64,000 bases of DNA from Planococcus wigleyi (lineage in GTDB: Bacteria > Bacillota > Bacilli > Bacillales_A > Planococcaceae). Position 1 is the first letter of the stretch, and each line of letters opens with the position of its first letter. The notes below the pieces were generated by a model. It saw only the letters and a program-made list of their open reading frames with translations. It did not search any database and was not told the DNA's origin. The stretch spans positions 741,473 through 805,472 of the forward strand of contig NZ_JACSPU010000001.1 of the NCBI RefSeq assembly GCF_014836985.1, written 5' to 3'. Both the position numbers and the translations under genes were made by a program. Positions 1 through 64,000 of this stretch are shown here, piece after piece.

Positions 1-583
1 AATTATCGATATGCTCAGCATAAGGGCTTAATTTAAAAATTGTTTGATGGGCGGATAGAATCCATCTCATTTCTGCAGAAATAAAACTTCTATTTACAAT
101 TTTAATCCATGTAACATCTCTTCTTTTTAGATATGGTGAACGTGTTAGTTTTCCATCTATCTCTAGATTCTCTTCATCTGAGGTTATCTCATATGGCTTA
201 CTTGAAATAACTCCAATCAAAAACTCTTCTGATTGTTTAGATGGAACGATTACAATGTCATTCACATTCATATCTTCTATAAAATTCATAGTTCTTCCGG
301 CTGAATGAGCTATTTGTTGATTATTAGAAGTCGTATATACTTTTCGAAATAAATTTTTGTAACCCTCAATGGTTCTGCCCAAAGCAGTATTTAATTGAGT
401 ATCTTCATTAATCATGGGAAGGGTTATTTCATTATTACCGATTCCGACGTATTGATTAAGAAAAAAATCATCAAAATATTTTCCTCCATCGGCTCTTAAA
501 AGCCAATACTTAATGTTAGAAGGAATTTCTAATATTTTACCTTGCTTTATAAGTTCTAAGTTTTTCTCCAAATCCAAACCCAC
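1..583 (-). CDS. Partial PUA-like / Mrr-type N-terminal domain protein
   Basis: The reading frame is open from a GTG at 583 leftward past the window edge (194 codons visible), so the C-terminus is missing. The visible part has a YWLLRADGG stretch near residue 26, a GIGNNEI stretch, a DIVIVPS strand and an RRDVTWIKI strand. This pattern resembles the PUA/EVE-like sensor domain found at the N-terminus of Mrr-like restriction proteins; that assignment is recalled, not searched. It lies next to the repressor and is transcribed with it, so it is probably expressed in the lysogen and could be an exclusion or restriction factor. The start is uncertain: TTG at 577 is an alternative and no strong SD is visible. 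Confidence 0.6.
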   Translation of the reverse strand, partial: MGLDLEKNLELIKQGKILEIPSNIKYWLLRADGGKYFDDFFLNQYVGIGNNEITLPMINEDTQLNTALGRTIEGYKNLFRKVYTTSNNQQIAHSAGRTMNFIEDMNVNDIVIVPSKQSEEFLIGVISSKPYEITSDEENLEIDGKLTRSPYLKRRDVTWIKIVNRSFISAEMRWILSAHQTIFKLSPYAEHIDN

Positions 584-650
584 CCCATAGAAAATTCTTT
601 ATCTTCACCACAAAACTTTAAACTTGTAAGTTATATATCGTGTATGGATT

Positions 651-1034
651 TTACTTCCCCTGTGTCTTCAGTATCTCCCAGACAGCCAATAAAGCCTTCT
701 TACGCTCTTCTGGACTCTCTTTAAACTCTTTATAAAATTTATGAACAGATGGATCATTGACCCATGCCTCGAATTCAGCTTCGTCTCCCCAGGAAGGGTA
801 GTCTTTGCTGTCTTTTTTGTTGTTCGATGAATCGGGATTGTCTGTGCGGCCGAGGAGGTAATCGGTTGAGACATGTAAAGCGTCAGCTAAAGCTGAAAGC
901 ATATCGTTAGATGGCGTACTATGGCCATTTTCATAATTACTTATAGTAGCCTTTGTAGTATTTACTCGTTTAGCTAACCCTTCTTGAGTAAGCTTGGCTA
1001 GTTTCCGAGCAGCTTTTAGGCGTTGAGTTAACAT
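651..1034 (-). CDS. CI-like prophage repressor (XRE family HTH)
   Basis: A protein of about 127 residues with an N-terminal XRE helix-turn-helix (TQEGLAKRVNTTKATISNYENG, split across residues 17-38) and an acidic C-terminal tail. It lacks the peptidase domain of LexA-type repressors, so it resembles short Gram-positive phage repressors. The start at ATG 1034 is chosen because a GGAGGG SD sits 6 nt upstream; a longer reading from 1061 has none. It is divergent from a Cro-like gene and the 150 bp between them carries repeated GTAC-core half sites. Role inferred: maintenance of lysogeny and autoregulation. Confidence 0.88.
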   Translation of the reverse strand: MLTQRLKAARKLAKLTQEGLAKRVNTTKATISNYENGHSTPSNDMLSALADALHVSTDYLLGRTDNPDSSNNKKDSKDYPSWGDEAEFEAWVNDPSVHKFYKEFKESPEERKKALLAVWEILKTQGK

Positions 1035-1052
1035 AAACTTCCCTCCTATTTC

Positions 1053-1161
1053 AGAGTACAACTATATTGTACATGAATTTATAATAGAAAATAAAATGTA
1101 CAAGAAATTTGTATTTTATTGTTTACATATGAATATCTTGTACATATACTGAAGGTACAAG
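1053..1161. promoter_or_regulatory. Operator array between divergent repressor and cro-like genes
   Basis: Five sites share a GTAC core: GAGTACAAC (1054-1062), TTGTACAT (1067-1074), ATGTACAAG (1096-1104), CTTGTACAT (1137-1145) and GGTACAAG (1154-1161). The sites at 1096 and 1137 are exact reverse complements of each other. The site at 1137-1145 ends on the -10 of the rightward promoter, so binding there should block it. Repressor/Cro binding is inferred from position. Confidence 0.7.
1122..1150 (+). promoter_or_regulatory. Rightward early promoter (cro-like operon)
   Basis: A -35 TTTACA (1122-1127) and a -10 TATACT (1145-1150) with an exact 17 bp spacer, 37 bp before the cro-like start. The -10 abuts and overlaps the CTTGTACAT operator half site. 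Confidence 0.72.
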
Positions 1162-1186
1162 TTAGTTATACTTTGGAGGTGAGGAA

Positions 1187-1435
1187 ATGAAGAACGCAAA
1201 CTTGATCAAGGCAAGAGAAAAGAAAAATCTTACTCAAGAGCAATTAGCAAAGATGCTTGGCAAGGCAGGGAAACAGTCTGTATCAAATTGGGAGAACGGG
1301 CATAGTAAACCACCCTTATCAATTGCTTTTCAGCTGGCAGAAATACTCGAAGAAGATATTGGCTTTTTATTTAGCTTTAAAGTACAAGAATCTCATACTT
1401 TAAGGGCGTCTAGTAAAAAGCGAGTCGCAGTATAA
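1187..1435 (+). CDS. Cro-like XRE-family regulator
   Basis: An 82-residue protein made mostly of one XRE helix-turn-helix (LTQEQLAKMLG, then QSVSNWENGHSKP, residues 15-43). GGAGGTGAGG lies just upstream of the ATG. It is the first gene of the rightward early arm and divergent from the repressor, which is the standard Cro position. The C-terminal tail is short and basic (SSKKRVAV). Function follows from family and position; no operator specificity can be read directly. Confidence 0.83.
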   Translation: MKNANLIKAREKKNLTQEQLAKMLGKAGKQSVSNWENGHSKPPLSIAFQLAEILEEDIGFLFSFKVQESHTLRASSKKRVAV

Positions 1436-1451
1436 GAAGGGAGAGGGTTAG

Positions 1452-1586
1452 ATGAAGAACATGTTGACGAAAGATACCACGGATAAAGTCAATGAGGTCA
1501 TCGAGATTTCTTTAGAAAAAGGTTGGAGTGAAGAAGACCTCTACTACGTAGCAAAGATACTTCTCGCACTGTTTAAAGATGATTAA
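1452..1586 (+). CDS. Small early phage protein (44 aa)
   Basis: A short ORF starting at ATG 1452 behind a GAGAGGG SD, 16 nt after the cro-like stop and in the same direction. The product is acidic and probably helical, with WSEEDLYYVAKILLAL near the middle. I do not recognise a family. SD, spacing and operon position support a real gene. Confidence 0.55.
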   Translation: MKNMLTKDTTDKVNEVIEISLEKGWSEEDLYYVAKILLALFKDD

Positions 1587-1613
1587 TTTTTATTTTAAGA
1601 AAGGAAGGATTAA

Positions 1614-1766
1614 ATGAAGCATTCAGAATTGTTGGAGAAAATCGAGGCTTTAGAAGTACGCGTTGAAGTTTTAGAAAAGAAGGCCGCCGCTGGAACGACG
1701 ACCATTGAGAAAAAAATTTTCACCAGTACTCTTCGAGCAGATTTCGTTTCAGGTCAAAAAAAGTAA
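1614..1766 (+). CDS. Small coiled-coil early protein (50 aa)
   Basis: It starts at ATG 1614 after an AAGGAAGG SD. Residues 1-23 form a heptad-like helix (LLEKIEALEVRVEVLEKK), followed by a polar tail. A short helical oligomerisation peptide of this kind is common in early phage operons. Function is unknown. Confidence 0.5.
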   Translation: MKHSELLEKIEALEVRVEVLEKKAAAGTTTIEKKIFTSTLRADFVSGQKK

Positions 1767-1776
1767 ACGCGAAGTC

Positions 1777-1977
1777 TTACTCATTTAGTTTCTGCGCTTC
1801 TGATGTATCGAAGAAAAGATTTAGCTGACCGCACTTGCTACAGTTCTCAACCTTTACAGGCATGAAACTATCAAGATTTACAGTTACGACTGAATTTTTT
1901 CTTTCCCAAGTAGATAGCGCGAAGTTAGCAGGGTTTTCATTAAATTCATTTCCGCCGCAATTTGTGCAAGTTTTCAT
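1777..1977 (-). CDS. Small zinc-ribbon protein
   Basis: A 66-residue protein with two CxxC knuckles: CTNCG near the N-terminus and CSKCG near residue 48, so it probably binds one zinc. ATG 1977 is chosen because GGGAGGT ends 6 nt upstream; an in-frame extension to 1995 has no SD. It runs leftward inside the rightward early operon, with its 3' end close to the preceding small gene. This orientation suggests separate expression. No specific family is recognised. Confidence 0.65.
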   Translation of the reverse strand: MKTCTNCGGNEFNENPANFALSTWERKNSVVTVNLDSFMPVKVENCSKCGQLNLFFDTSEAQKLNE

Positions 1978-2113
1978 AATATCACCTCCCATCAACTACA
2001 TTTTAACAGTTGTTCCGGGAGAGTGACTGAAAAGCAGGAAAAATTAAACAAGCAAAACTTTCGTTATCAGTTTTTAATTAGAAAATTTTGAATAAAAACT
2101 AGGAGGAATTGGA

Positions 2114-2791
2114 ATGAACCTTTCAATCATTGAAAAAAGCGGACAACGTGTTTTAACAACTACACAACTAGCTGATTCTTTTGGAACAGATAGCAAAACG
2201 ATTAATCGGAACTTCCAACGCAATTCAGAGAGATTCGTTGAATCCAAACATTATTTTGCACTGACAGGAAATGACCTTCGGGATTTCAAAGGGTCACGTC
2301 AAATTGACCCCAGCCTTAAATATGCCTCAGTACTTTACTTGTGGACTGAAAAAGGTGCTTGGCTGTTAGCGAAATCAATTAACTCTGATCAAGCTTGGGA
2401 TGCTTACGAAATGCTGGTAGATGAATACTACAAAATGCAAAACCAAGGAAAGGTTCTTTCCGAAAAAGAACAATTGATGGCTTCCATGAAATTGAGTTTG
2501 AAAACGGCAGAAGAAATTCAAGATGTAAAAAGGGAAATTGCTGAGGTGCGAGACATCGCGGAGAACCAAGTCACTTTGGATCATGGAGAGCAACGCAGAT
2601 TACAAAAAGCGGTTGCAATTAAGGTGTATGAAATTGAAGCAGATCCAGCGGGCCAACGCCGGATGTTCAAAGAGTTGTATCGAGAAATCAAAGATCGTTT
2701 CGCTGTTGCTTCTTATAAGGATGTAAAGCGCAAGGATTTACAGAATGCCATTCGCTATGTCGATGCTTGGCTGCCAAGAAAGGTTTCATAA
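2114..2791 (+). CDS. Phage antirepressor (ORF6N + ORF6C)
   Basis: A 225-residue protein. The N-terminal half (TTTQLADSFGTDSKTINRNFQRN, and later WTEKGAWLLAKSI) matches the ORF6N DNA-binding domain of phage antirepressors. The C-terminal part (residues 150-222, GQRRMFKELYREIKDRF, then DAWLPRK) matches the ORF6C domain. A helical linker joins them. AGGAGG precedes the ATG. Its place after repressor/cro fits a role in counteracting the repressor or a related switch protein during induction. Domain assignment is by recognition. Confidence 0.85.
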   Translation: MNLSIIEKSGQRVLTTTQLADSFGTDSKTINRNFQRNSERFVESKHYFALTGNDLRDFKGSRQIDPSLKYASVLYLWTEKGAWLLAKSINSDQAWDAYEMLVDEYYKMQNQGKVLSEKEQLMASMKLSLKTAEEIQDVKREIAEVRDIAENQVTLDHGEQRRLQKAVAIKVYEIEADPAGQRRMFKELYREIKDRFAVASYKDVKRKDLQNAIRYVDAWLPRKVS

Positions 2792-2834
2792 AAAAAGAAA
2801 AGGGCGCGAGGAACGCCTTGGAGGAGGAATGAAC

Positions 2835-3140
2835 ATGGAACAAACAGTGCTTATTACGATGTCGGCTGAGGACTTCCGAACAATCGTGAGAGAAGAGGTT
2901 GCATTAGCCACTAAGCATCTGGAGCCGAGGAAAGAACTGCCACACTTCTTGACTAGACAGGAAATGATGGAGGTTTTGAGGATAAGCGACAGCAAGTCTT
3001 TTGAATTGCTGGGCCGGCCAGACTTTCCGGTTTGTAGAGAATTCGGAGTGAAGATCTACACTGACAAGCTGTTCCAGTGGATTGATCGCCATACCACTTG
3101 GGTCGAGGAAAACACCAAGTACTATCGCTCTACAAGTTAA
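2835..3140 (+). CDS. Excisionase-like HTH protein
   Basis: A protein of about 101 residues. After a helical N-terminus it has FLTRQEMMEVLRISDSKSFELLG, the pattern of a MerR/excisionase-type winged helix, then a WIDRHT region. ATG 2835 has GAGGAGG 7 nt upstream; ATG 2829 is too close to that SD. Such proteins act as excisionases or small regulators in early phage operons; without the integrase in view the choice cannot be made. Confidence 0.65.
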   Translation: MEQTVLITMSAEDFRTIVREEVALATKHLEPRKELPHFLTRQEMMEVLRISDSKSFELLGRPDFPVCREFGVKIYTDKLFQWIDRHTTWVEENTKYYRSTS

Positions 3141-3228
3141 TTATAGCAAGCCCGTTAATTAGTGAAGGTAAACAACAAGTCAACTTGCAATTGAAATGTG
3201 AAAAGAAATCAGAAGGGGAGAATGAAAT

Positions 3229-3741
3229 ATGAAAAAGTCACAGTTAACACATGCGATGCGCGAAGTAAGGAACGGCCAAACACAGGAGCAGCTGGCGATG
3301 GAATTGAATGTCTCGCGTGAATTGGTCTCGAAAATAGAAAACGGGCGGGTCGAAATGGCCCCCGATATTTCCAGAAAGCTGATGAAGCGAAAAGGCAGTC
3401 CGAGATTGGCAATGGCGCTTCGGTATGAATACACCGGAACCGGAACAACCTTATTGAATGGCCCGAATGTGGACCTGCACCGGTCGAGCGTCAGAGAAAA
3501 GACCATTGAAGAAGCCGAAGAATTTCTGGCAGCACTGAAAGCATTCAGCTTCGCTAAACCATTGAGCAACCTCTCGAACTGGGAACGGCCGGAGCTGGAG
3601 AAGACATTAGAAGAAGGCGTGGAATTGATCACAGCTATTGAACACTTGCTGTTGATCGTGTGCGAAGAGACAGGCATCAATTTTACAGACGTTTGGCAGA
3701 ACCATCACACACAGCTCATGGCGAAAGGCTATGTCCAATAA
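3229..3741 (+). CDS. XRE-family HTH regulator with helical C-terminus
   Basis: A 170-residue protein. Residues 1-45 form an XRE helix-turn-helix (QEQLAMELNVSRELVSKIENGRV). Residues 80-170 form an acidic, helix-rich domain (EEAEEFLAALKAF, LEEGVELITAIEHLLL) I do not recognise. It starts at ATG 3229 after AGAAGGGGAG. It is the third HTH protein in the early arm. Its larger C-terminal domain makes it more likely a secondary regulator than a Cro. Confidence 0.7.
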   Translation: MKKSQLTHAMREVRNGQTQEQLAMELNVSRELVSKIENGRVEMAPDISRKLMKRKGSPRLAMALRYEYTGTGTTLLNGPNVDLHRSSVREKTIEEAEEFLAALKAFSFAKPLSNLSNWERPELEKTLEEGVELITAIEHLLLIVCEETGINFTDVWQNHHTQLMAKGYVQ

Positions 3742-3756
3742 GAAAGGGTGATTCAC

Positions 3757-3876
3757 ATGATGGAATTCGGAGATCCGGTACACATGGCAGGAATTACAAT
3801 TTTCATCACTTTTATCAGCTTGATGGTGGGCTCACAAATTTTCGCCCCTGAAAAAGAGCATGAAAAAAACCGCTGA
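3757..3876 (+). CDS. Small single-pass membrane protein (39 aa)
   Basis: It starts at ATG 3757 behind AGAAAGGGTG, 15 nt after the preceding stop. One transmembrane segment (ITIFITFISLMVG, residues 13-25) is followed by a charged tail (EKEHEKNR). Function unknown; size and topology are typical of small phage membrane peptides. Confidence 0.5.
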   Translation: MMEFGDPVHMAGITIFITFISLMVGSQIFAPEKEHEKNR

Positions 3877-3896
3877 CTGGGTAGGTCATGCGGCAA

Positions 3897-3925
3897 TTGA
3901 ATCACTGTGGTAACTCGATTATAAC
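3897..3925 (+). promoter_or_regulatory. Promoter ahead of structured leader RNA
   Basis: TTGAAT (3897-3902) and TATAAC (3920-3925) are separated by exactly 17 bp in a non-coding gap. The start of transcription would be near 3932, just before three consecutive hairpins. Confidence 0.55.
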
Positions 3926-3946
3926 ACATCGAAAAGTAATTTTCTA

Positions 3947-4028
3947 CGAGGGCCTTGGCTCTCGTCAATAAGCTCAGGAGCGTTATTCCCCTTTCGTTCC
4001 TGGTCTTATTGATGGGACTCACTCCATC
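3947..4028 (+). ncRNA. Three-hairpin structured RNA or 5' leader
   Basis: Three abutting inverted repeats fill the gap. Hairpin 1 is CGAGGGCC/GGCTCTCG (3947-3964). Hairpin 2 has an 18-bp stem (arms 3965-3982 and 3995-4012; one mismatch, two G-U pairs) and a 12-nt loop. Hairpin 3 is GATGG/CCATC (4011-4028) and shares two bases with the end of hairpin 2. No U-tract follows, so a leader of the next gene is more likely than a terminated sRNA. The SD AGAAGGTG is just downstream of hairpin 3. No known riboswitch class is recognised. Confidence 0.5.
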
Positions 4029-4045
4029 AGAAAGAAGGTGAAGAA

Positions 4046-4351
4046 ATGAAAATTGATCCTGCAAGAAAGTATGTTTTGCTATCGGTTAAGTGGACGAAAA
4101 ACACTCTTGTTTTTTGGGGAAGCTTAACAGACGACAATGAAAAATGTTCTTACGGCGGCTACACAGACGATATTGATTCCTGCGAGAGATACACTCTCGA
4201 AGAAATTAAAAATGAAAGCTCTTATTTTTACGAATACGGCGGCGAACCATTCTACAAGCTTAAGAAGATGGAGCAAGATGGCACTTGGGCAATTCGTGTT
4301 GATGAACTAGATAAGTTAGGCAGAAAGAGCACATGTTATTTGCTCAATTAA
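4046..4351 (+). CDS. Hypothetical early phage protein (101 aa)
   Basis: Starts at ATG 4046 with AGAAGGTGAAG upstream. The N-terminus looks beta-rich (YVLLSVKWTKNTLVFWGS) and is followed by aromatic, acidic segments (SYGGYTDDID; SYFYEYGGEPFYK). No family is recognised. It is the first gene downstream of the three-hairpin leader, so its translation may be controlled by that structure. Confidence 0.6.
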   Translation: MKIDPARKYVLLSVKWTKNTLVFWGSLTDDNEKCSYGGYTDDIDSCERYTLEEIKNESSYFYEYGGEPFYKLKKMEQDGTWAIRVDELDKLGRKSTCYLLN

Positions 4352-4375
4352 TCAATTAAGAAAGCAGGTGAACAC

Positions 4376-4612
4376 ATGACAGCGCACGGACAAGCAGCAA
4401 TCAGCTTAGATCAGTTTGACCGTTCAACGAAGATGCAGCAGGTTCTGCAACTGCTGAAGGCTTCAAAAGAAGCGGGCAAGGAACAAACGCTCTTCTCTTT
4501 CGATGAACTTGGCACATCCAGAGAAGCGATCTTCATTATCACGTTGCTTCGGATTAAAGGCTATACGGTGGATTTGGGAAACAGCGAAATTATTGTGAAG
4601 GAGGAAAAATAA
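4376..4612 (+). CDS. Hypothetical early phage protein (78 aa)
   Basis: ATG 4376 lies behind GAAAGCAGGTGAAC. The product is probably helical (MQQVLQLLKASKEAGKE) with a short beta-like C-terminus (GYTVDLGNSEIIVKEE). Its stop TAA directly abuts the next ATG at 4613, so the two are probably translationally coupled. No family is recognised. Confidence 0.6.
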   Translation: MTAHGQAAISLDQFDRSTKMQQVLQLLKASKEAGKEQTLFSFDELGTSREAIFIITLLRIKGYTVDLGNSEIIVKEEK

Positions 4613-4972
4613 ATGACTATAAATGTAGAAGACTTACAGGAATATAAAGATGCAAAAGATTTGGAGGCTCGGATGTATAAGCTCCCAAGCGAAGCGCAAA
4701 CGGTCATCATCCAGAACATCATCAGCCAAACAAGCTGGCACGGTCCGGTTGACCTCAAATGGATGGAAAACGAAATCGCCTCTCAAGAAAAGCTGGAGAG
4801 AATGTTCGGCAAACCTGTTGACGATCATCCAGTTGAAGATATGTTCGGTTTGGAAATTCGCACAGGCGACAAATGGTTTGAAGATGGAGCCGGCCGTGTG
4901 GTGTTAGAAGAAAACGAAGAAAATTATTTGATTGAAGTGGCTAAAGTCCAGTTTTATCGGGCAATAAAATAA
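4613..4972 (+). CDS. Hypothetical early phage protein (119 aa)
   Basis: Starts directly after the stop of the upstream gene with GAAGGAGG as SD. The acidic product contains PSEAQTVIIQNIISQTSWHGPVDLKW-type helices split around residue 35 and a C-terminal strand region (NYLIEVAKVQFYRAIK). No family is recognised. The 110 bp after it contain a promoter for the recombination operon, so it is probably the last gene of this transcription unit. Confidence 0.6.
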   Translation: MTINVEDLQEYKDAKDLEARMYKLPSEAQTVIIQNIISQTSWHGPVDLKWMENEIASQEKLERMFGKPVDDHPVEDMFGLEIRTGDKWFEDGAGRVVLEENEENYLIEVAKVQFYRAIK

Positions 4973-5030
4973 ACCGGCTGCAGAAGCAACCGGCTCACCG
5001 TCCCATGTGGCGTGGGATGTCGAAAAACTC

Positions 5031-5061
5031 TTTACAACAAATCATGTGCTCATTATAGCAC
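5031..5061 (+). promoter_or_regulatory. Promoter with overlapping palindrome for recombination/replication operon
   Basis: TTTACA (5031-5036), a 17 bp spacer and TATAGC (5054-5059). A perfect inverted repeat GTGCT-cattat-AGCAC (5046-5061) covers the -10, which is how a repressor-controlled promoter often looks. The SD and ATG 5082 follow within 25 bp. Confidence 0.55.
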
Positions 5062-5081
5062 GAATCCCAGGAGGAGACCAT

Positions 5082-7055
5082 ATGAAACAAGTACGCATCA
5101 ACCGACTTACCTTAACCAATTTCAAGGGCGTCAAAAGCTTCTCAATTGAAATGAACGGCTCGAACGCATTGATCTACGGCGATAACGCTACTGGAAAGAC
5201 TACGCTGTTCGATTCATTCTTGTGGCTGCTGTTCGATAAGGACAGCCAGAACAAAAAGGACTTTGAAATCAAGACACTGAAAGATGGCCAGGCAATCCCA
5301 ATGCTGGACCACGAAGTCGAATGCGAATTGACGGTCGATCAGCAGGATTTAACACTTCGGAAAGTCTACCGCGAAAAGTACACCAAGACACGCGGAGCTG
5401 CTAAGGAAGAGTTCTCGGGGCATGAAACCAATTACTTCATTGATGGAACGCCGTTGAAGAAAGCGGAATACCACAAACGGATTCAGTTGCTGATGGAAGA
5501 AGAAATCTTCAAGCTGCTGACTTCACCTACTTATTTCAACGAACAAGTGAAATGGCAGGACCGCCGGAAGATTCTTCTGGAGGTTTGCGGTGATGTATCA
5601 GAAGAAGATGTCTTTGCATCAAATAACGAGTTGCAGGGGCTGAAATTGATTCTGAGAGGCAAGACACTCGATGACTTCAAAGCCACGGTAAATAGCCGCC
5701 GCAAGACAATCAACGAAGAGCTGAAACGGATTCCCATTCGCATCAATGAAATTCAGAAATCGATTCCGGAAGATGAAGGGAACTTTACAGAACTTCAAGC
5801 GGAAGTCGACAAGCTGGATGCGGAAATTGAAGAGCTGCAAGCGCAGGTCAGTTCCATCAAGAGCGGGAACGCCATCCTGACAAAAGAAGGCGAGTTGCAG
5901 AAGATTGAAATGAATCTCCACAACATGAAGCGGGATTTGGAAAGCGGTTCGAAGGATGAAATCTATCGTTTACGGGCGAAACTTCAGGAAGAACAATCCA
6001 ATCTGCAGACGTTCCAGTCACGCAAACGATCCGCGGAAAGTCAATTGCAGTTTAATCGCGACAATGCGCAGCGGCTCGAGCTGGCTCTGATGGAGTTGCG
6101 GAACCGCTGGACCGAACGCAACAAGGAAGCATTCGTTCATGAAGTGGAATGTGAGTGCCCTACGTGTGGTCAGGAACTGCCGGAAGAAAAAGTGAAGGCT
6201 GCAGGTGAAAAGGCATTGGCGCAATTCAATGCTTGGAAGTCAGAAGACCTTCGCATGTTCAAACGAGAAGGCGAACAGCGCGGGACTGAACAAAGGAAAT
6301 ACAAAAATGAAATCGAACGGCTGCAGAAGGAACTCGATGATTTAGAAGGACCAATTGCAGAAAAGCAGAAGGCACTGGCCAAACTCCAAGATGAACTGCA
6401 GAAAGTCGAAAGCAACATACAAAGTGTCGAGAGTAATCAAGAGTATACGGATCTGCAGTTTGAAGCAGGCCAGTTTCGCTCTGACATCGCCGGATTGAAA
6501 GAAGGCGCAGAAGAAGCAGTCGCCGGCATCCAAGAAGACATCGCTGAATTGAAAGCGAAGCGTTCGGCCGTCAATGCAGAAATTGCTCGGTATGCGAATG
6601 TCGACGCTTTGCAGGAGCGGATTCAAGACTTGATGGAGCAGGAAGAGCAGCTGGCAGCGGAATACGAAAAGCTGGAGCACCATCTGTTCTTGTCGGAAGA
6701 ATTTATCCGCGTAAAGGTCAAAATAATGGAAGAGAAAATCAATGCCAAATTCAAATACGCACGCTTCAAGCTGTTTGAAACACAAATCAACGGCGGGCTG
6801 CAGGAAGTCTGCGAAACGACGTTTGACGGCGTTCCTTATGGTTCGGGCTTGAACAATGCAGCCAAGATTAACATCGGATTGGACATCATCAACACCTTGT
6901 CCGAGTTCCATGGCATCCAGGCGCCGATATTCGTCGATAACGCAGAAGCAGTCACGCAGCTGGGCCAAACGGATTCACAACTGATCAGCTTGATTGTATC
7001 GGAAAAAGACAAGGCACTTCGTATTGAAACACCAAACTTAGAGGAGGCAATTTAA
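5082..7055 (+). CDS. SMC/Rad50-like AAA ATPase (phage recombination)
   Basis: A 657-residue protein. Walker A (GDNATGKTT) is near residue 33, long coiled coils run on both sides of a zinc-hook motif (CPTCGQ, residue ~357), and the C-terminal lobe has a Walker B-like PIFVDNAEAV. This is the Rad50/SbcC layout, shortened for phage. ATG 5082 has AGGAGGAG upstream; a longer frame from 5007 would read through the promoter. It stands directly before recT, replacing the YqaJ-type exonuclease usual in RecT phages. Expected role: DNA-end processing with a nuclease partner; the MBL-fold protein two genes downstream is a candidate. Confidence 0.88.
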   Translation: MKQVRINRLTLTNFKGVKSFSIEMNGSNALIYGDNATGKTTLFDSFLWLLFDKDSQNKKDFEIKTLKDGQAIPMLDHEVECELTVDQQDLTLRKVYREKYTKTRGAAKEEFSGHETNYFIDGTPLKKAEYHKRIQLLMEEEIFKLLTSPTYFNEQVKWQDRRKILLEVCGDVSEEDVFASNNELQGLKLILRGKTLDDFKATVNSRRKTINEELKRIPIRINEIQKSIPEDEGNFTELQAEVDKLDAEIEELQAQVSSIKSGNAILTKEGELQKIEMNLHNMKRDLESGSKDEIYRLRAKLQEEQSNLQTFQSRKRSAESQLQFNRDNAQRLELALMELRNRWTERNKEAFVHEVECECPTCGQELPEEKVKAAGEKALAQFNAWKSEDLRMFKREGEQRGTEQRKYKNEIERLQKELDDLEGPIAEKQKALAKLQDELQKVESNIQSVESNQEYTDLQFEAGQFRSDIAGLKEGAEEAVAGIQEDIAELKAKRSAVNAEIARYANVDALQERIQDLMEQEEQLAAEYEKLEHHLFLSEEFIRVKVKIMEEKINAKFKYARFKLFETQINGGLQEVCETTFDGVPYGSGLNNAAKINIGLDIINTLSEFHGIQAPIFVDNAEAVTQLGQTDSQLISLIVSEKDKALRIETPNLEEAI

Positions 7056-7056
7056 T

Positions 7057-7962
7057 ATGACAACTCAAAATCAATTAGCAATGGTGAAAAAAGACACGGT
7101 GGACATCGTAGCAGCAAAAGTGAAGCAGTTCCAGGAAGCTGGAGAGTTACACTTTCCTGCTAACTACAGCCCAGAAAATGCAATGAAATCAGCATGGTTG
7201 ATGCTGCAGGATATCAAGACCGGTAAAAACCAAGGCTATAAATTAGCTTTGGAAGTCTGCTCCAAGAACAGTATCGCCAATAGCTTGCTGGACATGGTTG
7301 TTCAGGGACTAAATCCAGCTAAAAAACAAGGATACTTCATTGTTTATGGTACGACATTAACTTTCCAACGCTCTTACTTCGGCACGATGGCCGTAACGAA
7401 ACGTTTAACAGGAGCTAAGAGTATCGATGCGTTTACGATCCACGAAGGTGACGATGTGGATTATGAAATTAAGAATGGACGAATTACAAACCTTATTCAT
7501 AAACAAAAGTTCGGCAGCCAAGATAAAGACATTATTGGTGCGTACTGCACGATCATTGAGCAAGACGACTCGGTTTATACGGAACTTATGACCATTGCTG
7601 AAATCAAAAAATCATGGGGACAATCGAAAATGAATCCAGATGGTGCAGATTCGACACATAAAAAGTTCCCACAAGAAATGGCGAAGAAAACAGTCATTAA
7701 CCGAGCGTGTAAGAAGTTCCTAAACTCTTCTGACGACAACTCGCTCGTGATGAAGCATTTCCAAGAAAGCGATAATGTGCGCGATGAAGCGGAATTGCAA
7801 GAGGAAATCGATAACAATGCAAATGGAGAAATTATTGATGTAGAAGGTTTTGAAATTGTGGAAGATCCAAATGAAGACCAAACAACTGGCGAGATCCTGT
7901 CAGAGAAAGAACCAGAGCCAGCCGGAACTGCCACTGCAGAAGACGACGCTCCACCGTTCTAA
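7057..7962 (+). CDS. recT: RecT-family single-strand annealing protein
   Basis: 301 residues with hallmark RecT features: N-terminal NYSPENAMKSAWLML, NSIANSLLDMVVQGLNPAKKQGYFI and later FPQEMAKKTVINRACKKFLN. The C-terminal tail is acidic and ends in DDAPPF, the kind of tip that binds SSB. RecT anneals complementary strands during phage recombination. It starts 2 nt after the ATPase gene, and its stop overlaps the next ATG by one base (TAATG). Confidence 0.93.
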   Translation: MTTQNQLAMVKKDTVDIVAAKVKQFQEAGELHFPANYSPENAMKSAWLMLQDIKTGKNQGYKLALEVCSKNSIANSLLDMVVQGLNPAKKQGYFIVYGTTLTFQRSYFGTMAVTKRLTGAKSIDAFTIHEGDDVDYEIKNGRITNLIHKQKFGSQDKDIIGAYCTIIEQDDSVYTELMTIAEIKKSWGQSKMNPDGADSTHKKFPQEMAKKTVINRACKKFLNSSDDNSLVMKHFQESDNVRDEAELQEEIDNNANGEIIDVEGFEIVEDPNEDQTTGEILSEKEPEPAGTATAEDDAPPF

Positions 7963-8663
7963 TGATTGAAATCACGACACTTGCGACCGGTTCGAAGGGG
8001 AACTGCTATTACATCACGGATGGCCATACGCCCCTTCTCCTGGAAGCAGGAATCAAGTTTCGAGACATTCAACGGAAGTTGAACTTCCAGACACGGGATA
8101 TTAAAGGCTGTTTGATCACACACGAACACAAAGATCACTGTAGCGGCGTTCCTGAGGTTCTGAAAGCCGGCATCACCTGTTACCTATCCAATGGCACAAA
8201 AGACGCCCTGGGCATCGAGCATCACCGAATCAAGGCGGTCGAGAACAAGAAACAGTTTCAAATCGGCACATGGACCATATTACCGTTCGATGTACAGCAC
8301 GATGTCTCTGAACCATTCGGATTCCTGCTGGTTAATACAGCCGGCGAAAAGCTGCTGTTTGCGACAGACACCTATTACATCAAATACCGCTTTAGCGGAT
8401 TGACGCACTTGATGGTGGAGTGCAATTACTCACAAAAGATATTGGACGAAAACATATTATCCGGGAGAACACCAAAAGTCTTGAGGAAGCGATTGATGCG
8501 ATCCCACTTCTCGTTAGAGAACATGAAAGAGTTTTTGAAGGCAAATGATTTATCGGAGCTGCAGGAAATATGGCTACTTCACTTATCAGATTCCAACAGT
8601 AATGAGGAACAGTTTCGCCAAGAGGTGGCAGAGCTGACCGGCAAGATGATTTATATTCCGTAA
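7962..8663 (+). CDS. MBL-fold metallo-hydrolase
   Basis: 233 residues of metallo-beta-lactamase fold. The metal motif HEHKDH (residues ~52-57) follows the N-terminal strands, and a later D (ATDTYY) and H (LLHLSDSN) fit the remaining ligands. The family includes nucleases such as YycJ/WalJ-like proteins. The one-base overlap with recT shows translational coupling. In this operon it may supply the exonuclease that works with the SMC-like ATPase and RecT; this is inference from context. Confidence 0.85.
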   Translation: MIEITTLATGSKGNCYYITDGHTPLLLEAGIKFRDIQRKLNFQTRDIKGCLITHEHKDHCSGVPEVLKAGITCYLSNGTKDALGIEHHRIKAVENKKQFQIGTWTILPFDVQHDVSEPFGFLLVNTAGEKLLFATDTYYIKYRFSGLTHLMVECNYSQKILDENILSGRTPKVLRKRLMRSHFSLENMKEFLKANDLSELQEIWLLHLSDSNSNEEQFRQEVAELTGKMIYIP

Positions 8664-8675
8664 GGCGGTGAACAC

Positions 8676-9392
8676 ATGAACTACATTAAGTTGCTTAACT
8701 CGTTCTATGATCGGCTCGAAACGAATCCCTTAAGTACATCGGCAATTGCTTTATGGCACGCACTTGTACACGTAAACAATAAGGCTGGATGGTGTAAGGA
8801 ATTCTCAGTAGCAATATCGGTGCTACGCGTTAAGTCAGGCTTATCTGAAAAAAGTGTGACAAACGCCAGGAATGAGCTAAAGCAAAAAGGCTATTTAGAC
8901 TTTAGATCACGTAAAGGAAATCAGTCAGCATTGTATCAGCTAATTGATTTGTCGGTAACTGTTACCTACAAACTAGCCGACAGTACTTCCGACAAAGGTT
9001 CCGACAATGCTTCTGGTAATGGTTCTGCATTACTAAATGAAAAGAAACCAAATGAAATGAAACAAGATGATAAAGAGCCCGCACCTTTAAATGCCTTTCA
9101 ATTTTTTGAACAAGAAGGATTTGGAACTCTCAGTTCTTTCATTGCTGACCAACTAGGTGATCTTATTGATTCCTATGGAGAAGAGAAATTACTGGCAGCC
9201 ATGAAAGAAACTGTCTTGAATGGAGCTCGAAATCTCAAGTATGTAAAAGCCGTATTGAATAACCCGAAAGCCTCTAAACCGAAAGGAGTGACTCGTATTG
9301 GAACCAATCAGCCAAGTAATCAAAGATCTAATGAACAACAATCCCGAATTCGCGAAGCGAATGAGCGCCGTAAACGAATCGCTGGCATCTGA
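8676..9392 (+). CDS. DnaD-like phage replication initiator
   Basis: 238 residues. The N-terminal winged-helix region (FSVAISVLRVKSGLSEKSVTNARNELKQKGYLDF) is followed by a Ser/Asp/Gly-rich linker and a C-terminal DnaD domain (FFEQEGFGTLSSF through YVKAVLNN). Such proteins bind the phage origin and recruit the helicase loader. GGCGGTGAACAC precedes the ATG. The linker DNA carries short direct repeats that could be the origin. The 3' end overlaps the next gene by 95 bp. Confidence 0.88.
   Translation: MNYIKLLNSFYDRLETNPLSTSAIALWHALVHVNNKAGWCKEFSVAISVLRVKSGLSEKSVTNARNELKQKGYLDFRSRKGNQSALYQLIDLSVTVTYKLADSTSDKGSDNASGNGSALLNEKKPNEMKQDDKEPAPLNAFQFFEQEGFGTLSSFIADQLGDLIDSYGEEKLLAAMKETVLNGARNLKYVKAVLNNPKASKPKGVTRIGTNQPSNQRSNEQQSRIREANERRKRIAGI
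8954..9026 (+). other. Candidate phage replication origin inside dnaD-like gene
   Basis: A perfect inverted repeat GGTAAC-t-GTTACC (8954-8966) is followed by four imperfect 12-bp direct repeats (about 8979-9026; copies such as GACAGTACTTCC and GACAAAGGTTCC). They encode the low-complexity linker of the initiator. Many siphophages have their origin inside the initiator gene; the assignment here is inference. Confidence 0.4.
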
Positions 9393-10218
9393 TCCGATAG
9401 AAGTCCTGACAAAACCTTCAAAACAGTGTCCTGTAATGAAATGTGATGGCGCAGGTTGGATTTGGATGAAGGATTGGTCGAAGCGTCATTTGCGAAACGT
9501 GAGCGATGAATGGAAAGAGCCCTGTGAGTGCTATGAGCAAATGATGAAACAACGAGTCATTGACAAGAAACTGGATTTGTCTGGCATACCACCTATCTTC
9601 CAGGACGCCACAGTCGCTTCATTCAATCCGAATAAGTATTTGGAGGCAGACAGTAGGGAAACGGCTATCGTCGCTAAAAAGGCTGCTGAGAACTTGGTAA
9701 AGAACTATCAAGCCATGAAGAACATCGGCAAAGGATTGTACCTGTACAGCAGCATTAAAGGTTCTGGGAAAACAAGGCTGGCATCCAGTATTGCGAATGC
9801 ACTGGTGAAGGTCCATGGAGTCGATCTCATATTCATCAAAGCCAATGACTTACTGAGTCAGGTTAAGAAAACATATGGCAAAGAGTCGCTTCAGACAGAA
9901 GATCAAGTGATTCGGATGTTCCGAGAAGTCGAAGTCTTGGTGATTGATGATGTATCGGTCGAAAAAACAAAAGAAACATCCATGACTTTTGCTGAGAAAA
10001 TCCTTTATGACGTGACGGATTATCGACTTGAACACCGGAAAGTCACCATCTTCACATCCAACCGAACAATCGAAGATTTAGCAAAAGTATATACAGAGGG
10101 CCGTGTGAAAAGCCGCATTAACAAAATGTCGCTGGAAGTCTACATGCCGGAAGAATCCATTCGGGACCAGGAAGCAGAATCTGAGAACGCGGAACTGGAG
10201 CGAATGATTTTCGGATAA
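9298..10218 (+). CDS. DnaC/DnaI-like helicase loader
   Basis: 306 residues. An N-terminal zinc-ribbon-like cluster (CPVMKCDGAG and CECYE, residues 45-80) precedes an AAA+ domain with Walker A (GSGKTR, residue ~156) and Walker B (VLVIDDVS). This is the phage DnaI/DnaC type that loads host DnaB-type helicase at the phage origin. The TTG start at 9298 is chosen by the AAAGGAG SD; it lies inside the initiator gene, giving a long 95 bp overlap. Confidence 0.9.
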   Translation: MEPISQVIKDLMNNNPEFAKRMSAVNESLASDPIEVLTKPSKQCPVMKCDGAGWIWMKDWSKRHLRNVSDEWKEPCECYEQMMKQRVIDKKLDLSGIPPIFQDATVASFNPNKYLEADSRETAIVAKKAAENLVKNYQAMKNIGKGLYLYSSIKGSGKTRLASSIANALVKVHGVDLIFIKANDLLSQVKKTYGKESLQTEDQVIRMFREVEVLVIDDVSVEKTKETSMTFAEKILYDVTDYRLEHRKVTIFTSNRTIEDLAKVYTEGRVKSRINKMSLEVYMPEESIRDQEAESENAELERMIFG

Positions 10219-10237
10219 AAACTGAGGAGGAATCCCA

Positions 10238-10417
10238 ATGGAGAAATTACTAAATCAACTCATCCTAATCGCCGGGGCCTGGCAGAAGAATGAAGATCCT
10301 GTCATCGCGCAGCAGTTTAGCGTTTTGTTTGAAGAGTTGAAGCAGATAACCAAGCTGGATCATGAGGCCGCGGTAGAGCTAATTAATAATCATCGGATGG
10401 GGAGTGTGGCAGCGTGA
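10238..10417 (+). CDS. Small phage protein (59 aa)
   Basis: ATG 10238 with GAGGAGG upstream, 19 nt after the loader. The product is probably all-helical (LLNQLILIAGAWQK; FSVLFEELKQI). Its TGA overlaps the GTG start of the next gene by 4 bp, indicating translational coupling. Function unknown. Confidence 0.6.
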   Translation: MEKLLNQLILIAGAWQKNEDPVIAQQFSVLFEELKQITKLDHEAAVELINNHRMGSVAA

Positions 10418-10749
10418 GGGAGATTAAATTCAACTTTTACAACACGCACACAAAACAATACACGCGCTGGGAAGAATCGAATGCTGGCATGAATATGTGC
10501 TCATTCCAAACGCATGAACATTTAAAGTTCTTGCAGTACACCGGACTTGAAGATGAAGATGGCACGGAAATCTTCGAAGGTGACATTATCGATTTTGGCG
10601 GAGGTCCTTATAAAGTCGTTTATGAAAAGGGATGCTTTTACGCTTGGACGCCACATGATTCTGAATTTCTGCACCTGATAAATCACCTTTCAGAAGTTGT
10701 CGGAAATGCGTATGAAAACCCAGAGTTTCTTGAGGAGGAAAAGGCATGA
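10414..10749 (+). CDS. YopX-family phage protein
   Basis: 111 residues with the YopX pattern: MREIKFNFYNTHTKQY at the start, then LQYTGLEDEDGTEIFEGDII (split around residue 50) and a C-terminal VVGNAYENPE. YopX proteins are common in Gram-positive phages; their function is unknown. The start is GTG 10414, overlapping the preceding stop. Its end overlaps the next start by 4 bp. Confidence 0.85.
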   Translation: MREIKFNFYNTHTKQYTRWEESNAGMNMCSFQTHEHLKFLQYTGLEDEDGTEIFEGDIIDFGGGPYKVVYEKGCFYAWTPHDSEFLHLINHLSEVVGNAYENPEFLEEEKA

Positions 10750-11051
10750 AAACAATGTCATTAATCGGCGGCATCGACACATACGCATTTAACAAACGCT
10801 TTAAGTCTGAGGAAAGCCCTGCTGGAAGATCTGTTGTCTTCTTATCGAAAAACGGACGGGGAATAGAGCTGGAACACGCGAAAACATTAATTGCTGAAAA
10901 TCGAATTTTAACTGTCAAAGAAATCTATGTTGGACGCTCGTCTTCAACCGTCGAGTTCGAAGAGTTCCCAGGTAGAAAATTCAACACAGTTATGTTCGCT
11001 GACTTGGACGATCCAGAAGAAGATATGGACGACTTGGATATGCCTTTTTAA
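10746..11051 (+). CDS. Hypothetical phage protein (101 aa)
   Basis: ATG 10746 overlaps the YopX stop and has GAGGAGG as SD. The product begins MKTMSLIGGIDTYAFNK, has a basic middle and ends in an acidic tail (DDPEEDMDDLDMPF). An acidic tail with terminal Phe resembles SSB-type partner tips, but no fold is recognised. Last gene of a tightly coupled group that begins with the SMC-like ATPase. Confidence 0.6.
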   Translation: MKTMSLIGGIDTYAFNKRFKSEESPAGRSVVFLSKNGRGIELEHAKTLIAENRILTVKEIYVGRSSSTVEFEEFPGRKFNTVMFADLDDPEEDMDDLDMPF

Positions 11052-11060
11052 AAACAAAGA

Positions 11061-11084
11061 GAGAGGGGGTTTTTTTACCCTCTC
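11061..11084 (+). terminator. Hairpin with T-run in the loop
   Basis: GAGAGGG (11061-11067) pairs with CCCTCTC (11078-11084). A run of seven T lies in the loop, not after the stem, so this is not a standard intrinsic terminator. It marks the end of the replication gene group. Confidence 0.3.
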
Positions 11085-11155
11085 CCTACCAATTTTTGCT
11101 TGAAAGTTAGGATTTAGAGGCAAGGGATTGGAAAACACTTGAAGGAGGTCGGGAT

Positions 11156-11272
11156 TTGAAGTATTGGCATAAACACATGGAATTTTGGGTGGAGGAACTG
11201 AAGGGGTACGGGCTCAATTACGGGCAGAATGGCGAGGTGCTCGAGGATATGGATTATCACGTTAAAAAGTAA
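11156..11272 (+). CDS. Tiny phage protein (38 aa)
   Basis: A TTG start at 11156 behind GAAGGAGGTC. The product is rich in aromatics (YWHKHMEFWVEELKGYG). The very good SD suggests translation; no family is recognised. It is followed by a convergent leftward gene. Confidence 0.45.
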   Translation: MKYWHKHMEFWVEELKGYGLNYGQNGEVLEDMDYHVKK

Positions 11273-11340
11273 ATTGTATGATGGTCAATCAATAGTTTTA
11301 TAAAAAGTATGGAGCTTAGAAATAAAAAATATCAAAAATT

Positions 11341-11363
11341 AAAAAAGAAGCCGCATAGGCTTC
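11341..11363 (-). terminator. Intrinsic terminator of leftward gene
   Basis: On the minus strand GAAGCC-tatgc-GGCTTC is followed by six T (plus-strand 11346-11341), about 12 bp past the stop of the leftward gene. Confidence 0.75.
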
Positions 11364-11374
11364 AGATTAATTAC

Positions 11375-11815
11375 TTAATAGTACTCTCGATATATTTCGG
11401 ATGCTTTCCCAATGAAAGCTTTAACCATCTGAACGCTTTCTTCTTTTAAATGAGGTAATTTAGTGTTTTCGGCAAATTCATAGCCAACTTTAGTAAGGGA
11501 TTCTAAAGCTTGACCATATTTATTGTATGAAATATGTCTGTTAAAGATAAATTCTAAAGCTTCATCAGCCGTTTTATTAAATAAATCTTGTTTAACATAT
11601 TCAATAATCTCAGTAAATTCATTACGGTCTTTAATATAAAGATTTGCAATGCTTAAAGTCGCCCATAATCTTAATGCCTTTACTTCGGTGAAGAATAATA
11701 ATTGCTCAAAATTATCTTTATCATTGTTAAATGATTCGAAATGATAGTAAAAAACAGGAAGCATTTCATCAGAATGAATAAAATCCATTAATTGATATTT
11801 TACATTAGTAGACAT
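11375..11815 (-). CDS. Leftward orphan protein (146 aa), cargo candidate
   Basis: A helix-rich protein (LLFFTEVKALRLWATLSIANLYI; ALEFIFNRHISY) of no family I recognise. It is the only leftward gene between the early and late regions, has its own terminator and a clear AAGAAAGAGGG SD before ATG 11815, and is AT-richer than neighbours. Separate orientation and terminator suggest expression in the lysogen, so a superinfection or fitness role is possible. Function cannot be assigned. Confidence 0.7.
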   Translation of the reverse strand: MSTNVKYQLMDFIHSDEMLPVFYYHFESFNNDKDNFEQLLFFTEVKALRLWATLSIANLYIKDRNEFTEIIEYVKQDLFNKTADEALEFIFNRHISYNKYGQALESLTKVGYEFAENTKLPHLKEESVQMVKAFIGKASEIYREYY

Positions 11816-11945
11816 AAGTACCCTCTTTCTTTAATTAAAGTGGTCATTTCTACTCAAATAATATCATTATAATGGCTGATTGGATATAGTTTGAAAAAAA
11901 TATTAATCATTCAAGTATAAAACTAATTAAAAGAGGAGGACCGTT

Positions 11946-12074
11946 ATGCTAAATATTTTGATTGCTGCAGTCATCAGTTCGTGGATCTGCTTTCCGGTTT
12001 TGTTCCTATATGCCTATTGTGTGTTCCTGAAAGATGAAAAAGCTCAAGTTGTTGAAGTTCCGAGAAAAGAATAG
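11946..12074 (+). CDS. Small single-pass membrane protein (42 aa)
   Basis: ATG 11946 with AGAGGAGGACC upstream. A hydrophobic segment (LIAAVISSWICFPVLFLYAY, residues 5-24) is followed by a charged tail. It is directly upstream of dUTPase in the same direction. Function unknown. Confidence 0.55.
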   Translation: MLNILIAAVISSWICFPVLFLYAYCVFLKDEKAQVVEVPRKE

Positions 12075-12086
12075 GGGGAATCATTG

Positions 12087-12569
12087 ATGAATCTTACAGC
12101 ATTATTTGAGACACAAAAGCTACTCGACGCGGAAATTGAGAAAAAGCATCCTGCACCAACTGGAGAAAATCGACTGCGCAAAAAGATTCTTGCCACTTTA
12201 ACGGAAGTGGCTGAATGTGCAAATGAATTTCCTGAGATTTTTAAGTTTTGGTCAAACAAGAAAACCAACCCTCAAAAAGGGTTGGTTGAACTGGTCGACA
12301 TTCTTCACTTCTTGCTATCTATAGGCAATCAACACAGAAAAGTAATTGTTCCTGTAGAAGATATGAGAAAAAGTGGCGACACTGAAGATTGCATGATTGA
12401 TTTGTCTTTCAATATTTCCTGCATCGAATTTGTAGAAGAAGCATACTCATCGGCTTTCTTCCGATATGTGGAATTAACTCAATTACTCGGCTTTAGTTGG
12501 GAAGAGATTGAGCAAAGCTATATGGAGAAAAATCAAATCAATTACCAGCGCCAAGAAGCTGGGTATTGA
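12087..12569 (+). CDS. Dimeric dUTPase (all-alpha NTP pyrophosphatase)
   Basis: 160 residues. The N-terminal LTALFETQKLLDAEI, the metal-binding helix with EVAECANEF and the second motif with ELVDILHFLLSI match the dimeric (type 2) dUTPase family. It would hydrolyse dUTP to dUMP and PPi and keep uracil out of phage DNA. ATG 12087 is preferred over TTG 12084 by spacing from AGGGGGAA. A perfect 10-bp hairpin lies inside the gene. Confidence 0.85.
   Translation: MNLTALFETQKLLDAEIEKKHPAPTGENRLRKKILATLTEVAECANEFPEIFKFWSNKKTNPQKGLVELVDILHFLLSIGNQHRKVIVPVEDMRKSGDTEDCMIDLSFNISCIEFVEEAYSSAFFRYVELTQLLGFSWEEIEQSYMEKNQINYQRQEAGY
12263..12287. repeat. Perfect intragenic hairpin in dUTPase gene
   Basis: AACCAACCCT-caaaa-AGGGTTGGTT is a perfect 10-bp stem with a 5-nt loop. 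Read on the minus strand it is followed by TTTTCTTGTTT, so it could stop leftward transcripts. Confidence 0.6.
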
Positions 12570-12570
12570 T

Positions 12571-12756
12571 ATGATTCCAGGCGATAAACTTTCACACGTA
12601 ACCATAGTCAAAGTGAAGAACGATAAGCCGACACTGATCAAGCATGGAGATAATTGCTACCGGTTGGATATTGCTGCAACAGAAAAGGAAAAGAAGCGGC
12701 ACGATTTAACGGTAGAGCAAAGGCGGCATCGATTAAAACAGATGGGACGGATTTGA
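12571..12756 (+). CDS. Hypothetical phage protein (61 aa)
   Basis: The ATG at 12571 immediately follows the dUTPase stop (12569), consistent with coupled translation; no strong SD is visible. An N-terminal beta-like segment (KLSHVTIVKVKNDKPTLIKHG) is followed by a very basic helical tail (EKEKKRHDLTVEQRRHRLKQ). A longer frame from 12508 would overlap dUTPase and is less likely. Confidence 0.5.
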   Translation: MIPGDKLSHVTIVKVKNDKPTLIKHGDNCYRLDIAATEKEKKRHDLTVEQRRHRLKQMGRI

Positions 12757-12894
12757 ATGACGGAAGAAACGCGGCAAGACATGATTCAAACCATGTCCAT
12801 TATGCTCTGCAAAGACGAGGCATATTATCAAGACATGGATGACCGGCGCATTATTGAGGAATATGACCGGTTCATGAAAGTGAATGAGGGGTGA
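12757..12894 (+). CDS. Small phage protein (45 aa)
   Basis: ATG 12757 abuts the preceding stop. The short acidic helical product (YYQDMDDRRIIEEYDRFMK) overlaps or abuts the RusA start. It is supported mainly by tight packing within the operon. Function unknown. Confidence 0.5.
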   Translation: MTEETRQDMIQTMSIMLCKDEAYYQDMDDRRIIEEYDRFMKVNEG

Positions 12895-12898
12895 GCCA

Positions 12899-13327
12899 TT
12901 GGAGACAATCAGTTTTGAAATCATGGGGGAAGCACAAGCCCAGGGGAGACCGAGAGCCGGAAAGAGTTATTCCGGCAAGACGGTTCTCTACGATCCAGCA
13001 ACATCCAGAGACTTCAAACAATACGTGAAGCTCGTAGCATCTCAGCATAAGCCACAGGAGCTCATTACAGGACCGGCACACTTGGAACTGACCTTCTATC
13101 AGCCGACGCCCAAGAAATATCATACGAAGCCCAAGCAGGCGTTAATTGAAGCAGGGTTATTGCTGCCGGTTAGTCGTCCAGATTTGGACAACCTAGCGAA
13201 GGGTGTCAAGGATTCACTTTCTAAGATTATTTGGCAGGACGATAGCCAAGTGGTTAGCATGATGGTCCGGAAGTTTTATAGCATGACGCCGAGGGTGGAA
13301 GTGGAAATTCGATATGAGGAGGAATGA
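12899..13327 (+). CDS. rusA: RusA-type Holliday junction resolvase
   Basis: About 143 residues. The N-terminal strand with GRPRAGK, the SRPDLDNLAKGVKDSLS motif (metal-binding Asp residues) and IWQDDSQV with a second pair of Asp are hallmarks of RusA. It would cut four-way junctions late in phage replication and recombination. TTG 12899 is chosen by GAGGGG 7 nt upstream; ATG 12884 is an alternative. Confidence 0.9.
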   Translation: METISFEIMGEAQAQGRPRAGKSYSGKTVLYDPATSRDFKQYVKLVASQHKPQELITGPAHLELTFYQPTPKKYHTKPKQALIEAGLLLPVSRPDLDNLAKGVKDSLSKIIWQDDSQVVSMMVRKFYSMTPRVEVEIRYEEE

Positions 13328-13330
13328 AAG

Positions 13331-13576
13331 ATGATCATGAAATATAAGCTGCTTTATAAAAGTGGAGTAAAAGAAGAATTTACTCAAGAAGGATCCCGTG
13401 AAAGTTTGGCTGGAGTTCACAATATTTTTTATGAAGCTTTCGCTAAAGACTTAAATGCAGTTGTTACTTTTGGAGATGGTGAAGATAGCGGGAGATACAT
13501 CAGAGTTTCAGATGTCAGCCAATTTGAAATGGAAATACTGCCCGACGGTGGAACGGAAATCATTAACTCGAATTAA
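13331..13576 (+). CDS. Hypothetical phage protein (81 aa)
   Basis: Starts 3 nt after rusA with GAGGAGGAA as SD. A small mixed alpha/beta product (MKYKLLYKSGVKEEF; AVVTFGDG; YIRVSDVSQFEMEIL). No family recognised. It belongs to a run of small genes with near-identical AGGAGGAA ribosome sites. Confidence 0.6.
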   Translation: MIMKYKLLYKSGVKEEFTQEGSRESLAGVHNIFYEAFAKDLNAVVTFGDGEDSGRYIRVSDVSQFEMEILPDGGTEIINSN

Positions 13577-13588
13577 GGAGGAATATTG

Positions 13589-13870
13589 ATGGATAAAGCT
13601 GCAGATTTTAACTTCAAAATAACAACAACTCATGGTGAAGTACCAAATGGTCTAATCCCTGAATTCAATGGCATCATTTACTATATTCAAACTAACTTTG
13701 CTCAGACTAAGGAAGAGCATGAAGCTGCTGTTCAGCCGGTTGTGGATCAGCTGTTATCCGTAAACGAAGAAAAGTACACTTCCTGGGAAGAAACTAAGCG
13801 AGAAATACTTATCTTCTCTCGCATTAGCCAAGTAACCGTGGTTTCGTTCAGGGTTCGGGATGCGTATTAA
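13589..13870 (+). CDS. Hypothetical phage protein (93 aa)
   Basis: ATG 13589 with AAGGAGGAA upstream; TTG 13586 is an alternative. The product contains a beta strand pair at the N-terminus (FNFKITTTHGEVP) and a central helix (TKEEHEAAVQPVVDQLLS). No family is recognised. Confidence 0.6.
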   Translation: MDKAADFNFKITTTHGEVPNGLIPEFNGIIYYIQTNFAQTKEEHEAAVQPVVDQLLSVNEEKYTSWEETKREILIFSRISQVTVVSFRVRDAY

Positions 13871-13884
13871 GGAGGAATTAAGCA

Positions 13885-14169
13885 ATGAAATGTATAACCG
13901 AAATCCACGACCGTAGCGAAACCATATCTGTTTTAGAAAATTTATCTAAAACAGGTTATCGATATGTTGTTCGTGATAAAGAATCAGAATGGTTATCTTG
14001 CTACAGTTTAAAGCCGAAGAAATATCAAGATACTGAATCTTGGGGATATGTGAATCCTGATGTTGAAGGTGTGAAAATGGCCTATCCGTTTAAAAATCAC
14101 GATGTAACCGAAATTAATTGGTCCAATAGATCAGCAAAATTGATTACGGATTTTTTGGACAAGCAGTAA
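13885..14169 (+). CDS. Hypothetical phage protein (94 aa)
   Basis: ATG 13885 with AAGGAGGAA upstream, 14 nt after the previous gene. The N-terminal part (TISVLENLSKTGYRYVVRDKESEWL) suggests a small alpha/beta fold, and SLKPKKYQDTESWGYV follows. Function unknown. Confidence 0.58.
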   Translation: MKCITEIHDRSETISVLENLSKTGYRYVVRDKESEWLSCYSLKPKKYQDTESWGYVNPDVEGVKMAYPFKNHDVTEINWSNRSAKLITDFLDKQ

Positions 14170-14186
14170 GGCGAAGGAGGATCGCC

Positions 14187-14405
14187 ATGAACTACTATCT
14201 TTTTGAAGCTGATAACTTTGAACTGAATCTAATATTTTCAGAAGAGGAACTGGAAGTGTTTCGTGATTTATGGCAGCAGAACGTCAGCTTGAGAAACATA
14301 GCATCGAATATGGGGCGCAAAACGTCAGAGATTGCGCTCCTGGTGTTTGATCACGCTGAACGGGGATTGATTAAGCAAAGAGACAGAAGCTTACACAGGC
14401 TTTGA
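14187..14405 (+). CDS. Small HTH-like phage protein (72 aa)
   Basis: ATG 14187 with GAAGGAGGATCG upstream. The region EEELEVFRDLWQQNVSLRNIASNMGRKTSEIAL looks like a helix-turn-helix of the kind found in resolvase or sigma-like proteins. It could be a small regulator; no named family is recognised. Confidence 0.55.
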   Translation: MNYYLFEADNFELNLIFSEEELEVFRDLWQQNVSLRNIASNMGRKTSEIALLVFDHAERGLIKQRDRSLHRL

Positions 14406-14417
14406 GGAGGGGTAAAA

Positions 14418-14615
14418 TTGAGGATGCAGTTGGTTGATATTTCCGAGACAGGGGAACTAAAGTTGGATATAATGGAGTTACCACTTTCTTGCGTTCTGAT
14501 TATCTCAGAGGGCAAGGTAAAAATAGGTGAGCTTCCTCCACACGCAGAAACGCGCATCAAGACGCATGATGGGAAAGTGAAGCGTGTGAATTTTGATGAG
14601 GGGGAAGAGTTTTGA
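14418..14615 (+). CDS. XtrA-like phage protein
   Basis: 65 residues from TTG 14418 with GAGGAGGGG upstream. The pattern LVDISETGELKLDIMELP, then GELPPHAETRIKTHDGKVKRV and the terminal EGEEF match my recollection of PBSX XtrA. XtrA-type proteins sit just before the late control genes in PBSX-related phages, which is also the position here. Function is not known. Confidence 0.6.
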   Translation: MRMQLVDISETGELKLDIMELPLSCVLIISEGKVKIGELPPHAETRIKTHDGKVKRVNFDEGEEF

Positions 14616-15001
14616 ATTGGCTTGATAAATCATTAAATATTACAATCTTAGATTTGACTATAATAGCGACGGTTGGAGGAATCGTGGTATATGTACTAAG
14701 CAAGATGCTCGATTACCTTTTCGGTATCATTAGCGATAAATATTCAAAACCACTAAGGAAATTTAGAAGATTTTTGAAATATAAAAATATAAAAGAAGCT
14801 TTCGCGAGAAGAAAAATACTAAAGTTAGGTTACGATCAAGCTTTATATATTTTAGTTTCTAACGATGAATTTATGAGATTTCTTTATCCTAACGAACGTA
14901 AATATCTCAAAAGACACAAAGCGGAGCACGAAGAACATATAAACAAAAGCAGAAGAGTCTTTGAGAGAGTTTATGGGAGTAATTCTACTCCCTGGAAATA
15001 G
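14612..15001 (+). CDS. Membrane-anchored phage protein (129 aa)
   Basis: The TTG at 14612 overlaps the preceding stop (TTGA). One N-terminal transmembrane segment (DLTIIATVGGIVVYVLSKML, residues 14-33) is followed by a very basic cytoplasmic domain (KPLRKFRRFLKYKNIK and AFARRKILKL). No family is recognised. A strong terminator 84 bp downstream ends this unit. Confidence 0.55.
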   Translation: MNWLDKSLNITILDLTIIATVGGIVVYVLSKMLDYLFGIISDKYSKPLRKFRRFLKYKNIKEAFARRKILKLGYDQALYILVSNDEFMRFLYPNERKYLKRHKAEHEEHINKSRRVFERVYGSNSTPWK

Positions 15002-15084
15002 TCTGAGCTAGACAAGCAGAAGACGTCATCAGATTATATTCGATATAATTAAATGAAAAATAAATTAGTCCCACCAGTCAACTG

Positions 15085-15130
15085 GAGGACACATTACAGC
15101 TTAACCGCTGTTTTGTGTCCTCTTTTTTTA
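15085..15130 (+). terminator. Strong intrinsic terminator
   Basis: GAGGACACA (15085-15093) pairs with TGTGTCCTC (15114-15122), followed by seven T, closing the early/middle operon before the late activator genes. Confidence 0.85.
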
Positions 15131-15153
15131 TTTCTCAAAAAGGAGACGGAGAC

Positions 15154-15345
15154 ATGAGAACAATCCAGCAACAGTTAAAAGAAAAAGGGCTTTCAGAGGG
15201 CGCAGGAACGACAGAAGCCTTTCCGAAGAATAAGGCCAGCTTTAAATCAAAGGAAAATCTTTCCCGCAAAGAATGGGAAGAATTAATGGGCTTAAATCGT
15301 CCGACGTATCAAAAACAAGGCGGCACCGTCCGGAGAAAACGATAG
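15154..15345 (+). CDS. Small hypothetical protein (63 aa)
   Basis: ATG 15154 with AAGGAGACGG upstream. A basic, low-complexity product (MRTIQQQLKEKGLSEG; KASFKSKENLSRKEWEELMG; RRKR end). It lies just after the terminator and directly before the late activator, so it probably belongs to the regulatory unit. Function unknown. Confidence 0.55.
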   Translation: MRTIQQQLKEKGLSEGAGTTEAFPKNKASFKSKENLSRKEWEELMGLNRPTYQKQGGTVRRKR

Positions 15346-15356
15346 GGGGAATTTCC

Positions 15357-15752
15357 ATGAACAAATGGCAGATTGAGGACTTGTTGAAGGATTATCAGTG
15401 GAAATTGCAAAGCGTCAAGATTATGCGTGAGTCTATGAATGAAATCAATGTTAATATGACAGCTCAATACGGGTTGCAAGCTGCCATGCCCAAAGCCAGT
15501 GGAAATCCGAGTGATCCTATCTTGAGGGAAGTCGAGCGACGGGATGAACGTTGGAAAAAGATTCACGATTATGAAAAGGACATTCAATTAATTCAATCGA
15601 AAATCCAAAAAGTAAACAATGAACGTGAAGTGGAAGTACTTTATTGGCTGCTGGATGGAAAAAGCATGAGGTGGATCGGCTTGCACATGGGATTATCGCA
15701 TACCCATATTCAACGGATTAAAGATGCGGTCATTGAAAACATGATTGCGTAA
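15357..15752 (+). CDS. ArpU/RinA-like late transcriptional regulator
   Basis: 131 residues. The C-terminal EREVEVLYWLLDGKSMRWIGLHMGLSHTHIQRIKD (split around residue 110) has the sigma-70 region 4-like helix-turn-helix seen in ArpU/RinA/DUF722-type phage activators. The N-terminal part is helical. ATG 15357 has AGGGGGAA upstream. Such proteins activate the late packaging and structural operon, and terS follows within 800 bp. A tandem 9-bp repeat begins one base before the end of the stop codon. Confidence 0.78.
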   Translation: MNKWQIEDLLKDYQWKLQSVKIMRESMNEINVNMTAQYGLQAAMPKASGNPSDPILREVERRDERWKKIHDYEKDIQLIQSKIQKVNNEREVEVLYWLLDGKSMRWIGLHMGLSHTHIQRIKDAVIENMIA

Positions 15753-15861
15753 TGTGCCAAATGTGCCATTAGTTCTTTTTTTCTTATTGTTGTTTACTTT
15801 CGTTACACTTAAAGGCAGGTTCGGGGAGGCAGGTTGTTCGAGTAATACACCTGAGTATATA
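15751..15861 (+). promoter_or_regulatory. Late control region with tandem repeats and promoter
   Basis: A perfect tandem repeat AATGTGCCA x2 (15751-15768), a spaced direct repeat AGGCAGGTT x2 (about 15812-15836), and a promoter-like TTGTTC (15834-15839) with TATATA (15856-15861), 16 bp spacer. The position between the late activator and terminase suggests an activator-dependent late promoter; a packaging site is also possible. Confidence 0.45.
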
Positions 15862-15939
15862 ACCCCCTATTTACGGGATTTAGCTCAGTCGATAGACTGG
15901 TTGGCTTCCTTTTTTTCACATTGTTAGCACATCTTATTT

Positions 15940-15969
15940 CCTGTATATTAAATGTATAATATATACAGG
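15940..15969 (+). promoter_or_regulatory. Inverted repeat covering -10 box and SD of 15983 gene
   Basis: CCTGTATAT (15940-15948) and ATATACAGG (15961-15969) are perfect reverse complements around a loop containing TATAAT (15955-15960). The right arm overlaps the CAGGAGG SD, so a hairpin or a bound protein would limit expression of the downstream membrane protein. Confidence 0.5.
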
Positions 15970-15982
15970 AGGATTTTAAAAA

Positions 15983-16447
15983 ATGTTTTATTTATTTGTC
16001 GCAATTCTTGCTGGTGCTTTATTATCAGCAATTGGTTTTATTTATTTTCTTATTCGCAAAAAGAAATATGGGATGAAGCCACTACTTATCTCGGCTCTTG
16101 TTTGTGTAATTCTTGTAGGTATAGCAATCCCAATGGGAAAACAGCCTTCGGTATCATTTAATGAATATAAAGAACAATCTAGCACATTCAGCTATGATAG
16201 TTATTTAAATGATCAAGTAGATGTTGATACGTTTGTCAAAATTAAAGGTGAAGTTGTTACACTGGATGCAAGTATAGAAGGTGAAGAAAATATGTTTTTC
16301 TTAGTGACTGAAGCTGGCCAGTACTATGCGAAGAATAATTCTGGAGAAGAAATAAAAGATGGTGAAATCCTTACTTTCTATGGAAAATATGCAGGGAAAA
16401 GAGATGCTGTTACTCCAGCAATAAGAGCACAGTATTTCGAGAGATAA
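15983..16447 (+). CDS. Two-TM membrane protein with C-terminal beta domain (cargo candidate)
   Basis: 154 residues. Two transmembrane segments (residues 2-24 and 34-50) are followed by an extracytoplasmic or cytoplasmic domain with an OB-like strand pattern (DTFVKIKGEVVTLDAS; FFLVTEAGQYYAK; EILTFYGKYAGKR). It is AT-rich and stands between the late activator and terminase with its own putative promoter and terminator. Membrane cargo at such positions often mediates superinfection exclusion; no direct evidence of that here. Confidence 0.65.
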   Translation: MFYLFVAILAGALLSAIGFIYFLIRKKKYGMKPLLISALVCVILVGIAIPMGKQPSVSFNEYKEQSSTFSYDSYLNDQVDVDTFVKIKGEVVTLDASIEGEENMFFLVTEAGQYYAKNNSGEEIKDGEILTFYGKYAGKRDAVTPAIRAQYFER

Positions 16448-16458
16448 AGAATATCAAT

Positions 16459-16494
16459 ATAAGTCTGTACCTTAATCGGTGTAGGCTTTTTATT
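16459..16494 (+). terminator. Intrinsic terminator after membrane cargo gene
   Basis: AAGTCTGTACC pairs with GGTGTAGGCTT through several G-U pairs (loop TTAATC), followed by TTTATTA. Confidence 0.55.
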
Positions 16495-16531
16495 ATGTCT
16501 AAAAAAGCAAATAGCATGTAAGGAGGGATAT

Positions 16532-16981
16532 ATGGTGAAATTTACAGAGAAGCAACAACGATTCATTGATGAGTACCTGGTGGACTTGAATGCTACTCAG
16601 GCAGCTATTCGAGCAGGGTACAGTGAAAGGACTGCAAGTGCTCAAGCGAGCCGATTGTTAACGAATGTTAATATCCGCGCGCGAATAGAGGAATTAAAGA
16701 AAACGCGTGCAGATCGCTTAAATCTGGATGCATACTGGGTACTGAAACGCTTGATGGACATATCAGACAGAGCCATGCAAGCTGAACCAGTTATGGAGTG
16801 GGATCATAGTGAACAGCAGCTGGTTCCTTCCGGTGAATATCAATTTGACAGTAGCGGTGCGAATAGATCTACTGAGTTAATCGGCAAGCATCTGGGCATG
16901 TTCAAAGAAACCGTTAAGCATGAAGGTGAAGTGAACGTGACATTTATTGATGATATTGGTGGTGGAAAGGATGGCCCGTAA
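16532..16981 (+). CDS. terS: Terminase small subunit
   Basis: 149 residues. The N-terminal KFTEKQQRFIDEYLVDLNAT-type helix, QAAIRAGYSERTAS helix-turn-helix and LGMFKETVKHEG C-terminal region are typical of Gram-positive phage TerS. It recognises the packaging site and delivers DNA to TerL. AAGGAGGG precedes the start. Its 3' end overlaps terL by 11 bp. Confidence 0.93.
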   Translation: MVKFTEKQQRFIDEYLVDLNATQAAIRAGYSERTASAQASRLLTNVNIRARIEELKKTRADRLNLDAYWVLKRLMDISDRAMQAEPVMEWDHSEQQLVPSGEYQFDSSGANRSTELIGKHLGMFKETVKHEGEVNVTFIDDIGGGKDGP

Positions 16982-18272
16982 ACTATCAGAGTTCATTCCT
17001 ACAGCCTTTCATCCTGTCTGGAAAGCCGCTCTTGCTGAAGAGATATTAAACGTTGTCTGCAAGGGTGGACGTGGTTCTGGTAAGTCTACGGATATTGGCC
17101 ATATCATTGTGCAGCTGCTCATGCGGTTTGCTGTCAATGCGGTTGGCATCCGGAAAGTCGACAATACCCTGGAGCTTTCCATATTTGAGCAGATGAAATG
17201 GGCCATCGAGGAACAGGGCGTTTCGCATTTGTTCAAAGTCAATAAGTCGCCGATGCGAATTACGTATATGCCGCGTGGAAACTATATGGTATTCCGAGGC
17301 GCACAGGATCCAGAGAGGATTAAAGGCTTGAAGTCAGCGAACTTTCCTTTTGCTCTTGCATGGGTGGAAGAATTAGCGGAGTTCAAAGATGAAGAGGAAG
17401 TAACGACCATCACCAACTCCTTATTACGTGGAGAGTTGCCGGATGGTCTTTTCTATAAGTTCTTTTTCAGCTACAACCCGCCGAAGCGCAAACAGTCCTG
17501 GGTGAATAAGAAATATGAATCATCGTTTCAGCCCGCCAATACTTTTGTACATCATTCAACGTACTTGGATAACCCGTTCATCTCCAAGCAGTTTATTGCT
17601 GAAGCAGAAGCGACGAAAGCGCGGAATAAGCGGCGTCATGAATGGGAGTATGAAGGTAAAGCGGTTGGCTCTGGTGTAGTACCGTTTGATAACCTACAGA
17701 TTGCAGCAGGAAATATTACAGATGAGATGGTCCGTAGCTTTGACAACATCCGTCAGGCGGTCGATTTTGGTTATGGTCCGGACCCGCTCGCTTTTGTGCG
17801 CTGGCACTATGACAAAAAGAGAAACGGCATCTATGCACTGGATGAATACTATGGCCAAAAAATCAGTAACCGAGAGTTTGCGAAATGGGTTAAGGCGAAG
17901 GGTTACGAGCGGCATGACATTGTTGCTGATAGTTCAGAGCCGAAATCAATTGATGAATTGAAAATGGAGCACGGCATCAAGAGAATGAAGGGTGCCAAGA
18001 AAGGCCCGGACTCGGTGGAGTATGGAGAAGAGTGGCTGAATGATTTGGATTTTATTTGCATTGACCCGCTCCGTACACCGCATACCGCCAGTGAATTCGA
18101 GAATATCGATTATCAAACAGATCGTGATGGCAATCCGAAAGCGCGTCTTGAAGATAAAAACAATCACTCGATTGACGCCACACGTTATGCGTTTGAAGCG
18201 GATATGCCGAAAGAACATGAAGATAAGAAATACGTATTACCGCCAATGATTGGCGGCATTAAGAGGGGGTGA
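16971..18272 (+). CDS. terL: Terminase large subunit (PBSX family)
   Basis: 433 residues. Walker A (KGGRGSGKST, residues ~23-32) and a Walker B-like acidic segment (FALAWVEELAEF) form the packaging ATPase; the C-terminal half holds the nuclease domain (AVDFGYGPDPLAF; DSSEPKSIDEL; NHSIDATRYA). This is the PBSX-type TerL. ATG 16971 is used because an upstream in-frame extension would lie within terS. It packages DNA into the prohead through the portal that follows. Confidence 0.94.
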   Translation: MARKLSEFIPTAFHPVWKAALAEEILNVVCKGGRGSGKSTDIGHIIVQLLMRFAVNAVGIRKVDNTLELSIFEQMKWAIEEQGVSHLFKVNKSPMRITYMPRGNYMVFRGAQDPERIKGLKSANFPFALAWVEELAEFKDEEEVTTITNSLLRGELPDGLFYKFFFSYNPPKRKQSWVNKKYESSFQPANTFVHHSTYLDNPFISKQFIAEAEATKARNKRRHEWEYEGKAVGSGVVPFDNLQIAAGNITDEMVRSFDNIRQAVDFGYGPDPLAFVRWHYDKKRNGIYALDEYYGQKISNREFAKWVKAKGYERHDIVADSSEPKSIDELKMEHGIKRMKGAKKGPDSVEYGEEWLNDLDFICIDPLRTPHTASEFENIDYQTDRDGNPKARLEDKNNHSIDATRYAFEADMPKEHEDKKYVLPPMIGGIKRG

Positions 18273-18276
18273 GTGA

Positions 18277-20499
18277 TTGGGATTCTGGGACTGGATTAAA
18301 CCCAAGAAGGAAGAAGCATCCGAAGAAGAAATCAAACGCCAAGTAAGAGCGGCTGCTACTCTCGGTAGTGTTGCTCGAACCAAACAAACAGCACACAAGT
18401 GGGAACAGCAGTGGGGCCTTTACGAAAAGGTATTAGGCCGCAAATCCTACAGCTCGAAGGAAGTCATTGAAAGCTTGAGAGTGATTCGGGATTTAAACCC
18501 GGATGCAAGTATGGCTATCTGGAACCTGCAGCGTTTAGTGAACAGCGGCTTTGAAGTAGAGGCGATTCGACCAGATGGAACAGTCGATGATGCAATGACC
18601 GAGAAGCTGGAAGAGTTGGCCAAACGTGTCGGACCGTTATACGGCGGCGGTATGGATCAATTGGTTGGCGTTTGGACACTCGCAGGTTATACGAGCGGTG
18701 CCTTTGCTGCAGAAGTGGAACTGAATGAGCAGCTGAATGATGTGGTGGACATCCATGTAGTCGAAGCCACGTCCATCGATTTCATGAGCAACAAAGAAAA
18801 CAAAGTGGATATGGTGCAACGACAGTCTAACGGATCACTTAAAGTGATGAATCCGGAGACTGTTTTTTATTATCCTCTAGATCCCGATATCGGAGATCCA
18901 TATGGCCGGTCGCCGCTCCTGCCGATTCTGCAGATTGTCTTTTTCCAGACGCAAGTTCTGAAGGACCTGCAGCGGGTGATTCATCACCAAGGCTACGAGC
19001 GGTTCGATATCTCCATTGTGGAAGAGAGTGTCATGCAGGCTTTACCGGATGAAATCAAACATGAACCCGAGAAGGTAGCGGCATTTGTGCATCAGTTTGT
19101 TGGGGATATGGAGAAGCACTTCAATGAATTAGAGCCGGACTCTGATTTTGTTCATACCGATTCTGTAAAGATTACTACGACAGGCGGAGCGGGTGGCAAA
19201 TCCATGGACGCGACCAAGGTTATTGAAGTGATCAATCAGCAAATCGTTTCCGCTTTGAAGATGCTGCCGATTCTATTAGGCCGCAATGAAGGTACAACTG
19301 AAACACATGGGACCGTCCAATGGCAAATCTTCGTAGCCGGTGTGAAAAGCATCCAGCGAACGATCAAGCGCCTCATGGAGCGGTCTTTTAACGTTTACTT
19401 GCAGATTAAAGGCTTCCAAGGACGTGCGAAGGTGACGTTCAATGATTTGCCTGTCAGAAATGAGATGCAAGAGGCCCAGGCTGAACAGACGCGCACAGCT
19501 ACCAAGCTCACGCAAGTTCAGAATGGTTGGATTGACAACAATGAAGCTGCGAATGCCATTGTTGGCCATGATGCAGTCGGTCCCGCTCCAGTTGCCGGCA
19601 ATCCGATACTCAATTCATTCCGGCCGCCGACAAACGCCGCTCGAATGATGGGAAAGAACCGAGCCGGTGATGAAATCGAAGAAGGCGCAGAGGCATTCAT
19701 CGGCGAAACGGTAGAGCCCTGGGTCGAACCGGTAGCAGAATTGACGGATAAAGCGGAAGAAGCTTTTGGCCGTTTCTTGGAATATCAGCGCGAACTGTAC
19801 ATTGAACGAATGAGGGAAGCCGGTACACCATTAAGTACCGCCCAGGAAGCCATTGAACAGTTTCAAGACTGGGTGGAGGCAAACATCCTCTACGACAGTT
19901 CGGAGCAGCTGTCTTTGTGGAATGAGCTTGGATTTGAATGGACGGCCACTGCTGCCATCACTGCAGGAGAGATAAACGCCTTCGACTTTGATGTCGATAT
20001 CTCATTCAACCCGCAAGATGAAGTGCTTCTGCGTTCGCTCAGTGACCGCTCCAGACGTTCAGCCGAATTGATTCAAGACGCCACTGATCAGCAAGTCATT
20101 ATGTCCTTGTGGGATGTGGTTGCGGATGGCCAGTACAGCATCGACAAAGCGACGAAGGTCTTGCAGGAGGACAACAACTTCAGCAAAGCCAGAGCACGCG
20201 TCATTGCCCGTACGGAAATGCTCGGAGCGGCTCGGACTGGTCAGAATGATTCGGACCGTCAGAGCGGGATTGTCATCGGCAAGATTTGGCGTTCTGCTGT
20301 ACAAGACCGGACGAGAGCCGGGCATAAAAAAGCGGATGGCCAAGTCGTGGCTTTTGATAAACCATTCAAGGTTCAAAATGGCAAAGGGGAAACAGAAGAG
20401 CTGATGTATCCAGGGGATTCTTCTCTCGGTGCATCGGCTTCTAACGTGATTCAATGTCGCTGCTGGTATAAGCGGATTCTTGAAGGTGAAGCAATGTAA
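18277..20499 (+). CDS. Portal protein fused to MuF-like head morphogenesis domain
   Basis: 740 residues from TTG 18277, 4 nt after terL. The first ~450 residues are a portal protein (LNPDASMAIWNLQRLVNSGF; DPYGRSPLLPIL; TETHGTVQWQIFV). The C-terminus from about residue 640 is a Phage_Mu_F domain (ARVIARTEMLGAARTGQND; SNVIQCRCWYKRI). Usually these are two genes; here no stop or start separates them and the linker is acidic. The portal forms the DNA entry channel; the MuF part is an internal minor head protein. Confidence 0.9.
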   Translation: MGFWDWIKPKKEEASEEEIKRQVRAAATLGSVARTKQTAHKWEQQWGLYEKVLGRKSYSSKEVIESLRVIRDLNPDASMAIWNLQRLVNSGFEVEAIRPDGTVDDAMTEKLEELAKRVGPLYGGGMDQLVGVWTLAGYTSGAFAAEVELNEQLNDVVDIHVVEATSIDFMSNKENKVDMVQRQSNGSLKVMNPETVFYYPLDPDIGDPYGRSPLLPILQIVFFQTQVLKDLQRVIHHQGYERFDISIVEESVMQALPDEIKHEPEKVAAFVHQFVGDMEKHFNELEPDSDFVHTDSVKITTTGGAGGKSMDATKVIEVINQQIVSALKMLPILLGRNEGTTETHGTVQWQIFVAGVKSIQRTIKRLMERSFNVYLQIKGFQGRAKVTFNDLPVRNEMQEAQAEQTRTATKLTQVQNGWIDNNEAANAIVGHDAVGPAPVAGNPILNSFRPPTNAARMMGKNRAGDEIEEGAEAFIGETVEPWVEPVAELTDKAEEAFGRFLEYQRELYIERMREAGTPLSTAQEAIEQFQDWVEANILYDSSEQLSLWNELGFEWTATAAITAGEINAFDFDVDISFNPQDEVLLRSLSDRSRRSAELIQDATDQQVIMSLWDVVADGQYSIDKATKVLQEDNNFSKARARVIARTEMLGAARTGQNDSDRQSGIVIGKIWRSAVQDRTRAGHKKADGQVVAFDKPFKVQNGKGETEELMYPGDSSLGASASNVIQCRCWYKRILEGEAM

Positions 20500-20530
20500 A
20501 AAGCCACTAGAATATCTAGTGGCTTTATTT
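20498..20530. terminator. Bidirectional terminator between portal and Cas2-like gene
   Basis: AAAGCCACTAGA (20501-20512) and TCTAGTGGCTTT (20516-20527) form a perfect 12-bp stem. T-rich tracts flank it on both strands, so it serves the rightward portal and the leftward gene. Confidence 0.85.
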
Positions 20531-20805
20531 TATGCTTTTAAACCCTTACTGCTCAACCATGTCCACAAATCATTGGATGCATTTCCATAATAACCAGAAC
20601 TTACTTTCGTGATAAATACATTATCGTTATTATCCATTGCTGGTCGGATTTTATAATAGATATCTTCAGGGTGAAGATGTGTATCGACGAACCAAATAGA
20701 TTCTAAATCATGTCTATAGTCGCCAAGAGCCTTTATTGCTTTGTGTAAAGCAGAGTAATCTTGTCCAGGGGATTTTAAATCATAAGTAATTGAGTATACT
20801 GCCAT
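20530..20805 (-). CDS. Cas2/VapD-like ferredoxin-fold protein (cargo candidate)
   Basis: 91 residues. The first strand with MAVYSITYDLKSPGQDY has the Asp of Cas2/VapD-like folds; a central strand (ESIWFVDTHLHPEDIYYKI) and a late strand (DNVFITKVSSGYYG) complete a ferredoxin-like pattern. I recall bacterial stand-alone proteins of this type, sometimes mislabelled SinR-family. Cas2 and VapD include nucleases, but activity here is not shown. It runs leftward between portal and protease genes, with GTGAGGTG as SD and a shared bidirectional terminator. No cas1 or CRISPR array is present. Confidence 0.68.
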   Translation of the reverse strand: MAVYSITYDLKSPGQDYSALHKAIKALGDYRHDLESIWFVDTHLHPEDIYYKIRPAMDNNDNVFITKVSSGYYGNASNDLWTWLSSKGLKA

Positions 20806-20876
20806 ATTTTCACCTCACTTTCTTAATATAAATTCCACAAATAATAAGTATATCCTTTGAAAGGAGGTGAATAAAT

Positions 20877-22100
20877 TTGGGGGAAAGCACAGTATTGCAT
20901 TTGCCGGCACGTATTATCCTATCGCCTGATGCTGCTCCAAGTACCGATGCAGATCTTGAAAAGATTAATCGGCACACATTGGAACCGGTAGCAGCTGCTG
21001 ATATTTTTACGTTTAGCGGGAACTGCTCAAACGACCGCACGGATTCACATTTTACTCGCATGGATCCGATGACCACACTCCGGAACTATGCTGAGGACTT
21101 GAAGAGCGGCGTGAGCCTGCAGGAAGGTCATAATATTTACGTTAATCCTTACGGCCGCTCCTATGACGGCGAAGTCACCACTTTAGGCGATGAAAATGGC
21201 GTGTCGAATGCAGTTCGCGGCAGCTGGTACATCATGCGAAACATTTCAGTGAATGGCAATAAGACGGACGACACCATCCGGCAGATCAAAGCGGGAATCA
21301 TTCGCGATATGTCAGTTGGGTTCTCGGGTGGTTCTTATCGTTGCGGCAGTTGCGGCAAGGACCTATACAATTCGGATTGCCCGCACATTCCAGGGCTCGA
21401 AGACGAGAACGGCCGTATGTCATTTGCATGGATTGTGGATGCACGTTTGCGGGAAGTCTCGACGGTCTACAAAGGCTCGACACCTGATGCCTATATCGAT
21501 AAAGCCAGAGAGTATATGCAGCAAGGTCAAATGGAATTAGACAAAGTACACAAATTGGAGCAGCAATTCAACGTTCGTTTGGACGATGGAAGCCGCTCCT
21601 TTTATATTGCCAACAAGAAGGGAGCAAGATCAACTATGGATTTGTTAGAACAAATGAGAACGGCGATTGCCGAAAACAAAATTGAGAAGCGTTCGATTTA
21701 CGAATTGCTGGGGACGGAGGGCGAGAAGTTCCGACAGCCCGATGACATTGCTATCCGTAATGAACTTGGAGATGCAGCAAGCGTGGATGGCGTAAAGAAA
21801 ATGAAAGAAGAAGCGGAGCAGGGGCGCCAGTATGTTACCGATCTAGTCGACAAGGCGGTTGAGGCTCGCGTACGTGCGCAGGGTGAAGGCTTTAAAGCAG
21901 AGCCATACAAAAACATGTTGTCCCGCTCTGCAGATATCCAATACATCAAGGATGAAATTGAATCGTGGGACGGAATGACGGAGCAACGCTTTACGCCAGG
22001 TCGCCAAACTGAAGCAGAAAAACTGCAAGCCCGTCAGCAAAAGAACACCGATGAAGATGGCGTCATCGTATCAGAAACATATAAAGGAGTTGGGAAGTAA
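20877..22100 (+). CDS. Capsid maturation protease with scaffold region and CxxC insert
   Basis: 407 residues from TTG 20877 (SD AAAGGAGGTG). The N-terminal 220 residues look like a prohead protease (HFTRMDPMTTLRNYAEDL; IIRDMSVGFSGG with a candidate catalytic Ser). An insert with CGSCGKDLYNSDCPH is a possible zinc site. The C-terminal region is charged and helical (KMKEEAEQGRQYVTDLVDKAV) and would act as scaffold. Gene order (before decoration and capsid proteins) supports the call. It overlaps the next gene by 1 bp (TAATG). Confidence 0.75.
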   Translation: MGESTVLHLPARIILSPDAAPSTDADLEKINRHTLEPVAAADIFTFSGNCSNDRTDSHFTRMDPMTTLRNYAEDLKSGVSLQEGHNIYVNPYGRSYDGEVTTLGDENGVSNAVRGSWYIMRNISVNGNKTDDTIRQIKAGIIRDMSVGFSGGSYRCGSCGKDLYNSDCPHIPGLEDENGRMSFAWIVDARLREVSTVYKGSTPDAYIDKAREYMQQGQMELDKVHKLEQQFNVRLDDGSRSFYIANKKGARSTMDLLEQMRTAIAENKIEKRSIYELLGTEGEKFRQPDDIAIRNELGDAASVDGVKKMKEEAEQGRQYVTDLVDKAVEARVRAQGEGFKAEPYKNMLSRSADIQYIKDEIESWDGMTEQRFTPGRQTEAEKLQARQQKNTDEDGVIVSETYKGVGK

Positions 22101-22489
22101 TGTTGAATAAACGCGGTGGAATTGTACCTGATAGCTATGGTTTATCACTCACAGTATTTGCGCAAGATGCAACTGCAGCTGCTCCAGTAAAAGCAGGAAC
22201 GCCATTGAAACTGGCAACAACCGGTGCTTATCACGCAGTTAAGGCTGCTGATGGAGATGCGGTTCAATTGGTAGCAAAACACACAGTCACGGATGCTGAC
22301 GCGCCACTTGGCGTACACGCATATAACTTTTCTCGTAATGCAGAGTTTCCATTTACTGGAGCGGTTGCGGTTGGGGATTCGATTGTAGCAAATGGCACGG
22401 GCGGCGTTAAAGTGGCTGCAGCACCAAACGGTTCATACGTAGCGTTAGTAAATACAGCGAAAGGCACAGTAGAAGTACTGTTGCCATAA
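22100..22489 (+). CDS. Capsid decoration / head protein
   Basis: 129 residues, beta-rich and Ala/Gly/Val-rich (APVKAGTPLKLATTGAYH; FTGAVAVGDSIVANGTGGV). The composition and the place between protease and major capsid protein fit a gpD/DUF2190-like decoration protein that stabilises the expanded head. Family membership is inferred. Confidence 0.68.
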   Translation: MLNKRGGIVPDSYGLSLTVFAQDATAAAPVKAGTPLKLATTGAYHAVKAADGDAVQLVAKHTVTDADAPLGVHAYNFSRNAEFPFTGAVAVGDSIVANGTGGVKVAAAPNGSYVALVNTAKGTVEVLLP

Positions 22490-22502
22490 TGGAGGGGAAA
22501 TA

Positions 22503-23594
22503 ATGGAATTCAAACACAAGATCAAAAACAGTCGTGGAGACGTTATTCAATTAGCAAACGGTTCGGAACTAAAATCAGCAATTAAAGAAGCAGCAGGAGC
22601 GGATGGCCGTATTGCCGGACAAGCCACTGATCTAATGAGCAAAAACAGTTCTGCTACGTTCCGCGCTTACCTGGACCATCAAGGTATTTCGGTGAAAGAC
22701 GCAGTTCGTTCATTAGGGTTTGCAGATGTCGGTCCGATGCAAGTTCGTGCTCTATATGAGAACGACAATACAAAGCCGCTCTTTAACGCAGTATTGGAAG
22801 ATGGGTTCCGTGAAGGGTATTTGGCTGCAGGTCGTGCGAACGAATTGGTGGCTCAAACAATCTCAATGGATCAGATGGCGTATCAGTACTACGAAATCGA
22901 GAACAAAGACAATGATGATTTAGATCTTAGCCTTATCGGTCAAGGTGCGCCGATTCCGGTCGTTACAATCAAGCTGGATACGAATCACACTATCTTTGTT
23001 TACAAACGCGGTGGCGGTATTGAAATCACTGACGAAGCCAAGTCAATGCGTTTCGATATGCTGGCATTGCACCTTCGCAAGCGAGGATTGCAGATGGGCC
23101 GCACAGATGAAAAACTGGCGATTCATCGTTTGCTAAACGGCTACTTCAAAGATGGTACGGATGCTGCTCCAACAATTGGCGTGAAAACAGCGAATGACTG
23201 GAAGATGTCCGATATTTGGTATGCCGCTCAACACGCAGAACAAGAATACGGATTCACTTATAACCGCGCAGTCATGAACTTAAAAACAGCTGAGAAGTGG
23301 GCAACCATGAAAGAAGACAATGGTCAAATGATCTTCTTGAACGAGCTGAAGAATGGCGATATGCCGGATATGCTTCGCATGGCGCCGTTTATCTCTAAAG
23401 ACATTCCGGACGACCGTGTCATGGTAATGGATACGCGCTTTGCTCTTGCGAAATATGAATACAAACCATTCTCTGTTGAGAACGAACGGAATGTGAAAAC
23501 ACAAGTTGAGGGTTCATATGCAACCGTCACTTCAGATTACGTACCGTTTGATAAGAACGCTCGAATGATCATTAAACTTGATTCAATCCGCTAA
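22503..23594 (+). CDS. Major capsid protein (HK97-fold type)
   Basis: 363 residues with GAGGGGAA upstream. Region ALYENDNTKPLFNAVLEDGF and the spine-helix-like TDEAKSMRFDMLALHLRKRGLQ are consistent with HK97-type capsid proteins, as is the C-terminal DTRFALAKYEYKPF to end. Position after protease and decoration gene, and size, support it. Codon use is more biased (strong codons) than in early genes, as expected for the most abundant virion protein. Confidence 0.88.
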   Translation: MEFKHKIKNSRGDVIQLANGSELKSAIKEAAGADGRIAGQATDLMSKNSSATFRAYLDHQGISVKDAVRSLGFADVGPMQVRALYENDNTKPLFNAVLEDGFREGYLAAGRANELVAQTISMDQMAYQYYEIENKDNDDLDLSLIGQGAPIPVVTIKLDTNHTIFVYKRGGGIEITDEAKSMRFDMLALHLRKRGLQMGRTDEKLAIHRLLNGYFKDGTDAAPTIGVKTANDWKMSDIWYAAQHAEQEYGFTYNRAVMNLKTAEKWATMKEDNGQMIFLNELKNGDMPDMLRMAPFISKDIPDDRVMVMDTRFALAKYEYKPFSVENERNVKTQVEGSYATVTSDYVPFDKNARMIIKLDSIR

Positions 23595-23607
23595 GGAGGG
23601 AAGCCTA

Positions 23608-23940
23608 ATGGCTAAAATCGATACAGCAATAGAAATCGTGGAAGAGTTCCCAGACAAGGGCTACGAGGCACATAAACTTGCTGCTGACAATACTCAAACT
23701 GAATTGGAAAAGCTGCAGGCCGAGTTGAGAGCGGAAGAACCCGCTCCAGCTACTCCGCCTGAAGAACCCGAAGAACCGGAACCAACAGCCCAAAAGAAAT
23801 ACCGCCTTAAAGATCCAAAGACTTCATATCAAGAAGTTGGTTTCACATTAGCTGATGATCAGGAGAAAGAGCTGCCAGAGAATCCATCGTCATTCCTGAC
23901 AGGCCGCATTAAGTCCGGATTTATCGTTGAGGTGAAGTGA
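23608..23940 (+). CDS. Head-region protein with Pro/Glu-rich linker
   Basis: 110 residues from ATG 23608 (AAGGAGGG upstream). A helical N-terminus is followed by a Pro/Glu linker (residues 46-66: PAPATPPEEPEEPEPT) and a C-terminal domain (YRLKDPKTSYQEVGF; FLTGRIKSGFIVEV). Similar small proteins follow capsid genes in Gram-positive phages. Function unknown; an earlier in-frame start overlapping the capsid gene is unlikely. Confidence 0.65.
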   Translation: MAKIDTAIEIVEEFPDKGYEAHKLAADNTQTELEKLQAELRAEEPAPATPPEEPEEPEPTAQKKYRLKDPKTSYQEVGFTLADDQEKELPENPSSFLTGRIKSGFIVEVK

Positions 23941-23941
23941 T

Positions 23942-24355
23942 ATGGCATTTGCAACTGTTGCTGAAGTAAAAGAGCGGGTTGCCTTTGATGAAATCAATGA
24001 AATGGCTGAGGTTAAGGTAGCGGATTTGATTGAGCGTGCGGAACGGTGGATTCGAATATTCGCCGGCCGCAACTTTGCCGAAGAGACAGATCCAATCACA
24101 CTGGGAGATCTTCGGAGAGCCGTTGTGCTGCTCGTTGAGTACCTGTGGTTCCAAGACCAGCCGGATATGAAAGAGGAAGCGTTTGACAATGTGCAGTCAG
24201 AGAAAATCGGCTCGTATTCCTACACAAAGAACGCAAAGCCGGGTGAATCAACGGGCGTAGCGGAATTGGACCAGATCCTTTATTCGCTACGTCCTTCTGC
24301 TGCGCTCAAACCGCTCTTCTTCTCCACATTCGGAGCGGGTGGTGGGACTCGATGA
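23942..24355 (+). CDS. Head-tail connector (gp6/YqbG-like)
   Basis: 137 residues. Helical protein with the connector pattern TVAEVKERVAFDEIN, LIERAERWIRIFAGR and LRRAVVLLVEYLWF. Such adaptors dock on the portal as the first head-completion ring. It starts 1 nt after the previous gene and overlaps the next by ATGA. Confidence 0.78.
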   Translation: MAFATVAEVKERVAFDEINEMAEVKVADLIERAERWIRIFAGRNFAEETDPITLGDLRRAVVLLVEYLWFQDQPDMKEEAFDNVQSEKIGSYSYTKNAKPGESTGVAELDQILYSLRPSAALKPLFFSTFGAGGGTR

Positions 24356-24723
24356 GTCTTCGCCGCTTATTGATTCACCTTTGTACGACCGTAACGCCTG
24401 GTCAACAGGTAGGCGAAACCGAATACGGCAAACCGATCTATGGAAATGTCACGAAAGAGAATGTACCTTGCCGCTCCGATTTAGTTCGGCAGTTCAAGTC
24501 TTCGGATATGTACGGCACGGATGCCATGACGACAAATATGCTGTTTCTGAAACCGGATGAAACCTTTTCGGAGGAGACGCGGTTCTCAAACATCCGTGAC
24601 AAGCAAGGCAACATTCTTCTGGAGGGCACCTATTCGGTGGAGGATAGCAAGCCGGCTTATGGTCGCAAGCTGCTCCATCACCATGAAGTCTCTTTGAAGA
24701 AGGAGAGTGATTCAAATGGCTAG
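24352..24723 (+). CDS. Head closure / connector protein
   Basis: 123 residues, beta-rich, with a region VPCRSDLVRQFKSSDMYGTDAMTT resembling head-closure proteins (YqbH-type). The start ATG overlaps the preceding TGA. Position is second after the portal adaptor, as for stoppers that keep DNA inside the head. Assignment mainly by gene order. Confidence 0.65.
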   Translation: MSLRRLLIHLCTTVTPGQQVGETEYGKPIYGNVTKENVPCRSDLVRQFKSSDMYGTDAMTTNMLFLKPDETFSEETRFSNIRDKQGNILLEGTYSVEDSKPAYGRKLLHHHEVSLKKESDSNG

Positions 24724-25126
24724 TGGTGCATTGAACTTCCACTTTCAAATGGATCAAAACATTCTAAGGAATTTCGATGATACGCAAATGAAAGCTGCTC
24801 GGGAAAGAGCGGTTGAAGCAGCGGGCCTGGCCTGGGCGGATGAAACGAAAGAGATTGTTCGAGAGGATAATCACATTGATACCGGTTTATTCGTTAATTC
24901 CATTGGCTACGTGACGACTGGCGGGACAGTGCCTGCAACAGCAAGTGATGTCGTCAATGAGATGACTTCTGAGCGGGACAAAACGACATTGAAAATCGGT
25001 TCGTCCGTCGTCTATGCCGCTCCGTTAGAAAAGAAATACAACATCATGGCACGTGGACTGGATCGAGCTCAAGAGCGGATGCAGCGCGTGGCTGATACGC
25101 AACTCAAAAGAGACTTGAGACTATGA
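24716..25126 (+). CDS. Tail completion protein (HK97 gp10-like)
   Basis: 136 residues. RERAVEAAGLAWADETKEIV, DTGLFVNSIGYV and SSVVYAAPLEKKYNI match the HK97-gp10-like neck/tail completion family (DTG followed by hydrophobics and the YAAPLE motif). ATG 24716 is chosen with AAGGAGAG upstream; GTG 24707 would be too close to the SD. Confidence 0.83.
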   Translation: MASGALNFHFQMDQNILRNFDDTQMKAARERAVEAAGLAWADETKEIVREDNHIDTGLFVNSIGYVTTGGTVPATASDVVNEMTSERDKTTLKIGSSVVYAAPLEKKYNIMARGLDRAQERMQRVADTQLKRDLRL

Positions 25127-25137
25127 GGAGGGGTTAA

Positions 25138-25491
25138 ATGATTGATTACAAGGATCCAATTCCTCCAGTCTATCGATTCTTTAAAAACAATACCGATGTA
25201 CACGTGGACGCGAACACCTTTCAATCCAATATCACAGAGGGCCTGCTCGTCCGCTCTGCGGGCGGTGTAGGCTTTTCTCGTATCCAAATGATCTATCGTT
25301 CCAAGGATGAAGGAGCGGCCATGGCAGGGCTGATTGCTTGTATGAATTTACTGGAGCGAAATGCTTCAAGTATCTCTGAATTAAAAGGCAGTTGGGCTGA
25401 ACGGGACGGGAATCCGATTCCCTCAAAGGATGAGGAGACCGACGCTTTTGAAGCGTGGGTGTACATGAGATTAGAACACATCGAAGCATAG
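25138..25491 (+). CDS. Tail terminator-like protein
   Basis: 117 residues with GAGGAGGGG upstream. Alpha/beta pattern (TFQSNITEGLLVRSAGG; SRIQMIYRSKDEGAAMAGLIACMNLLE; FEAWVYMRLEHIE) resembles tail terminators that cap the tube. Position between gp10-like and tail tube genes supports it. No direct motif is decisive. Confidence 0.65.
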   Translation: MIDYKDPIPPVYRFFKNNTDVHVDANTFQSNITEGLLVRSAGGVGFSRIQMIYRSKDEGAAMAGLIACMNLLERNASSISELKGSWAERDGNPIPSKDEETDAFEAWVYMRLEHIEA

Positions 25492-25503
25492 GAGGAATTG
25501 ACA

Positions 25504-25737
25504 ATGGCAGAAGCAAAGTTGGAAAAGAAAGCACCGGAGCAGCGCAAAATCGTTTGCAAAGGACCGAAAGATAAAGGTAACGGGGCATCCGCTCTTCGTT
25601 TACCACATTTAAGCAAAAAGGATAAGCCGTTTGATATTAGCCAAGGTCAAACGCTTGTGGTCCCTCGGGACATATCCGAAAAAGATGCAGATAAATTGTT
25701 GCAGATGGATTCTTGGAAATTTGAGGAGGTTAAATAA
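25504..25737 (+). CDS. Small tail-region protein (77 aa)
   Basis: ATG 25504 with GGAGGAA upstream. Basic N-terminus (KLEKKAPEQRKIVCKGPKDKG) and a small beta domain (DISQGQTLVVPRDISEKDADKLLQ). The C-terminal pattern resembles the small fold of other head/tail accessory proteins. Function unknown. Confidence 0.58.
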   Translation: MAEAKLEKKAPEQRKIVCKGPKDKGNGASALRLPHLSKKDKPFDISQGQTLVVPRDISEKDADKLLQMDSWKFEEVK

Positions 25738-25739
25738 TT

Positions 25740-26552
25740 ATGACTGATATTTTTAATGTAAATTCAAAGAACTTTGTAGGTGGTCCCGGACGTTTAGTGG
25801 TGGCGGATATGAGCATTGAAGCACCAGAAGCAATCTCAGATGTCATGTCGACTACCGCTCCATATAACTTGACGAGTGGATGGCGTGATCTTGGTGCTAC
25901 TAGTGAGGGCATTGCTATTTCTCGTGGATTCGAAACAGAAGATTTCATGGTTGACCAGGTAATGGGAGCGGCTGACACGGATGTGACTGGCTATAACCAT
26001 ACGCTATCGACAAACTTGGCTGAAAACACAGTAGAAAACCGCAAGTTGGCTTTGGTAGGTGGTCAAATTATCGAAACAGCAGCTGCAGTAGGTACGGAGC
26101 AGGCACTTGCCGGTGCACTGGCAGCAGGCGCACTTAAAGTGACACTGACGACTGAAGATCCTCAATTCAAAGTGGGCGGATGGATTCAACTTGCTGGTGG
26201 CGAACTGAAGAAAATCGCTTCTGTAAACGGTGCAAGCATCGGACTGGAAGTAGGAGTCGAGAAAGCTTATACAGTTGGCGATACCGTGGCTCCAGTCATT
26301 TCACTACCGACCAAACGAATTGGTTACGGTACGGATGGCAACATTCCGGAAAAACGTTATGCGTTGATCAGCCGTCGCAAAGACGGAACTCTTTATATGG
26401 CCGTTATCCGCAAAGCGAAAGTAACCGGCGATGATAAAGAGCAAAGCTTCAGCAAAGAGAAACGTCTATTGCCGCTCTCGCTTGCTGCATACCCAGAAGA
26501 CGGGGCACCACAAAGCGAAAACGTTTATTACGAAATCGAAGAATCCATTTAA
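25740..26552 (+). CDS. Major tail (tube) protein
   Basis: 270 residues with GAGGAGGTTAAATAATT upstream. Features of siphovirus tube proteins: GGPGRLVVADMSIEAPEAIS, WRDLGATSEGIAISRGFETEDF and VIRKAKVTGDDKEQSF. An inserted Ala/Gly-rich segment near residues 105-185 may be an extra domain on the tube surface. Position before the tail assembly chaperones supports the call. Confidence 0.85.
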   Translation: MTDIFNVNSKNFVGGPGRLVVADMSIEAPEAISDVMSTTAPYNLTSGWRDLGATSEGIAISRGFETEDFMVDQVMGAADTDVTGYNHTLSTNLAENTVENRKLALVGGQIIETAAAVGTEQALAGALAAGALKVTLTTEDPQFKVGGWIQLAGGELKKIASVNGASIGLEVGVEKAYTVGDTVAPVISLPTKRIGYGTDGNIPEKRYALISRRKDGTLYMAVIRKAKVTGDDKEQSFSKEKRLLPLSLAAYPEDGAPQSENVYYEIEESI

Positions 26553-26579
26553 TCATAAGAAACGGGAGGCTATACAGCT

Positions 26580-27071
26580 ATGGCAAAGAACAACCTAAAA
26601 TCATTGGATATTACTGAAACGATCGGCAGCATCACTTTAACAGATGGGGAGACGTCAATTGACGTCCCTCGTTTATCTATGAGCAAGATCATCCAAATTG
26701 TGAAATTCATCGGCACCGACGGAATTCGCATTTATAAGCAAATGCGCGAGCTGCTCATGAACGACGAGCTTTCCACTTTTGACCGACTGATCTCTGTTGT
26801 AGATGAATTGAAGGAAGAGCAAGTCATTCGCATTATGGCCATCATCTTGGGCGTTGAAGACAAAGAAGCATTGAAGTTGGATCTTAACGAAGTATTGGAC
26901 GTACTTATTATTCTTTCTGAAAACACCAACCTTGATAAAACTTTTACTCAAGTCCGGACTCTGGCGAAAGTAATGTTCAAAGTGGAAATTCCGGACTTCC
27001 AGACACTGATCCAAGAAAGATTCCCAGCGGCGACGGAAGAGGAAACAGTAGCGGCGGAAGTGAGCGCTTAA
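26580..27071 (+). CDS. Tail assembly chaperone (gpG-like)
   Basis: 163 residues. Helical core (RLSMSKIIQIVKFIGTDGI; VVDELKEEQVIRIMAIIL; NEVLDVLIILSENTNL) typical of tail assembly chaperones that bind the tape measure. It is followed in the -1 frame by an open frame that lacks a start, as in the classical G/GT arrangement. Confidence 0.8.
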   Translation: MAKNNLKSLDITETIGSITLTDGETSIDVPRLSMSKIIQIVKFIGTDGIRIYKQMRELLMNDELSTFDRLISVVDELKEEQVIRIMAIILGVEDKEALKLDLNEVLDVLIILSENTNLDKTFTQVRTLAKVMFKVEIPDFQTLIQERFPAATEEETVAAEVSA

Positions 27072-27391
27072 CGTATGACGGGTTCATTGATGAGCTCATT
27101 AAGCAAATCGGCTTCGTTTCTTCTCATTACCGCTATACGGAAGAATACGTCTTAGAGCACACTCCTGAGTGGCTGAAGCGTAAATACGAACAGGCACTTG
27201 AGGAGAAGTATTCGACGAGCAGGGAGCGGTCGCTGGAAAGCTACAAGGGGCTGATGCTGCTTGCTGATACGTTATTCAATCAAGGCAAAGGATTCGATGA
27301 AATTGTTCCTTCCTTTGGAAAACTAACTAAAAAAGAAGTGGAAACCAAGCAAGAAGAATTTGTTGGTGGAAATTGGTGGGAGTCGGAGTAA
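26939..27391 (+). CDS. Tail assembly chaperone extension (gpT-like), probable -1 frameshift
   Basis: The frame is open from 26939 to TAA 27389-27391, and no ATG, GTG or TTG occurs in it before 27264, well past the stop of gpG. The part after 27071 encodes TYDGFIDELIKQIGFVSSHY through GGNWWESE, which resembles a T-domain. It can be made only by a -1 shift within 26939-27071. I could not find a canonical X-XXY-YYZ slippery heptamer in that interval. Coordinates are the open interval; the true junction is unknown. Confidence 0.65.
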   Translation, partial: NFYSSPDSGESNVQSGNSGLPDTDPRKIPSGDGRGNSSGGSERLTYDGFIDELIKQIGFVSSHYRYTEEYVLEHTPEWLKRKYEQALEEKYSTSRERSLESYKGLMLLADTLFNQGKGFDEIVPSFGKLTKKEVETKQEEFVGGNWWESE

Positions 27392-27434
27392 GTTATCCGG
27401 CTTTTTTTAATTCCCCAAAGAAAGGAGGAACCAA

Positions 27435-30400
27435 ATGGCAACTGTAGGAAGAAGCAATATCGAAATCACAGCGGATACGAGCCGAGCCCGTAGGTCGCTT
27501 GGTGATTTCTTCCGGGAAGCTGAAAACGGCGGTAGAAATCTAGCCCGCATGTTCAATACGTTGGATCCCTTCTCCCGCATTGAACGGGATGCCCGAAACG
27601 CTTCCGGCGGATTCAACAATGTTCGCGATGCTGCAGGGCGTTTAAACTCCGATTTGAACAACTTGGGCGGTCGCAATAACTTGGATGAGTTGAATGGTGA
27701 CTTGTCCGATGCCGAACGGAATATGGATGATCTGCACCGGAGTACGGATGATGTGGGCGATGGATTAGACGATGCGTCGCGGGATATGCGCGATTTTGGA
27801 AACACTGCTGAACGCGAGACCAGTAATGCAGAAGGATCTTTCGGCAAGATGGCTGATACTGCGAAGAAAATCGGTGGTGTTTTGGTCGCTGCTTTTGCGG
27901 TTGATAAGGTAGTTGAATTTGGAACGGAATTAGCGGCAACTGCCGGAGCAGCGGAGGCATCGAGAGCGCAATTTTCAACGGTCTTTGGAGATATGGAAGG
28001 CGAAGCAGCCAAACGTCTTAGTGCAATCGGCGGGGAAGCAACCATCTTAGAAAATCGTATGAAAGACAGCTTCACGAAAATCGCAGCATTCGCTAAAACT
28101 GGCGGCATGGACACGGCTGACTCTTTGGATTTGGCTGACCGCTCCATGCGTGCTGTAGCCGATTCTGCTGCCTTCTATGACAGAAGTTTAGAAGATACGA
28201 CGGAATCTTTGCAGTCATTTCTTAAAGGGAACTACGAAAACGATGCTGCTCTAGGGCTTTCCGCTACTGAAACGACACGAAATAGCGCAGCTATGGATCT
28301 GTATGGGAAGAAGTTCAAAGATTTAAGCGAAGCACAGAAGCAGTTAACGCTACTTCAAATGGTCGAGGACGCCAACAAATTAACGGGCGCACTTGGTCAA
28401 GCTTCGCGGGAATCAGATGGCTGGGAAAACGTCGTCGGGAACATGACACAAGCCTGGACAGACTTTAAAGGGGAAATCGGTGCGCCAGTCCTGAAAGTAG
28501 CAGTCGCTGGAATAAAAGGCGTCACAACAGCTGTTCAAGCATTGAACACGGAAGCCATCGGAAACGGTATTGGAAAAGCATTCGATTATGTCTCCGGATC
28601 CATCAAGAAGGCAAAAGATGCACTTGCACCATTTATTGATGGCGTCAAAGGGATTGCCGGCGCGATTAAAGGGTTAATGACCGACGATGGACAAGCCGGC
28701 CGCGACATTCTGAAAGGCATGGGCTTCTCGGAAGAGACCATCATGATGCTCGATGGCTATGCTGCAAAGATTGCCGAATTCAGACACAAACTGAGTGACT
28801 TCCTCGCAGGCATTGGAGGGTTATTCAAGGATGATGGGCAAGCCGGGAGGGACTTCCTTGCCAGTTTAGGGCTCTCAGATGATGCGATTGCAAAGATTGA
28901 CGCATTCGCTGCCAATTTCTCTGCAGTCAGAGGAAGATTAAAAGAAACAATCGGTGGGTTCAAAGAGCTGCTCCAAGGCGACGGAGCCAAAGGCCGAAGC
29001 ATCCTGGACGGTTTAGGGTTTACCGATGGGTTTATTCAGACAGCTGATGACATCGCGCTCAAACTGGTTTCGGTGAAAAATACGGCTTTGGATGTATTCG
29101 GAGCGATAGCGAAAGTTGTGGAATCTCGTGGTCAAGTTATTCGTGAGGTTATTACTGCAGCACTGATTTTAATTTGGCCACCCGTTAAATCTGCGCTATC
29201 AACAGTACTTGGATTTTTAGGGGAAACGATCGGGAAAATAGTTGATTTCTTTAAATCGGATGGTGCTCAAATTGTTCAGGCGGTAATGAATTTAGGGAAA
29301 ATTATAGGCGTAATTTTTCTAGGAATTTTTAATGTCATTCAATTTATCATGCCTGCGGTGCTGGCCATAATCCGCTCAATTTGGAAAAATATAGAAGGTG
29401 TTATATCTGGAGCGCTAGATATTATAATGGGCGCCGTAAAGATTTTTTCTGGCCTTTTTACTGGAGACTTCTCGAAAATGTGGGAAGGGCTCAAGCGGAT
29501 GTTCCTTGGAGCGGTTACGTTCTTATGGAATTTCGTGCAGTTGACGTTCTTCGGGAAAATACTTGGTGGAGCAAAATTATTCATTCTTTCTTTCCGCGGA
29601 TTCTTTGTGAGTTTATGGCAGGGGATAATTTCGCTCTTCAAGGGAAACACAACGGCTGCTTTAACTACAATTTCGACAGCCTGGCAAAGTATACTCCGTC
29701 TAACACGTGAAGTTTTTTCGAATCTGTCTGGATTTTTAGTGAATACCTGGAATTCCATCCGCTCAATAACGACGGGATTCATAAATGGGATCAAGGTCAT
29801 TTTTACTTCGGGCTGGTCAATTATCCGAAATACAACGACTACAATTTTTCGTGGAATTTGGAATTTCTTGAATGGATTATTTGTCATTATTCGAACGGGA
29901 ATCCAAGCCTACATTAATTTTTATGTTCGTTTTATAACAACAGGATGGCGTGCAATAGCTACGACAACAACAAATATTTTCCGAGGAATCTGGACATTTT
30001 TATCTGGAATTTTTACCACTATAAGAAATTTTATTTCTTCAAGCGTATCAGGAATTCTTTCAAAAGTGCGCGATACCTGGTCGGCTTTACGAAACAGCAC
30101 ATCAAATACATTCCGGGATATTTATAACGGAATCAAGTCGCGATTCACCAATATTGTTGACTTGGCCAAATCTTTACCTGGCCGAATCGGTGACGGAATC
30201 GGTTCGATGGCATCGAAAGTGACTTCTGGAGTCACCAAAGTCATCAATAAACTGGCTACGACTCTAGGAAAAGGTGTTAATGGCGTTATCGGCGGCATAA
30301 ACTGGGTGCTAGGCAAAATCGGTGTAGACAAGGATATTCCAAAATGGGAAGTTCCTCAGTATGCCAAAGGAACGAAAGGCAATGGCAAGCATCCAGGAGG

Positions 30401-31658
30401 CCCTATGGTCGTTGGAGACGGAACAGGCACCAATGCTGGTCCCGAACTAATTAGAATGCCAGATGGCCGACAGATGCTTTCTCCTTCTAAACCCACGCTG
30501 ATGCACGGAGATAAAGGTACGGAAGTTTGGTCTGCAACCGAAACTCGCAAGATCTTAGAAGCAATTCCTCATTATGCTTTGGGTGACAAAGTGCGTAAGG
30601 CTAAAGATTGGCTTGGCGAAAACGTGTTAGAACCAGCTAAAAGCGTAGGGAGTAAAGTGGTTTCGGGTGCTAAGAAAGTTGGCGGTACAGCGAAAGACTG
30701 GGCGGTTGATATTTTTGATTACGTCAAGAAGCCAGGCAAGCTGCTCGACTTAGCGCTTAGTGCCATGGGCATTAAAGAGCCTGAAGGCGGCAGCTTCATC
30801 GGAAACATTGCCCGCGGTGGTTGGGGCAAAGTTAAAGAAGCCGGGATTGATTTCTTAAAAGGAAAGCTCAATGACTTTGGTGCAAGCCAGAGCGGTATTT
30901 CTTTAACTGGCGGCAACGGAGGCGGATTCGGTCCTCCATTCCGTTTCACTAGTGGACCTGGGCCGCGTAACACGGGTATCCCAGGTGCTTCGTCGAATCA
31001 CAAAGGCTGGGACTGGGCCGCGCCGATTGGAACGCCGATTCCTTCCGTAACGGATGGCGTGGGGCACAGAACAGGATGGCATCCGTTAAGCGGTAACTTT
31101 GTCGAAGTGCGAGACTCTTCCGGCAAGATTCACCGGTACCAGCACAATAGCCGCAACATCATGAAAGTCGGTCAGCCTGTACGTAAAGGTCAGACAGTCG
31201 GTTTGGTTGGAAACACCGGTGTAGGTTCGGGAGCTCATGTTCATTACGAAGTGAAAAGAGGATATGCAAAAGGCGGCATCATAAAAGCGAAGCAACTCGC
31301 TTGGCTTGCGGAAGAAGGAATGGAAGCCGTGATCCCACTTGTCACAAACCGCGATAGAGGTATTGACTTGTGGAGAAAGGTTGGCCAACACTTCGGATTT
31401 GATATGGATGCTATTTTCAATCAAGGTCAAAACCAAATCGACTACACAGGTTCTGCAGTATCGAGCATCGTCAACAAGGTGCCAGGTACGAATGGATCAC
31501 CAGTAGCTGCTGGCTCTGGCCTTACCTTGAACGTAGAGGTTAAACCGTCTCCGGTGTATCTGGATGGGCAACATTTGACAGATATCATATTTGACCATGT
31601 GGATTCTCGTTTCGTTCGACAATCGGAAATTGACGACATATTTAAGGGGAGAGAATAA
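27435..31658 (+). CDS. Tape measure protein with C-terminal M23 peptidase
   Basis: 1407 residues. Helical Arg/Ala/Asn-rich N-terminus, three related blocks of about 46-51 residues around 410-550 (each with a DGQAGRD or DGAKGRS core), hydrophobic helices at about 570-880, and an M23 (LytM) domain near 1186-1275 with NHKGWDW and AHVHYE zinc motifs. The tape measure sets tail length and is ejected; the peptidase would open the cell wall during entry. AAGGAGGA precedes the ATG. It ends by overlapping dit (TAATG). Confidence 0.93.
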   Translation: MATVGRSNIEITADTSRARRSLGDFFREAENGGRNLARMFNTLDPFSRIERDARNASGGFNNVRDAAGRLNSDLNNLGGRNNLDELNGDLSDAERNMDDLHRSTDDVGDGLDDASRDMRDFGNTAERETSNAEGSFGKMADTAKKIGGVLVAAFAVDKVVEFGTELAATAGAAEASRAQFSTVFGDMEGEAAKRLSAIGGEATILENRMKDSFTKIAAFAKTGGMDTADSLDLADRSMRAVADSAAFYDRSLEDTTESLQSFLKGNYENDAALGLSATETTRNSAAMDLYGKKFKDLSEAQKQLTLLQMVEDANKLTGALGQASRESDGWENVVGNMTQAWTDFKGEIGAPVLKVAVAGIKGVTTAVQALNTEAIGNGIGKAFDYVSGSIKKAKDALAPFIDGVKGIAGAIKGLMTDDGQAGRDILKGMGFSEETIMMLDGYAAKIAEFRHKLSDFLAGIGGLFKDDGQAGRDFLASLGLSDDAIAKIDAFAANFSAVRGRLKETIGGFKELLQGDGAKGRSILDGLGFTDGFIQTADDIALKLVSVKNTALDVFGAIAKVVESRGQVIREVITAALILIWPPVKSALSTVLGFLGETIGKIVDFFKSDGAQIVQAVMNLGKIIGVIFLGIFNVIQFIMPAVLAIIRSIWKNIEGVISGALDIIMGAVKIFSGLFTGDFSKMWEGLKRMFLGAVTFLWNFVQLTFFGKILGGAKLFILSFRGFFVSLWQGIISLFKGNTTAALTTISTAWQSILRLTREVFSNLSGFLVNTWNSIRSITTGFINGIKVIFTSGWSIIRNTTTTIFRGIWNFLNGLFVIIRTGIQAYINFYVRFITTGWRAIATTTTNIFRGIWTFLSGIFTTIRNFISSSVSGILSKVRDTWSALRNSTSNTFRDIYNGIKSRFTNIVDLAKSLPGRIGDGIGSMASKVTSGVTKVINKLATTLGKGVNGVIGGINWVLGKIGVDKDIPKWEVPQYAKGTKGNGKHPGGPMVVGDGTGTNAGPELIRMPDGRQMLSPSKPTLMHGDKGTEVWSATETRKILEAIPHYALGDKVRKAKDWLGENVLEPAKSVGSKVVSGAKKVGGTAKDWAVDIFDYVKKPGKLLDLALSAMGIKEPEGGSFIGNIARGGWGKVKEAGIDFLKGKLNDFGASQSGISLTGGNGGGFGPPFRFTSGPGPRNTGIPGASSNHKGWDWAAPIGTPIPSVTDGVGHRTGWHPLSGNFVEVRDSSGKIHRYQHNSRNIMKVGQPVRKGQTVGLVGNTGVGSGAHVHYEVKRGYAKGGIIKAKQLAWLAEEGMEAVIPLVTNRDRGIDLWRKVGQHFGFDMDAIFNQGQNQIDYTGSAVSSIVNKVPGTNGSPVAAGSGLTLNVEVKPSPVYLDGQHLTDIIFDHVDSRFVRQSEIDDIFKGRE

Positions 31659-32470
31659 TGAATCTAATCAGCCTATTTGATGCAGCTGGCAATAAAATAG
31701 ATGTTTCGAAATACGGTCTGACCGGTTCGGGATTGGTCATTCCTTCTCCTTCTTATCGAGAGGAGCGGGATTCCACTCCTGGACGACCAGGAGACATTCT
31801 ATTGGGCAGAGACTTGGAGCCGCGGCAGCTACGAGCGCCGTTCCGAGTGAAGGCCTATGACTATGAGAGTGCACTGCTGGTCCGTGACGAGCTATATGCG
31901 CTGTTCTCTAAGGCAATGTATGTCGGGGAAACCAAACAGCCAGGGAAGTGGTGGAAGGTGCGAATGGTTGAAGGATTTACGCCGGTACGTGTCAGCCCTA
32001 CAGTCTTCAAGATTGATGTTCCATTGCATTGCGAATCCGGTATGGCCGAGTCATTCGGGACTACAGGCGACGCTTTAACATGGGATGTCGACAAGTGGCA
32101 ATGGGGAATGGGCTTATCGCCCGATGAATTTGGCTATGAGAAATCAGCGAGCCGGTTTATCATTCACAATCCTGGAACTGAAACGGTGAATCCGCGGTTC
32201 ATGCCGTTGATCATATCGCTGAAGGGAGTAGCTGCTTCATTTGTGGAAATCATCAATCACACGACTGGTGAAACCTTTTGCTTCAATGGCGCATTGAATG
32301 CTTCAAACACGTTATCACTGAATGGCGTCCGACCTCTCTTGGACGGACTGTCAGAACTGCGAAGAACCAATAAAAAACTAATTACGCTCGCACCGGGCGC
32401 CAATGACATTGAAGTCAAAGGCGTTGCGGTGGAGCGTATTTTCTTTGATTTTAGATTTTATTATGTATAA
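31658..32470 (+). CDS. Distal tail protein (Dit)
   Basis: 270 residues with the Dit layout: N-terminal strand region with SYREERDSTPGRPGDILLG, ALLVRDELYALFSKA, and a C-terminal galectin-like domain (GTETVNPRFMPLIISLKG; NDIEVKGVAVERIFFDFRF). Dit forms the hub between tail tube and the adsorption apparatus. It overlaps the tape measure stop by 1 bp. Confidence 0.85.
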   Translation: MNLISLFDAAGNKIDVSKYGLTGSGLVIPSPSYREERDSTPGRPGDILLGRDLEPRQLRAPFRVKAYDYESALLVRDELYALFSKAMYVGETKQPGKWWKVRMVEGFTPVRVSPTVFKIDVPLHCESGMAESFGTTGDALTWDVDKWQWGMGLSPDEFGYEKSASRFIIHNPGTETVNPRFMPLIISLKGVAASFVEIINHTTGETFCFNGALNASNTLSLNGVRPLLDGLSELRRTNKKLITLAPGANDIEVKGVAVERIFFDFRFYYV

Positions 32471-32487
32471 GGATGGTGGTGAGAAAC

Positions 32488-34326
32488 ATGCAACTTAATC
32501 GAACGCCTAGTGCCTTAACCAAGACCGATCGAGATAATTTGAACAAGAACTGGGATTTGATAGAAGAGGAAGTCAATAGAATTGGCCCTGCTCGCGCACT
32601 TGCTGAATTAGCAAAGATTTCAGCAGAGCAAGCACATTCGGGATTAACTGCAGCAAATAAACGGATTGATACCGTAGCTAGCGAGGCAGCAAATATTGCT
32701 TATGAGCAAGTGGTAGACGCTTCCAAACTAATTTGGAAAGAACCAGTGGGAGCATTCTCCAATCTTGCTACTGCATATCCGCAACCGCAAATTGGATGGG
32801 CAGCACAAACCACCTCAGACGGCGCTGTTTATCGATATGACGGATACACGTGGAAGAAAATTCAGCAAGTTGATGCTGGCCCAGTGAACGCTTTGGATAC
32901 TCGGCTTACCGTACAGGTGGAAAACACAGGGAAAGAAATTTACAAAAGCAAAGAACGTTTGCGGAATAACTTCACCGTTGCCTCCGAAAAGAAAATACCT
33001 GTTGTGACGTTTCTTGATGATGACTCAAGAACGGGAGTTTATACTAGGTTAAAAGAAATCTTCATGAGTAGAGGCGTGCCTTTTTCAATTGCGGCGATCA
33101 CAGGGCGACTTAATGATGCTCACCATCTTACACCGGAACAAATGCACGAATTGGTGGATTTATTAGGATGCGAGATAATGGGTCATACTTTCACTCACCC
33201 TACAGGGAATAACGGACTACAGGAATTCATGAATGACTATTCTCGACTTGAATATGAAATTGGCAACGGTTGTAAGGATGTGTTAATCGCAAAAGGATTC
33301 GATGTTGATGGATTTGTATATCCACAGGGAGGTCATAGTTACGATATTCGGGAAGTGACTAAGAAATACTATTCCTACGCCTTCGCGGGGGTGGGGATTA
33401 ACGATACGGATTTAATGGATTCAATGGCGATTAAACGAATTGCGTTCGGCTTTTCTGCTGAGTTTAACCCAACCATTAATGGAAACAGCGAAAAAAATAC
33501 ATTAGCTTATTATAAGGCTTGCGTAGATTACGCTGTTGCTAATAACGGATGGTTGGTGTTCATGACTCACGTAAACGCGCACAGTCTTGAAGAGGATGTA
33601 ATTTTAGGCCAATTGATTGATTATATTAAATCTATTAATGTGCCTGTTTTAACTGCCAGAGACGGTTACAAAATTCACGGAAATAGATATTTCGCTGGAG
33701 ATGTTGAAACAAACAATTATTTTATCATCAACAAGGACAACAAAGTTTTGAACAGTGAAAGCGGATTGAAAATAACTGAAATCCAGTTCAACAGCAAAAC
33801 TTTGGCGGATCCGATTGACTCGTATGAGAAAGGAAGCATCACCTTCATGCGAGTCACCAATGCTCATGCTTCCGCGAACGGTTTTCCTTCCGGGGTCGGT
33901 GGTTATTTGGTGACGTATAAGATGCACGAATCCAATTCCCTGTATAACCGACAGGAGTATTGGCCATTGACGAATCCAGACACATATACCCGGCATCTGA
34001 ATGGCTCCAACAATACCTGGAGTGAGTTTTTCGTGACGATTAATTCGCGAAACATCGCCGGTTTCAATCCAACAAAGAAGGCAAGGCTTGCGGTTCCGGC
34101 AATTACCGTGCCGCCTAATTCAACCGCAGATATCACTGTACCTCTTGCTGGGATTACAGCCACGAATACGCAAATAAACGTTAGTCCATCCTGGGGATTG
34201 GATCCAGGACTGCTGAGCGATGCGTTGATTATGGCAAACGACCAAGCGACAATCCGCGTACTAAACATCACCAGTACTGAAAAAACCGTGACTGCTCGGA
34301 ATTGGGTTTTCACTTATATGACATAA
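32488..34326 (+). CDS. Tail fibre with polysaccharide deacetylase domain
   Basis: About 612 residues. A helical N-terminal attachment region (ALTKTDRDNLNKNWDLIEEE) is followed by a NodB-type deacetylase domain: VVTFLDDDSR (Asp near 175), a HTFTH motif near 233, YPQGGHSYD and VFMTHVN. The C-terminal part is beta-rich and likely binds the receptor. The enzyme would remove acetyl groups from a cell-surface glycan during adsorption. ATG 32488 is favoured by GGTGGTGAG upstream; ATG 32473 is an alternative. A phage O-antigen-polymerase-like gene follows. Confidence 0.85.
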   Translation: MQLNRTPSALTKTDRDNLNKNWDLIEEEVNRIGPARALAELAKISAEQAHSGLTAANKRIDTVASEAANIAYEQVVDASKLIWKEPVGAFSNLATAYPQPQIGWAAQTTSDGAVYRYDGYTWKKIQQVDAGPVNALDTRLTVQVENTGKEIYKSKERLRNNFTVASEKKIPVVTFLDDDSRTGVYTRLKEIFMSRGVPFSIAAITGRLNDAHHLTPEQMHELVDLLGCEIMGHTFTHPTGNNGLQEFMNDYSRLEYEIGNGCKDVLIAKGFDVDGFVYPQGGHSYDIREVTKKYYSYAFAGVGINDTDLMDSMAIKRIAFGFSAEFNPTINGNSEKNTLAYYKACVDYAVANNGWLVFMTHVNAHSLEEDVILGQLIDYIKSINVPVLTARDGYKIHGNRYFAGDVETNNYFIINKDNKVLNSESGLKITEIQFNSKTLADPIDSYEKGSITFMRVTNAHASANGFPSGVGGYLVTYKMHESNSLYNRQEYWPLTNPDTYTRHLNGSNNTWSEFFVTINSRNIAGFNPTKKARLAVPAITVPPNSTADITVPLAGITATNTQINVSPSWGLDPGLLSDALIMANDQATIRVLNITSTEKTVTARNWVFTYMT

Positions 34327-34347
34327 GTTCCAAAACTCAGGAAAACA

Positions 34348-34376
34348 TTGCCTAATACATTATAGATATATATAAT
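34348..34376 (+). promoter_or_regulatory. Private promoter of the O-antigen polymerase-like gene
   Basis: TTGCCT (34348-34353), exactly 17 bp, then a perfect TATAAT (34371-34376). It lies in an 86-bp gap within the otherwise continuous tail operon, so the next gene can be expressed without the late promoter. An imperfect inverted repeat around 34361-34396 spans the -10. Confidence 0.75.
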
Positions 34377-34412
34377 TACACGTATATCTCTATAAGAAGG
34401 CTGTGAACATTT

Positions 34413-35618
34413 TTGAAAATAGTATTTGTTTCGTTGTTGCTGGTTTTGTTTTTCTTTAGTTCTTATCGAATGGTCGGAGAAAATGTTGCTGTAGGAGCTT
34501 ATGGCGCCTATGCAACATATCTGTTAATAATAACCGCCCTTCTGCTTTTTAAGGTGAAAAAGGTGGAGTTCAATAAATCATTGCTGATACTAGCTGGTTT
34601 ATTCTCTTTTACCGCCATGATGTCTGCTTTTTTTAATTCCGAAATCGGATTATTAGTTCAATCAGTCATCTTCTTCTGCTTGTTTTTATCAACAACTGTA
34701 TTGCTTCAAACCTATTTTAAGGGGACTCTCGGTAAGATGATTGTGCTTACACTTGTAATCGCGCATGTTCCATTAGTTTTAATACCTTTATTGACAGGTG
34801 GAATGGTGATGTTTCCATACAGAGGGATTTTCGATAACCCCAATTCTTTCGGAATGGTTACTGCTACTGTTTTTTCTGTTTTGCTAGGTGCTTTGCTATC
34901 GAAAATTGATAGAGTTGTATTCTATAAAGAAAAACCTTCTAAGTTAAATATACTCATCTTTTTCGCTTTGGCGGTATCTAGTTTTTCATTAATTGTTATC
35001 TCTGCAAGCAGAACGAGTTTCACAACTGCGATAATATCTACTTTCGCAGGGTTGGCAGTTATGTTTTTGTTTTCTATAAAACATAGAAGAGTTCTAAAAA
35101 TGACTTACAAGTTGGTTCTCAGCTTACCTTTCGTAGCTGTTTTTTATTTCTTGATAAACAAAGTAATACCAGTAAACCTTTATGTTCAAGCTGTTATTTT
35201 CAGCAAGTTCGAACGAAAAAGTGGAGATTTGTTAGATGGAAGAACTAGGGTGTGGATAGAAACAATTAGAGATGCCAATCCATTTGGTCACGGTGAACAA
35301 TACTTTGAAAGGCAAATAGGCTTAGGTGCTCACAATACTTTCATCTATATCATTGGAGTCTATGGTTGGATTCCCTCTATTTTATTCATTTCTTTCTTTA
35401 TTGCGGCTTTGTATTATTGTATACGTTTCGTATTAAATTCTGATTATGAATATAAATATCTGCCGTTAATAACATTGATAACGTTCTTAGGGTTATCGAT
35501 GGCAGAAAATCAAATGTTTAAAATAGCGATGATCGTGGCTTTTGCCTGTTTAGGGCTTGCAGCTAACAACAAAAAAATAATTTTAACTAAGAGTGCTAAG
35601 GACCATACTGTCCGGTAA
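34413..35618 (+). CDS. O-antigen ligase/polymerase-like membrane protein (Wzy/WaaL family), cargo gene
   Basis: 401 residues with about ten hydrophobic segments. Three signature spots of the Wzy_C family are visible: SASRTSF near residue 197, DGRTRVW near 274 and GAHNTFIYIIGVYGW near 303. Such proteins join or polymerise lipid-linked glycans on the outer membrane face. It is AT-rich, has its own promoter and a terminator, and splits the tail operon between fibre and tip genes. The TTG start has AGAAGG 12 nt upstream, which is weak. Inferred role: lysogenic conversion of the surface polysaccharide and superinfection exclusion. The substrate is unknown. Confidence 0.8.
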   Translation: MKIVFVSLLLVLFFFSSYRMVGENVAVGAYGAYATYLLIITALLLFKVKKVEFNKSLLILAGLFSFTAMMSAFFNSEIGLLVQSVIFFCLFLSTTVLLQTYFKGTLGKMIVLTLVIAHVPLVLIPLLTGGMVMFPYRGIFDNPNSFGMVTATVFSVLLGALLSKIDRVVFYKEKPSKLNILIFFALAVSSFSLIVISASRTSFTTAIISTFAGLAVMFLFSIKHRRVLKMTYKLVLSLPFVAVFYFLINKVIPVNLYVQAVIFSKFERKSGDLLDGRTRVWIETIRDANPFGHGEQYFERQIGLGAHNTFIYIIGVYGWIPSILFISFFIAALYYCIRFVLNSDYEYKYLPLITLITFLGLSMAENQMFKIAMIVAFACLGLAANNKKIILTKSAKDHTVR

Positions 35619-35640
35619 CAAAAGCTAAATAACCAAACCA

Positions 35641-35671
35641 AAGAGTGTCCAATCGGGCGCTCTTTTTTCTA
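35641..35671 (+). terminator. Terminator of the O-antigen polymerase-like gene
   Basis: AGAGTGTCC-aatc-GGGCGCTCT (with G-U pairs) followed by TTTTTT, 23 bp past the stop. It would also reduce late read-through into the tail tip gene. Confidence 0.7.
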
Positions 35672-35692
35672 TGCAGAAAAAGAGGTGAAAAC

Positions 35693-37975
35693 ATGCTGTC
35701 AGTCCGGAATCTAGCAGGACAGGAAGAATTATTAACCGACTTTAAAGCGCTTAACCGGAGTAAGAAAGTCAATGGAGAGAAGATGCTTACGCTTTCTGCA
35801 TTCCCAACAGAAAATAACGTTCATGCTTATCCGTTGATAGAGGAAGAATCAATCATCACCTTCAAAGACGAGGAATACGTCATCAAAAAGTATGGCGGAC
35901 GTAGCATAGGCAATACGTTCATGAAGCAGGTAGACGCTATCCATAAATTCTTTCCGGACATGATGGACAACCGGCAGCGGAAAGTTCATAACGGATCCAT
36001 GACGTTTGCAGCTGCCTGTCAGTTTGTCTTTGAAGACTCAGGCTATACCTTCGCAATCATCGACACCTTTAATGCTAAGGAGTTCGAAAACTTCGGTGGC
36101 AACAATCGACTGGCTTTGCTGCAGACGCTTCTAGATCGCTTCCAAGCAGAAATGGAGATTGTCGGGAAACAAGTTCGATTCAAGAAGAAAATCGGCGTGG
36201 ATACAGACTTCCAGTTCCGTTATGGCCATAACATCAAAACATTCAGTCGGGATGTTGATACGTCCAATCTATCCACCTATATTAAAGGATACGGGAAGAA
36301 GAAAGAAGAAACCGACGTCATCAGCGGCGTCAGTATTCCTTATGGCAGCCGCGCTGGAACATACTTCACAGAACCCGGATTAAATGTCCTGGCAACAAAT
36401 AAGGAAGGCGCCATTTTCAGATTTTCCTTCACAGGTACTGGATTTGATTTTGATGCCATATTGACCAAGCTTGGGGGCGTATGGGAGTTTTCTATTGATG
36501 GCTCTCAAGCCGTTAAGGTTTCGACCTATAAAGATCTATCACGCGAAGACAAGGTGATGCCGGTCATTCGTGGTCTTGAGCATAAACTGCATAACGTGGT
36601 GGCCACATTTGTGGGGGCTGATACGAAGAATCCTTATACGAAAGGAAAAGGAGCTCCGGCGCCGATTGCTTACCTGAAGAGCGGGAACATCATCAAGCTC
36701 TATCGGGAACTGGTAGGGGACGAGCAGTATATGGCCGTTGCTGAATACACCAGTCCCAACGCAGAGCTTTACGGGATACGGGATGCAGGTGACTTTGAGG
36801 ATGAACGATTTACTACTAACGCAACCTTATTAGCCGAGATTAAGAAGCAGCTGCAGGACACGCCAGAGCTTTCTTACACCATTGACTTTGTGGATTTACG
36901 AGCTGCCGGTTATCCTAATCCGTCACCGAATGAAGGGGACCGAGTCTTCACCATTTATGAGCCGATGGATGATTTGGAAGTTGAGACTCGCTTGATGGAA
37001 GTGAACGAGGAATTTGTTCCCGATTGGGATACGCCAGGGGAAGTAAAGCCGATCCGCAGCAAAGTGACATTGGCCAACTACACCAAGACGTTCTCCGGCA
37101 CTATGTACAGCAACGTCCAGAAGACGCTCAAGGGAATCGTGAACGATGATGGCATCATCAAATACAACGTCTTGGACGAAGCAGTCCGCTTGGCTACGGA
37201 GGCGATTAAGTCTGCTCAGACTGAGTTGGAATTCATCAATGGCATCACAGGCCGCGATAAGGAAGACCCTAATCTTCTTACTCGTTTCACCAGTCGAGGT
37301 GTGGGTGTTTCCAGTGATGGAGGAAATACGTTCCCTGATGCCATTACAGGGCTTGGTGTAAATACAACCCTATTGACTGCCGGAGCCATTCACACGAATA
37401 ACATCGCCATTATCGGAGACAGTTTATTCTTCTGGGATGGTAGTGGGTTCCATTGTATCGATCCGAACGATTTGAATAAGTACGTGAAAATTACGGGTGG
37501 CCATGTTGACATCAAACGAGGTGCGCTAACGGTGGAACGGCCCGATGGATACAAAATAATCAATAACGGCATGAGCGTATATGACGTTAATATCCAATCA
37601 GCTACACCGGCATTTAAAAGCGGGTCTGTTGGGATTGAAGGCTATTATCTGAGAACTGCTATGGAGTCTCCGCAGGATTGCGATTTCTACACGTATGAAC
37701 ACAAGGCGCGCTATTTAAAGGTACGGGTAAATTTAGTCGCCACTGCCGGCGGAACTGCAACTGTCTCGATTGAAAAAGGATCTTATGCTCTCGGGAATAT
37801 TGAGGTGCTCGCGAGTTATTCAACACAAAGTGACAATAGAGAGACCTCGCATACTTTCACCGTCGATTTAGGCGTTCCTCAAGGTGGTGAGGGAAGTTTT
37901 TATATTCGCTTAAAAACATCAAACAGCGCTTATCCGGCACTGGTCCGGGTGAGTAGAATGTGGCTGGAGGGCTGA
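35693..37975 (+). CDS. Tail tip / tail-associated protein (Tal-like, prophage endopeptidase tail)
   Basis: 760 residues. The N-terminal 380 residues match the prophage tail (Tal/gp44-like) fold: MLSVRNLAGQEELLTDF, FTIYEPMDDLEVETRLMEV later, and KYVKI-type strands. The central and C-terminal parts are beta-rich (DGTFP-type loops; ETSHTFTVDLG) as in receptor-binding extensions. ATG 35693 has GAGGTGAA upstream; the earlier start at 35645 would lie in the terminator. It forms the tail tip hub. Confidence 0.85.
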   Translation: MLSVRNLAGQEELLTDFKALNRSKKVNGEKMLTLSAFPTENNVHAYPLIEEESIITFKDEEYVIKKYGGRSIGNTFMKQVDAIHKFFPDMMDNRQRKVHNGSMTFAAACQFVFEDSGYTFAIIDTFNAKEFENFGGNNRLALLQTLLDRFQAEMEIVGKQVRFKKKIGVDTDFQFRYGHNIKTFSRDVDTSNLSTYIKGYGKKKEETDVISGVSIPYGSRAGTYFTEPGLNVLATNKEGAIFRFSFTGTGFDFDAILTKLGGVWEFSIDGSQAVKVSTYKDLSREDKVMPVIRGLEHKLHNVVATFVGADTKNPYTKGKGAPAPIAYLKSGNIIKLYRELVGDEQYMAVAEYTSPNAELYGIRDAGDFEDERFTTNATLLAEIKKQLQDTPELSYTIDFVDLRAAGYPNPSPNEGDRVFTIYEPMDDLEVETRLMEVNEEFVPDWDTPGEVKPIRSKVTLANYTKTFSGTMYSNVQKTLKGIVNDDGIIKYNVLDEAVRLATEAIKSAQTELEFINGITGRDKEDPNLLTRFTSRGVGVSSDGGNTFPDAITGLGVNTTLLTAGAIHTNNIAIIGDSLFFWDGSGFHCIDPNDLNKYVKITGGHVDIKRGALTVERPDGYKIINNGMSVYDVNIQSATPAFKSGSVGIEGYYLRTAMESPQDCDFYTYEHKARYLKVRVNLVATAGGTATVSIEKGSYALGNIEVLASYSTQSDNRETSHTFTVDLGVPQGGEGSFYIRLKTSNSAYPALVRVSRMWLEG

Positions 37976-37979
37976 GAAT

Positions 37980-38210
37980 ATGGAGACGGAAGATTGGCAG
38001 ATTTATTTAAACGTAAATGAAACCGGCAATGTGGTTGATGCCGAGTATGGGGAGAAAATTATTCCTGCGATTGAGTATCATTATTTCTTTTTAAGAAGTG
38101 AAGAGGTCGCGGCAAACATTTTTGATTACCGAGTAGAGATTGTAGGGAATATCCCGACATTGGTTAAGAAAATACCAGAGACCATAGAGGAAGAAATCAG
38201 CGCTGAATAG
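37980..38210 (+). CDS. Small tail-tip accessory protein (76 aa)
   Basis: ATG 37980 with GGAGGGCTGAG upstream. Acidic product (YLNVNETGNVVDAEYGEKIIP; FFLRSEEVAANIFDYRVEI) of the size and place of XkdX/tail-tip accessory proteins. No family is certain. It is followed by the XhlA-like gene. Confidence 0.55.
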   Translation: METEDWQIYLNVNETGNVVDAEYGEKIIPAIEYHYFFLRSEEVAANIFDYRVEIVGNIPTLVKKIPETIEEEISAE

Positions 38211-38254
38211 GCGTTTTTTATTTTGGAGAAAAACAGAGAGAAAGGGGGATTGGG

Positions 38255-38701
38255 ATGCCAGGAGGGGATGGATCCATGTTTAAAACAGTTGAGGAACACG
38301 GGCTTTTAATTAATGAAAATATCTTACCCCGTTTAGAGAAAGTGGAAAACATTCAAAATGAGACCAAAAGTGAACTAAAAGATGTGAAAACAGAGATTCA
38401 AGGAGTGAAGACGGAAGTAACCGCTGTTCGTAATGCACAGAGCAGCATGGAGCTCACCGTTCTAAAAGACGGACAACACACCAGGGATCTTCTGAATCAA
38501 TTTGTAAACCATTATTTTGCCACGGATGGCAAGGTCCTGGAGAGCCAAGAGAAGATGATGGAGAGCAAGGAAAAAGTAACCTTACGCAAATTAAGTAAGA
38601 GCGAAAAGATATCGATCGCTTTTATCGGCATGTTAAGTGGCGGCGGGTTAGTAGCTGTTTCACCAGTAATTATTCACTTTTTAGATGCTGTATATAAATA
38701 A
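38255..38701 (+). CDS. XhlA-like membrane-anchored lysis protein
   Basis: 148 residues: coiled coil at residues 20-60 (LEKVENIQNETKSELKDV) and one C-terminal transmembrane helix (AFIGMLSGGGLVAVSPVIIHFL). This is the hemolysin XhlA pattern that accompanies holin in PBSX-like phages. ATG 38276, also with an AGGAGG upstream, is a possible alternative start. It directly precedes the holin. Confidence 0.75.
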   Translation: MPGGDGSMFKTVEEHGLLINENILPRLEKVENIQNETKSELKDVKTEIQGVKTEVTAVRNAQSSMELTVLKDGQHTRDLLNQFVNHYFATDGKVLESQEKMMESKEKVTLRKLSKSEKISIAFIGMLSGGGLVAVSPVIIHFLDAVYK

Positions 38702-38715
38702 AAGGAGGAATTACA

Positions 38716-38982
38716 TTGAACATCAACTGGAAAGTACGATTTCAACATGGGCCATTCTTAGTGGCTCTTTTTTCATTGGTTTTGATTTTAGCGCAACAAG
38801 TGGCAGCTGCATTTGGATACGGAATCACAGAAGCATTTTCGGAACAAGCCACAGGGATTTTTAACACCGTATTAAGCATCCTTGTATTGCTGGGTGTAGT
38901 ATCTGATCCAGTGACTGAAGGATTTTCTGATTCAAAACAAGCTTTAGGTTACGACGAACCTAAGAAAGCGGGGCGTAAATAA
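38716..38982 (+). CDS. Holin (phi LC3 family)
   Basis: 88 residues from TTG 38716 with AAGGAGGAA upstream. N-terminal NWKVRFQHGPFLVALFSLVLILAQ-type segment (split around residue 12), a central Ala-rich turn (QQVAAAFGYG), a second hydrophobic segment (TVLSILVLLGVVSDPVTEG) and a basic tail. This is the phi-LC3 holin pattern. The stop overlaps the amidase start (TAATG). Confidence 0.9.
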   Translation: MNINWKVRFQHGPFLVALFSLVLILAQQVAAAFGYGITEAFSEQATGIFNTVLSILVLLGVVSDPVTEGFSDSKQALGYDEPKKAGRK

Positions 38983-40082
38983 TGGCAGTAAATAAAACCG
39001 TATTCCTAAAAGCTCAAAAGGTTCTAATCGCCATCGACTGGGGACACGGACCGGGAACGCCAGGGAAAGAAACGCCATACATTCAATCTCTGGGCCGCAA
39101 GATCCAGGAAGAAGAGTTTAATATCCCGGCAGCCAAAGCATTAGCAGCTGCATTGCAGGCACAAGGCTTCAAGACGATGTTCACTGCAGATGAAAGCTAT
39201 GACACGCCACTGGCCACACGGGTTAAGCGAGCGAACGCTGCTGGTGCAGATATCTTTATTTCCATTCACTTTAATGCCATGGGCCATACATTTGGCTATT
39301 CAACAGCGAAAGGCTTCTCAGCTCACATTCAGCAGGGCATGAGCAAGACCAGCAGCGCTTATAAACTCGCTTCGCTAATGGTGCAGGAGTTGGCTGCAGG
39401 TACGCCGCAAGTCAATCGTGGGGTAGTTTTCCAGCCACTTTACGTGACGCGCTGGACGAACATGCCAGCAGTTTTGGTGGAGCTTGGGTTTATGGATGAT
39501 CCATTCGAAGCGGGGTTAATGCTGCAGAAATCGTTCCATCAAGAAGTGGCGATGGAGCTGACAAAAGCCGTGAACCGTTATACGGGCCTTCCATACAGTG
39601 GTGGCGCCGTCCAAGCCGCCAAGCCTGTTGCACGGGAATATTTGATGTTGGACGATCAAGGCGCTGGCGTTCGTGCCATGCAGGACTATTACAAAAAGGC
39701 CGGTTATAAGATTACAGTCGACAGTATTTTTGGGAAAGATACGAAAGCGGTCGTTGTAGCATTCCAAACTAAGTACGGCCTGAAACCGGATGGCGTTCAC
39801 GGCACCGCAACTGCTGCAAAACTGGCCGAAGTGATTGCGACTTTAGGAAATCCGAAGCCGAAACCAGTAGTAACGCCAGCTAAACCAAACCCAGTTACAA
39901 AACCAAAGGAGGAAAAACCAATGGCAAAATCAAACGAACCATCGAAATGGGCTAAAGAAACTATCGACAAGGCTAAAGAAATCGGTGTAACAGACGGCAC
40001 GAATTTACATGGTACGCCGACACGAGAAGAAACAATCGTTATCGCCATGCGAGCTGCAGGATTGGCGCCGCGTTTAAAGTAA
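38982..40082 (+). CDS. Endolysin: N-acetylmuramoyl-L-alanine amidase (Amidase_3 + PG-binding + C-terminal domain)
   Basis: 366 residues. Amidase_3 (residues 14-205) shows zinc ligands in DWGHG (H22), ISIHFNA and a Glu in VELGF. A PG_binding_1 domain follows (about 218-285: GVRAMQDYYKKAGYKI; FGKDTKAVVVAFQ). After a Pro/Lys linker, residues 320-366 (WAKETIDKAKEIGVTDGT, PTREETIVI) form an SLH-like wall-binding domain. An internal AAAGGAGG plus ATG at 39921, in frame, could yield a separate 53-residue binding-domain product. Confidence 0.93.
   Translation: MAVNKTVFLKAQKVLIAIDWGHGPGTPGKETPYIQSLGRKIQEEEFNIPAAKALAAALQAQGFKTMFTADESYDTPLATRVKRANAAGADIFISIHFNAMGHTFGYSTAKGFSAHIQQGMSKTSSAYKLASLMVQELAAGTPQVNRGVVFQPLYVTRWTNMPAVLVELGFMDDPFEAGLMLQKSFHQEVAMELTKAVNRYTGLPYSGGAVQAAKPVAREYLMLDDQGAGVRAMQDYYKKAGYKITVDSIFGKDTKAVVVAFQTKYGLKPDGVHGTATAAKLAEVIATLGNPKPKPVVTPAKPNPVTKPKEEKPMAKSNEPSKWAKETIDKAKEIGVTDGTNLHGTPTREETIVIAMRAAGLAPRLK
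39905..39923 (+). promoter_or_regulatory. Internal ribosome binding site and in-frame ATG in endolysin
   Basis: AAAGGAGG (39905-39912) is a near-perfect SD, 8 nt before ATG 39921, which is codon 314 of the amidase and marks the start of the C-terminal domain. Several endolysins (such as CD27L and LysIME-EF1) are known to make their binding domain from such a site. Confidence 0.65.
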
Positions 40083-40136
40083 GAGTAGAATAAAGATCGA
40101 ATAAGAGTGAGATACTAAATAGTATTAATTCAGAAG

Positions 40137-40182
40137 AAAGCCTAATGACTGCCGGGAGTCGGTCATTAGGCTTTTTTTATTT
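40137..40182 (+). terminator. Terminator of the late operon
   Basis: AAGCCTAATGAC pairs with GTCATTAGGCTT (12-bp stem), followed by a long T tract, 55 bp after the endolysin stop. Confidence 0.88.
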
Positions 40183-40320
40183 TTCAAATCTAGTAGAAAT
40201 TTATCTGATTAGATAGTAAAATTAGTGGAGTTCATAATACTGAGTAGCAATACATAATGACTATAGACTTGACATGCAGAGTGAAACTCTTCATTCATTT
40301 ATTTTAAGGGGGGATTTGAT

Positions 40321-40713
40321 ATGGATAAATACGATGTTACAAAAGCGGTTGAGCGAGGTATTCGGAATGCGAGAGATAAGGAAGAACGTGAACCTTTAAC
40401 TTGGAATTTCATGTCAGGTGTTTGTTATCTTGGATCCTCAATTATCATCGGTATTGTCTATCAATCATGGCTGGCTTTTTTCGTTTTAGCAGCACTCGGG
40501 TTTGTTAGTACAATCTTTTTACCGTATATTGTAACTGTGATTTTCGCGGGAGTGAATGCTCACATCTTTTATATCTTCTTCAGTTGGGTAAATGCTGATA
40601 AACAAATCTCTACAGAGCTTTTTTGGGCAAGCATCGGAGCTTTCGTTGTATTCTTAGTTCTTGGTCTTGCTTTTACTAGGTCTTTAAGAAAAGGAAAAGT
40701 AAATAGTTTCTAA
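40321..40713 (+). CDS. Membrane protein (cargo candidate, 130 aa)
   Basis: Three to four hydrophobic segments (YLGSSIIIGIVYQSWLAFFVL; YIVTVIFAGVNAHIFYIFF; FWASIGAFVVFLVLGLAF) and a charged N-terminus. AAGGGGGG precedes ATG 40321, and TTGACA (40269) with an AGAGT/ACTCT inverted repeat lies upstream. It is outside the late operon, so it is a lysogen-expressed candidate. No family is recognised. Confidence 0.65.
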   Translation: MDKYDVTKAVERGIRNARDKEEREPLTWNFMSGVCYLGSSIIIGIVYQSWLAFFVLAALGFVSTIFLPYIVTVIFAGVNAHIFYIFFSWVNADKQISTELFWASIGAFVVFLVLGLAFTRSLRKGKVNSF

Positions 40714-40823
40714 CGCAAAAATAGATTTATTTAATGAAGCATTCCAAATTGAAAACAAAATCCAAAAGTCTCAAACAGAAATTTTAATTCTTCAACATAA
40801 AGCTATTTATATTGAACTAAGTT

Positions 40824-40852
40824 CTCGCTTATCTACGCGAGGCTTTTTTATT
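40824..40852 (+). terminator. Intrinsic terminator
   Basis: CTCGC (40824-40828) pairs with GCGAG (40837-40841), followed by GC and six T. The gap from 40714 holds an unstarted stretch with coding-like character but no start codon. Confidence 0.5.
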
Positions 40853-40890
40853 TGCCGAAATAGGATTGTTCACCTAAATCTAGTGGTATT

Positions 40891-40910
40891 ATAAGAACGT
40901 ATGTTCTTAT
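40891..40910. promoter_or_regulatory. LexA (SOS) box
   Basis: ATAAGAAC-GTAT-GTTCTTAT: perfect 8-bp arms around a 4-nt centre, matching the Bacillus LexA consensus GAACNNNNGTTC. It lies 22 bp before the YolD-like start and overlaps a possible -10. Confidence 0.85.
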
Positions 40911-40931
40911 TTAAACTAGGAGGTGGTCACT

Positions 40932-41294
40932 ATGAAAGTAAATAAACACTTTAAACAGGCAGGGGATATCAAGGACCGCGGAGCGATCAAGTGGCAAGGA
41001 ATGATGTTGACGGAGCATGTTGAACTGATTCGCGCGTGGTATGAAGAGGACAAACATGATGCGAAGCCAGATTTGGATGAATACGACCTGCAGCTGCTAC
41101 AGGAAGAATTGGTCTTGGCCGCACAACGCCAATGCCAGGTGAAGATGAAATCATGGAAGGATAAGAAGTTTCACTATCACATAGGAATTATCAAGCAATT
41201 GAACGCTCATAGTCGTATAATAGTATATGAAGATCCAACAGGAGTTCATCAGCTGCCAATGAATGAACTAATCGGCGTCTGGATGATCGACTAA
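40932..41294 (+). CDS. YolD-like protein, SOS-controlled
   Basis: 120 residues. The N-terminal DRGAIKWQGMMLTEHVELIRAWYEED matches the YolD pattern (around residue 15), and the C-terminal beta part (YHIGIIKQLNAHSRIIVYED) also fits. YolD-like genes usually precede a UmuC/Y-family polymerase; none follows here. ATG 40932 is preferred over an in-frame GTG at 40923 by AGGAGGTGG spacing. It stands at the right end of the prophage and is controlled by a perfect LexA box. Confidence 0.85.
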   Translation: MKVNKHFKQAGDIKDRGAIKWQGMMLTEHVELIRAWYEEDKHDAKPDLDEYDLQLLQEELVLAAQRQCQVKMKSWKDKKFHYHIGIIKQLNAHSRIIVYEDPTGVHQLPMNELIGVWMID

Positions 41295-41297
41295 ATT

Positions 41298-41321
41298 CAA
41301 ACTCGCACACAAACTCGCACA
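41298..41321 (+). repeat. Tandem 12-bp repeat near prophage right end
   Basis: CAAACTCGCACA occurs twice with no gap (41298-41309 and 41310-41321), 4 bp after the last prophage gene. Possible integrase arm-type sites or att-proximal repeats; attL is outside the window, so it cannot be tested here. Confidence 0.6.
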
Positions 41322-41464
41322 TGAGTAAAACATAAGTACGGATATTTGCGGACGATAAAAATCCCTATTATATAGTAGAAACTCGATTTTCAGACATTTA
41401 AAAATCATTTCGCATAATGGTGGATTTAGTAAAACTTACGACAAGTGTAAAACCCATTAATAAT
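41322..41464. other. Probable prophage/chromosome junction zone
   Basis: No gene with a good start is seen here; the right attachment site most likely lies in this stretch, between the last phage gene and the terminator at 41465. The exact core cannot be defined without attL. Confidence 0.4.
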
Positions 41465-41508
41465 AAAGGCTCAAAACGCTGCTTATATAGCGTTTTGAGC
41501 CTTTTTCT
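41465..41508. terminator. Strong bidirectional terminator
   Basis: AAAGGCTCAAAACGCT (41465-41480) and AGCGTTTTGAGCCTTT (41489-41504) form a perfect 16-bp stem; TTTTT follows on the plus strand, A-rich sequence on the other side gives U-rich on the minus. Confidence 0.88.
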
Positions 41509-41613
41509 TTGTATGTATATTGATGAAGCGGAAAAGTCTTGCGCAGCTTCCAGTGGGCGTTTTTTGAAGGCAATGAAACTTTATGAAACCTTCGATAATT
41601 TTCCGTACATTCA

Positions 41614-41811
41614 TTACTTTTTGCTTGTAAAAGCCCCGGAACTGCCAAAAGCAATTCCAATCCCTATGCCAAGTGCGATGCCAATAGCCAGATTATCCAT
41701 AGCCACCCCGATAGCGGATCCAATAGATACCCCAAGTGCAATGCCGACGCCCATGTTGGCGGCGTTGTCTTTGTTTCGTTTTTCTTCTTGAACATCTTTA
41801 TTTTCACCCAT
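41614..41811 (-). CDS. Small glycine-zipper protein
   Basis: 65 residues. A charged N-terminus (GENKDVQEEKRNKDN) is followed by Gly-x-x-x-Gly repeats (GVGIALGVSIGSAIGVAM; LAIGIALGIGIGIAFG), a glycine-zipper membrane pattern. GGAGGTG lies 7 nt before the start at 41811. It is the first probable chromosomal gene right of the prophage. Function unknown. Confidence 0.6.
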   Translation of the reverse strand: MGENKDVQEEKRNKDNAANMGVGIALGVSIGSAIGVAMDNLAIGIALGIGIGIAFGSSGAFTSKK

Positions 41812-42040
41812 ACTGGCACCTCCATCATTTTATTCCGGAGAAGTTCGAATATCTATGTATACGGACAAAGTTAAACATGGTTCCAAGAATTCAACAAATG
41901 ATTTTCCGGATGAGCCTTTTTAAACTGCAAATCGAAAAGGGATAAGTGTTCATCTAGCATATTTCTATTATTATATAGAAGAAAAACGGATTTTTGTGGA
42001 TGGAATTTAGAGATGGCGGCAATGCCATCCCCTTGTCGGT

Positions 42041-42298
42041 CTACCTAAATGTCCCTGTTAAAGCTAAAAACAGATCTGCAGTAAACCAAATGGCGAATCC
42101 GATATAGAAAATGAAAATAAATAAATTCAATTTGTTGAAGCCCACCCGACTTATAAAGACAATAAAACATAAAAACAAGCTGACATACAACGGATTTTTC
42201 CAATACCCCGCATTCAAATAATAAATATAGACAAGGTAAGCAGCAGAGAAAGACCAGAGGACTGCCGCTAAGCAATGAATGATGATTTTGATCTGCAC
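42041..42298 (-). CDS. Small membrane protein (85 aa)
   Basis: Three hydrophobic segments (IIHCLAAVLWSFSAAYLVYI; YVSLFLCFIVFI; LFIFIFYIGFAIWF). The start is a GTG at 42298 with GGAAGGGG upstream on the minus strand. No family is recognised. It is divergent from dprA, so it is probably independently expressed. Confidence 0.58.
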   Translation of the reverse strand: MQIKIIIHCLAAVLWSFSAAYLVYIYYLNAGYWKNPLYVSLFLCFIVFISRVGFNKLNLFIFIFYIGFAIWFTADLFLALTGTFR

Positions 42299-42544
42299 TA
42301 TATGGACCCCTTCCTATAATCAGCTCATAAAAAGCGGGAGATTGTGTCTGATGGATAGCTATTCGTTTTCAATGTAGGTGTATGAGGAATGCTGGAAAAC
42401 CAATTTTAAAAATCAAAAGGCAAGCCCACAAGCAATAAAAATATTTTCCGGTTTACGGTTAGCCTAAAACCCATTAGTATGGAGACAAGGTGCTCTTTTG
42501 CTGAAGCAGTTTATTTTCATCCAAACTAGAACAGGAGGAACAAA
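42299..42544. other. dprA upstream region
   Basis: No convincing ORF. It holds the divergent start regions of the leftward membrane gene and dprA; no clear sigma-A promoter could be placed. Confidence 0.3.
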
Positions 42545-43441
42545 ATGGACAAAAAATTTACGAAGCGCTTATTGGCGTTGCATTATGTATTTCCGAAAAG
42601 CTTGCAGAAATTACTGCCGCTTTTGGCACAGGATCCGGATTTGACGAAGCTTGAACAAATGTCTCCATACGAGCTGATGCTGTTATTGAACATAAAACTG
42701 GAACAGGCGACTAAGCTGAAAGCCTCTTACCGACAATCTTTGACATTCCCCTTGATTGAAACCTACGAAAAGTATAAGATAATCCCCGTATCTTATCAAC
42801 ATCCCCTGTATCCTCAAAACCTGTTTGAATTGATCGATCCACCTGCTGTGCTCTATGCTAAGGGAGACCTTACTTTATTGGCTGAACCGAAAAAGATAGC
42901 GATCATTGGTTCGCGAAAAGCATCCCCCTACTCACGGGCAGCGTTGCAGAAGATTGTGCCGCCACTCGTTGAAAACGGCTTTATCATAGTCAGTGGACTG
43001 GCAAGAGGCGCAGATGCGATGGCCCACCAAAAAACGATCGATCTTGGTGGCCGGACGATTGCTGTGACCGGCAGCGGCTTTCTTCACCCTTATCCAAAAG
43101 AGAATGCGTCATTGAATAATATAATAGAAGAAAAACATTTGGTTATAACGGAATATCCACCGTATATGGAACCGAGAAAATGGAATTTTCCGATGAGGAA
43201 CCGCATTATCAGTGGATTGTCTAAGGGCGTTGTTGTCACAGAAGCCTACGTGAAAAGTGGAACTTTGAGTACAATTGAACATGCCCTAGATCATGGCAGG
43301 GATATTTTTGCAGTGCCAGGGGACATTAGCTCTCCATTATCCGAAGGGCCGCATAAATTAATTTTAGAGGGTGCAAAACCAGTTTGGAATGGCTGGCAAG
43401 TGCTTGAAGAGTACCAACAAATGACAGCTGAAAAAGAATGA
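42545..43441 (+). CDS. dprA: DNA-processing protein DprA
   Basis: 298 residues. The Rossmann-fold core shows AIIGSRKASPYS near residue 120 and IVSGLARGADAMAH near 155, then TGSGFLHPYPKEN and NFPMRNRIISGLS: the DprA signature. DprA loads RecA on incoming single-stranded DNA during transformation. It normally lies between sucD and topA in Bacillales; here the prophage is immediately upstream. AGGAGGAA precedes the start. Confidence 0.96.
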   Translation: MDKKFTKRLLALHYVFPKSLQKLLPLLAQDPDLTKLEQMSPYELMLLLNIKLEQATKLKASYRQSLTFPLIETYEKYKIIPVSYQHPLYPQNLFELIDPPAVLYAKGDLTLLAEPKKIAIIGSRKASPYSRAALQKIVPPLVENGFIIVSGLARGADAMAHQKTIDLGGRTIAVTGSGFLHPYPKENASLNNIIEEKHLVITEYPPYMEPRKWNFPMRNRIISGLSKGVVVTEAYVKSGTLSTIEHALDHGRDIFAVPGDISSPLSEGPHKLILEGAKPVWNGWQVLEEYQQMTAEKE

Positions 43442-43541
43442 GGAAATGAAAAGCCTTGCATTAAGCGAAAATCTGTTATACATTTTGCAACAGGTAATTC
43501 TTTAAGCAGTTCTGAGAAACCTCTATGAGGAGGAAAATATT

Positions 43542-45611
43542 ATGGCGGATTTTTTAGTGATTGTTGAGTCGCCTGCAAAGGCGAAAACAATCGAACGGTA
43601 TTTGGGCAAGAAATATAAAGTCCGTGCATCACTAGGACATTTACGTGATTTGCCCCGCAGCCAAATGGCTGTGGATGTTGAAAACAATTATGAACCTCGT
43701 TACATTACAATCAGAGGCAAAGGGCCGATCTTGCAGGATCTTAAAAAAGAAGCGAAAAAAGCGAAGAAAGTCTTTCTCGCGGCTGACCCCGACAGAGAAG
43801 GGGAAGCGATTGCATGGCATTTGGCGACAGCGCTCGGCATTGATCAAACCTCGGATTGCCGAGTGGTATTCAACGAAATCACCAAGGATGCCATCAAGGA
43901 ATCATTCAAGCATCCCCGCAAAATCGATATGGATTTAGTCGATGCGCAACAGGCGCGCCGAATATTGGATCGTCTCGTGGGCTACAGTATCAGCCCATTG
44001 TTGTGGAAAAAAGTAAAAAAAGGCCTATCGGCTGGACGCGTGCAATCCGTTGCACTTCGACTCGTCATTGACCGTGAAAACGAAATCAAAAACTTTGAAC
44101 CAGAAGAATACTGGTCCATCACTGGTGATTTCGAGAAGGACAAGAAGAAATTTGAAGCGCAGTTCTACGGCAATGCAAAAGAAAAAATGAAATTACAGAA
44201 TGAAGCTGACGTTAACGCCGTTATGGCCACCATGTCCGGCAAAGACTTTACGGTAAACCGCGTGGTGAAAAAAGAGAGAAAGAGAAACCCATCCCCCTCT
44301 TTTACAACCTCTTCACTCCAGCAGGAAGCTGCCCGCAAATTAAACTTCCGTGCTAAAAAAACAATGATGCTCGCGCAGCAATTGTATGAAGGTATTGCAG
44401 TGGGTAAAGAAGGCATCACCGGTTTGATTACGTATATGCGGACAGATTCCACACGGATCTCCGATACAGCGAAAAAAGATACAATCGATTTCATCGTTGA
44501 TAATTACGGTGAACAATACGTCACGCAAAAAGCTGCTGCCAAGCAATCAGCGAAATCTCAGGATGCCCACGAAGCGGTGCGTCCGACAAGTGTGATGCGG
44601 ACACCGGAATCGATGAAGAGCATTCTATCAAGAGATTTATATCGTTTGTATAAATTGATTTGGGATCGTTTCGTAGCGAGCCAGATGTCACCGGCAGTCC
44701 TGGACACGGTTATGGCTGAATTGCAGAACGGAGAAGCGGTATTCCGTGCGAATGGTTCCCAGGTCAAATTTCCGGGCTTCATGAAACTTTATATTGAAGG
44801 CACGGATGACCAAAAAGAAGAAAAAGACAATATTCTGCCGGAAATGGATGAAGGGGATATCGTGACAGCGCTTGAAGTTACGCCGAATCAGCATTTTACG
44901 CAGCCGCCTCCACGCTTTACGGAGGCCCGCTTAGTGCGGACACTCGAAGAACTGGGGATAGGGCGTCCGTCCACGTACGCGCCTACACTGGATACCATCC
45001 AAAAACGCGGCTATGTGACATTGGATGCCAAACGGTTTATCCCGACCGAATTGGGTGAGATTGTCCATCAGCTGGTGCTCGAATTTTTCCCGGACATTTT
45101 GAATATCGAGTTTACTGCCAAAATGGAACACGATCTGGATACCGTTGAAGATGGCGAAGTCGATTGGCGCGCTATTATTGACGCATTTTATCAAGACTTT
45201 GAAAAAAGTGTTGAAGTCGCGGAAAGTGAAATGGAAAAAGTCCAGATCAAAGATGAGCCTGTGGGAGAGGATTGTGAGTTATGCGGTTCGCCGATGGTCT
45301 ATAAATTGGGGCGTTACGGCAAATTCATGGCTTGCAGCAATTTCCCGGAATGCCGGAATACAAAAGCGATCGTCAAACACATCGATGTCAAATGCCCGAC
45401 CTGTAAAGAAGGCGAGATCGTTGAAAGAAAGAGTAAGAAGCGCCGGATATTCTACGGTTGCGAACGGTATCCGGAATGCGAATTCGTTTCATGGGATAAA
45501 CCGATTGAACGGCCGTGTCCGAAGTGCAACGAATTGCTGGTAGAGAAAAAAGTGAAAAAAGGCGTTCAAATCAATTGCACGAGCTGTGATTACAAAGAAG
45601 AAGTTCAATAA
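43542..45611 (+). CDS. topA: DNA topoisomerase I
   Basis: 689 residues. TOPRIM domain at the N-terminus ([33 protein letters not shown]), catalytic Tyr in [14 protein letters not shown] near residue 297, and three C-terminal C4 zinc ribbons (CELCGS..CSNFPEC, CPTC..CERYPEC, CPKC..CTSC) from about 578. Type IA enzyme that relaxes negative supercoils. ATGAGGAGG precedes the ATG; a TTGCAT/TATACA pair at 43456-43482 may be its promoter. Confidence 0.97.
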
Positions 45612-45632
45612 TAATTATAGAGGTGTTCGAAA

Positions 45633-46943
45633 ATGACGAAATATGTAAACGTAATTGGCGCAGGACTGGCGGGCAGTGAAGCTGCTTGGCAAATCGCGAA
45701 ACGGGGAGTAAACGTCCGTCTATACGAAATGCGTCCGGTAAAGCAGACAGCAGCCCATCATACGGACAAGTTTGCGGAACTGGTATGCAGCAATTCATTG
45801 CGCGCCAATTCCCTGACAAATGCAGTTGGTGTCATCAAAGAAGAAATGCGCAAATTGGATTCGGTGATCATTGAATCTGCAGACCGGGCATCTGTGCCAG
45901 CTGGTGGAGCACTTGCTGTGGATCGCCATGAGTTTGCCGGAGCTGTGACCGACAAAGTAAAAAATCACCCATTGGTGGAAGTGATCAACGAAGAAGTGAC
46001 TGAAATTCCGGAAGGCATCACAATCATTGCCACTGGTCCATTGACTTCTCCGGCACTTGCGGAAAAAATTCGCGTTTTGACAGGCGAAGAATATTTGTAT
46101 TTTTATGATGCAGCAGCGCCGATCGTCGAAAAAGACAGCATTGATATGGACAAAGTCTATCTGAAATCCCGTTATGACAAAGGGGAAGCAGCTTATCTGA
46201 ACTGCCCGATGACAGAAGAAGAGTTCAAGCGTTTCCATACAGCTCTTGTCGAAGCAGAAGTGGTGCCATTGAAAGAATTCGAAAAAGAGATTTATTTTGA
46301 AGGCTGTATGCCAGTCGAAGTAATGGCAGCCAGAGGCGAGAAGACCTTGACGTTTGGACCGATGAAACCAGTTGGACTGGAAGATCCGAAAACGGGCAAA
46401 ATCCCTTATGCAGTCGTTCAGCTTCGCCAGGATGATGCGGCTGGAACACTTTACAATATTGTGGGTTTCCAAACGCATTTGAAATGGGGACCTCAAAAAG
46501 AAGTGCTTAAATTGATTCCAGGACTTGAAAACGTTGAAATCGTCCGTTATGGCGTGATGCACCGCAATACATTCATCAACTCACCGCGCGTTCTGAAGCC
46601 GACATACCAATTGAAGGCTGATGAAAACATTTTCTTCGCGGGTCAAATGACTGGAGTCGAAGGCTATGTTGAATCAGCGGGAAGCGGATTGCTGGCTGGA
46701 ATCAACGCAGCTAAAATGGCTTTAGGTGAAGAATTGCTGGTATTCCCGGCTGAAACAGCCCTGGGCAGCATGGCGCGTTACATTACGGAAGCCGACAGCA
46801 AGAACTTCCAGCCGATGAACGTCAACTTCGGACTGTTCCCGGACTTGGGTGAACGCATCCGTTCGAAGCAGGAACGAGCTGAGAAGCATGCCGATCGTGC
46901 ATTGGCGGCAATTCAAAATTATATGAATACAGTGACTGTTTAA
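45633..46943 (+). CDS. trmFO: tRNA m5U54 methyltransferase TrmFO
   Basis: 436 residues. FAD-binding [14 protein letters not shown] at the N-terminus; [21 protein letters not shown] and the C-terminal [17 protein letters not shown] are family hallmarks. It transfers a methyl group from methylenetetrahydrofolate to U54 of tRNA. Formerly gid. It lies 21 nt after topA, as in other Bacillales, and is followed by a terminator hairpin that also holds the next promoter. Confidence 0.96.
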
Positions 46944-46973
46944 TTGATAAAAGCCTCTAAATTTTGGTATAAT
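46944..46973 (+). promoter_or_regulatory. xerC-hslVU-codY promoter nested in trmFO terminator
   Basis: TTGATA (46944-46949), 18 bp spacer, and extended -10 TGgTATAAT (TATAAT 46968-46973). The -10 sits mostly in the loop and right arm of the hairpin 46949-46985. Confidence 0.72.
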
Positions 46974-46986
46974 TTAGAGGCTTTTG
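46949..46986 (+). terminator. trmFO terminator
   Basis: AAAAGCCTCTAAA (46949-46961) pairs perfectly with TTTAGAGGCTTTT (46973-46985) around an 11-nt loop; the T tract is short. Confidence 0.8.
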
Positions 46987-47010
46987 TATTTGGTGAAAGG
47001 TGGAGCATAT

Positions 47011-47904
47011 ATGGAAAAAGAAAAGATGCTTGAATCTTTTATGACCTATATTCAACTGGAGAAGAACTATTCTGAACACACCGTCCACCATTATGAACAT
47101 GATTTGATGGATTTTTTTCTGTTTTTGAATGCCGAGGGCGTACCTGATATCAAAGAAGTCGAATATATACATGCACGAAATTACGTGACGAAATTATATG
47201 ATGCCAAATTATCCAGAACGACGGTTTCCCGGAAGATTTCAGCAATCCGCTCATTTTTCCGTTATGGAAACCGTGAATTTGGATTGAATGAAGCAGCATT
47301 CAGGTCATTGTACCATCCGAAAAAAGAAGAGCGGCTGCCGCAATTCTTTTATGAAGAAGAGCTGGCTCAGCTGTTCAAATCGGTTGTGGGAGAAGATAAA
47401 TTATCGATCCGCAACACCGCGTTATTGGAATTGCTGTATGCTACGGGCATGCGTGTCAGTGAATGCGTTTCGATTCGAATGGGAGATTTGGATCAAACGA
47501 TGCAGATTGTCAAAGTGATGGGGAAAGGCCGGAAAGAGCGCTATATCCCATACGGACAGTTTGCCCAGGATGCCCTGGAACATTACATTGAGGATTCGCG
47601 TCCTAAGTTGATGAAGAATCAAAAACACGATCATCTGTTTGTTAACAGCCGGGGTGAAGCTTTGACAGACCGGGGTGTTCGCCATATTCTAAGTGAATGC
47701 ATGAAGAAGGCATCTGTCAATTCATCGATTTATCCGCATATGATCCGCCACACATTCGCTACTCACCTGATCAATAATGGTGCTGATATCCGGACTGTAC
47801 AGGAACTGCTGGGGCATTCCCATTTAAGTTCAACACAGGTATACACCCATGTCACCAAAGAGCATTTACGGAATACCTATTTAAATTCACACCCAAGAGC
47901 TTAG
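47011..47904 (+). CDS. xerC: Tyrosine recombinase XerC
   Basis: 298 residues. Core-binding domain at residues 1-85 and catalytic residues Arg (GMRVSE, ~147), Lys, His-x-x-Arg (HMIRHTFATH, ~243), His (LLGHSHLSS) and Tyr (QVYTHV, ~276). It resolves chromosome dimers with its partner. ATG 47011 is chosen because GAAAGGTGG precedes it; an extension to 46984 overlaps the terminator. It heads the xerC-hslV-hslU-codY operon (codV in B. subtilis) and is not the prophage integrase. Confidence 0.95.
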   Translation: MEKEKMLESFMTYIQLEKNYSEHTVHHYEHDLMDFFLFLNAEGVPDIKEVEYIHARNYVTKLYDAKLSRTTVSRKISAIRSFFRYGNREFGLNEAAFRSLYHPKKEERLPQFFYEEELAQLFKSVVGEDKLSIRNTALLELLYATGMRVSECVSIRMGDLDQTMQIVKVMGKGRKERYIPYGQFAQDALEHYIEDSRPKLMKNQKHDHLFVNSRGEALTDRGVRHILSECMKKASVNSSIYPHMIRHTFATHLINNGADIRTVQELLGHSHLSSTQVYTHVTKEHLRNTYLNSHPRA

Positions 47905-47919
47905 AGAGGAGATTTTATC

Positions 47920-48465
47920 ATGCAAGAATTCCATGCCACCACGATATTCGCGGTTCAGCATAACGGCAAATGCGCCATGTCAGGCGATGGCCAGGTAACA
48001 TTCGGCAACGCCGTAGTCATGAAACATACAGCCAGAAAAGTACGGAAATTATACAACGGGCAAGTGCTGACCGGATTTGCAGGATCGGTTGCAGATGCTT
48101 TTACCTTGTTCGAGATGTTCGAAGGGAAGCTGACGGAGTACAACGGCAATCTTCAACGCGCTGCAGTTGAACTGGCTAAACAATGGCGCGGGGACAAAAT
48201 GCTTCGCCAATTGGAAGCTATGCTCATCATCATGAACAAAGACGAATTGCTGCTGGTATCCGGAACAGGTGAAGTCATCGAACCGGATGATGGCATTTTG
48301 GCAATCGGTTCAGGCGGAAACTATGCATTGGCAGCAGGCCGTGCCTTGAAAAAATACGCAGGCGATAATCTGACCGCTGCGCAAATCGCACAATCCGCTT
48401 TGGAAACAGCCGCGGATATCTGTGTCTACACCAATCATCAAATCGTTGTGGAGGAATTGTCCTAA
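47920..48465 (+). CDS. hslV: HslV/ClpQ protease subunit
   Basis: 181 residues. [16 protein letters not shown] at the N-terminus, [14 protein letters not shown] and [17 protein letters not shown] are family hallmarks of the two-ring ATP-dependent peptidase. The B. subtilis homologue has Ser just after the initiator Met; here residue 2 is Gln, so the nucleophile is probably Thr7 exposed by removal of MQEFHA. The stop overlaps hslU by 1 bp. Confidence 0.95.
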
Positions 48466-49862
48466 TGAAAAATCAATCTGATTTAACGCCAAGACAAATC
48501 ACTGACCATTTGGATCGCTACATCGTCGGCCAAAAAGAAGCGAAACGTTCTATTGCCATCGCATTGCGCAACCGGTATCGCCGAAGCCGGCTGGATGAAG
48601 AAATGCGTGGGGAAGTCATTCCGAAAAACATCTTGATGATCGGGCCGACAGGTGTGGGCAAGACGGAAATCGCCCGCCGTATCGCTAAACTGACGGGAGC
48701 GCCTTTCATCAAAGTGGAAGCGACGAAGTTTACGGAAGTCGGCTATGTCGGCCGTGACGTCGAATCGATGGTACGCGACCTGGTTGAAGCCGCTGTAAGA
48801 ATCGTCAAAGAAGAAAAATTCGAAGCTGTGAAGTTCCAGGCGGAAACCGCTGCCAATGAGCGGATCGTCAAGTTGCTGGCACCGTCCATGCGCAAGAAAC
48901 AAACGAACCAAAATCCGCTGGAAATGCTTTTTGGCCAGAAATTCGAGCAGGAAGAGGAAGAACCGACAGCGGAAGTGGAAGTTCGGGTGAAGAGAAGAGA
49001 AATTGCTGCAGACCTGAAAGCTGGAAAGCTGGAAGATGAATGGGTAACAGTGGAAGTGCTTGAAAATACATTGTCCATGTTTGATGCCATGCAAGGCTCG
49101 GGAATGGAACAAATGGGTGCGAACATGCAGGATGCGTTATCATCGCTGATGCCGAAGAAAAAGAAAAAACGGCGTTTGCAGGTAAAAGAAGCCCGCCGCA
49201 TTTTAACGACTGAAGAAGCCGCTAAATTGGTGGATGATGAAGAAATTTCGCAGGAAGCGATTGACCGCGCTGAGCAGCACGGCATCATCTTCATCGACGA
49301 AATGGATAAAATCGCCAGCAAGAGCAATTCTTCATCTGCTGATGTTTCGCGTGAAGGTGTCCAGCGTGACATTTTGCCGATCGTTGAAGGTTCCACGGTT
49401 TCGACTAAGTACGGTGCAGTCCAAACGGATTATATGTTGTTTGTTGCTGCCGGGGCATTCCACATGTCGAAACCATCCGATCTGATCCCTGAGCTGCAAG
49501 GCCGATTCCCGATCCGTGTGGAATTGCAGAAGCTTGAAGTTGAAGATTTTGTCAAAATCTTGACGGAACCGAAACATTCTTTGATAAATCAGTATAAAGC
49601 CCTTCTCGAAACTGAGGGGATTGTGGTACACTTCAATGATGCCTCAATAGTCAGACTTGCAGAAATTGCATATGAAGTAAATCAGGACACAGATAACATC
49701 GGTGCTCGTAGGCTGCACACTATACTCGAGCGCCTGTTAGAGGATTTGTCTTTCGAAGCTTCCGAGATTTCACCAGCGCAAATTGACATTACCCCCCAAT
49801 ATGTGAATGAAAAGCTCGAAAATGTGGCGAAAAATAAAGACTTGTCACAATTTATTCTGTAA
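48465..49862 (+). CDS. hslU: HslU/ClpY ATPase
   Basis: 465 residues of AAA+ unfoldase. Walker [14 protein letters not shown] near residue 60, the I-domain with acidic and Lys-rich segments (~140-240), Walker [13 protein letters not shown] near 274, and sensor motifs [10 protein letters not shown] and [20 protein letters not shown]. It unfolds substrates and feeds them to HslV. Start overlaps the hslV stop. Confidence 0.96.
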
Positions 49863-49948
49863 ATCAAGGCGAATTAGTTTCAATAAAGAGTAAAAACCTT
49901 TAGAATATTGAATAAACAGGGTACGAATTATGTAGGAGGTTCATTTAA

Positions 49949-50728
49949 ATGAATTTATTAGGAAAAACAAGACGAATTAACTCTATGCTGGAAGCAGCAG
50001 GCGGTAAAAAAGTAAACTTTAAAGACATGGCTGAGACATTGAGCGAAGTAATTGAATGTAACGCTTTCGTAGTTAGCCGCAAAGGTAAAGTATTAGGTTA
50101 TGCAATTAACCAACAAATCGAAAACGAGCGTATGAAAGGGATGTTGGAAGAACGCCAATTTCCGATTGAATACACTCAAAAGCTTTCGAACATCACTGAA
50201 ACAACTGAGAACTTGGATGTTAACAGTGAACACACGATCTTCCCGGTGGAAGAACGTGAATTGTTCAAAAACGGCTTAACAACAATCGTTCCGATCAATG
50301 GCGGCGGAGAACGTTTAGGAACACTTCTTCTTGGACGTGTAGATGCAGAATTCCATGACGACGATTTAATTCTTGGAGAATACGGCGCTACTGTAGTAGG
50401 GATGGAAATCCTTCGTGAAAAAGGCGACCGCATCGAAGAGGAAGCACGCAGCAAAGCTGTTGTGCAGATGGCGATTTCTTCACTTTCATACAGTGAGCTT
50501 GAAGCAATCGAACATATTTTCGAAGAACTTGACGGCAACGAAGGCTTGCTGGTAGCTTCGAAAATTGCTGACCGCGTGGGTATTACACGTTCAGTTATCG
50601 TAAACGCACTTCGCAAGCTTGAAAGTGCAGGCGTTATCGAATCACGCTCTCTAGGAATGAAAGGGACATACATCAAAGTATTGAACACGAAATTCCTTGC
50701 TGAACTTGAACAATTGAAAATGAACTAA
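49949..50728 (+). CDS. codY: Global regulator CodY
   Basis: 259 residues. N-terminal GAF domain ([24 protein letters not shown]-type pocket) binds branched-chain amino acids, and the C-terminal winged helix ([28 protein letters not shown], near residue 200) binds DNA. CodY senses GTP and branched-chain amino acids and represses nutrient-stress genes. It has its own SD (AGGAGG) and an 86-bp gap from hslU; a terminator follows. Confidence 0.97.
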
Positions 50729-50737
50729 GTAAACAAG

Positions 50738-50773
50738 AAACGATGCGGGGATCTGCCTGGCATCGTTTTTTTA
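50738..50773 (+). terminator. codY terminator
   Basis: AAACGATGC (50738-50746) pairs with GCATCGTTT (50760-50768), followed by TTTTT. Confidence 0.88.
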
Positions 50774-50955
50774 ATGGATTAAAACCGGTTTTTCTGTACT
50801 TAACGGATTGAAGCATACAAGTTCTTCCTTAAGAGCTCGGATGACTTGAATGTATGGAGGGCGCTTCTGCGAGAGTATTCCCGTAAAACTGCCAAAGTGA
50901 TGAAAGAAAAGGCATTTGATCATTTTAAATTTGTTTTAGTTTTTATGAGAGAAAC
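50774..50955. other. Gap between codY and the rpsB promoter
   Basis: No ORF with a good start is seen. It contains an AAAACCGGTTTT palindrome near 50780-50791 and otherwise nothing supported. Confidence 0.4.
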
Positions 50956-50958
50956 TTG

Positions 50959-50988
50959 TTGCGGTCTTCGCGTAAAGCGTGGTATAAT
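50959..50988 (+). promoter_or_regulatory. rpsB promoter
   Basis: Extended -10 TGGTATAAT (TATAAT 50983-50988) with TTGCGG (50959-50964) 18 bp upstream. Confidence 0.68.
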
Positions 50989-50994
50989 TTCAAA

Positions 50995-51105
50995 TGGTGT
51001 TAAATACACACGCATTTCGATTTGAGTCGTAGGTGCCCATGCGGGTAACGGTTCAGAGAAGAAAAATGCGGAGGGAAAAAATAACCTATCAGGAGGAAAC
51101 AAATC
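50995..51105 (+). promoter_or_regulatory. Structured 5' leader of rpsB
   Basis: The leader holds a perfect 7-bp closing stem CGCATTT/AAATGCG (51011-51017 and 51064-51070) enclosing a GC-rich inner hairpin (around GCCC-atg-CGGGT, 51035-51046). The SD AGGAGGAA follows. This layout is consistent with an autogenous S2 control element; the class is not identified. Confidence 0.5.
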
Positions 51106-51822
51106 ATGGCAGTAATCTCAATGAAACAATTGTTAGAAGCTGGTGTACACTTCGGTCACCAAACTCGTCGTTGGAACCCGAAAATGAAAAAATATATTTT
51201 CGTGGAACGTAACGGTATCTACATCATCGATCTTCAAAAAACAGTCCGCAAATTGGAGGAAGCTTATAGCTTCATGAAACAAGTGGGCGAAGAAGGCGGT
51301 AAAGTACTTTTCGTTGGTACGAAAAAACAAGCTCAGGACGCAATCAAAGAAGAAGCAGAACGTTCTGGCAACTACTACATCAACCAACGTTGGTTGGGTG
51401 GAACACTTACTAACTTCGGTACAATCCAAAAACGTGTGAACCGTTTGAAACAAATCGAGCGCATGGAAGAAGATGGAACTTTCGAAGTTCTGCCGAAAAA
51501 AGAAGTTGTTCAATTGAAGAAACAACACGAACGCCTTGTTAAATTCCTTGGCGGTATCCGTGATATGAGTTCACTACCGGACGTTATGTTCGTAGTTGAC
51601 CCACGCAAAGAACGCATTGCAGTTGCAGAAGCAATGAAATTGAACATTCCAATCGTTGGTATCGTTGATACGAACTGTGATCCGGATGAAATCGATTATG
51701 TTATTCCTGCAAACGATGATGCTATTCGCGCAGTTAAATTGTTGACTGGTAAAATGGCGGATGCTTTGCTTGAATCAAAACCGGAAGAAGAAGAAGAAAC
51801 TCAAGCTGAATCTGCTGAGTAA
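51106..51822 (+). CDS. rpsB: 30S ribosomal protein S2
   Basis: 238 residues. [46 protein letters not shown] and [19 protein letters not shown] are diagnostic of S2. The acidic C-terminal tail ([12 protein letters not shown]) is typical of Bacillales. It lies behind its own promoter and structured leader, upstream of tsf, and a terminator-like hairpin between them could set the ratio. Confidence 0.98.
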
Positions 51823-51836
51823 TTCGTAATTTACAC

Positions 51837-51874
51837 AGGTGATAAGCGGCCAACCCCTCTTATCACCTTTTTTT
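51837..51874 (+). terminator. Terminator/attenuator between rpsB and tsf
   Basis: AGGTGATAAG (51837-51846) pairs with CTTATCACCT (51859-51868), followed by seven T. Confidence 0.85.
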
Positions 51875-51915
51875 GAGAAAATGATAGCAAGCAAATACAG
51901 AGGAGGAATTTAATC

Positions 51916-52800
51916 ATGGCAGTTACAGCACAAATGGTAAAAGAATTGCGTGCAAAAACAGGCGCAGGTATGATGGATTGCAAAAAAGCATTAGTAGAAA
52001 CAGACGGTAATATGGAAGCAGCTCTTGATTTCCTACGCGAAAAAGGCCTTTCAAGCGCTTCTAAAAAAGCAGACCGTATCGCAGCTGAAGGAACAACTTC
52101 TATTCTTGTAAAAGATAACGAAGCAGTAATCTTCGAAGTGAATGCGGAAACTGACTTTGTTGCGAAAAACGAAGGGTTCCAAACATTAGTAAAAGAATTA
52201 GGCGAGCACTTGATCACAACTAAACCAGCTACAGTAGAAGAAGCTAACGCTTCAACTATGTCTAATGGTTTGACAGTTGCTGACCACATTTCTAACGCTA
52301 TCGCTAAAATCGGTGAAAAAATTACTTTGCGCCGCTTTGAAGTACGCACAAAATCAGATGCAGATGCTTTCGGTCCTTACCTGCACATGGGCGGAAGAAT
52401 TTCAGTACTAGTTGTTCTTGAAAACTCTACTGATTCAGATGCTGCACGCGATATCGCTATGCACATTGCTGCATTGAACCCTAAATATGTATCACGCGAT
52501 GAAGTTTCTGCTGAAGAAGTAGAACACGAGCGCAAAATCTTGACTGAGCAAGCATTGAATGAAGGCAAACCTGAAAAAATCGTTGCTAAAATGGTCGAAG
52601 GCCGCCTTGGCAAATATTTCGAAGACATCTGCTTGCTTGACCAAGCATTCGTTAAGAACTCAGATCAAAAAGTTCGTGATTTTGCAGCTTCAACAGGTGG
52701 ATCTGTTAAAGAATTCATCCGTTACGAAGTTGGAGAAGGCATCGAAAAACGCGAAGATAACTTTGCTGATGAAGTTATGAGCCAAGTTAACAAAAAATAA
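51916..52800 (+). CDS. tsf: Elongation factor Ts
   Basis: 294 residues. [38 protein letters not shown] and the C-terminal [14 protein letters not shown] identify EF-Ts. It exchanges GDP for GTP on EF-Tu. AGAGGAGGAA precedes the start. Partner rpsB is upstream, as in nearly all bacteria. Confidence 0.98.
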
Positions 52801-52826
52801 GATCATTTATCATATGATTCATTTCG

Positions 52827-52855
52827 GGGAACACGAGAATGTGTTCCCTATTTTT
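52827..52855 (+). terminator. tsf terminator
   Basis: GGGAACAC-gagaat-GTGTTCCC (52827-52848) followed by TATTTTT. Confidence 0.75.
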
Positions 52856-52882
52856 CAATAAATTATGTAATGGAGGGTACCG

Positions 52883-53608
52883 ATGAGTGTTCAGCAATAT
52901 AAACGCATTGTATTAAAACTAAGTGGTGAAGCAATGGCAGGAGGGCAAGGTTTCGGATTGTCCCCTGAAATTATCAAATCAGTAGCAAGCCAAGTTAAAG
53001 AAGTGGTTGAACTCGGAGTGGAAGTGGCAGTCGTTGTAGGCGGTGGCAATATCTGGAGAGGCAAAGTCGGTTCTGAAATGGGAATGGACCGTGCGACAGC
53101 TGATTACATGGGCATGCTGGCAACAGTTATGAACTCATTGGCTTTACAGGATTCATTGGAAAAGCAGGATGTGGAAACCCGCGTATTGTCCTCCATTGAA
53201 ATGCGCCAAGTAGCTGAACCTTATATCCGCAGAAGAGCGATTCGCCATTTGGAGAAAAAGCGTGTCGTCATTTTTGCAGCCGGTACCGGAAATCCTTATT
53301 TCTCAACTGATACAACAGCAGCATTGCGTGCGGCAGAAATTGAAGCCGATGTCATCTTGATGGCGAAAAACAATGTTGATGGTGTTTATTCAGCTGATCC
53401 GAAGACGGATTCAGAAGCTGTGAAATACGAAGAGCTTTCTTATTTCGATGTGATCCAACAAGGCTTGCAAGTGATGGATTCTACAGCTTCCACACTTTGT
53501 ATGGACAATGATATCCCACTCGTAGTATTCTCAATTATGGAAAACGGAAATATAAAACGGGCTGTTCTCGGAGAGAAAATCGGGACAGTAGTGAGGAGAA
53601 CAATATAA
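52883..53608 (+). CDS. pyrH: UMP kinase
   Basis: 241 residues of amino-acid-kinase fold: [48 protein letters not shown] and [13 protein letters not shown] are PyrH signatures. It phosphorylates UMP to UDP and is allosterically regulated. GGAGGGT precedes the start, and its stop overlaps frr by 1 bp (TAATG). Confidence 0.98.
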
Positions 53609-54165
53609 TGCCGAAAACAGTGATGAGTGAAACTAAATCTAAAATGACTAATGCAATTCAGGCTTTCTCGCGCGATTTGTCTTCAATCCGTGCCGGCCGT
53701 GCAACGCCGTCGATTTTGGATAAATTGACGATCGATTATTACGGTTCTCCAACACCGGTTAACCAGGTTGCTGGAATCTCGATTCCAGAAGCGCGTCTAA
53801 TCATGATTCAGCCATACGACAAATCAGTTCTGGGCGATATTGAAAAAGCGATTCTTAAATCTGATCTGGGATTAAGCCCATCAAATGATGGTTCAGTGAT
53901 TCGCTTGGCAGTTCCTGCTTTAACGGAAGAGCGCCGCAAAGACCTTGTGAAGCAAGTGAAAAAAGAAGCAGAAGAAGCGAAAGTCGGAATCCGTAATATT
54001 CGCCGTGATGCGAATGACGAGTTCAAGAAGCTGGAGAAGAAAAGTGAAATTACAGTGGATGACTTGCGTGGCTATACCGATGATGTCCAGAAATTGACGG
54101 ATGACAACATCGCCAAGATCGACGAAATGGCTAAGGATAAAGAAAAAGAGATTATGGAAGTTTAA
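53608..54165 (+). CDS. frr: Ribosome recycling factor
   Basis: 185 residues. [21 protein letters not shown] and [30 protein letters not shown] (in two pieces) are diagnostic. With EF-G it splits post-termination ribosomes. Coupled to pyrH by a 1-bp overlap. A terminator follows. Confidence 0.98.
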
Positions 54166-54187
54166 ATCGAACTTCATTTCATGTCAG

Positions 54188-54213
54188 GCGTCCTGTTAAG
54201 CAGGACGCTTTTT
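54188..54213 (+). terminator. frr terminator
   Basis: GCGTCCTG-ttaag-CAGGACGC followed by TTTTT. Confidence 0.88.
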
Positions 54214-54317
54214 CATGCCAAAAATAAATGCTGTATTGGGAAAGAAGCGCACAATGCCGTTTTTTTTGATATGATAAGCAATAGACATGCCGATTTGTAA
54301 TAGGTGGAGGACTAACT

Positions 54318-55109
54318 ATGTTTAATAAACTACTAAAGCGAAATACTGATTTGGTCTTGGAAAGTGGAGATCGCTCAGTTTTGATTTCGAATGAAGCCGT
54401 TCCGGCCCATATAGCAATTATTATGGACGGTAATGGACGCTGGGCAAAAAAACGTTCGTTGCCAAGAGTCGCTGGACATCACGAAGGAATGAAAACGGTC
54501 CGAAAAGTGACCAAACTGGCCAATGAACTTGGGGTTGGCGTATTGACCTTATATGCATTTTCCACTGAAAACTGGAAACGCCCAAAAATCGAAGTGGATT
54601 TTTTGATGCGTTTGCCTGAAGAGTTTTTGACAACTTTCCTTCCAGAACTCATTGAAGAAAATGTTCGTGTGGAAATGATGGGGTATCATCATAATTTGCC
54701 TTTGCATACATTGAGAGCCATCAAAAAGGCAAAAGAGGCGACCAAGGAAAATACGGGGCTTGTTTTGAACTTTGCTTTGAACTACGGCAGCCGCGCAGAA
54801 ATAGTCGATGCCGTCAAAGACATTGCTGCACAGGTTGCTGCGGGAACGTTGGATGTCAGTGATATCAACGAAGACCTTATTTCGGGGGGCTTAATGACAA
54901 AAGGGCTGCCTGAGCCGGATTTATTGATCCGCACAAGTGGTGAAGTTCGTTTAAGCAATTTTATGCTTTGGCAATTAGCCTATACCGAGTTTTGGTTCAC
55001 GGAAACTTTATGGCCCGATTTTAATGAAGATTCCTTACTGGAAGCGATTGAGAATTACCAAAAACGCAATCGCCGGTACGGAGGGTTGAAAGGAGACGAA
55101 GTGAAATGA
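54318..55109 (+). CDS. uppS: Undecaprenyl diphosphate synthase
   Basis: 263 residues. IAIIMDGNGRWAKKR near residue 32 (catalytic Asp), HHEGMKTVRKV, LYAFSTENWKRP and RTSGEVRLSNFMLWQLAYTE identify the cis-prenyltransferase. It makes C55-PP, the lipid carrier for cell-wall and teichoic acid synthesis. AGGTGGAGG precedes the ATG. Its TGA overlaps cdsA (ATGA). Confidence 0.97.
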   Translation: MFNKLLKRNTDLVLESGDRSVLISNEAVPAHIAIIMDGNGRWAKKRSLPRVAGHHEGMKTVRKVTKLANELGVGVLTLYAFSTENWKRPKIEVDFLMRLPEEFLTTFLPELIEENVRVEMMGYHHNLPLHTLRAIKKAKEATKENTGLVLNFALNYGSRAEIVDAVKDIAAQVAAGTLDVSDINEDLISGGLMTKGLPEPDLLIRTSGEVRLSNFMLWQLAYTEFWFTETLWPDFNEDSLLEAIENYQKRNRRYGGLKGDEVK

Positions 55110-55897
55110 AACAGCGTATTATAACAGGGGCTATTGCGGCTGCGCTTTTTATCCCTTTTGTCATTTATGGAGGAGTGCCATTTATCCTCTTGGTCTATTT
55201 GCTGGGGACAATCGCATTGCAAGAGCTTTTGAAAATGAAAGGCCGGAGTTTATGGAGTATTCCCGGCCTTATTTCTTTGTTGGCGCTATACGCGTTTATG
55301 CTGCCCGATCAATGGGCAGACAATGTGCTTGAATGGACAGGCTATGAAAAAGTCGAATTTGCCTTTTTAGCTGTTATTCTTTTATTGATACATACGGTTA
55401 TTGTGAAAAACAGCTTCACCTTTGATGATGCGGCTTTCGCTATTATGGGTACTTTATATGTCGGCATCGGATTCTTTTATTTTATTGAGACACGTGAAGC
55501 CAGTTTAAGCTTTTTGATTTTTGCATTGTTGGTTGTATGGTTCACAGATTCAGGTGCTTATTTTACAGGCCGAAAAATCGGCAAGCGGAAGCTATGGCCG
55601 GAAATTTCCCCAAACAAAACAATAGAAGGTTTTGTGGGTGGCATCATCTGGGCGATTGGAATTGCTTTGATCTTCAATTATTTTATTCCTTTAAACCATT
55701 CAATATTCCTGATTATCATTGTGACGATCATCGCCTCGATTTTTGGGCAAATGGGTGATTTGGTGGAATCTGCATTAAAACGCCACTTCAATGTGAAGGA
55801 TTCAGGTTCGATTTTGCCGGGGCACGGCGGAATTCTGGATCGTTTTGACAGTATTTTATTTGTAATGCCTTTGCTTCATTTTTTACATTTCATCTAA
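55106..55897 (+). CDS. cdsA: Phosphatidate cytidylyltransferase
   Basis: 263 residues with about seven hydrophobic segments and the CdsA signature GQMGDLVESALKRHFNVKDSG (in two pieces) followed by LPGHGGILDRFDS. It makes CDP-diacylglycerol for phospholipid synthesis at the membrane. The start overlaps uppS; AAGGAGAC is the SD. dxr follows 16 nt later. Confidence 0.96.
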   Translation: MKQRIITGAIAAALFIPFVIYGGVPFILLVYLLGTIALQELLKMKGRSLWSIPGLISLLALYAFMLPDQWADNVLEWTGYEKVEFAFLAVILLLIHTVIVKNSFTFDDAAFAIMGTLYVGIGFFYFIETREASLSFLIFALLVVWFTDSGAYFTGRKIGKRKLWPEISPNKTIEGFVGGIIWAIGIALIFNYFIPLNHSIFLIIIVTIIASIFGQMGDLVESALKRHFNVKDSGSILPGHGGILDRFDSILFVMPLLHFLHFI

Positions 55898-55913
55898 GAG
55901 AGGAAATTGCTGA

Positions 55914-57059
55914 ATGGTTAAGAAAATTACGTTGCTGGGTGCTACGGGTTCAATTGGTGTGCAGACAGCTGACATCATCCGTGAACATCCACATGAATTT
56001 AAATTGGTCGGTTTTTCTGCCGGAAAAAATATGGACATCACACGTAACCTGATTGCTGAATTCAAACCTGAAATCGTCTGTGTGCAGCGGAAAGAAGACG
56101 CTAAGGATTTAGCGGCTGAATATCCGGCTGTGGCAATCGTATCAGGCGCTGAAGGGCTTATCGACATTGCTGTTTATGAGGCTGACATTTTGGTTAATGC
56201 AGTTCTTGGCAGTGTGGGACTGGAACCGACCCTTGAAGCCATCAAACTTGGACGAACCATTGCGATTGCCAATAAAGAAACCTTGGTGACAGCAGGACAT
56301 CTTGTGATGGAAAGCGCCAAACAATTCGGTGCGGCCATCCTGCCTGTTGACAGTGAGCACTCAGCTTTATTCCAAGCCTTGAATGGAGAAAAGAAAGACC
56401 AGGCAAGCCGTTTGATTCTAACGGCTTCAGGCGGCAGTTTCCGTGACTTGACGCGTGAACAGTTGAAAAACGTCACCGTCCAAGATGCGTTAAACCATCC
56501 GAATTGGTCAATGGGATCGAAAATCACCATTGATTCAGCCACTATGGTCAATAAAGGGCTTGAAGTGATCGAAGCACACATTTTGTTTGATTTCGCATAT
56601 GCGGATATAGATGTGGTACTTCACCGCGAAAGCATCATCCATTCCATGGTCGAGTTCCAGGACACCAGTGTTATGGCACAGCTCGGCACACCCGATATGC
56701 GTGTCCCGATTCAATATGCCTTATCGTATCCTGACCGCCTTCCACGTGAGCAGGCGAAACGGTTGAATTTGGCTGAAATCGGAAAACTGAATTTCCAAGA
56801 GATGGACTACACGCGGTTTCGGGCATTGCAGCTGGCATTTGATGCCGGTGTTGCAGGAGGCACGATGACCACTGTCCTCAATGCCGCAAACGAACAGGCT
56901 GTTGCGCTATTCCTGAATGAGGAAATTAAATTCCTTGAGATTGAGGAAATGATCGAGCGGGCGATGGATCAGCACGAAGTTATTGCAACACCTGACTTGG
57001 AAACGATCTTGCATGTCGATGCTGAAACGAGAAAATCTGTAAAAAACATGCTAAAATAG
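55914..57059 (+). CDS. dxr: 1-deoxy-D-xylulose 5-phosphate reductoisomerase
   Basis: 381 residues. NADPH-binding [26 protein letters not shown] and [13 protein letters not shown] with later MSLPDMR-like ISYPDRL motif identify DXR (IspC). It makes MEP in the non-mevalonate isoprenoid pathway, feeding UppS upstream. GAGAGGAAAT precedes the ATG. Confidence 0.97.
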
Positions 57060-57101
57060 CTAAAGATCAAAACCGAATAACTTTATAAGGATGGGTTCAA
57101 A

Positions 57102-58361
57102 ATGGAGACAGTTATCTCGTTTATAATAATTTTCGGTGCTTTAGTGTTTTTCCATGAATTTGGCCATTTCCTGTTTGCCAAACGCTCCGGCATTTTAGTG
57201 CGCGAATTTGCAATCGGAATGGGCCCGAAAATTTTAGGGATCACCAAAGGGGAAACGCTTTATACACTGCGTTTATTGCCGATTGGTGGATATGTACGCA
57301 TGGCCGGGGAAGATATGGATACCATTCATCTTCAAGCAGGCCATCGCATCGGCGTTCTGTTGAACAAAGAAGGCCAGGCTAAAAAGATCATCATGAACCA
57401 AAAGCATGTTTATCCGGAGATCTTGTTTCTTGAAGTAGAAGAAGCGGACCTGGAAAAAGAATTGTGGATCAAAGGATATGATGAAGAGGAAAAGCTGATC
57501 CGCATCGAAGTGGCACGAGATGCAGTTGTAGAGGAAAATGGCAGAGAAACCATTTTGGCTCCTTACGACCGTCAGTTTGATTCGAAGTCAGTCGGAAAAC
57601 GGTTTATGACGATTTTCGCAGGTCCGTTATTCAACTTCATCCTGGCGTTTCTGATTTTCACGGCGCTTGGCATGATGCAAGGAATTCCTACCTTTGAACC
57701 TGTCATTACCGAAGTGACAGAAGACAGTCCGGCAGCAGAAGCCGGGATGCAAAACGGCGATTTGGTGACTGAAATTGAAGGGAATCCGATTGGCACTTGG
57801 GATGAACTGGTTGAATCAGTTCAGAACAATGCCGGCAATGCTCTTGAGTTCGAAGTTGAACGTAACGGAGAGCCATTGAATTTCACCATCACTCCTGAGG
57901 TATCCGAACAATCGCCTGAAGAAATCGGCGTAATCGGCGTACTGTATCAAAGTCCTGTCGAAAAAGACTTTTTTGGATCTTTTGTGTACGGTGCTGAACA
58001 AACCGTCTTCTGGTTCAAAGAGATCTTCCGTTTGCTAGGAATGCTTGTAACCGGCCAATTTACGATTGATGCTTTATCAGGTCCGGTTGGAATTTACAAG
58101 ACGACTGAAGAAGTAGCCAAATACGGTTTCTTCACATTGATGAGCTGGGCAGGTATGCTCAGCATCAACTTGGGAATCATGAACCTGCTTCCGCTTCCGG
58201 CATTGGACGGCGGACGTCTCATGTTCTTCATTCTTGAAGCGGTGCGCGGCAAGCCGGTTGATCGGCAAAAAGAAGGAATGGTTCATTTTGTCGGGATCAT
58301 GCTTCTCATGCTGTTGATGATCGTCGTCACGTGGAACGATATCCAAAAATATTTCTTTTAA
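57102..58361 (+). CDS. rseP: Site-2 protease RseP/RasP
   Basis: 419 residues. Zinc motif HEFGH in TM1 (residue ~19), a PDZ domain at about 200-285 (EDSPAAEAGMQNGDLVTEIEGN), and the second active-site motif NLLPLPALDGGR near 363. It cleaves membrane proteins such as anti-sigma factors inside the bilayer. TTATAAGGATGG precedes the ATG. It lies in the conserved uppS-cdsA-dxr-rseP-proS order. Confidence 0.96.
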   Translation: METVISFIIIFGALVFFHEFGHFLFAKRSGILVREFAIGMGPKILGITKGETLYTLRLLPIGGYVRMAGEDMDTIHLQAGHRIGVLLNKEGQAKKIIMNQKHVYPEILFLEVEEADLEKELWIKGYDEEEKLIRIEVARDAVVEENGRETILAPYDRQFDSKSVGKRFMTIFAGPLFNFILAFLIFTALGMMQGIPTFEPVITEVTEDSPAAEAGMQNGDLVTEIEGNPIGTWDELVESVQNNAGNALEFEVERNGEPLNFTITPEVSEQSPEEIGVIGVLYQSPVEKDFFGSFVYGAEQTVFWFKEIFRLLGMLVTGQFTIDALSGPVGIYKTTEEVAKYGFFTLMSWAGMLSINLGIMNLLPLPALDGGRLMFFILEAVRGKPVDRQKEGMVHFVGIMLLMLLMIVVTWNDIQKYFF

Positions 58362-58380
58362 TAATTGATTGAGCATTACC

Positions 58381-58407
58381 GGACAGGCGATTATTATTGC
58401 CTGTCCT
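58381..58407 (+). terminator. Hairpin between rseP and proS
   Basis: GGACAGGC (58381-58388) pairs with GCCTGTCC (58399-58406). The following TGAACTTTTA is only modestly T-rich, so termination may be partial. Confidence 0.5.
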
Positions 58408-58460
58408 GAACTTTTAATCCCTTTATAAAAATTCTATAGTCAGTTGAGGTGTATTCTGGA

Positions 58461-60164
58461 ATGAAACAAACAGCAACTTTTATCCCAACATTACGTGAAA
58501 CTCCAGCCGATGCCGAAGTAAAATCGCATCAGCTTTTATTGCGCGCAGGCTTTATCCGCCAAAACACAAGCGGCATTTACTCATTCCTGCCGCTCGGCAA
58601 ACGTGTACTGCAAAAAGTGGAAACCGTTATCCGAGAAGAAATGGAAGCCGCTAACAGTGTTGAAATCTTTATGCCAGCACTTCAGCAAGCTGAATTGTGG
58701 CAGGAATCAGGGCGTTGGTATTCTTACGGTGACGAATTAATGCGTTTGAAGGACCGGAATGATCGTGAATTCGCTCTAGGTGCGACACACGAAGAAGTCA
58801 TCACCAGCTTGCTGCGGGATGAAATCAAATCCTATAAGAAGCTGCCTTTAAATCTGTTCCAAATACAGTCAAAGTTCAGAGACGAAAAACGTCCGCGTTT
58901 CGGATTATTGCGTGGCCGTGAATTCCTGATGAAAGATGCTTATTCGTTCCATGCCACTCCTGAAAGCCTGGATGAAACTTATGACGTCATGATGCAGGCT
59001 TACACCAATATCTTCACACGCCTGGGACTTGATTTCCGTGCTGTTATTGCGGATTCAGGTGCTATCGGAGGAAAAGATAACCACGAATTCATGGTGCTGT
59101 CGGAAATCGGTGAAGATACGATTGCGTATTCCGATAGTTCTTCTTATGCAGCGAACATCGAAATGGCAGCAGTCAATGTTTCATATCCGGTTTCAGACGA
59201 AACACCAGGAGAAATGGAAAAAGTGGCAACCCCAGGCAAGAATACCATTGCTGAGGTAGCAGAATTCATGGGGACGACTGCTGAAAAATGCATCAAAACC
59301 CTGGTTTTTAAAGCGGATGACGAATTGGTAATCGTTTTGGCGAGAGGCGATCATGATATTAATGACGTCAAAGTCAAACATGCAACAGGTGCTAAAGTTG
59401 TTGAGATGGCAACACCTGAAGAAGTACAGCAATTACTGGCGTGTGACATCGGCTCTCTTGGACCGATTAATCTTCCTGCTGAAGTCCGCTTGTTTGCTGA
59501 TCACGCGGTGGAAAACATGGTCAATGGTGTAGCTGGCGCGAACGAAAGCGGCTATCACTACAAAAATGTTACGCCCGGAAAAGACTTTAAGGTCGCTGCT
59601 TACCACGACCTTCGTTTTATCCAGGAAGGGGATGCATCGCCGGACGGCCAAGGCACAATTCAATTTGCCAAAGGCATTGAAGTCGGACATATCTTTAAAT
59701 TGGGCACGACTTACAGCATTCCGCTTAAAGGCACATTCCTGAACGATCAAGGAAAAGCGATGCCTTATATCATGGGATGCTACGGAATCGGTGTATCACG
59801 TGTGATGGCTGCCGTTGCTGAACAATTCCAGGACGACAATGGCTTTACATGGCCGGACATCGTTGCTCCTTACGAAGTCCATCTCGTACCTGTAAACGTC
59901 AAAGACGATGCACAGCGCGAGCTGGGTGAAGAGTTGTATTCCCTGTTGAAATCAAATCGCTACGAAGTGCTGCTTGATGACCGCAAAGAACGGGCAGGCG
60001 TGAAATTCACAGACGCTGACCTGATTGGGTTGCCGGTTCGCATCACCATCGGCAAAAAAGCGGCTGAAGGAATTCTGGAAGTCAAAATACGTCGGACAGG
60101 TGAAACATTCGAATGGACACGTGACGAATTGCTTGATCAATTGCAGCAGTTTTTTAAAAAATAA
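58461..60164 (+). CDS. proS: Prolyl-tRNA synthetase
   Basis: 567 residues of class II synthetase, bacterial type. Motif 2-like [22 protein letters not shown], an inserted editing domain around 225-400 ([18 protein letters not shown]), and motif 3 [16 protein letters not shown] with the anticodon domain after it. Charges tRNA-Pro. ATG 58461 is chosen with TTGAGGTG upstream; TTG or GTG alternatives at 58449 are less likely. Ends in a terminator. Confidence 0.97.
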
Positions 60165-60183
60165 CAGCAAAATCTGATATGAT

Positions 60184-60219
60184 GAAAGGAAAGTACAAAT
60201 TGTACTTTCCTTTCTTTTT
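60184..60219 (+). terminator. proS terminator
   Basis: GAAAGGAAAGTAC (60184-60196) pairs with GTACTTTCCTTTC (60202-60214), followed by TTTTTC. Confidence 0.85.
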
Positions 60220-60537
60220 CTGCTTGTTCGAGAAAATTGTAAATGTGAGTTTGCACTTTTTTAAGGTGAACGAAAGAAATGGTTTTAGCAAAATAGTTAA
60301 ATGTGTAAAGTGTAAAGGAATCGTTGCGGGAAAGCAGATCAGTGATACAGCTCTCATTTTGTATCAGAGCTATCTCAGCTGTGCAGATGCTAAAGCTTGG
60401 GGTTTAGTGGAACTGGATGGCGAAAAATCCATACCAGCAAATGTTTAGTATGTTCAAATGTTAAATTGCCCTAATCCAACGCCGCCAGACAAAATGCACG
60501 TACGCTTTCTTAAATCACTACTACGAAGGGGATAATT
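60220..60537. other. polC upstream region
   Basis: No convincing gene. A long ORF over it begins inside the proS terminator and has no good SD. No clear promoter was placed. Confidence 0.35.
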
Positions 60538-63500
60538 ATGACAAACCAGCAAGATCCTAAGATGCGGTTTAAAATGCTGCTTCAGCATCTCGACTTAACG
60601 GACGATGTACATATGCCCTTTTTCGAAGAGGCTGAACTGACACGGATGACTGTCCATAAAAAAGAACGATCGTGGAAATTCCTTGTAAAAGTAAAGAATA
60701 TCCTGCCGATCGATTTGTACCTATTACTTAAAGAACGACTATATAGCACATTTTCTCCAATTGCTTCGGTTCAATTGAACATCGAATCTGCACAGGAGAC
60801 AGCACAGGAAAACCTCGTCTTATCCTACTGGAGATACGCGGTTGAAGAATTGGCTGACATGGCGCCGCCGCTGCGTGAACGATTGCTGTCACAGGCGCCG
60901 GTTTGGAACGGCAACAAGCTTCTGCTGCAATGCAATCATGAACACGAAATGATGGCATTAAAGTCAAAATACAGCGATAAACTGGCTGGGGTATACCGCC
61001 AGTTTGGATTCCCGCATGTCTCCATCGATTTTCAGCTGTCGAACGAAGACCAGGAAGCGGCGCATGCGGCTTTCATGGCAGAACGTCTGCGTGAAGAAGA
61101 GGAGATGGCGAATAAAGCCTTGTCCGATATGAAAAAGCGGGAGACGAACCGAAAAGAGAACGGTACGCCTTCTGGGCCTTTCCAGATGGGTACGGCTATC
61201 AAACCGGATGAAAATATTGTGGAAATCCAATCGATTGTTGATGAGGAACGTCGAGTGACCATTGAAGGCTACGTCTTTGATGCAGAAGTCAGAGAACTTC
61301 GGAGCGGCCGTTCATTATTGACCGTCAAGATTACAGACTATACCGATTCGATTCTTGTGAAGATGTTCTCACGTGACAAAGAAGATGCTGAATTGATGGC
61401 CAATGCTAAAAAAGGCATGTGGTTAAGAGCTCGCGGTTCGATTCAGACGGATACCTTTGTGCGGGATCTGGTGATGATGGCACAGGATATGGTTGAGATC
61501 AAACCGGTTCTTCGCCAAGATACAGCTGAAGAAAAACGCGTCGAGTTGCATCTGCACACACCGATGAGCCAAATGGACGCCGTTTCGTCTGTTGAATCAT
61601 TGGTCAGCCAAGCTGCCAGATGGGGCCATCCGGCGATTGCCATTACGGATCATGCCGGCGTACAGTCATTCCCGGATGCATATGCAGCCAGCAAAAAACA
61701 TGGTATTAAAGCGATTTTTGGCCTGGAAGCGAATTTAGTGGATGACGGTGTACCGATCGCTTATGAAGAGCGCCATGCTTTATTGGAAGATGAAACGTTC
61801 GTTGTGTTTGACTTAGAGACCACGGGCTTGTCCGCTGTTTACGATACCATCATTGAATTAGCTGCTGTTAAAATCAAAGGCGGCCAGATCATCGATAAAT
61901 TCGAGAGCTTTGCGAATCCTCATCATGAGCTTTCATCGACAACGATTGATTTGACTGGCATCACCGATGATATGGTCAAAAACGCACCGGAAGTGGAAGA
62001 AGTGATCCGCAAATACCACGAATGGGCAGGCGACCACATCATGGTTGCCCATAACGCTTCATTCGACATGGGCTTCCTGTATGTCTGCTATAAGAAATAC
62101 GGTATTGAAACAAAGCATGCCACGATCGATACACTGGAATTGGCGCGTATGCTTCATCCTGAACTGAAAAACCACCGATTGAACACGTTGGCCAAAAAGT
62201 TCGGAATCGAGCTGACACAGCATCACCGGGCCATTTACGATACGGAAGCGACATCTTATTTATTGACGCATCTCTTAAAAGAAGCAGATCAAAAAGGCAT
62301 TCTTTATCATGACCAATTAAACGATTATGTGGGCAGCGGAGACGCTTATAAACGTTCACGGCCGACCCATTGCACACTGTTGGCGCAGAACGATGAGGGG
62401 CTGAAAAATCTCTTCAAACTGGTGTCTGCATCTCACATCGATTATTTCTACCGGGTGCCTCGCATTCCGCGTTCATTGCTCCAACGACATCGGAAAGGCC
62501 TGCTGGTCGGTTCCGGTTGTGACAAAGGCGAAGTTTTCGAAGCGGTCATGCAAAAATCAATGGAAGAAGTTGAACAGACTGCGCAATTCTACGATTATCT
62601 GGAAGTTCATCCAAAAGAGGTTTATTCCCATTTGATTGAGCGGGAAATGATCCGCGATGAATGGAACTTGGAAGACATTATCCGGAAATTGGTGAAAATC
62701 AGCCGTAAGTTGGAAATACCTTTGGTTGCGACGGGCAATGTCCATTACTTGGATGAGACAGATGCCATTTTCAGACAGGTACTTATCGGATCCCAAGGCG
62801 GGGCGAATCCGTTGAATCGCCACAAGCTGCCGAAAGTGCATTTTAGAACAACCAACGAAATGCTCGATGCATTTGATTTCCTCGGTGCTGAAACAGCCCA
62901 TGAACTGGTTGTGGAAAACTCGGTTAAAATCTCCGAGATGATCGATGTTGTCAAACCAATTAAAGATGAATTGTATACACCGAAAATTGAAGGCGCTGAT
63001 GAAGAGGTTCGGGAATTGAGTTACAACATGGCCCGACAAATTTACGGAGATACTTTGCCTGAAATCGTGGAAGCGCGGATTGAGAAAGAATTGAAATCCA
63101 TCATTGGACATGGTTTTGCGGTCATCTATCTGATCTCCCATAAGCTGGTTAAAAAATCATTGGATGACGGTTATTTGGTTGGTTCCCGTGGATCGGTCGG
63201 TTCTTCGCTTGTAGCGACGCTGACTGAAATAACGGAAGTCAATCCGTTGCCGCCGCATTATATTTGCCGGAAATGCAAGAAATCGGAGTTTTTTGATGAC
63301 GGTTCTGTCAGTTCAGGATTCGATTTAAAAGACAAGAATTGCCCGGATTGTGATGTTCCTTATCAAAAAGAAGGCCAGGATATTCCGTTCGAAACGTTCT
63401 TAGGATTTAAAGGGGATAAAGTTCCGGATATCGATTTGAACTTCAGTGGAGAATACCAGGCAGTTGCCCATAACTATACGAAGGAACTGTTTGGAGAAGA

Positions 63501-64000
63501 CAATGTTTTCCGTGCAGGCACCATCGGCACAGTAGCGGAAAAGACGGCTTATGGCTATGTCCGCGGCTATGCCAATGATCGAGACATGACATTGCGCGGG
63601 GCGGAAATCGACCGGCTTGTACAAGGATGTTCGGGCGTTAAGCGCAGTACCGGACAGCATCCGGGGGGGATCATCGTTGTTCCGGACTATATGGACATCT
63701 ATGATTTCTCGCCAATCCAATTCCCGGCAGATGCGCAGGATTCAGAATGGAAGACTACACATTTTGACTTCCACTCTATCCACGATAATCTATTGAAGCT
63801 CGATATACTTGGTCACGATGATCCGACAGTGATCCGCATGCTCCAGGATTTGTCCGGCATCGATCCGAAGACCATCCCAACTGACGATCCGGAAGTCATG
63901 AAAATCTTCGCCGGACCTGAATCACTCGGTGTGACGAAGGAGCAGATTGGCTGTAAAACAGGAACGCTCGGCATTCCTGAATTCGGTACGCGTTTTGTGC
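60538..64000 (+). CDS. polC: DNA polymerase III PolC (partial)
   Basis: 1154 codons are visible; the gene runs off the right edge (family usually about 1440 residues). OB/N-terminal domain, PHP domain ([13 protein letters not shown] near 336, [11 protein letters not shown]), a 3'-5' exonuclease ([12 protein letters not shown] near 420) within PHP, then the polymerase region ([17 protein letters not shown]) and zinc finger (CRKCKKS and CPDCD near 905-940). ATG 60538 has GAAGGGG upstream. This is the leading-strand replicase of low-GC Gram-positives. Confidence 0.97.

Follow-up and report, generated by a model that had tools for sequence, protein, structure and literature searches.

A predicted WaaL/Wzy-fold membrane protein gene as optional cargo behind a tail fibre gene in prophages of Bacillota

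What does a gene for a polytopic membrane protein do in the tail operon of a prophage? The question is raised by a stretch of 64,000 nucleotides from Planococcus wigleyi (called the window here), in which such a gene separates a tail fibre gene from the gene for the tail tip protein Tal. A first-pass annotation, made from the letters alone, had proposed an O-antigen-polymerase-like cargo gene with a private promoter and terminator, forming a receptor-conversion pair with the fibre.

The reading frame and its prophage

The genes around this module encode RecT, a large terminase, a Phage_Mu_F head protein, a tail tube protein, Dit, Tal and an amidase. A phage integrase (PF00589, E 1.2e-28; L073:16594-17796) adjoins the left copy of a 26-bp direct repeat. 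That copy overlaps a gene for succinyl-CoA ligase (PF00549, E 4.9e-24), which we take to be sucD, at its 3′ end. By their Pfam families, the genes to the right of the right copy are of the dprA, topA and trmFO/gidA types, dprA being the first after the repeat. The integrase and the direct repeat mark the prophage ends, and by these sequence marks the prophage is integrated and about 44.4 kb long. The features of the module are as follows.

31658..32470, + strand: Dit, distal tail protein (Pfam Sipho_tail, E 6.6e-11; phrog_33 Dit, E 2e-37)
32473..34326, + strand: tail fibre with a CE4-type polysaccharide deacetylase domain (PF01522, E 1.3e-4, below the cut-off; AF2 model)
34348..34376, + strand: promoter-like TTGCCT-17-TATAAT (10/12 matches; suggestive only)
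34395..34400, + strand: Shine-Dalgarno-like AGAAGG, by sequence
34413..35618, + strand: predicted Wzy/WaaL-fold polytopic membrane protein, putative surface-glycan polymerase, 401 aa
35640..35665, + strand: intrinsic terminator-like stem of 11 pairs with a T-run, by sequence
35693..37975, + strand: Tal, tail tip protein (PF06605, E 4.4e-48; start from sequence)
41437..41462, no strand: 26-bp direct repeat, right copy, probable attR (left copy at G000:C10:738480-738505)

The polymerase-like reading frame is intact, without stops. It follows the fibre gene after a gap of 86 nt and begins with a TTG codon 12 nt downstream of AGAAGG. The three motifs named in the first-pass annotation, SASRTSF, DGRTRVW and GAHNTF, are present in its 401-residue product, and the setting it described was found as well, with the deacetylase-type fibre upstream and Tal downstream. 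The gene ends 21 nt before the 11-pair stem and its T-run, which agrees with the terminator proposed there. The Tal start chosen by the ORF finder, GTG 35645, falls within this stem. The true start is most likely ATG 35693, which is preceded by GAGGTG.

The private promoter fared less well. The TTGCCT-17-TATAAT site is in place, but its score is equalled or bettered in 45 of 1000 dinucleotide-shuffled versions of the 86-nt gap, so the site is only suggestive. There is no comparable signal in the four other phage loci described below, where 258-479 of 1000 shuffles do as well as the best site of the gap. A promoter conserved across the five gaps was looked for by consensus score and not found; extended -10 boxes in the Natribacillus, Sporosarcina and Solibacillus gaps are a by-eye impression only. 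Judged by its letters, a private promoter for the window gene is weakly supported. Between 33000 and 37000, promoter-like sites number 6 against 9.6 expected and terminator-like sites 4 against 3.4 expected. These counts are within chance, so the weight of the signals rests on position and stem length.

The fibre partner was modelled with AF2 (pLDDT 81.6, pTM 0.50). The model matches CE4 deacetylases (7ax7, E 1.5e-7; 7fbw, E 1.2e-6) and also R-pyocin fibres (6cl6, E 6.8e-6), the latter with a poor superposition at an rmsd of about 50. In an alignment of 33 rows, comprising the window fibre and 32 of its 46 homologues, D183 and D184 are invariant and D182 and H238 nearly so. Ranked above the bacterial CE4 deacetylases, the model's top structural match is to 8qpg (E 9.3e-9), a turret protein from Haloferax tailed virus 1.

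Fold and family of the membrane protein

The Wzy/WaaL-type assignment, made at first from short motifs, is backed by the fold and by the Wzy_C matches of the homologues. In a structure search against the PDB, the O-antigen ligase WaaL was the only match reaching E 0.001, and on this ground an unrelated transporter was rejected. The WaaL fold spans the full length of the window protein, and superposition on WaaL (PDB 7tpg) gives an rmsd of 5.0, figures obtained by re-examining Foldseek's own matches only. The two proteins share the fold and, by order, a His/Arg/Glu set. They differ in sequence (11% identity in the superposition) and in setting, as WaaL joins O-antigen to the lipid A core, which is absent in Gram-positives.

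Searched alone, the window protein gave no match in hmmscan against Pfam (at E 0.1), PHROG and NCBIfam, and in the genome search it scored 28.1 bits for Wzy_C (PF04932), below the cut-off of 31.7. Its homologues do match Wzy_C, counted at E ≤0.1 rather than at the curated cut-off: 12 of 15 in one set and 45 of 49 aligned members in another, the window protein not being among them. None of the 49 family members has a PHROG match. Sequence comparison with solved chains returned chance rows only for the protein and no rows for the profile.

The key residues of the three motifs form the conserved core of the family. Among aligned members, the window protein included, R200 is kept in 49/49, R277 in 48/49, H307 in 49/49 and E365 in 48/48, and homologues at 27-56% identity retain the same residues. 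These active-site-like positions are matched to those of WaaL and PglS by order and spacing only. The last predicted helix reaches residue 384 and the protein ends shortly past it, with no TPR match in Pfam. Model and sequence together give good support to the enzyme class WaaL/Wzy. With WaaL as the top-ranked solved relative, the fold match is unable to separate a ligase from a polymerase.

Occurrence in sister prophages and behind other fibre genes

The polymerase-like gene has a GC content of 0.35, against 0.43-0.49 in three neighbours. Relatives of its Tal neighbour occur in 8 of 46 genomes of the genus, one being the window's own genome, and the Dit-Tal slot lacks the polymerase-like gene in all seven other same-genus prophages with a related Tal. 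Dit directly adjoins Tal in four of them (L011, L053, L055, L057), and L056 has no ORF of 80 aa between Tal and a Dit assigned by eye. The slot ahead of Tal is a variable fibre slot in prophages of this genus: in L052 (10192-11793) and L054 (5473-7836) it holds a fibre with a GDSL/SGNH hydrolase domain, without the polymerase. A family-profile search matched 1 of the 46 genomes at E 1e-10, and a single-protein search gave a weak match in another (G011; E 4.6e-7, 28% identity). The cargo status proposed in the first-pass annotation is borne out by the deviant composition, the seven sister prophages and the single genome at E 1e-10. The gene is not a normal tail-module member in most relatives, and optional prophage cargo is well supported.

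Five homologues were read as phage-borne: those of the window, Natribacillus halophilus, Solibacillus sp. FSL H8-0523, a Sporosarcina psychrophila MAG and Paenibacillus sabinae. In all five the gene lies on the same strand as a fibre or spike gene and directly 3′ of it, with gaps of 64-111 nt. The fibre link is thus found again in four more prophages. The Natribacillus contig (L018, L021, L058 and L059, counted once) is also a UViG in IMG/VR and shares with the window a Dit/Tal module of siphovirus type. The Solibacillus locus (L038) has a baseplate wedge protein (phrog_6, E 4e-68) and a tail fibre (phrog_2126, E 5e-18), and we read it as a myovirus. The P. sabinae locus (L061), with a portal, a major head protein and a protein matching both tail fibres and tail spikes, we read as a podovirus. 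The Sporosarcina locus (L020, L024 and L062, counted once) is a 4.6-kb contig of a MAG, read as phage-borne from PHROG matches mostly without a named function and from the likeness of its fibre to that of Solibacillus.

The fibre partners differ. The Natribacillus partner is pectate-lyase-like (PF12708, E 1.6e-13) and that of P. sabinae was grouped with it (tail spike phrog_2234, E 2.4e-12). The Sporosarcina and Solibacillus fibres are of one common type (26% identity, E 1e-22), which we read as a beta-propeller; the Solibacillus fibre also has a sub-threshold GH32 match. Partner fibres are thus of at least three types, so a fibre and its polymerase need not travel together.

Composition and borders recur as well. 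The gene is AT-richer than its surroundings in 5/5 phage loci; outside the window, its GC against that of the locus with the gene included is 0.33 against 0.44 in Natribacillus, 0.31 against 0.36 in Sporosarcina, 0.28 against 0.38 in Solibacillus and 0.34 against 0.48 in P. sabinae. A terminator-like stem lies 3′ of the gene in four of the five loci, and none was found behind the Solibacillus gene.

The family also extends beyond phages. All 14 other, more distant homologues whose context was read, from Evansella tamaricis (L019) and from 13 genomes belonging to a single further genus in the family, lie in polysaccharide gene clusters. Neighbours there were assigned by eye and checked in three loci: L041 has CpsB/CapC (E 3.8e-59), Wzz (E 1.8e-17) and a glycosyltransferase, and L039 and L019 have flippases. 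A quick tree was built from 61 proteins. It places all five phage rows within one 38-row group, on a branch with an SH-aLRT of only 88, and the 13 polysaccharide-locus rows included outside that group. The outgroup of this tree is not one side of a branch. A single change of label between phage and polysaccharide locus is enough for the 18 labelled rows. Gene context was read for 5 of the 38 rows, so we infer the phage group rather than observe it; the other rows of the group include Piscibacillus halophilus and Candidatus Avamphibacillus, and a more distant relative comes from Peribacillus asahii. In the tree, the same proteins as read from the loci stand in for P0018, P0022, P0024 and P0010, and P0049 (too distant) and L048 (which starts like L047) were left out.

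Genome searches found matches in 3 of 100 relatives, 16 of 261 genomes of the family, and 3 of 398 and 2 of 398 genomes in two draws from the class. In the family of G061 the count was 1 of 394, and a further search on three genomes only gave 0/3. Scans of viral_contigs with seven family queries returned one locus only, the Natribacillus contig. The 50,697 phage records gave no match to four family members by tblastn, nor did 72,556 plasmids to one family member, and blastn of window positions 32000-37000 was equally without a match. Both protein-database searches scored only the best 7996 candidates by shared words.

Predicted surface conversion and its alternatives

Candidate sources of glycan units are encoded in the host genome. 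It has six flippase-type matches above the PF01943 cut-off, three of them within C10 334,705-347,994, together with a DegT-type aminotransferase, a glycosyltransferase, a nucleotidyl transferase, a GDP-mannose 4,6-dehydratase and a ManC-type protein. Flippases and glycan genes in the host make lipid-linked repeat units for a Wzy plausible. Apart from the prophage gene, the host genome has no PF04932-like match. The large host polysaccharide cluster with the three flippases spans G000:C10:318000-357800 (L071, L072), and the polymerase native to the host may be a 459-aa membrane protein at L072:14132-15511, a guess by position for a protein without a Pfam match.

We favour the following reading, with a probability of roughly 0.56. 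The gene would be optional cargo behind the fibre, encoding a predicted WaaL/Wzy-fold polymerase; by altering the polysaccharide on the host surface, the enzyme would keep phages that carry this type of fibre from adsorbing. The lysogen would make the protein, which would sit in the membrane and take undecaprenyl-diphosphate-linked repeat units from host glycosyltransferases and flippases. It would join these units with a linkage or chain length unlike that of the host polymerase. The CE4-type deacetylase fibre may read or trim the unconverted polymer, and the changed surface would then no longer serve the fibre. If so, conversion would guard the lysogen, and freshly released virions, against re-adsorption.

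A broader version is more tentative, and we would put it somewhat short of an even chance. Gram-positive phages may carry an exchangeable fibre-plus-polymerase pair, in which the fibre recognises or trims a polysaccharide and the polymerase rewrites the same one. Sipho-, myo- and podovirus-like phages would have picked up such a receptor-matched superinfection-exclusion module more than once, and catalogues of phage proteins would so far lack it.

Temperate phages of Gram-negative bacteria are known to seroconvert their hosts by means of polymerases. To our knowledge, the known cases of surface-glycan conversion in Gram-positive phages are glycosyltransferases such as TarP, whose fold is presumably not the polymerase type of WaaL. 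No such gene of a Gram-positive phage is the subject of any title or abstract opening among the literature matches listed, from a collection lacking most subscription journals. The cargo is of a type known from epsilon15 and D3, here with Bacillota hosts and a place behind the fibre. Polymerase-type conversion would reach into Bacillota, given a WaaL/Wzy-fold gene behind the fibre in five prophages, each from a different genus. If the favoured reading is true, it also gives a simple genomic rule: look behind the fibre to pair a phage's receptor glycan with its exclusion enzyme. The glycan target of the fibre becomes answerable by knock-out and NMR.

There are several known systems with which the window gene can be compared. 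In epsilon15, Wzy-beta and the tailspike gene are immediate neighbours, a terminator marks their border and an inhibitor gene accompanies Wzy-beta (AY150271 annotation), and the Wzy carries a Wzy_C domain according to the available part of PMC4815439. The likeness is a phage Wzy-type gene that adjoins a fibre or spike and is bordered by a terminator. The epsilon15 genes, however, are antisense to the spike and include a 67-codon inhibitor gene, whereas the window gene is on the fibre's strand and belongs to phages of Gram-positive hosts. In D3 (AF165214 annotation), the wzy of a temperate phage likewise lies downstream of one resembling a putative tail fibre gene. Unlike the window gene, it belongs to a set of three genes, oac, iap and wzy-beta; Wzy-beta is antisense and some 2.5 kb away from the fibre-like gene, and the target is O-antigen.

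No Iap-like small hydrophobic ORF with a Shine-Dalgarno word was found near the five genes (25-80 aa, within 1.65-1.9 kb each). Comparison by hhalign with a profile of the D3 and epsilon15 Wzy-beta proteins, two sequences only, gave a probability of 0.2%, which is not significant. By analogy the window gene likely works like these beta-polymerases, while membership of their cassette type fails on the inhibitor and on sequence homology. An inhibitor may not be strictly needed. WzyPh1, a Wzy in several different Acinetobacter baumannii prophages, overrides the host capsule linkage, and in the sections of PMC9241936 available its authors do not decide between a phage-encoded suppressor and better expression as the reason for the dominance. 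WzyPh1 acts on a Gram-negative capsule, no fibre neighbour is named for it in those sections, and it is likened here by description, not by sequence. TarP of Staphylococcus aureus is similar in being a prophage-borne alteration of a Gram-positive surface glycopolymer and different in being a wall teichoic acid glycosyltransferase that decorates the polymer (PMC9650247, in excerpt).

The alternative that survives best, though unlikely, keeps the glycan polymerase and drops the link to adsorption. The enzyme would give the lysogen a general surface advantage, in biofilm, desiccation or protist grazing, and the fibre border would be a permissive insertion site between transcription units. Fibre borders are known sites of phage cargo, the Dit-Tal slot of the window is variable anyway, and fibre types differ among the loci. 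However, the gene sits at a fibre or spike border in all five different phages, and the converting polymerase of epsilon15 occupies the same neighbourhood.

A ligase or oligosaccharyltransferase sharing this fold is also quite unlikely; it would put finished glycans on an acceptor, either a cell-wall polymer or an S-layer or surface protein, without polymerising repeats. The best fold match is itself a ligase. Among Bacillota, two predicted S-layer O-oligosaccharyltransferases, WsaB and WsfB, likewise carry Wzy_C (PMC2943079, as far as its text is available), as does PglS (in the accessible portion of PMC12800693). By the same partial text of PMC2943079, however, WsfB combines Wzy_C and a TPR motif in one protein, and the TPR of WsaB is possibly in the neighbouring WsaA. 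Unlike these, the 401-aa protein has no C-terminal soluble or TPR extension and its neighbours are tail genes. The distant homologues beside CpsB/CapC and Wzz genes, in polysaccharide-synthesis loci, also argue for the polymerase over the ligase.

A dead or never-expressed passenger is very improbable: the TTG start and weak promoter would suit it, but the frame is intact and the key residues are kept, also in the divergent homologues. We give hardly any credence to a virion or tail-assembly membrane protein as a regular part of the tail module, as its place inside the tail operon might suggest, given the absence from 7/7 same-genus relatives with this Tal type, the WaaL fold, the homologues in phages with other tail types and the 0/49 members with a PHROG match.

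Finally, the Arthrobacter phage Faja (MH834612) has two genes annotated as hypothetical, gp34 and gp35, at 24313-26770. They are antisense, between tail/esterase genes and the integrase. The product of gp34 is an acyltransferase-3 (PF01757, E 2.9e-28) and that of gp35 is Wzy_C-like (27.0 bits against a cut-off of 31.7), the same two enzyme types as D3 oac and wzy-beta. In phage records, gp35 matches the two Faja records only. By BLASTP it gives E 1.1 against the window protein, which is not significant, and the two are linked by fold and Wzy_C only. From these sequence matches, gp34-gp35 is likely an unrecognised conversion locus of an actinobacterial phage.
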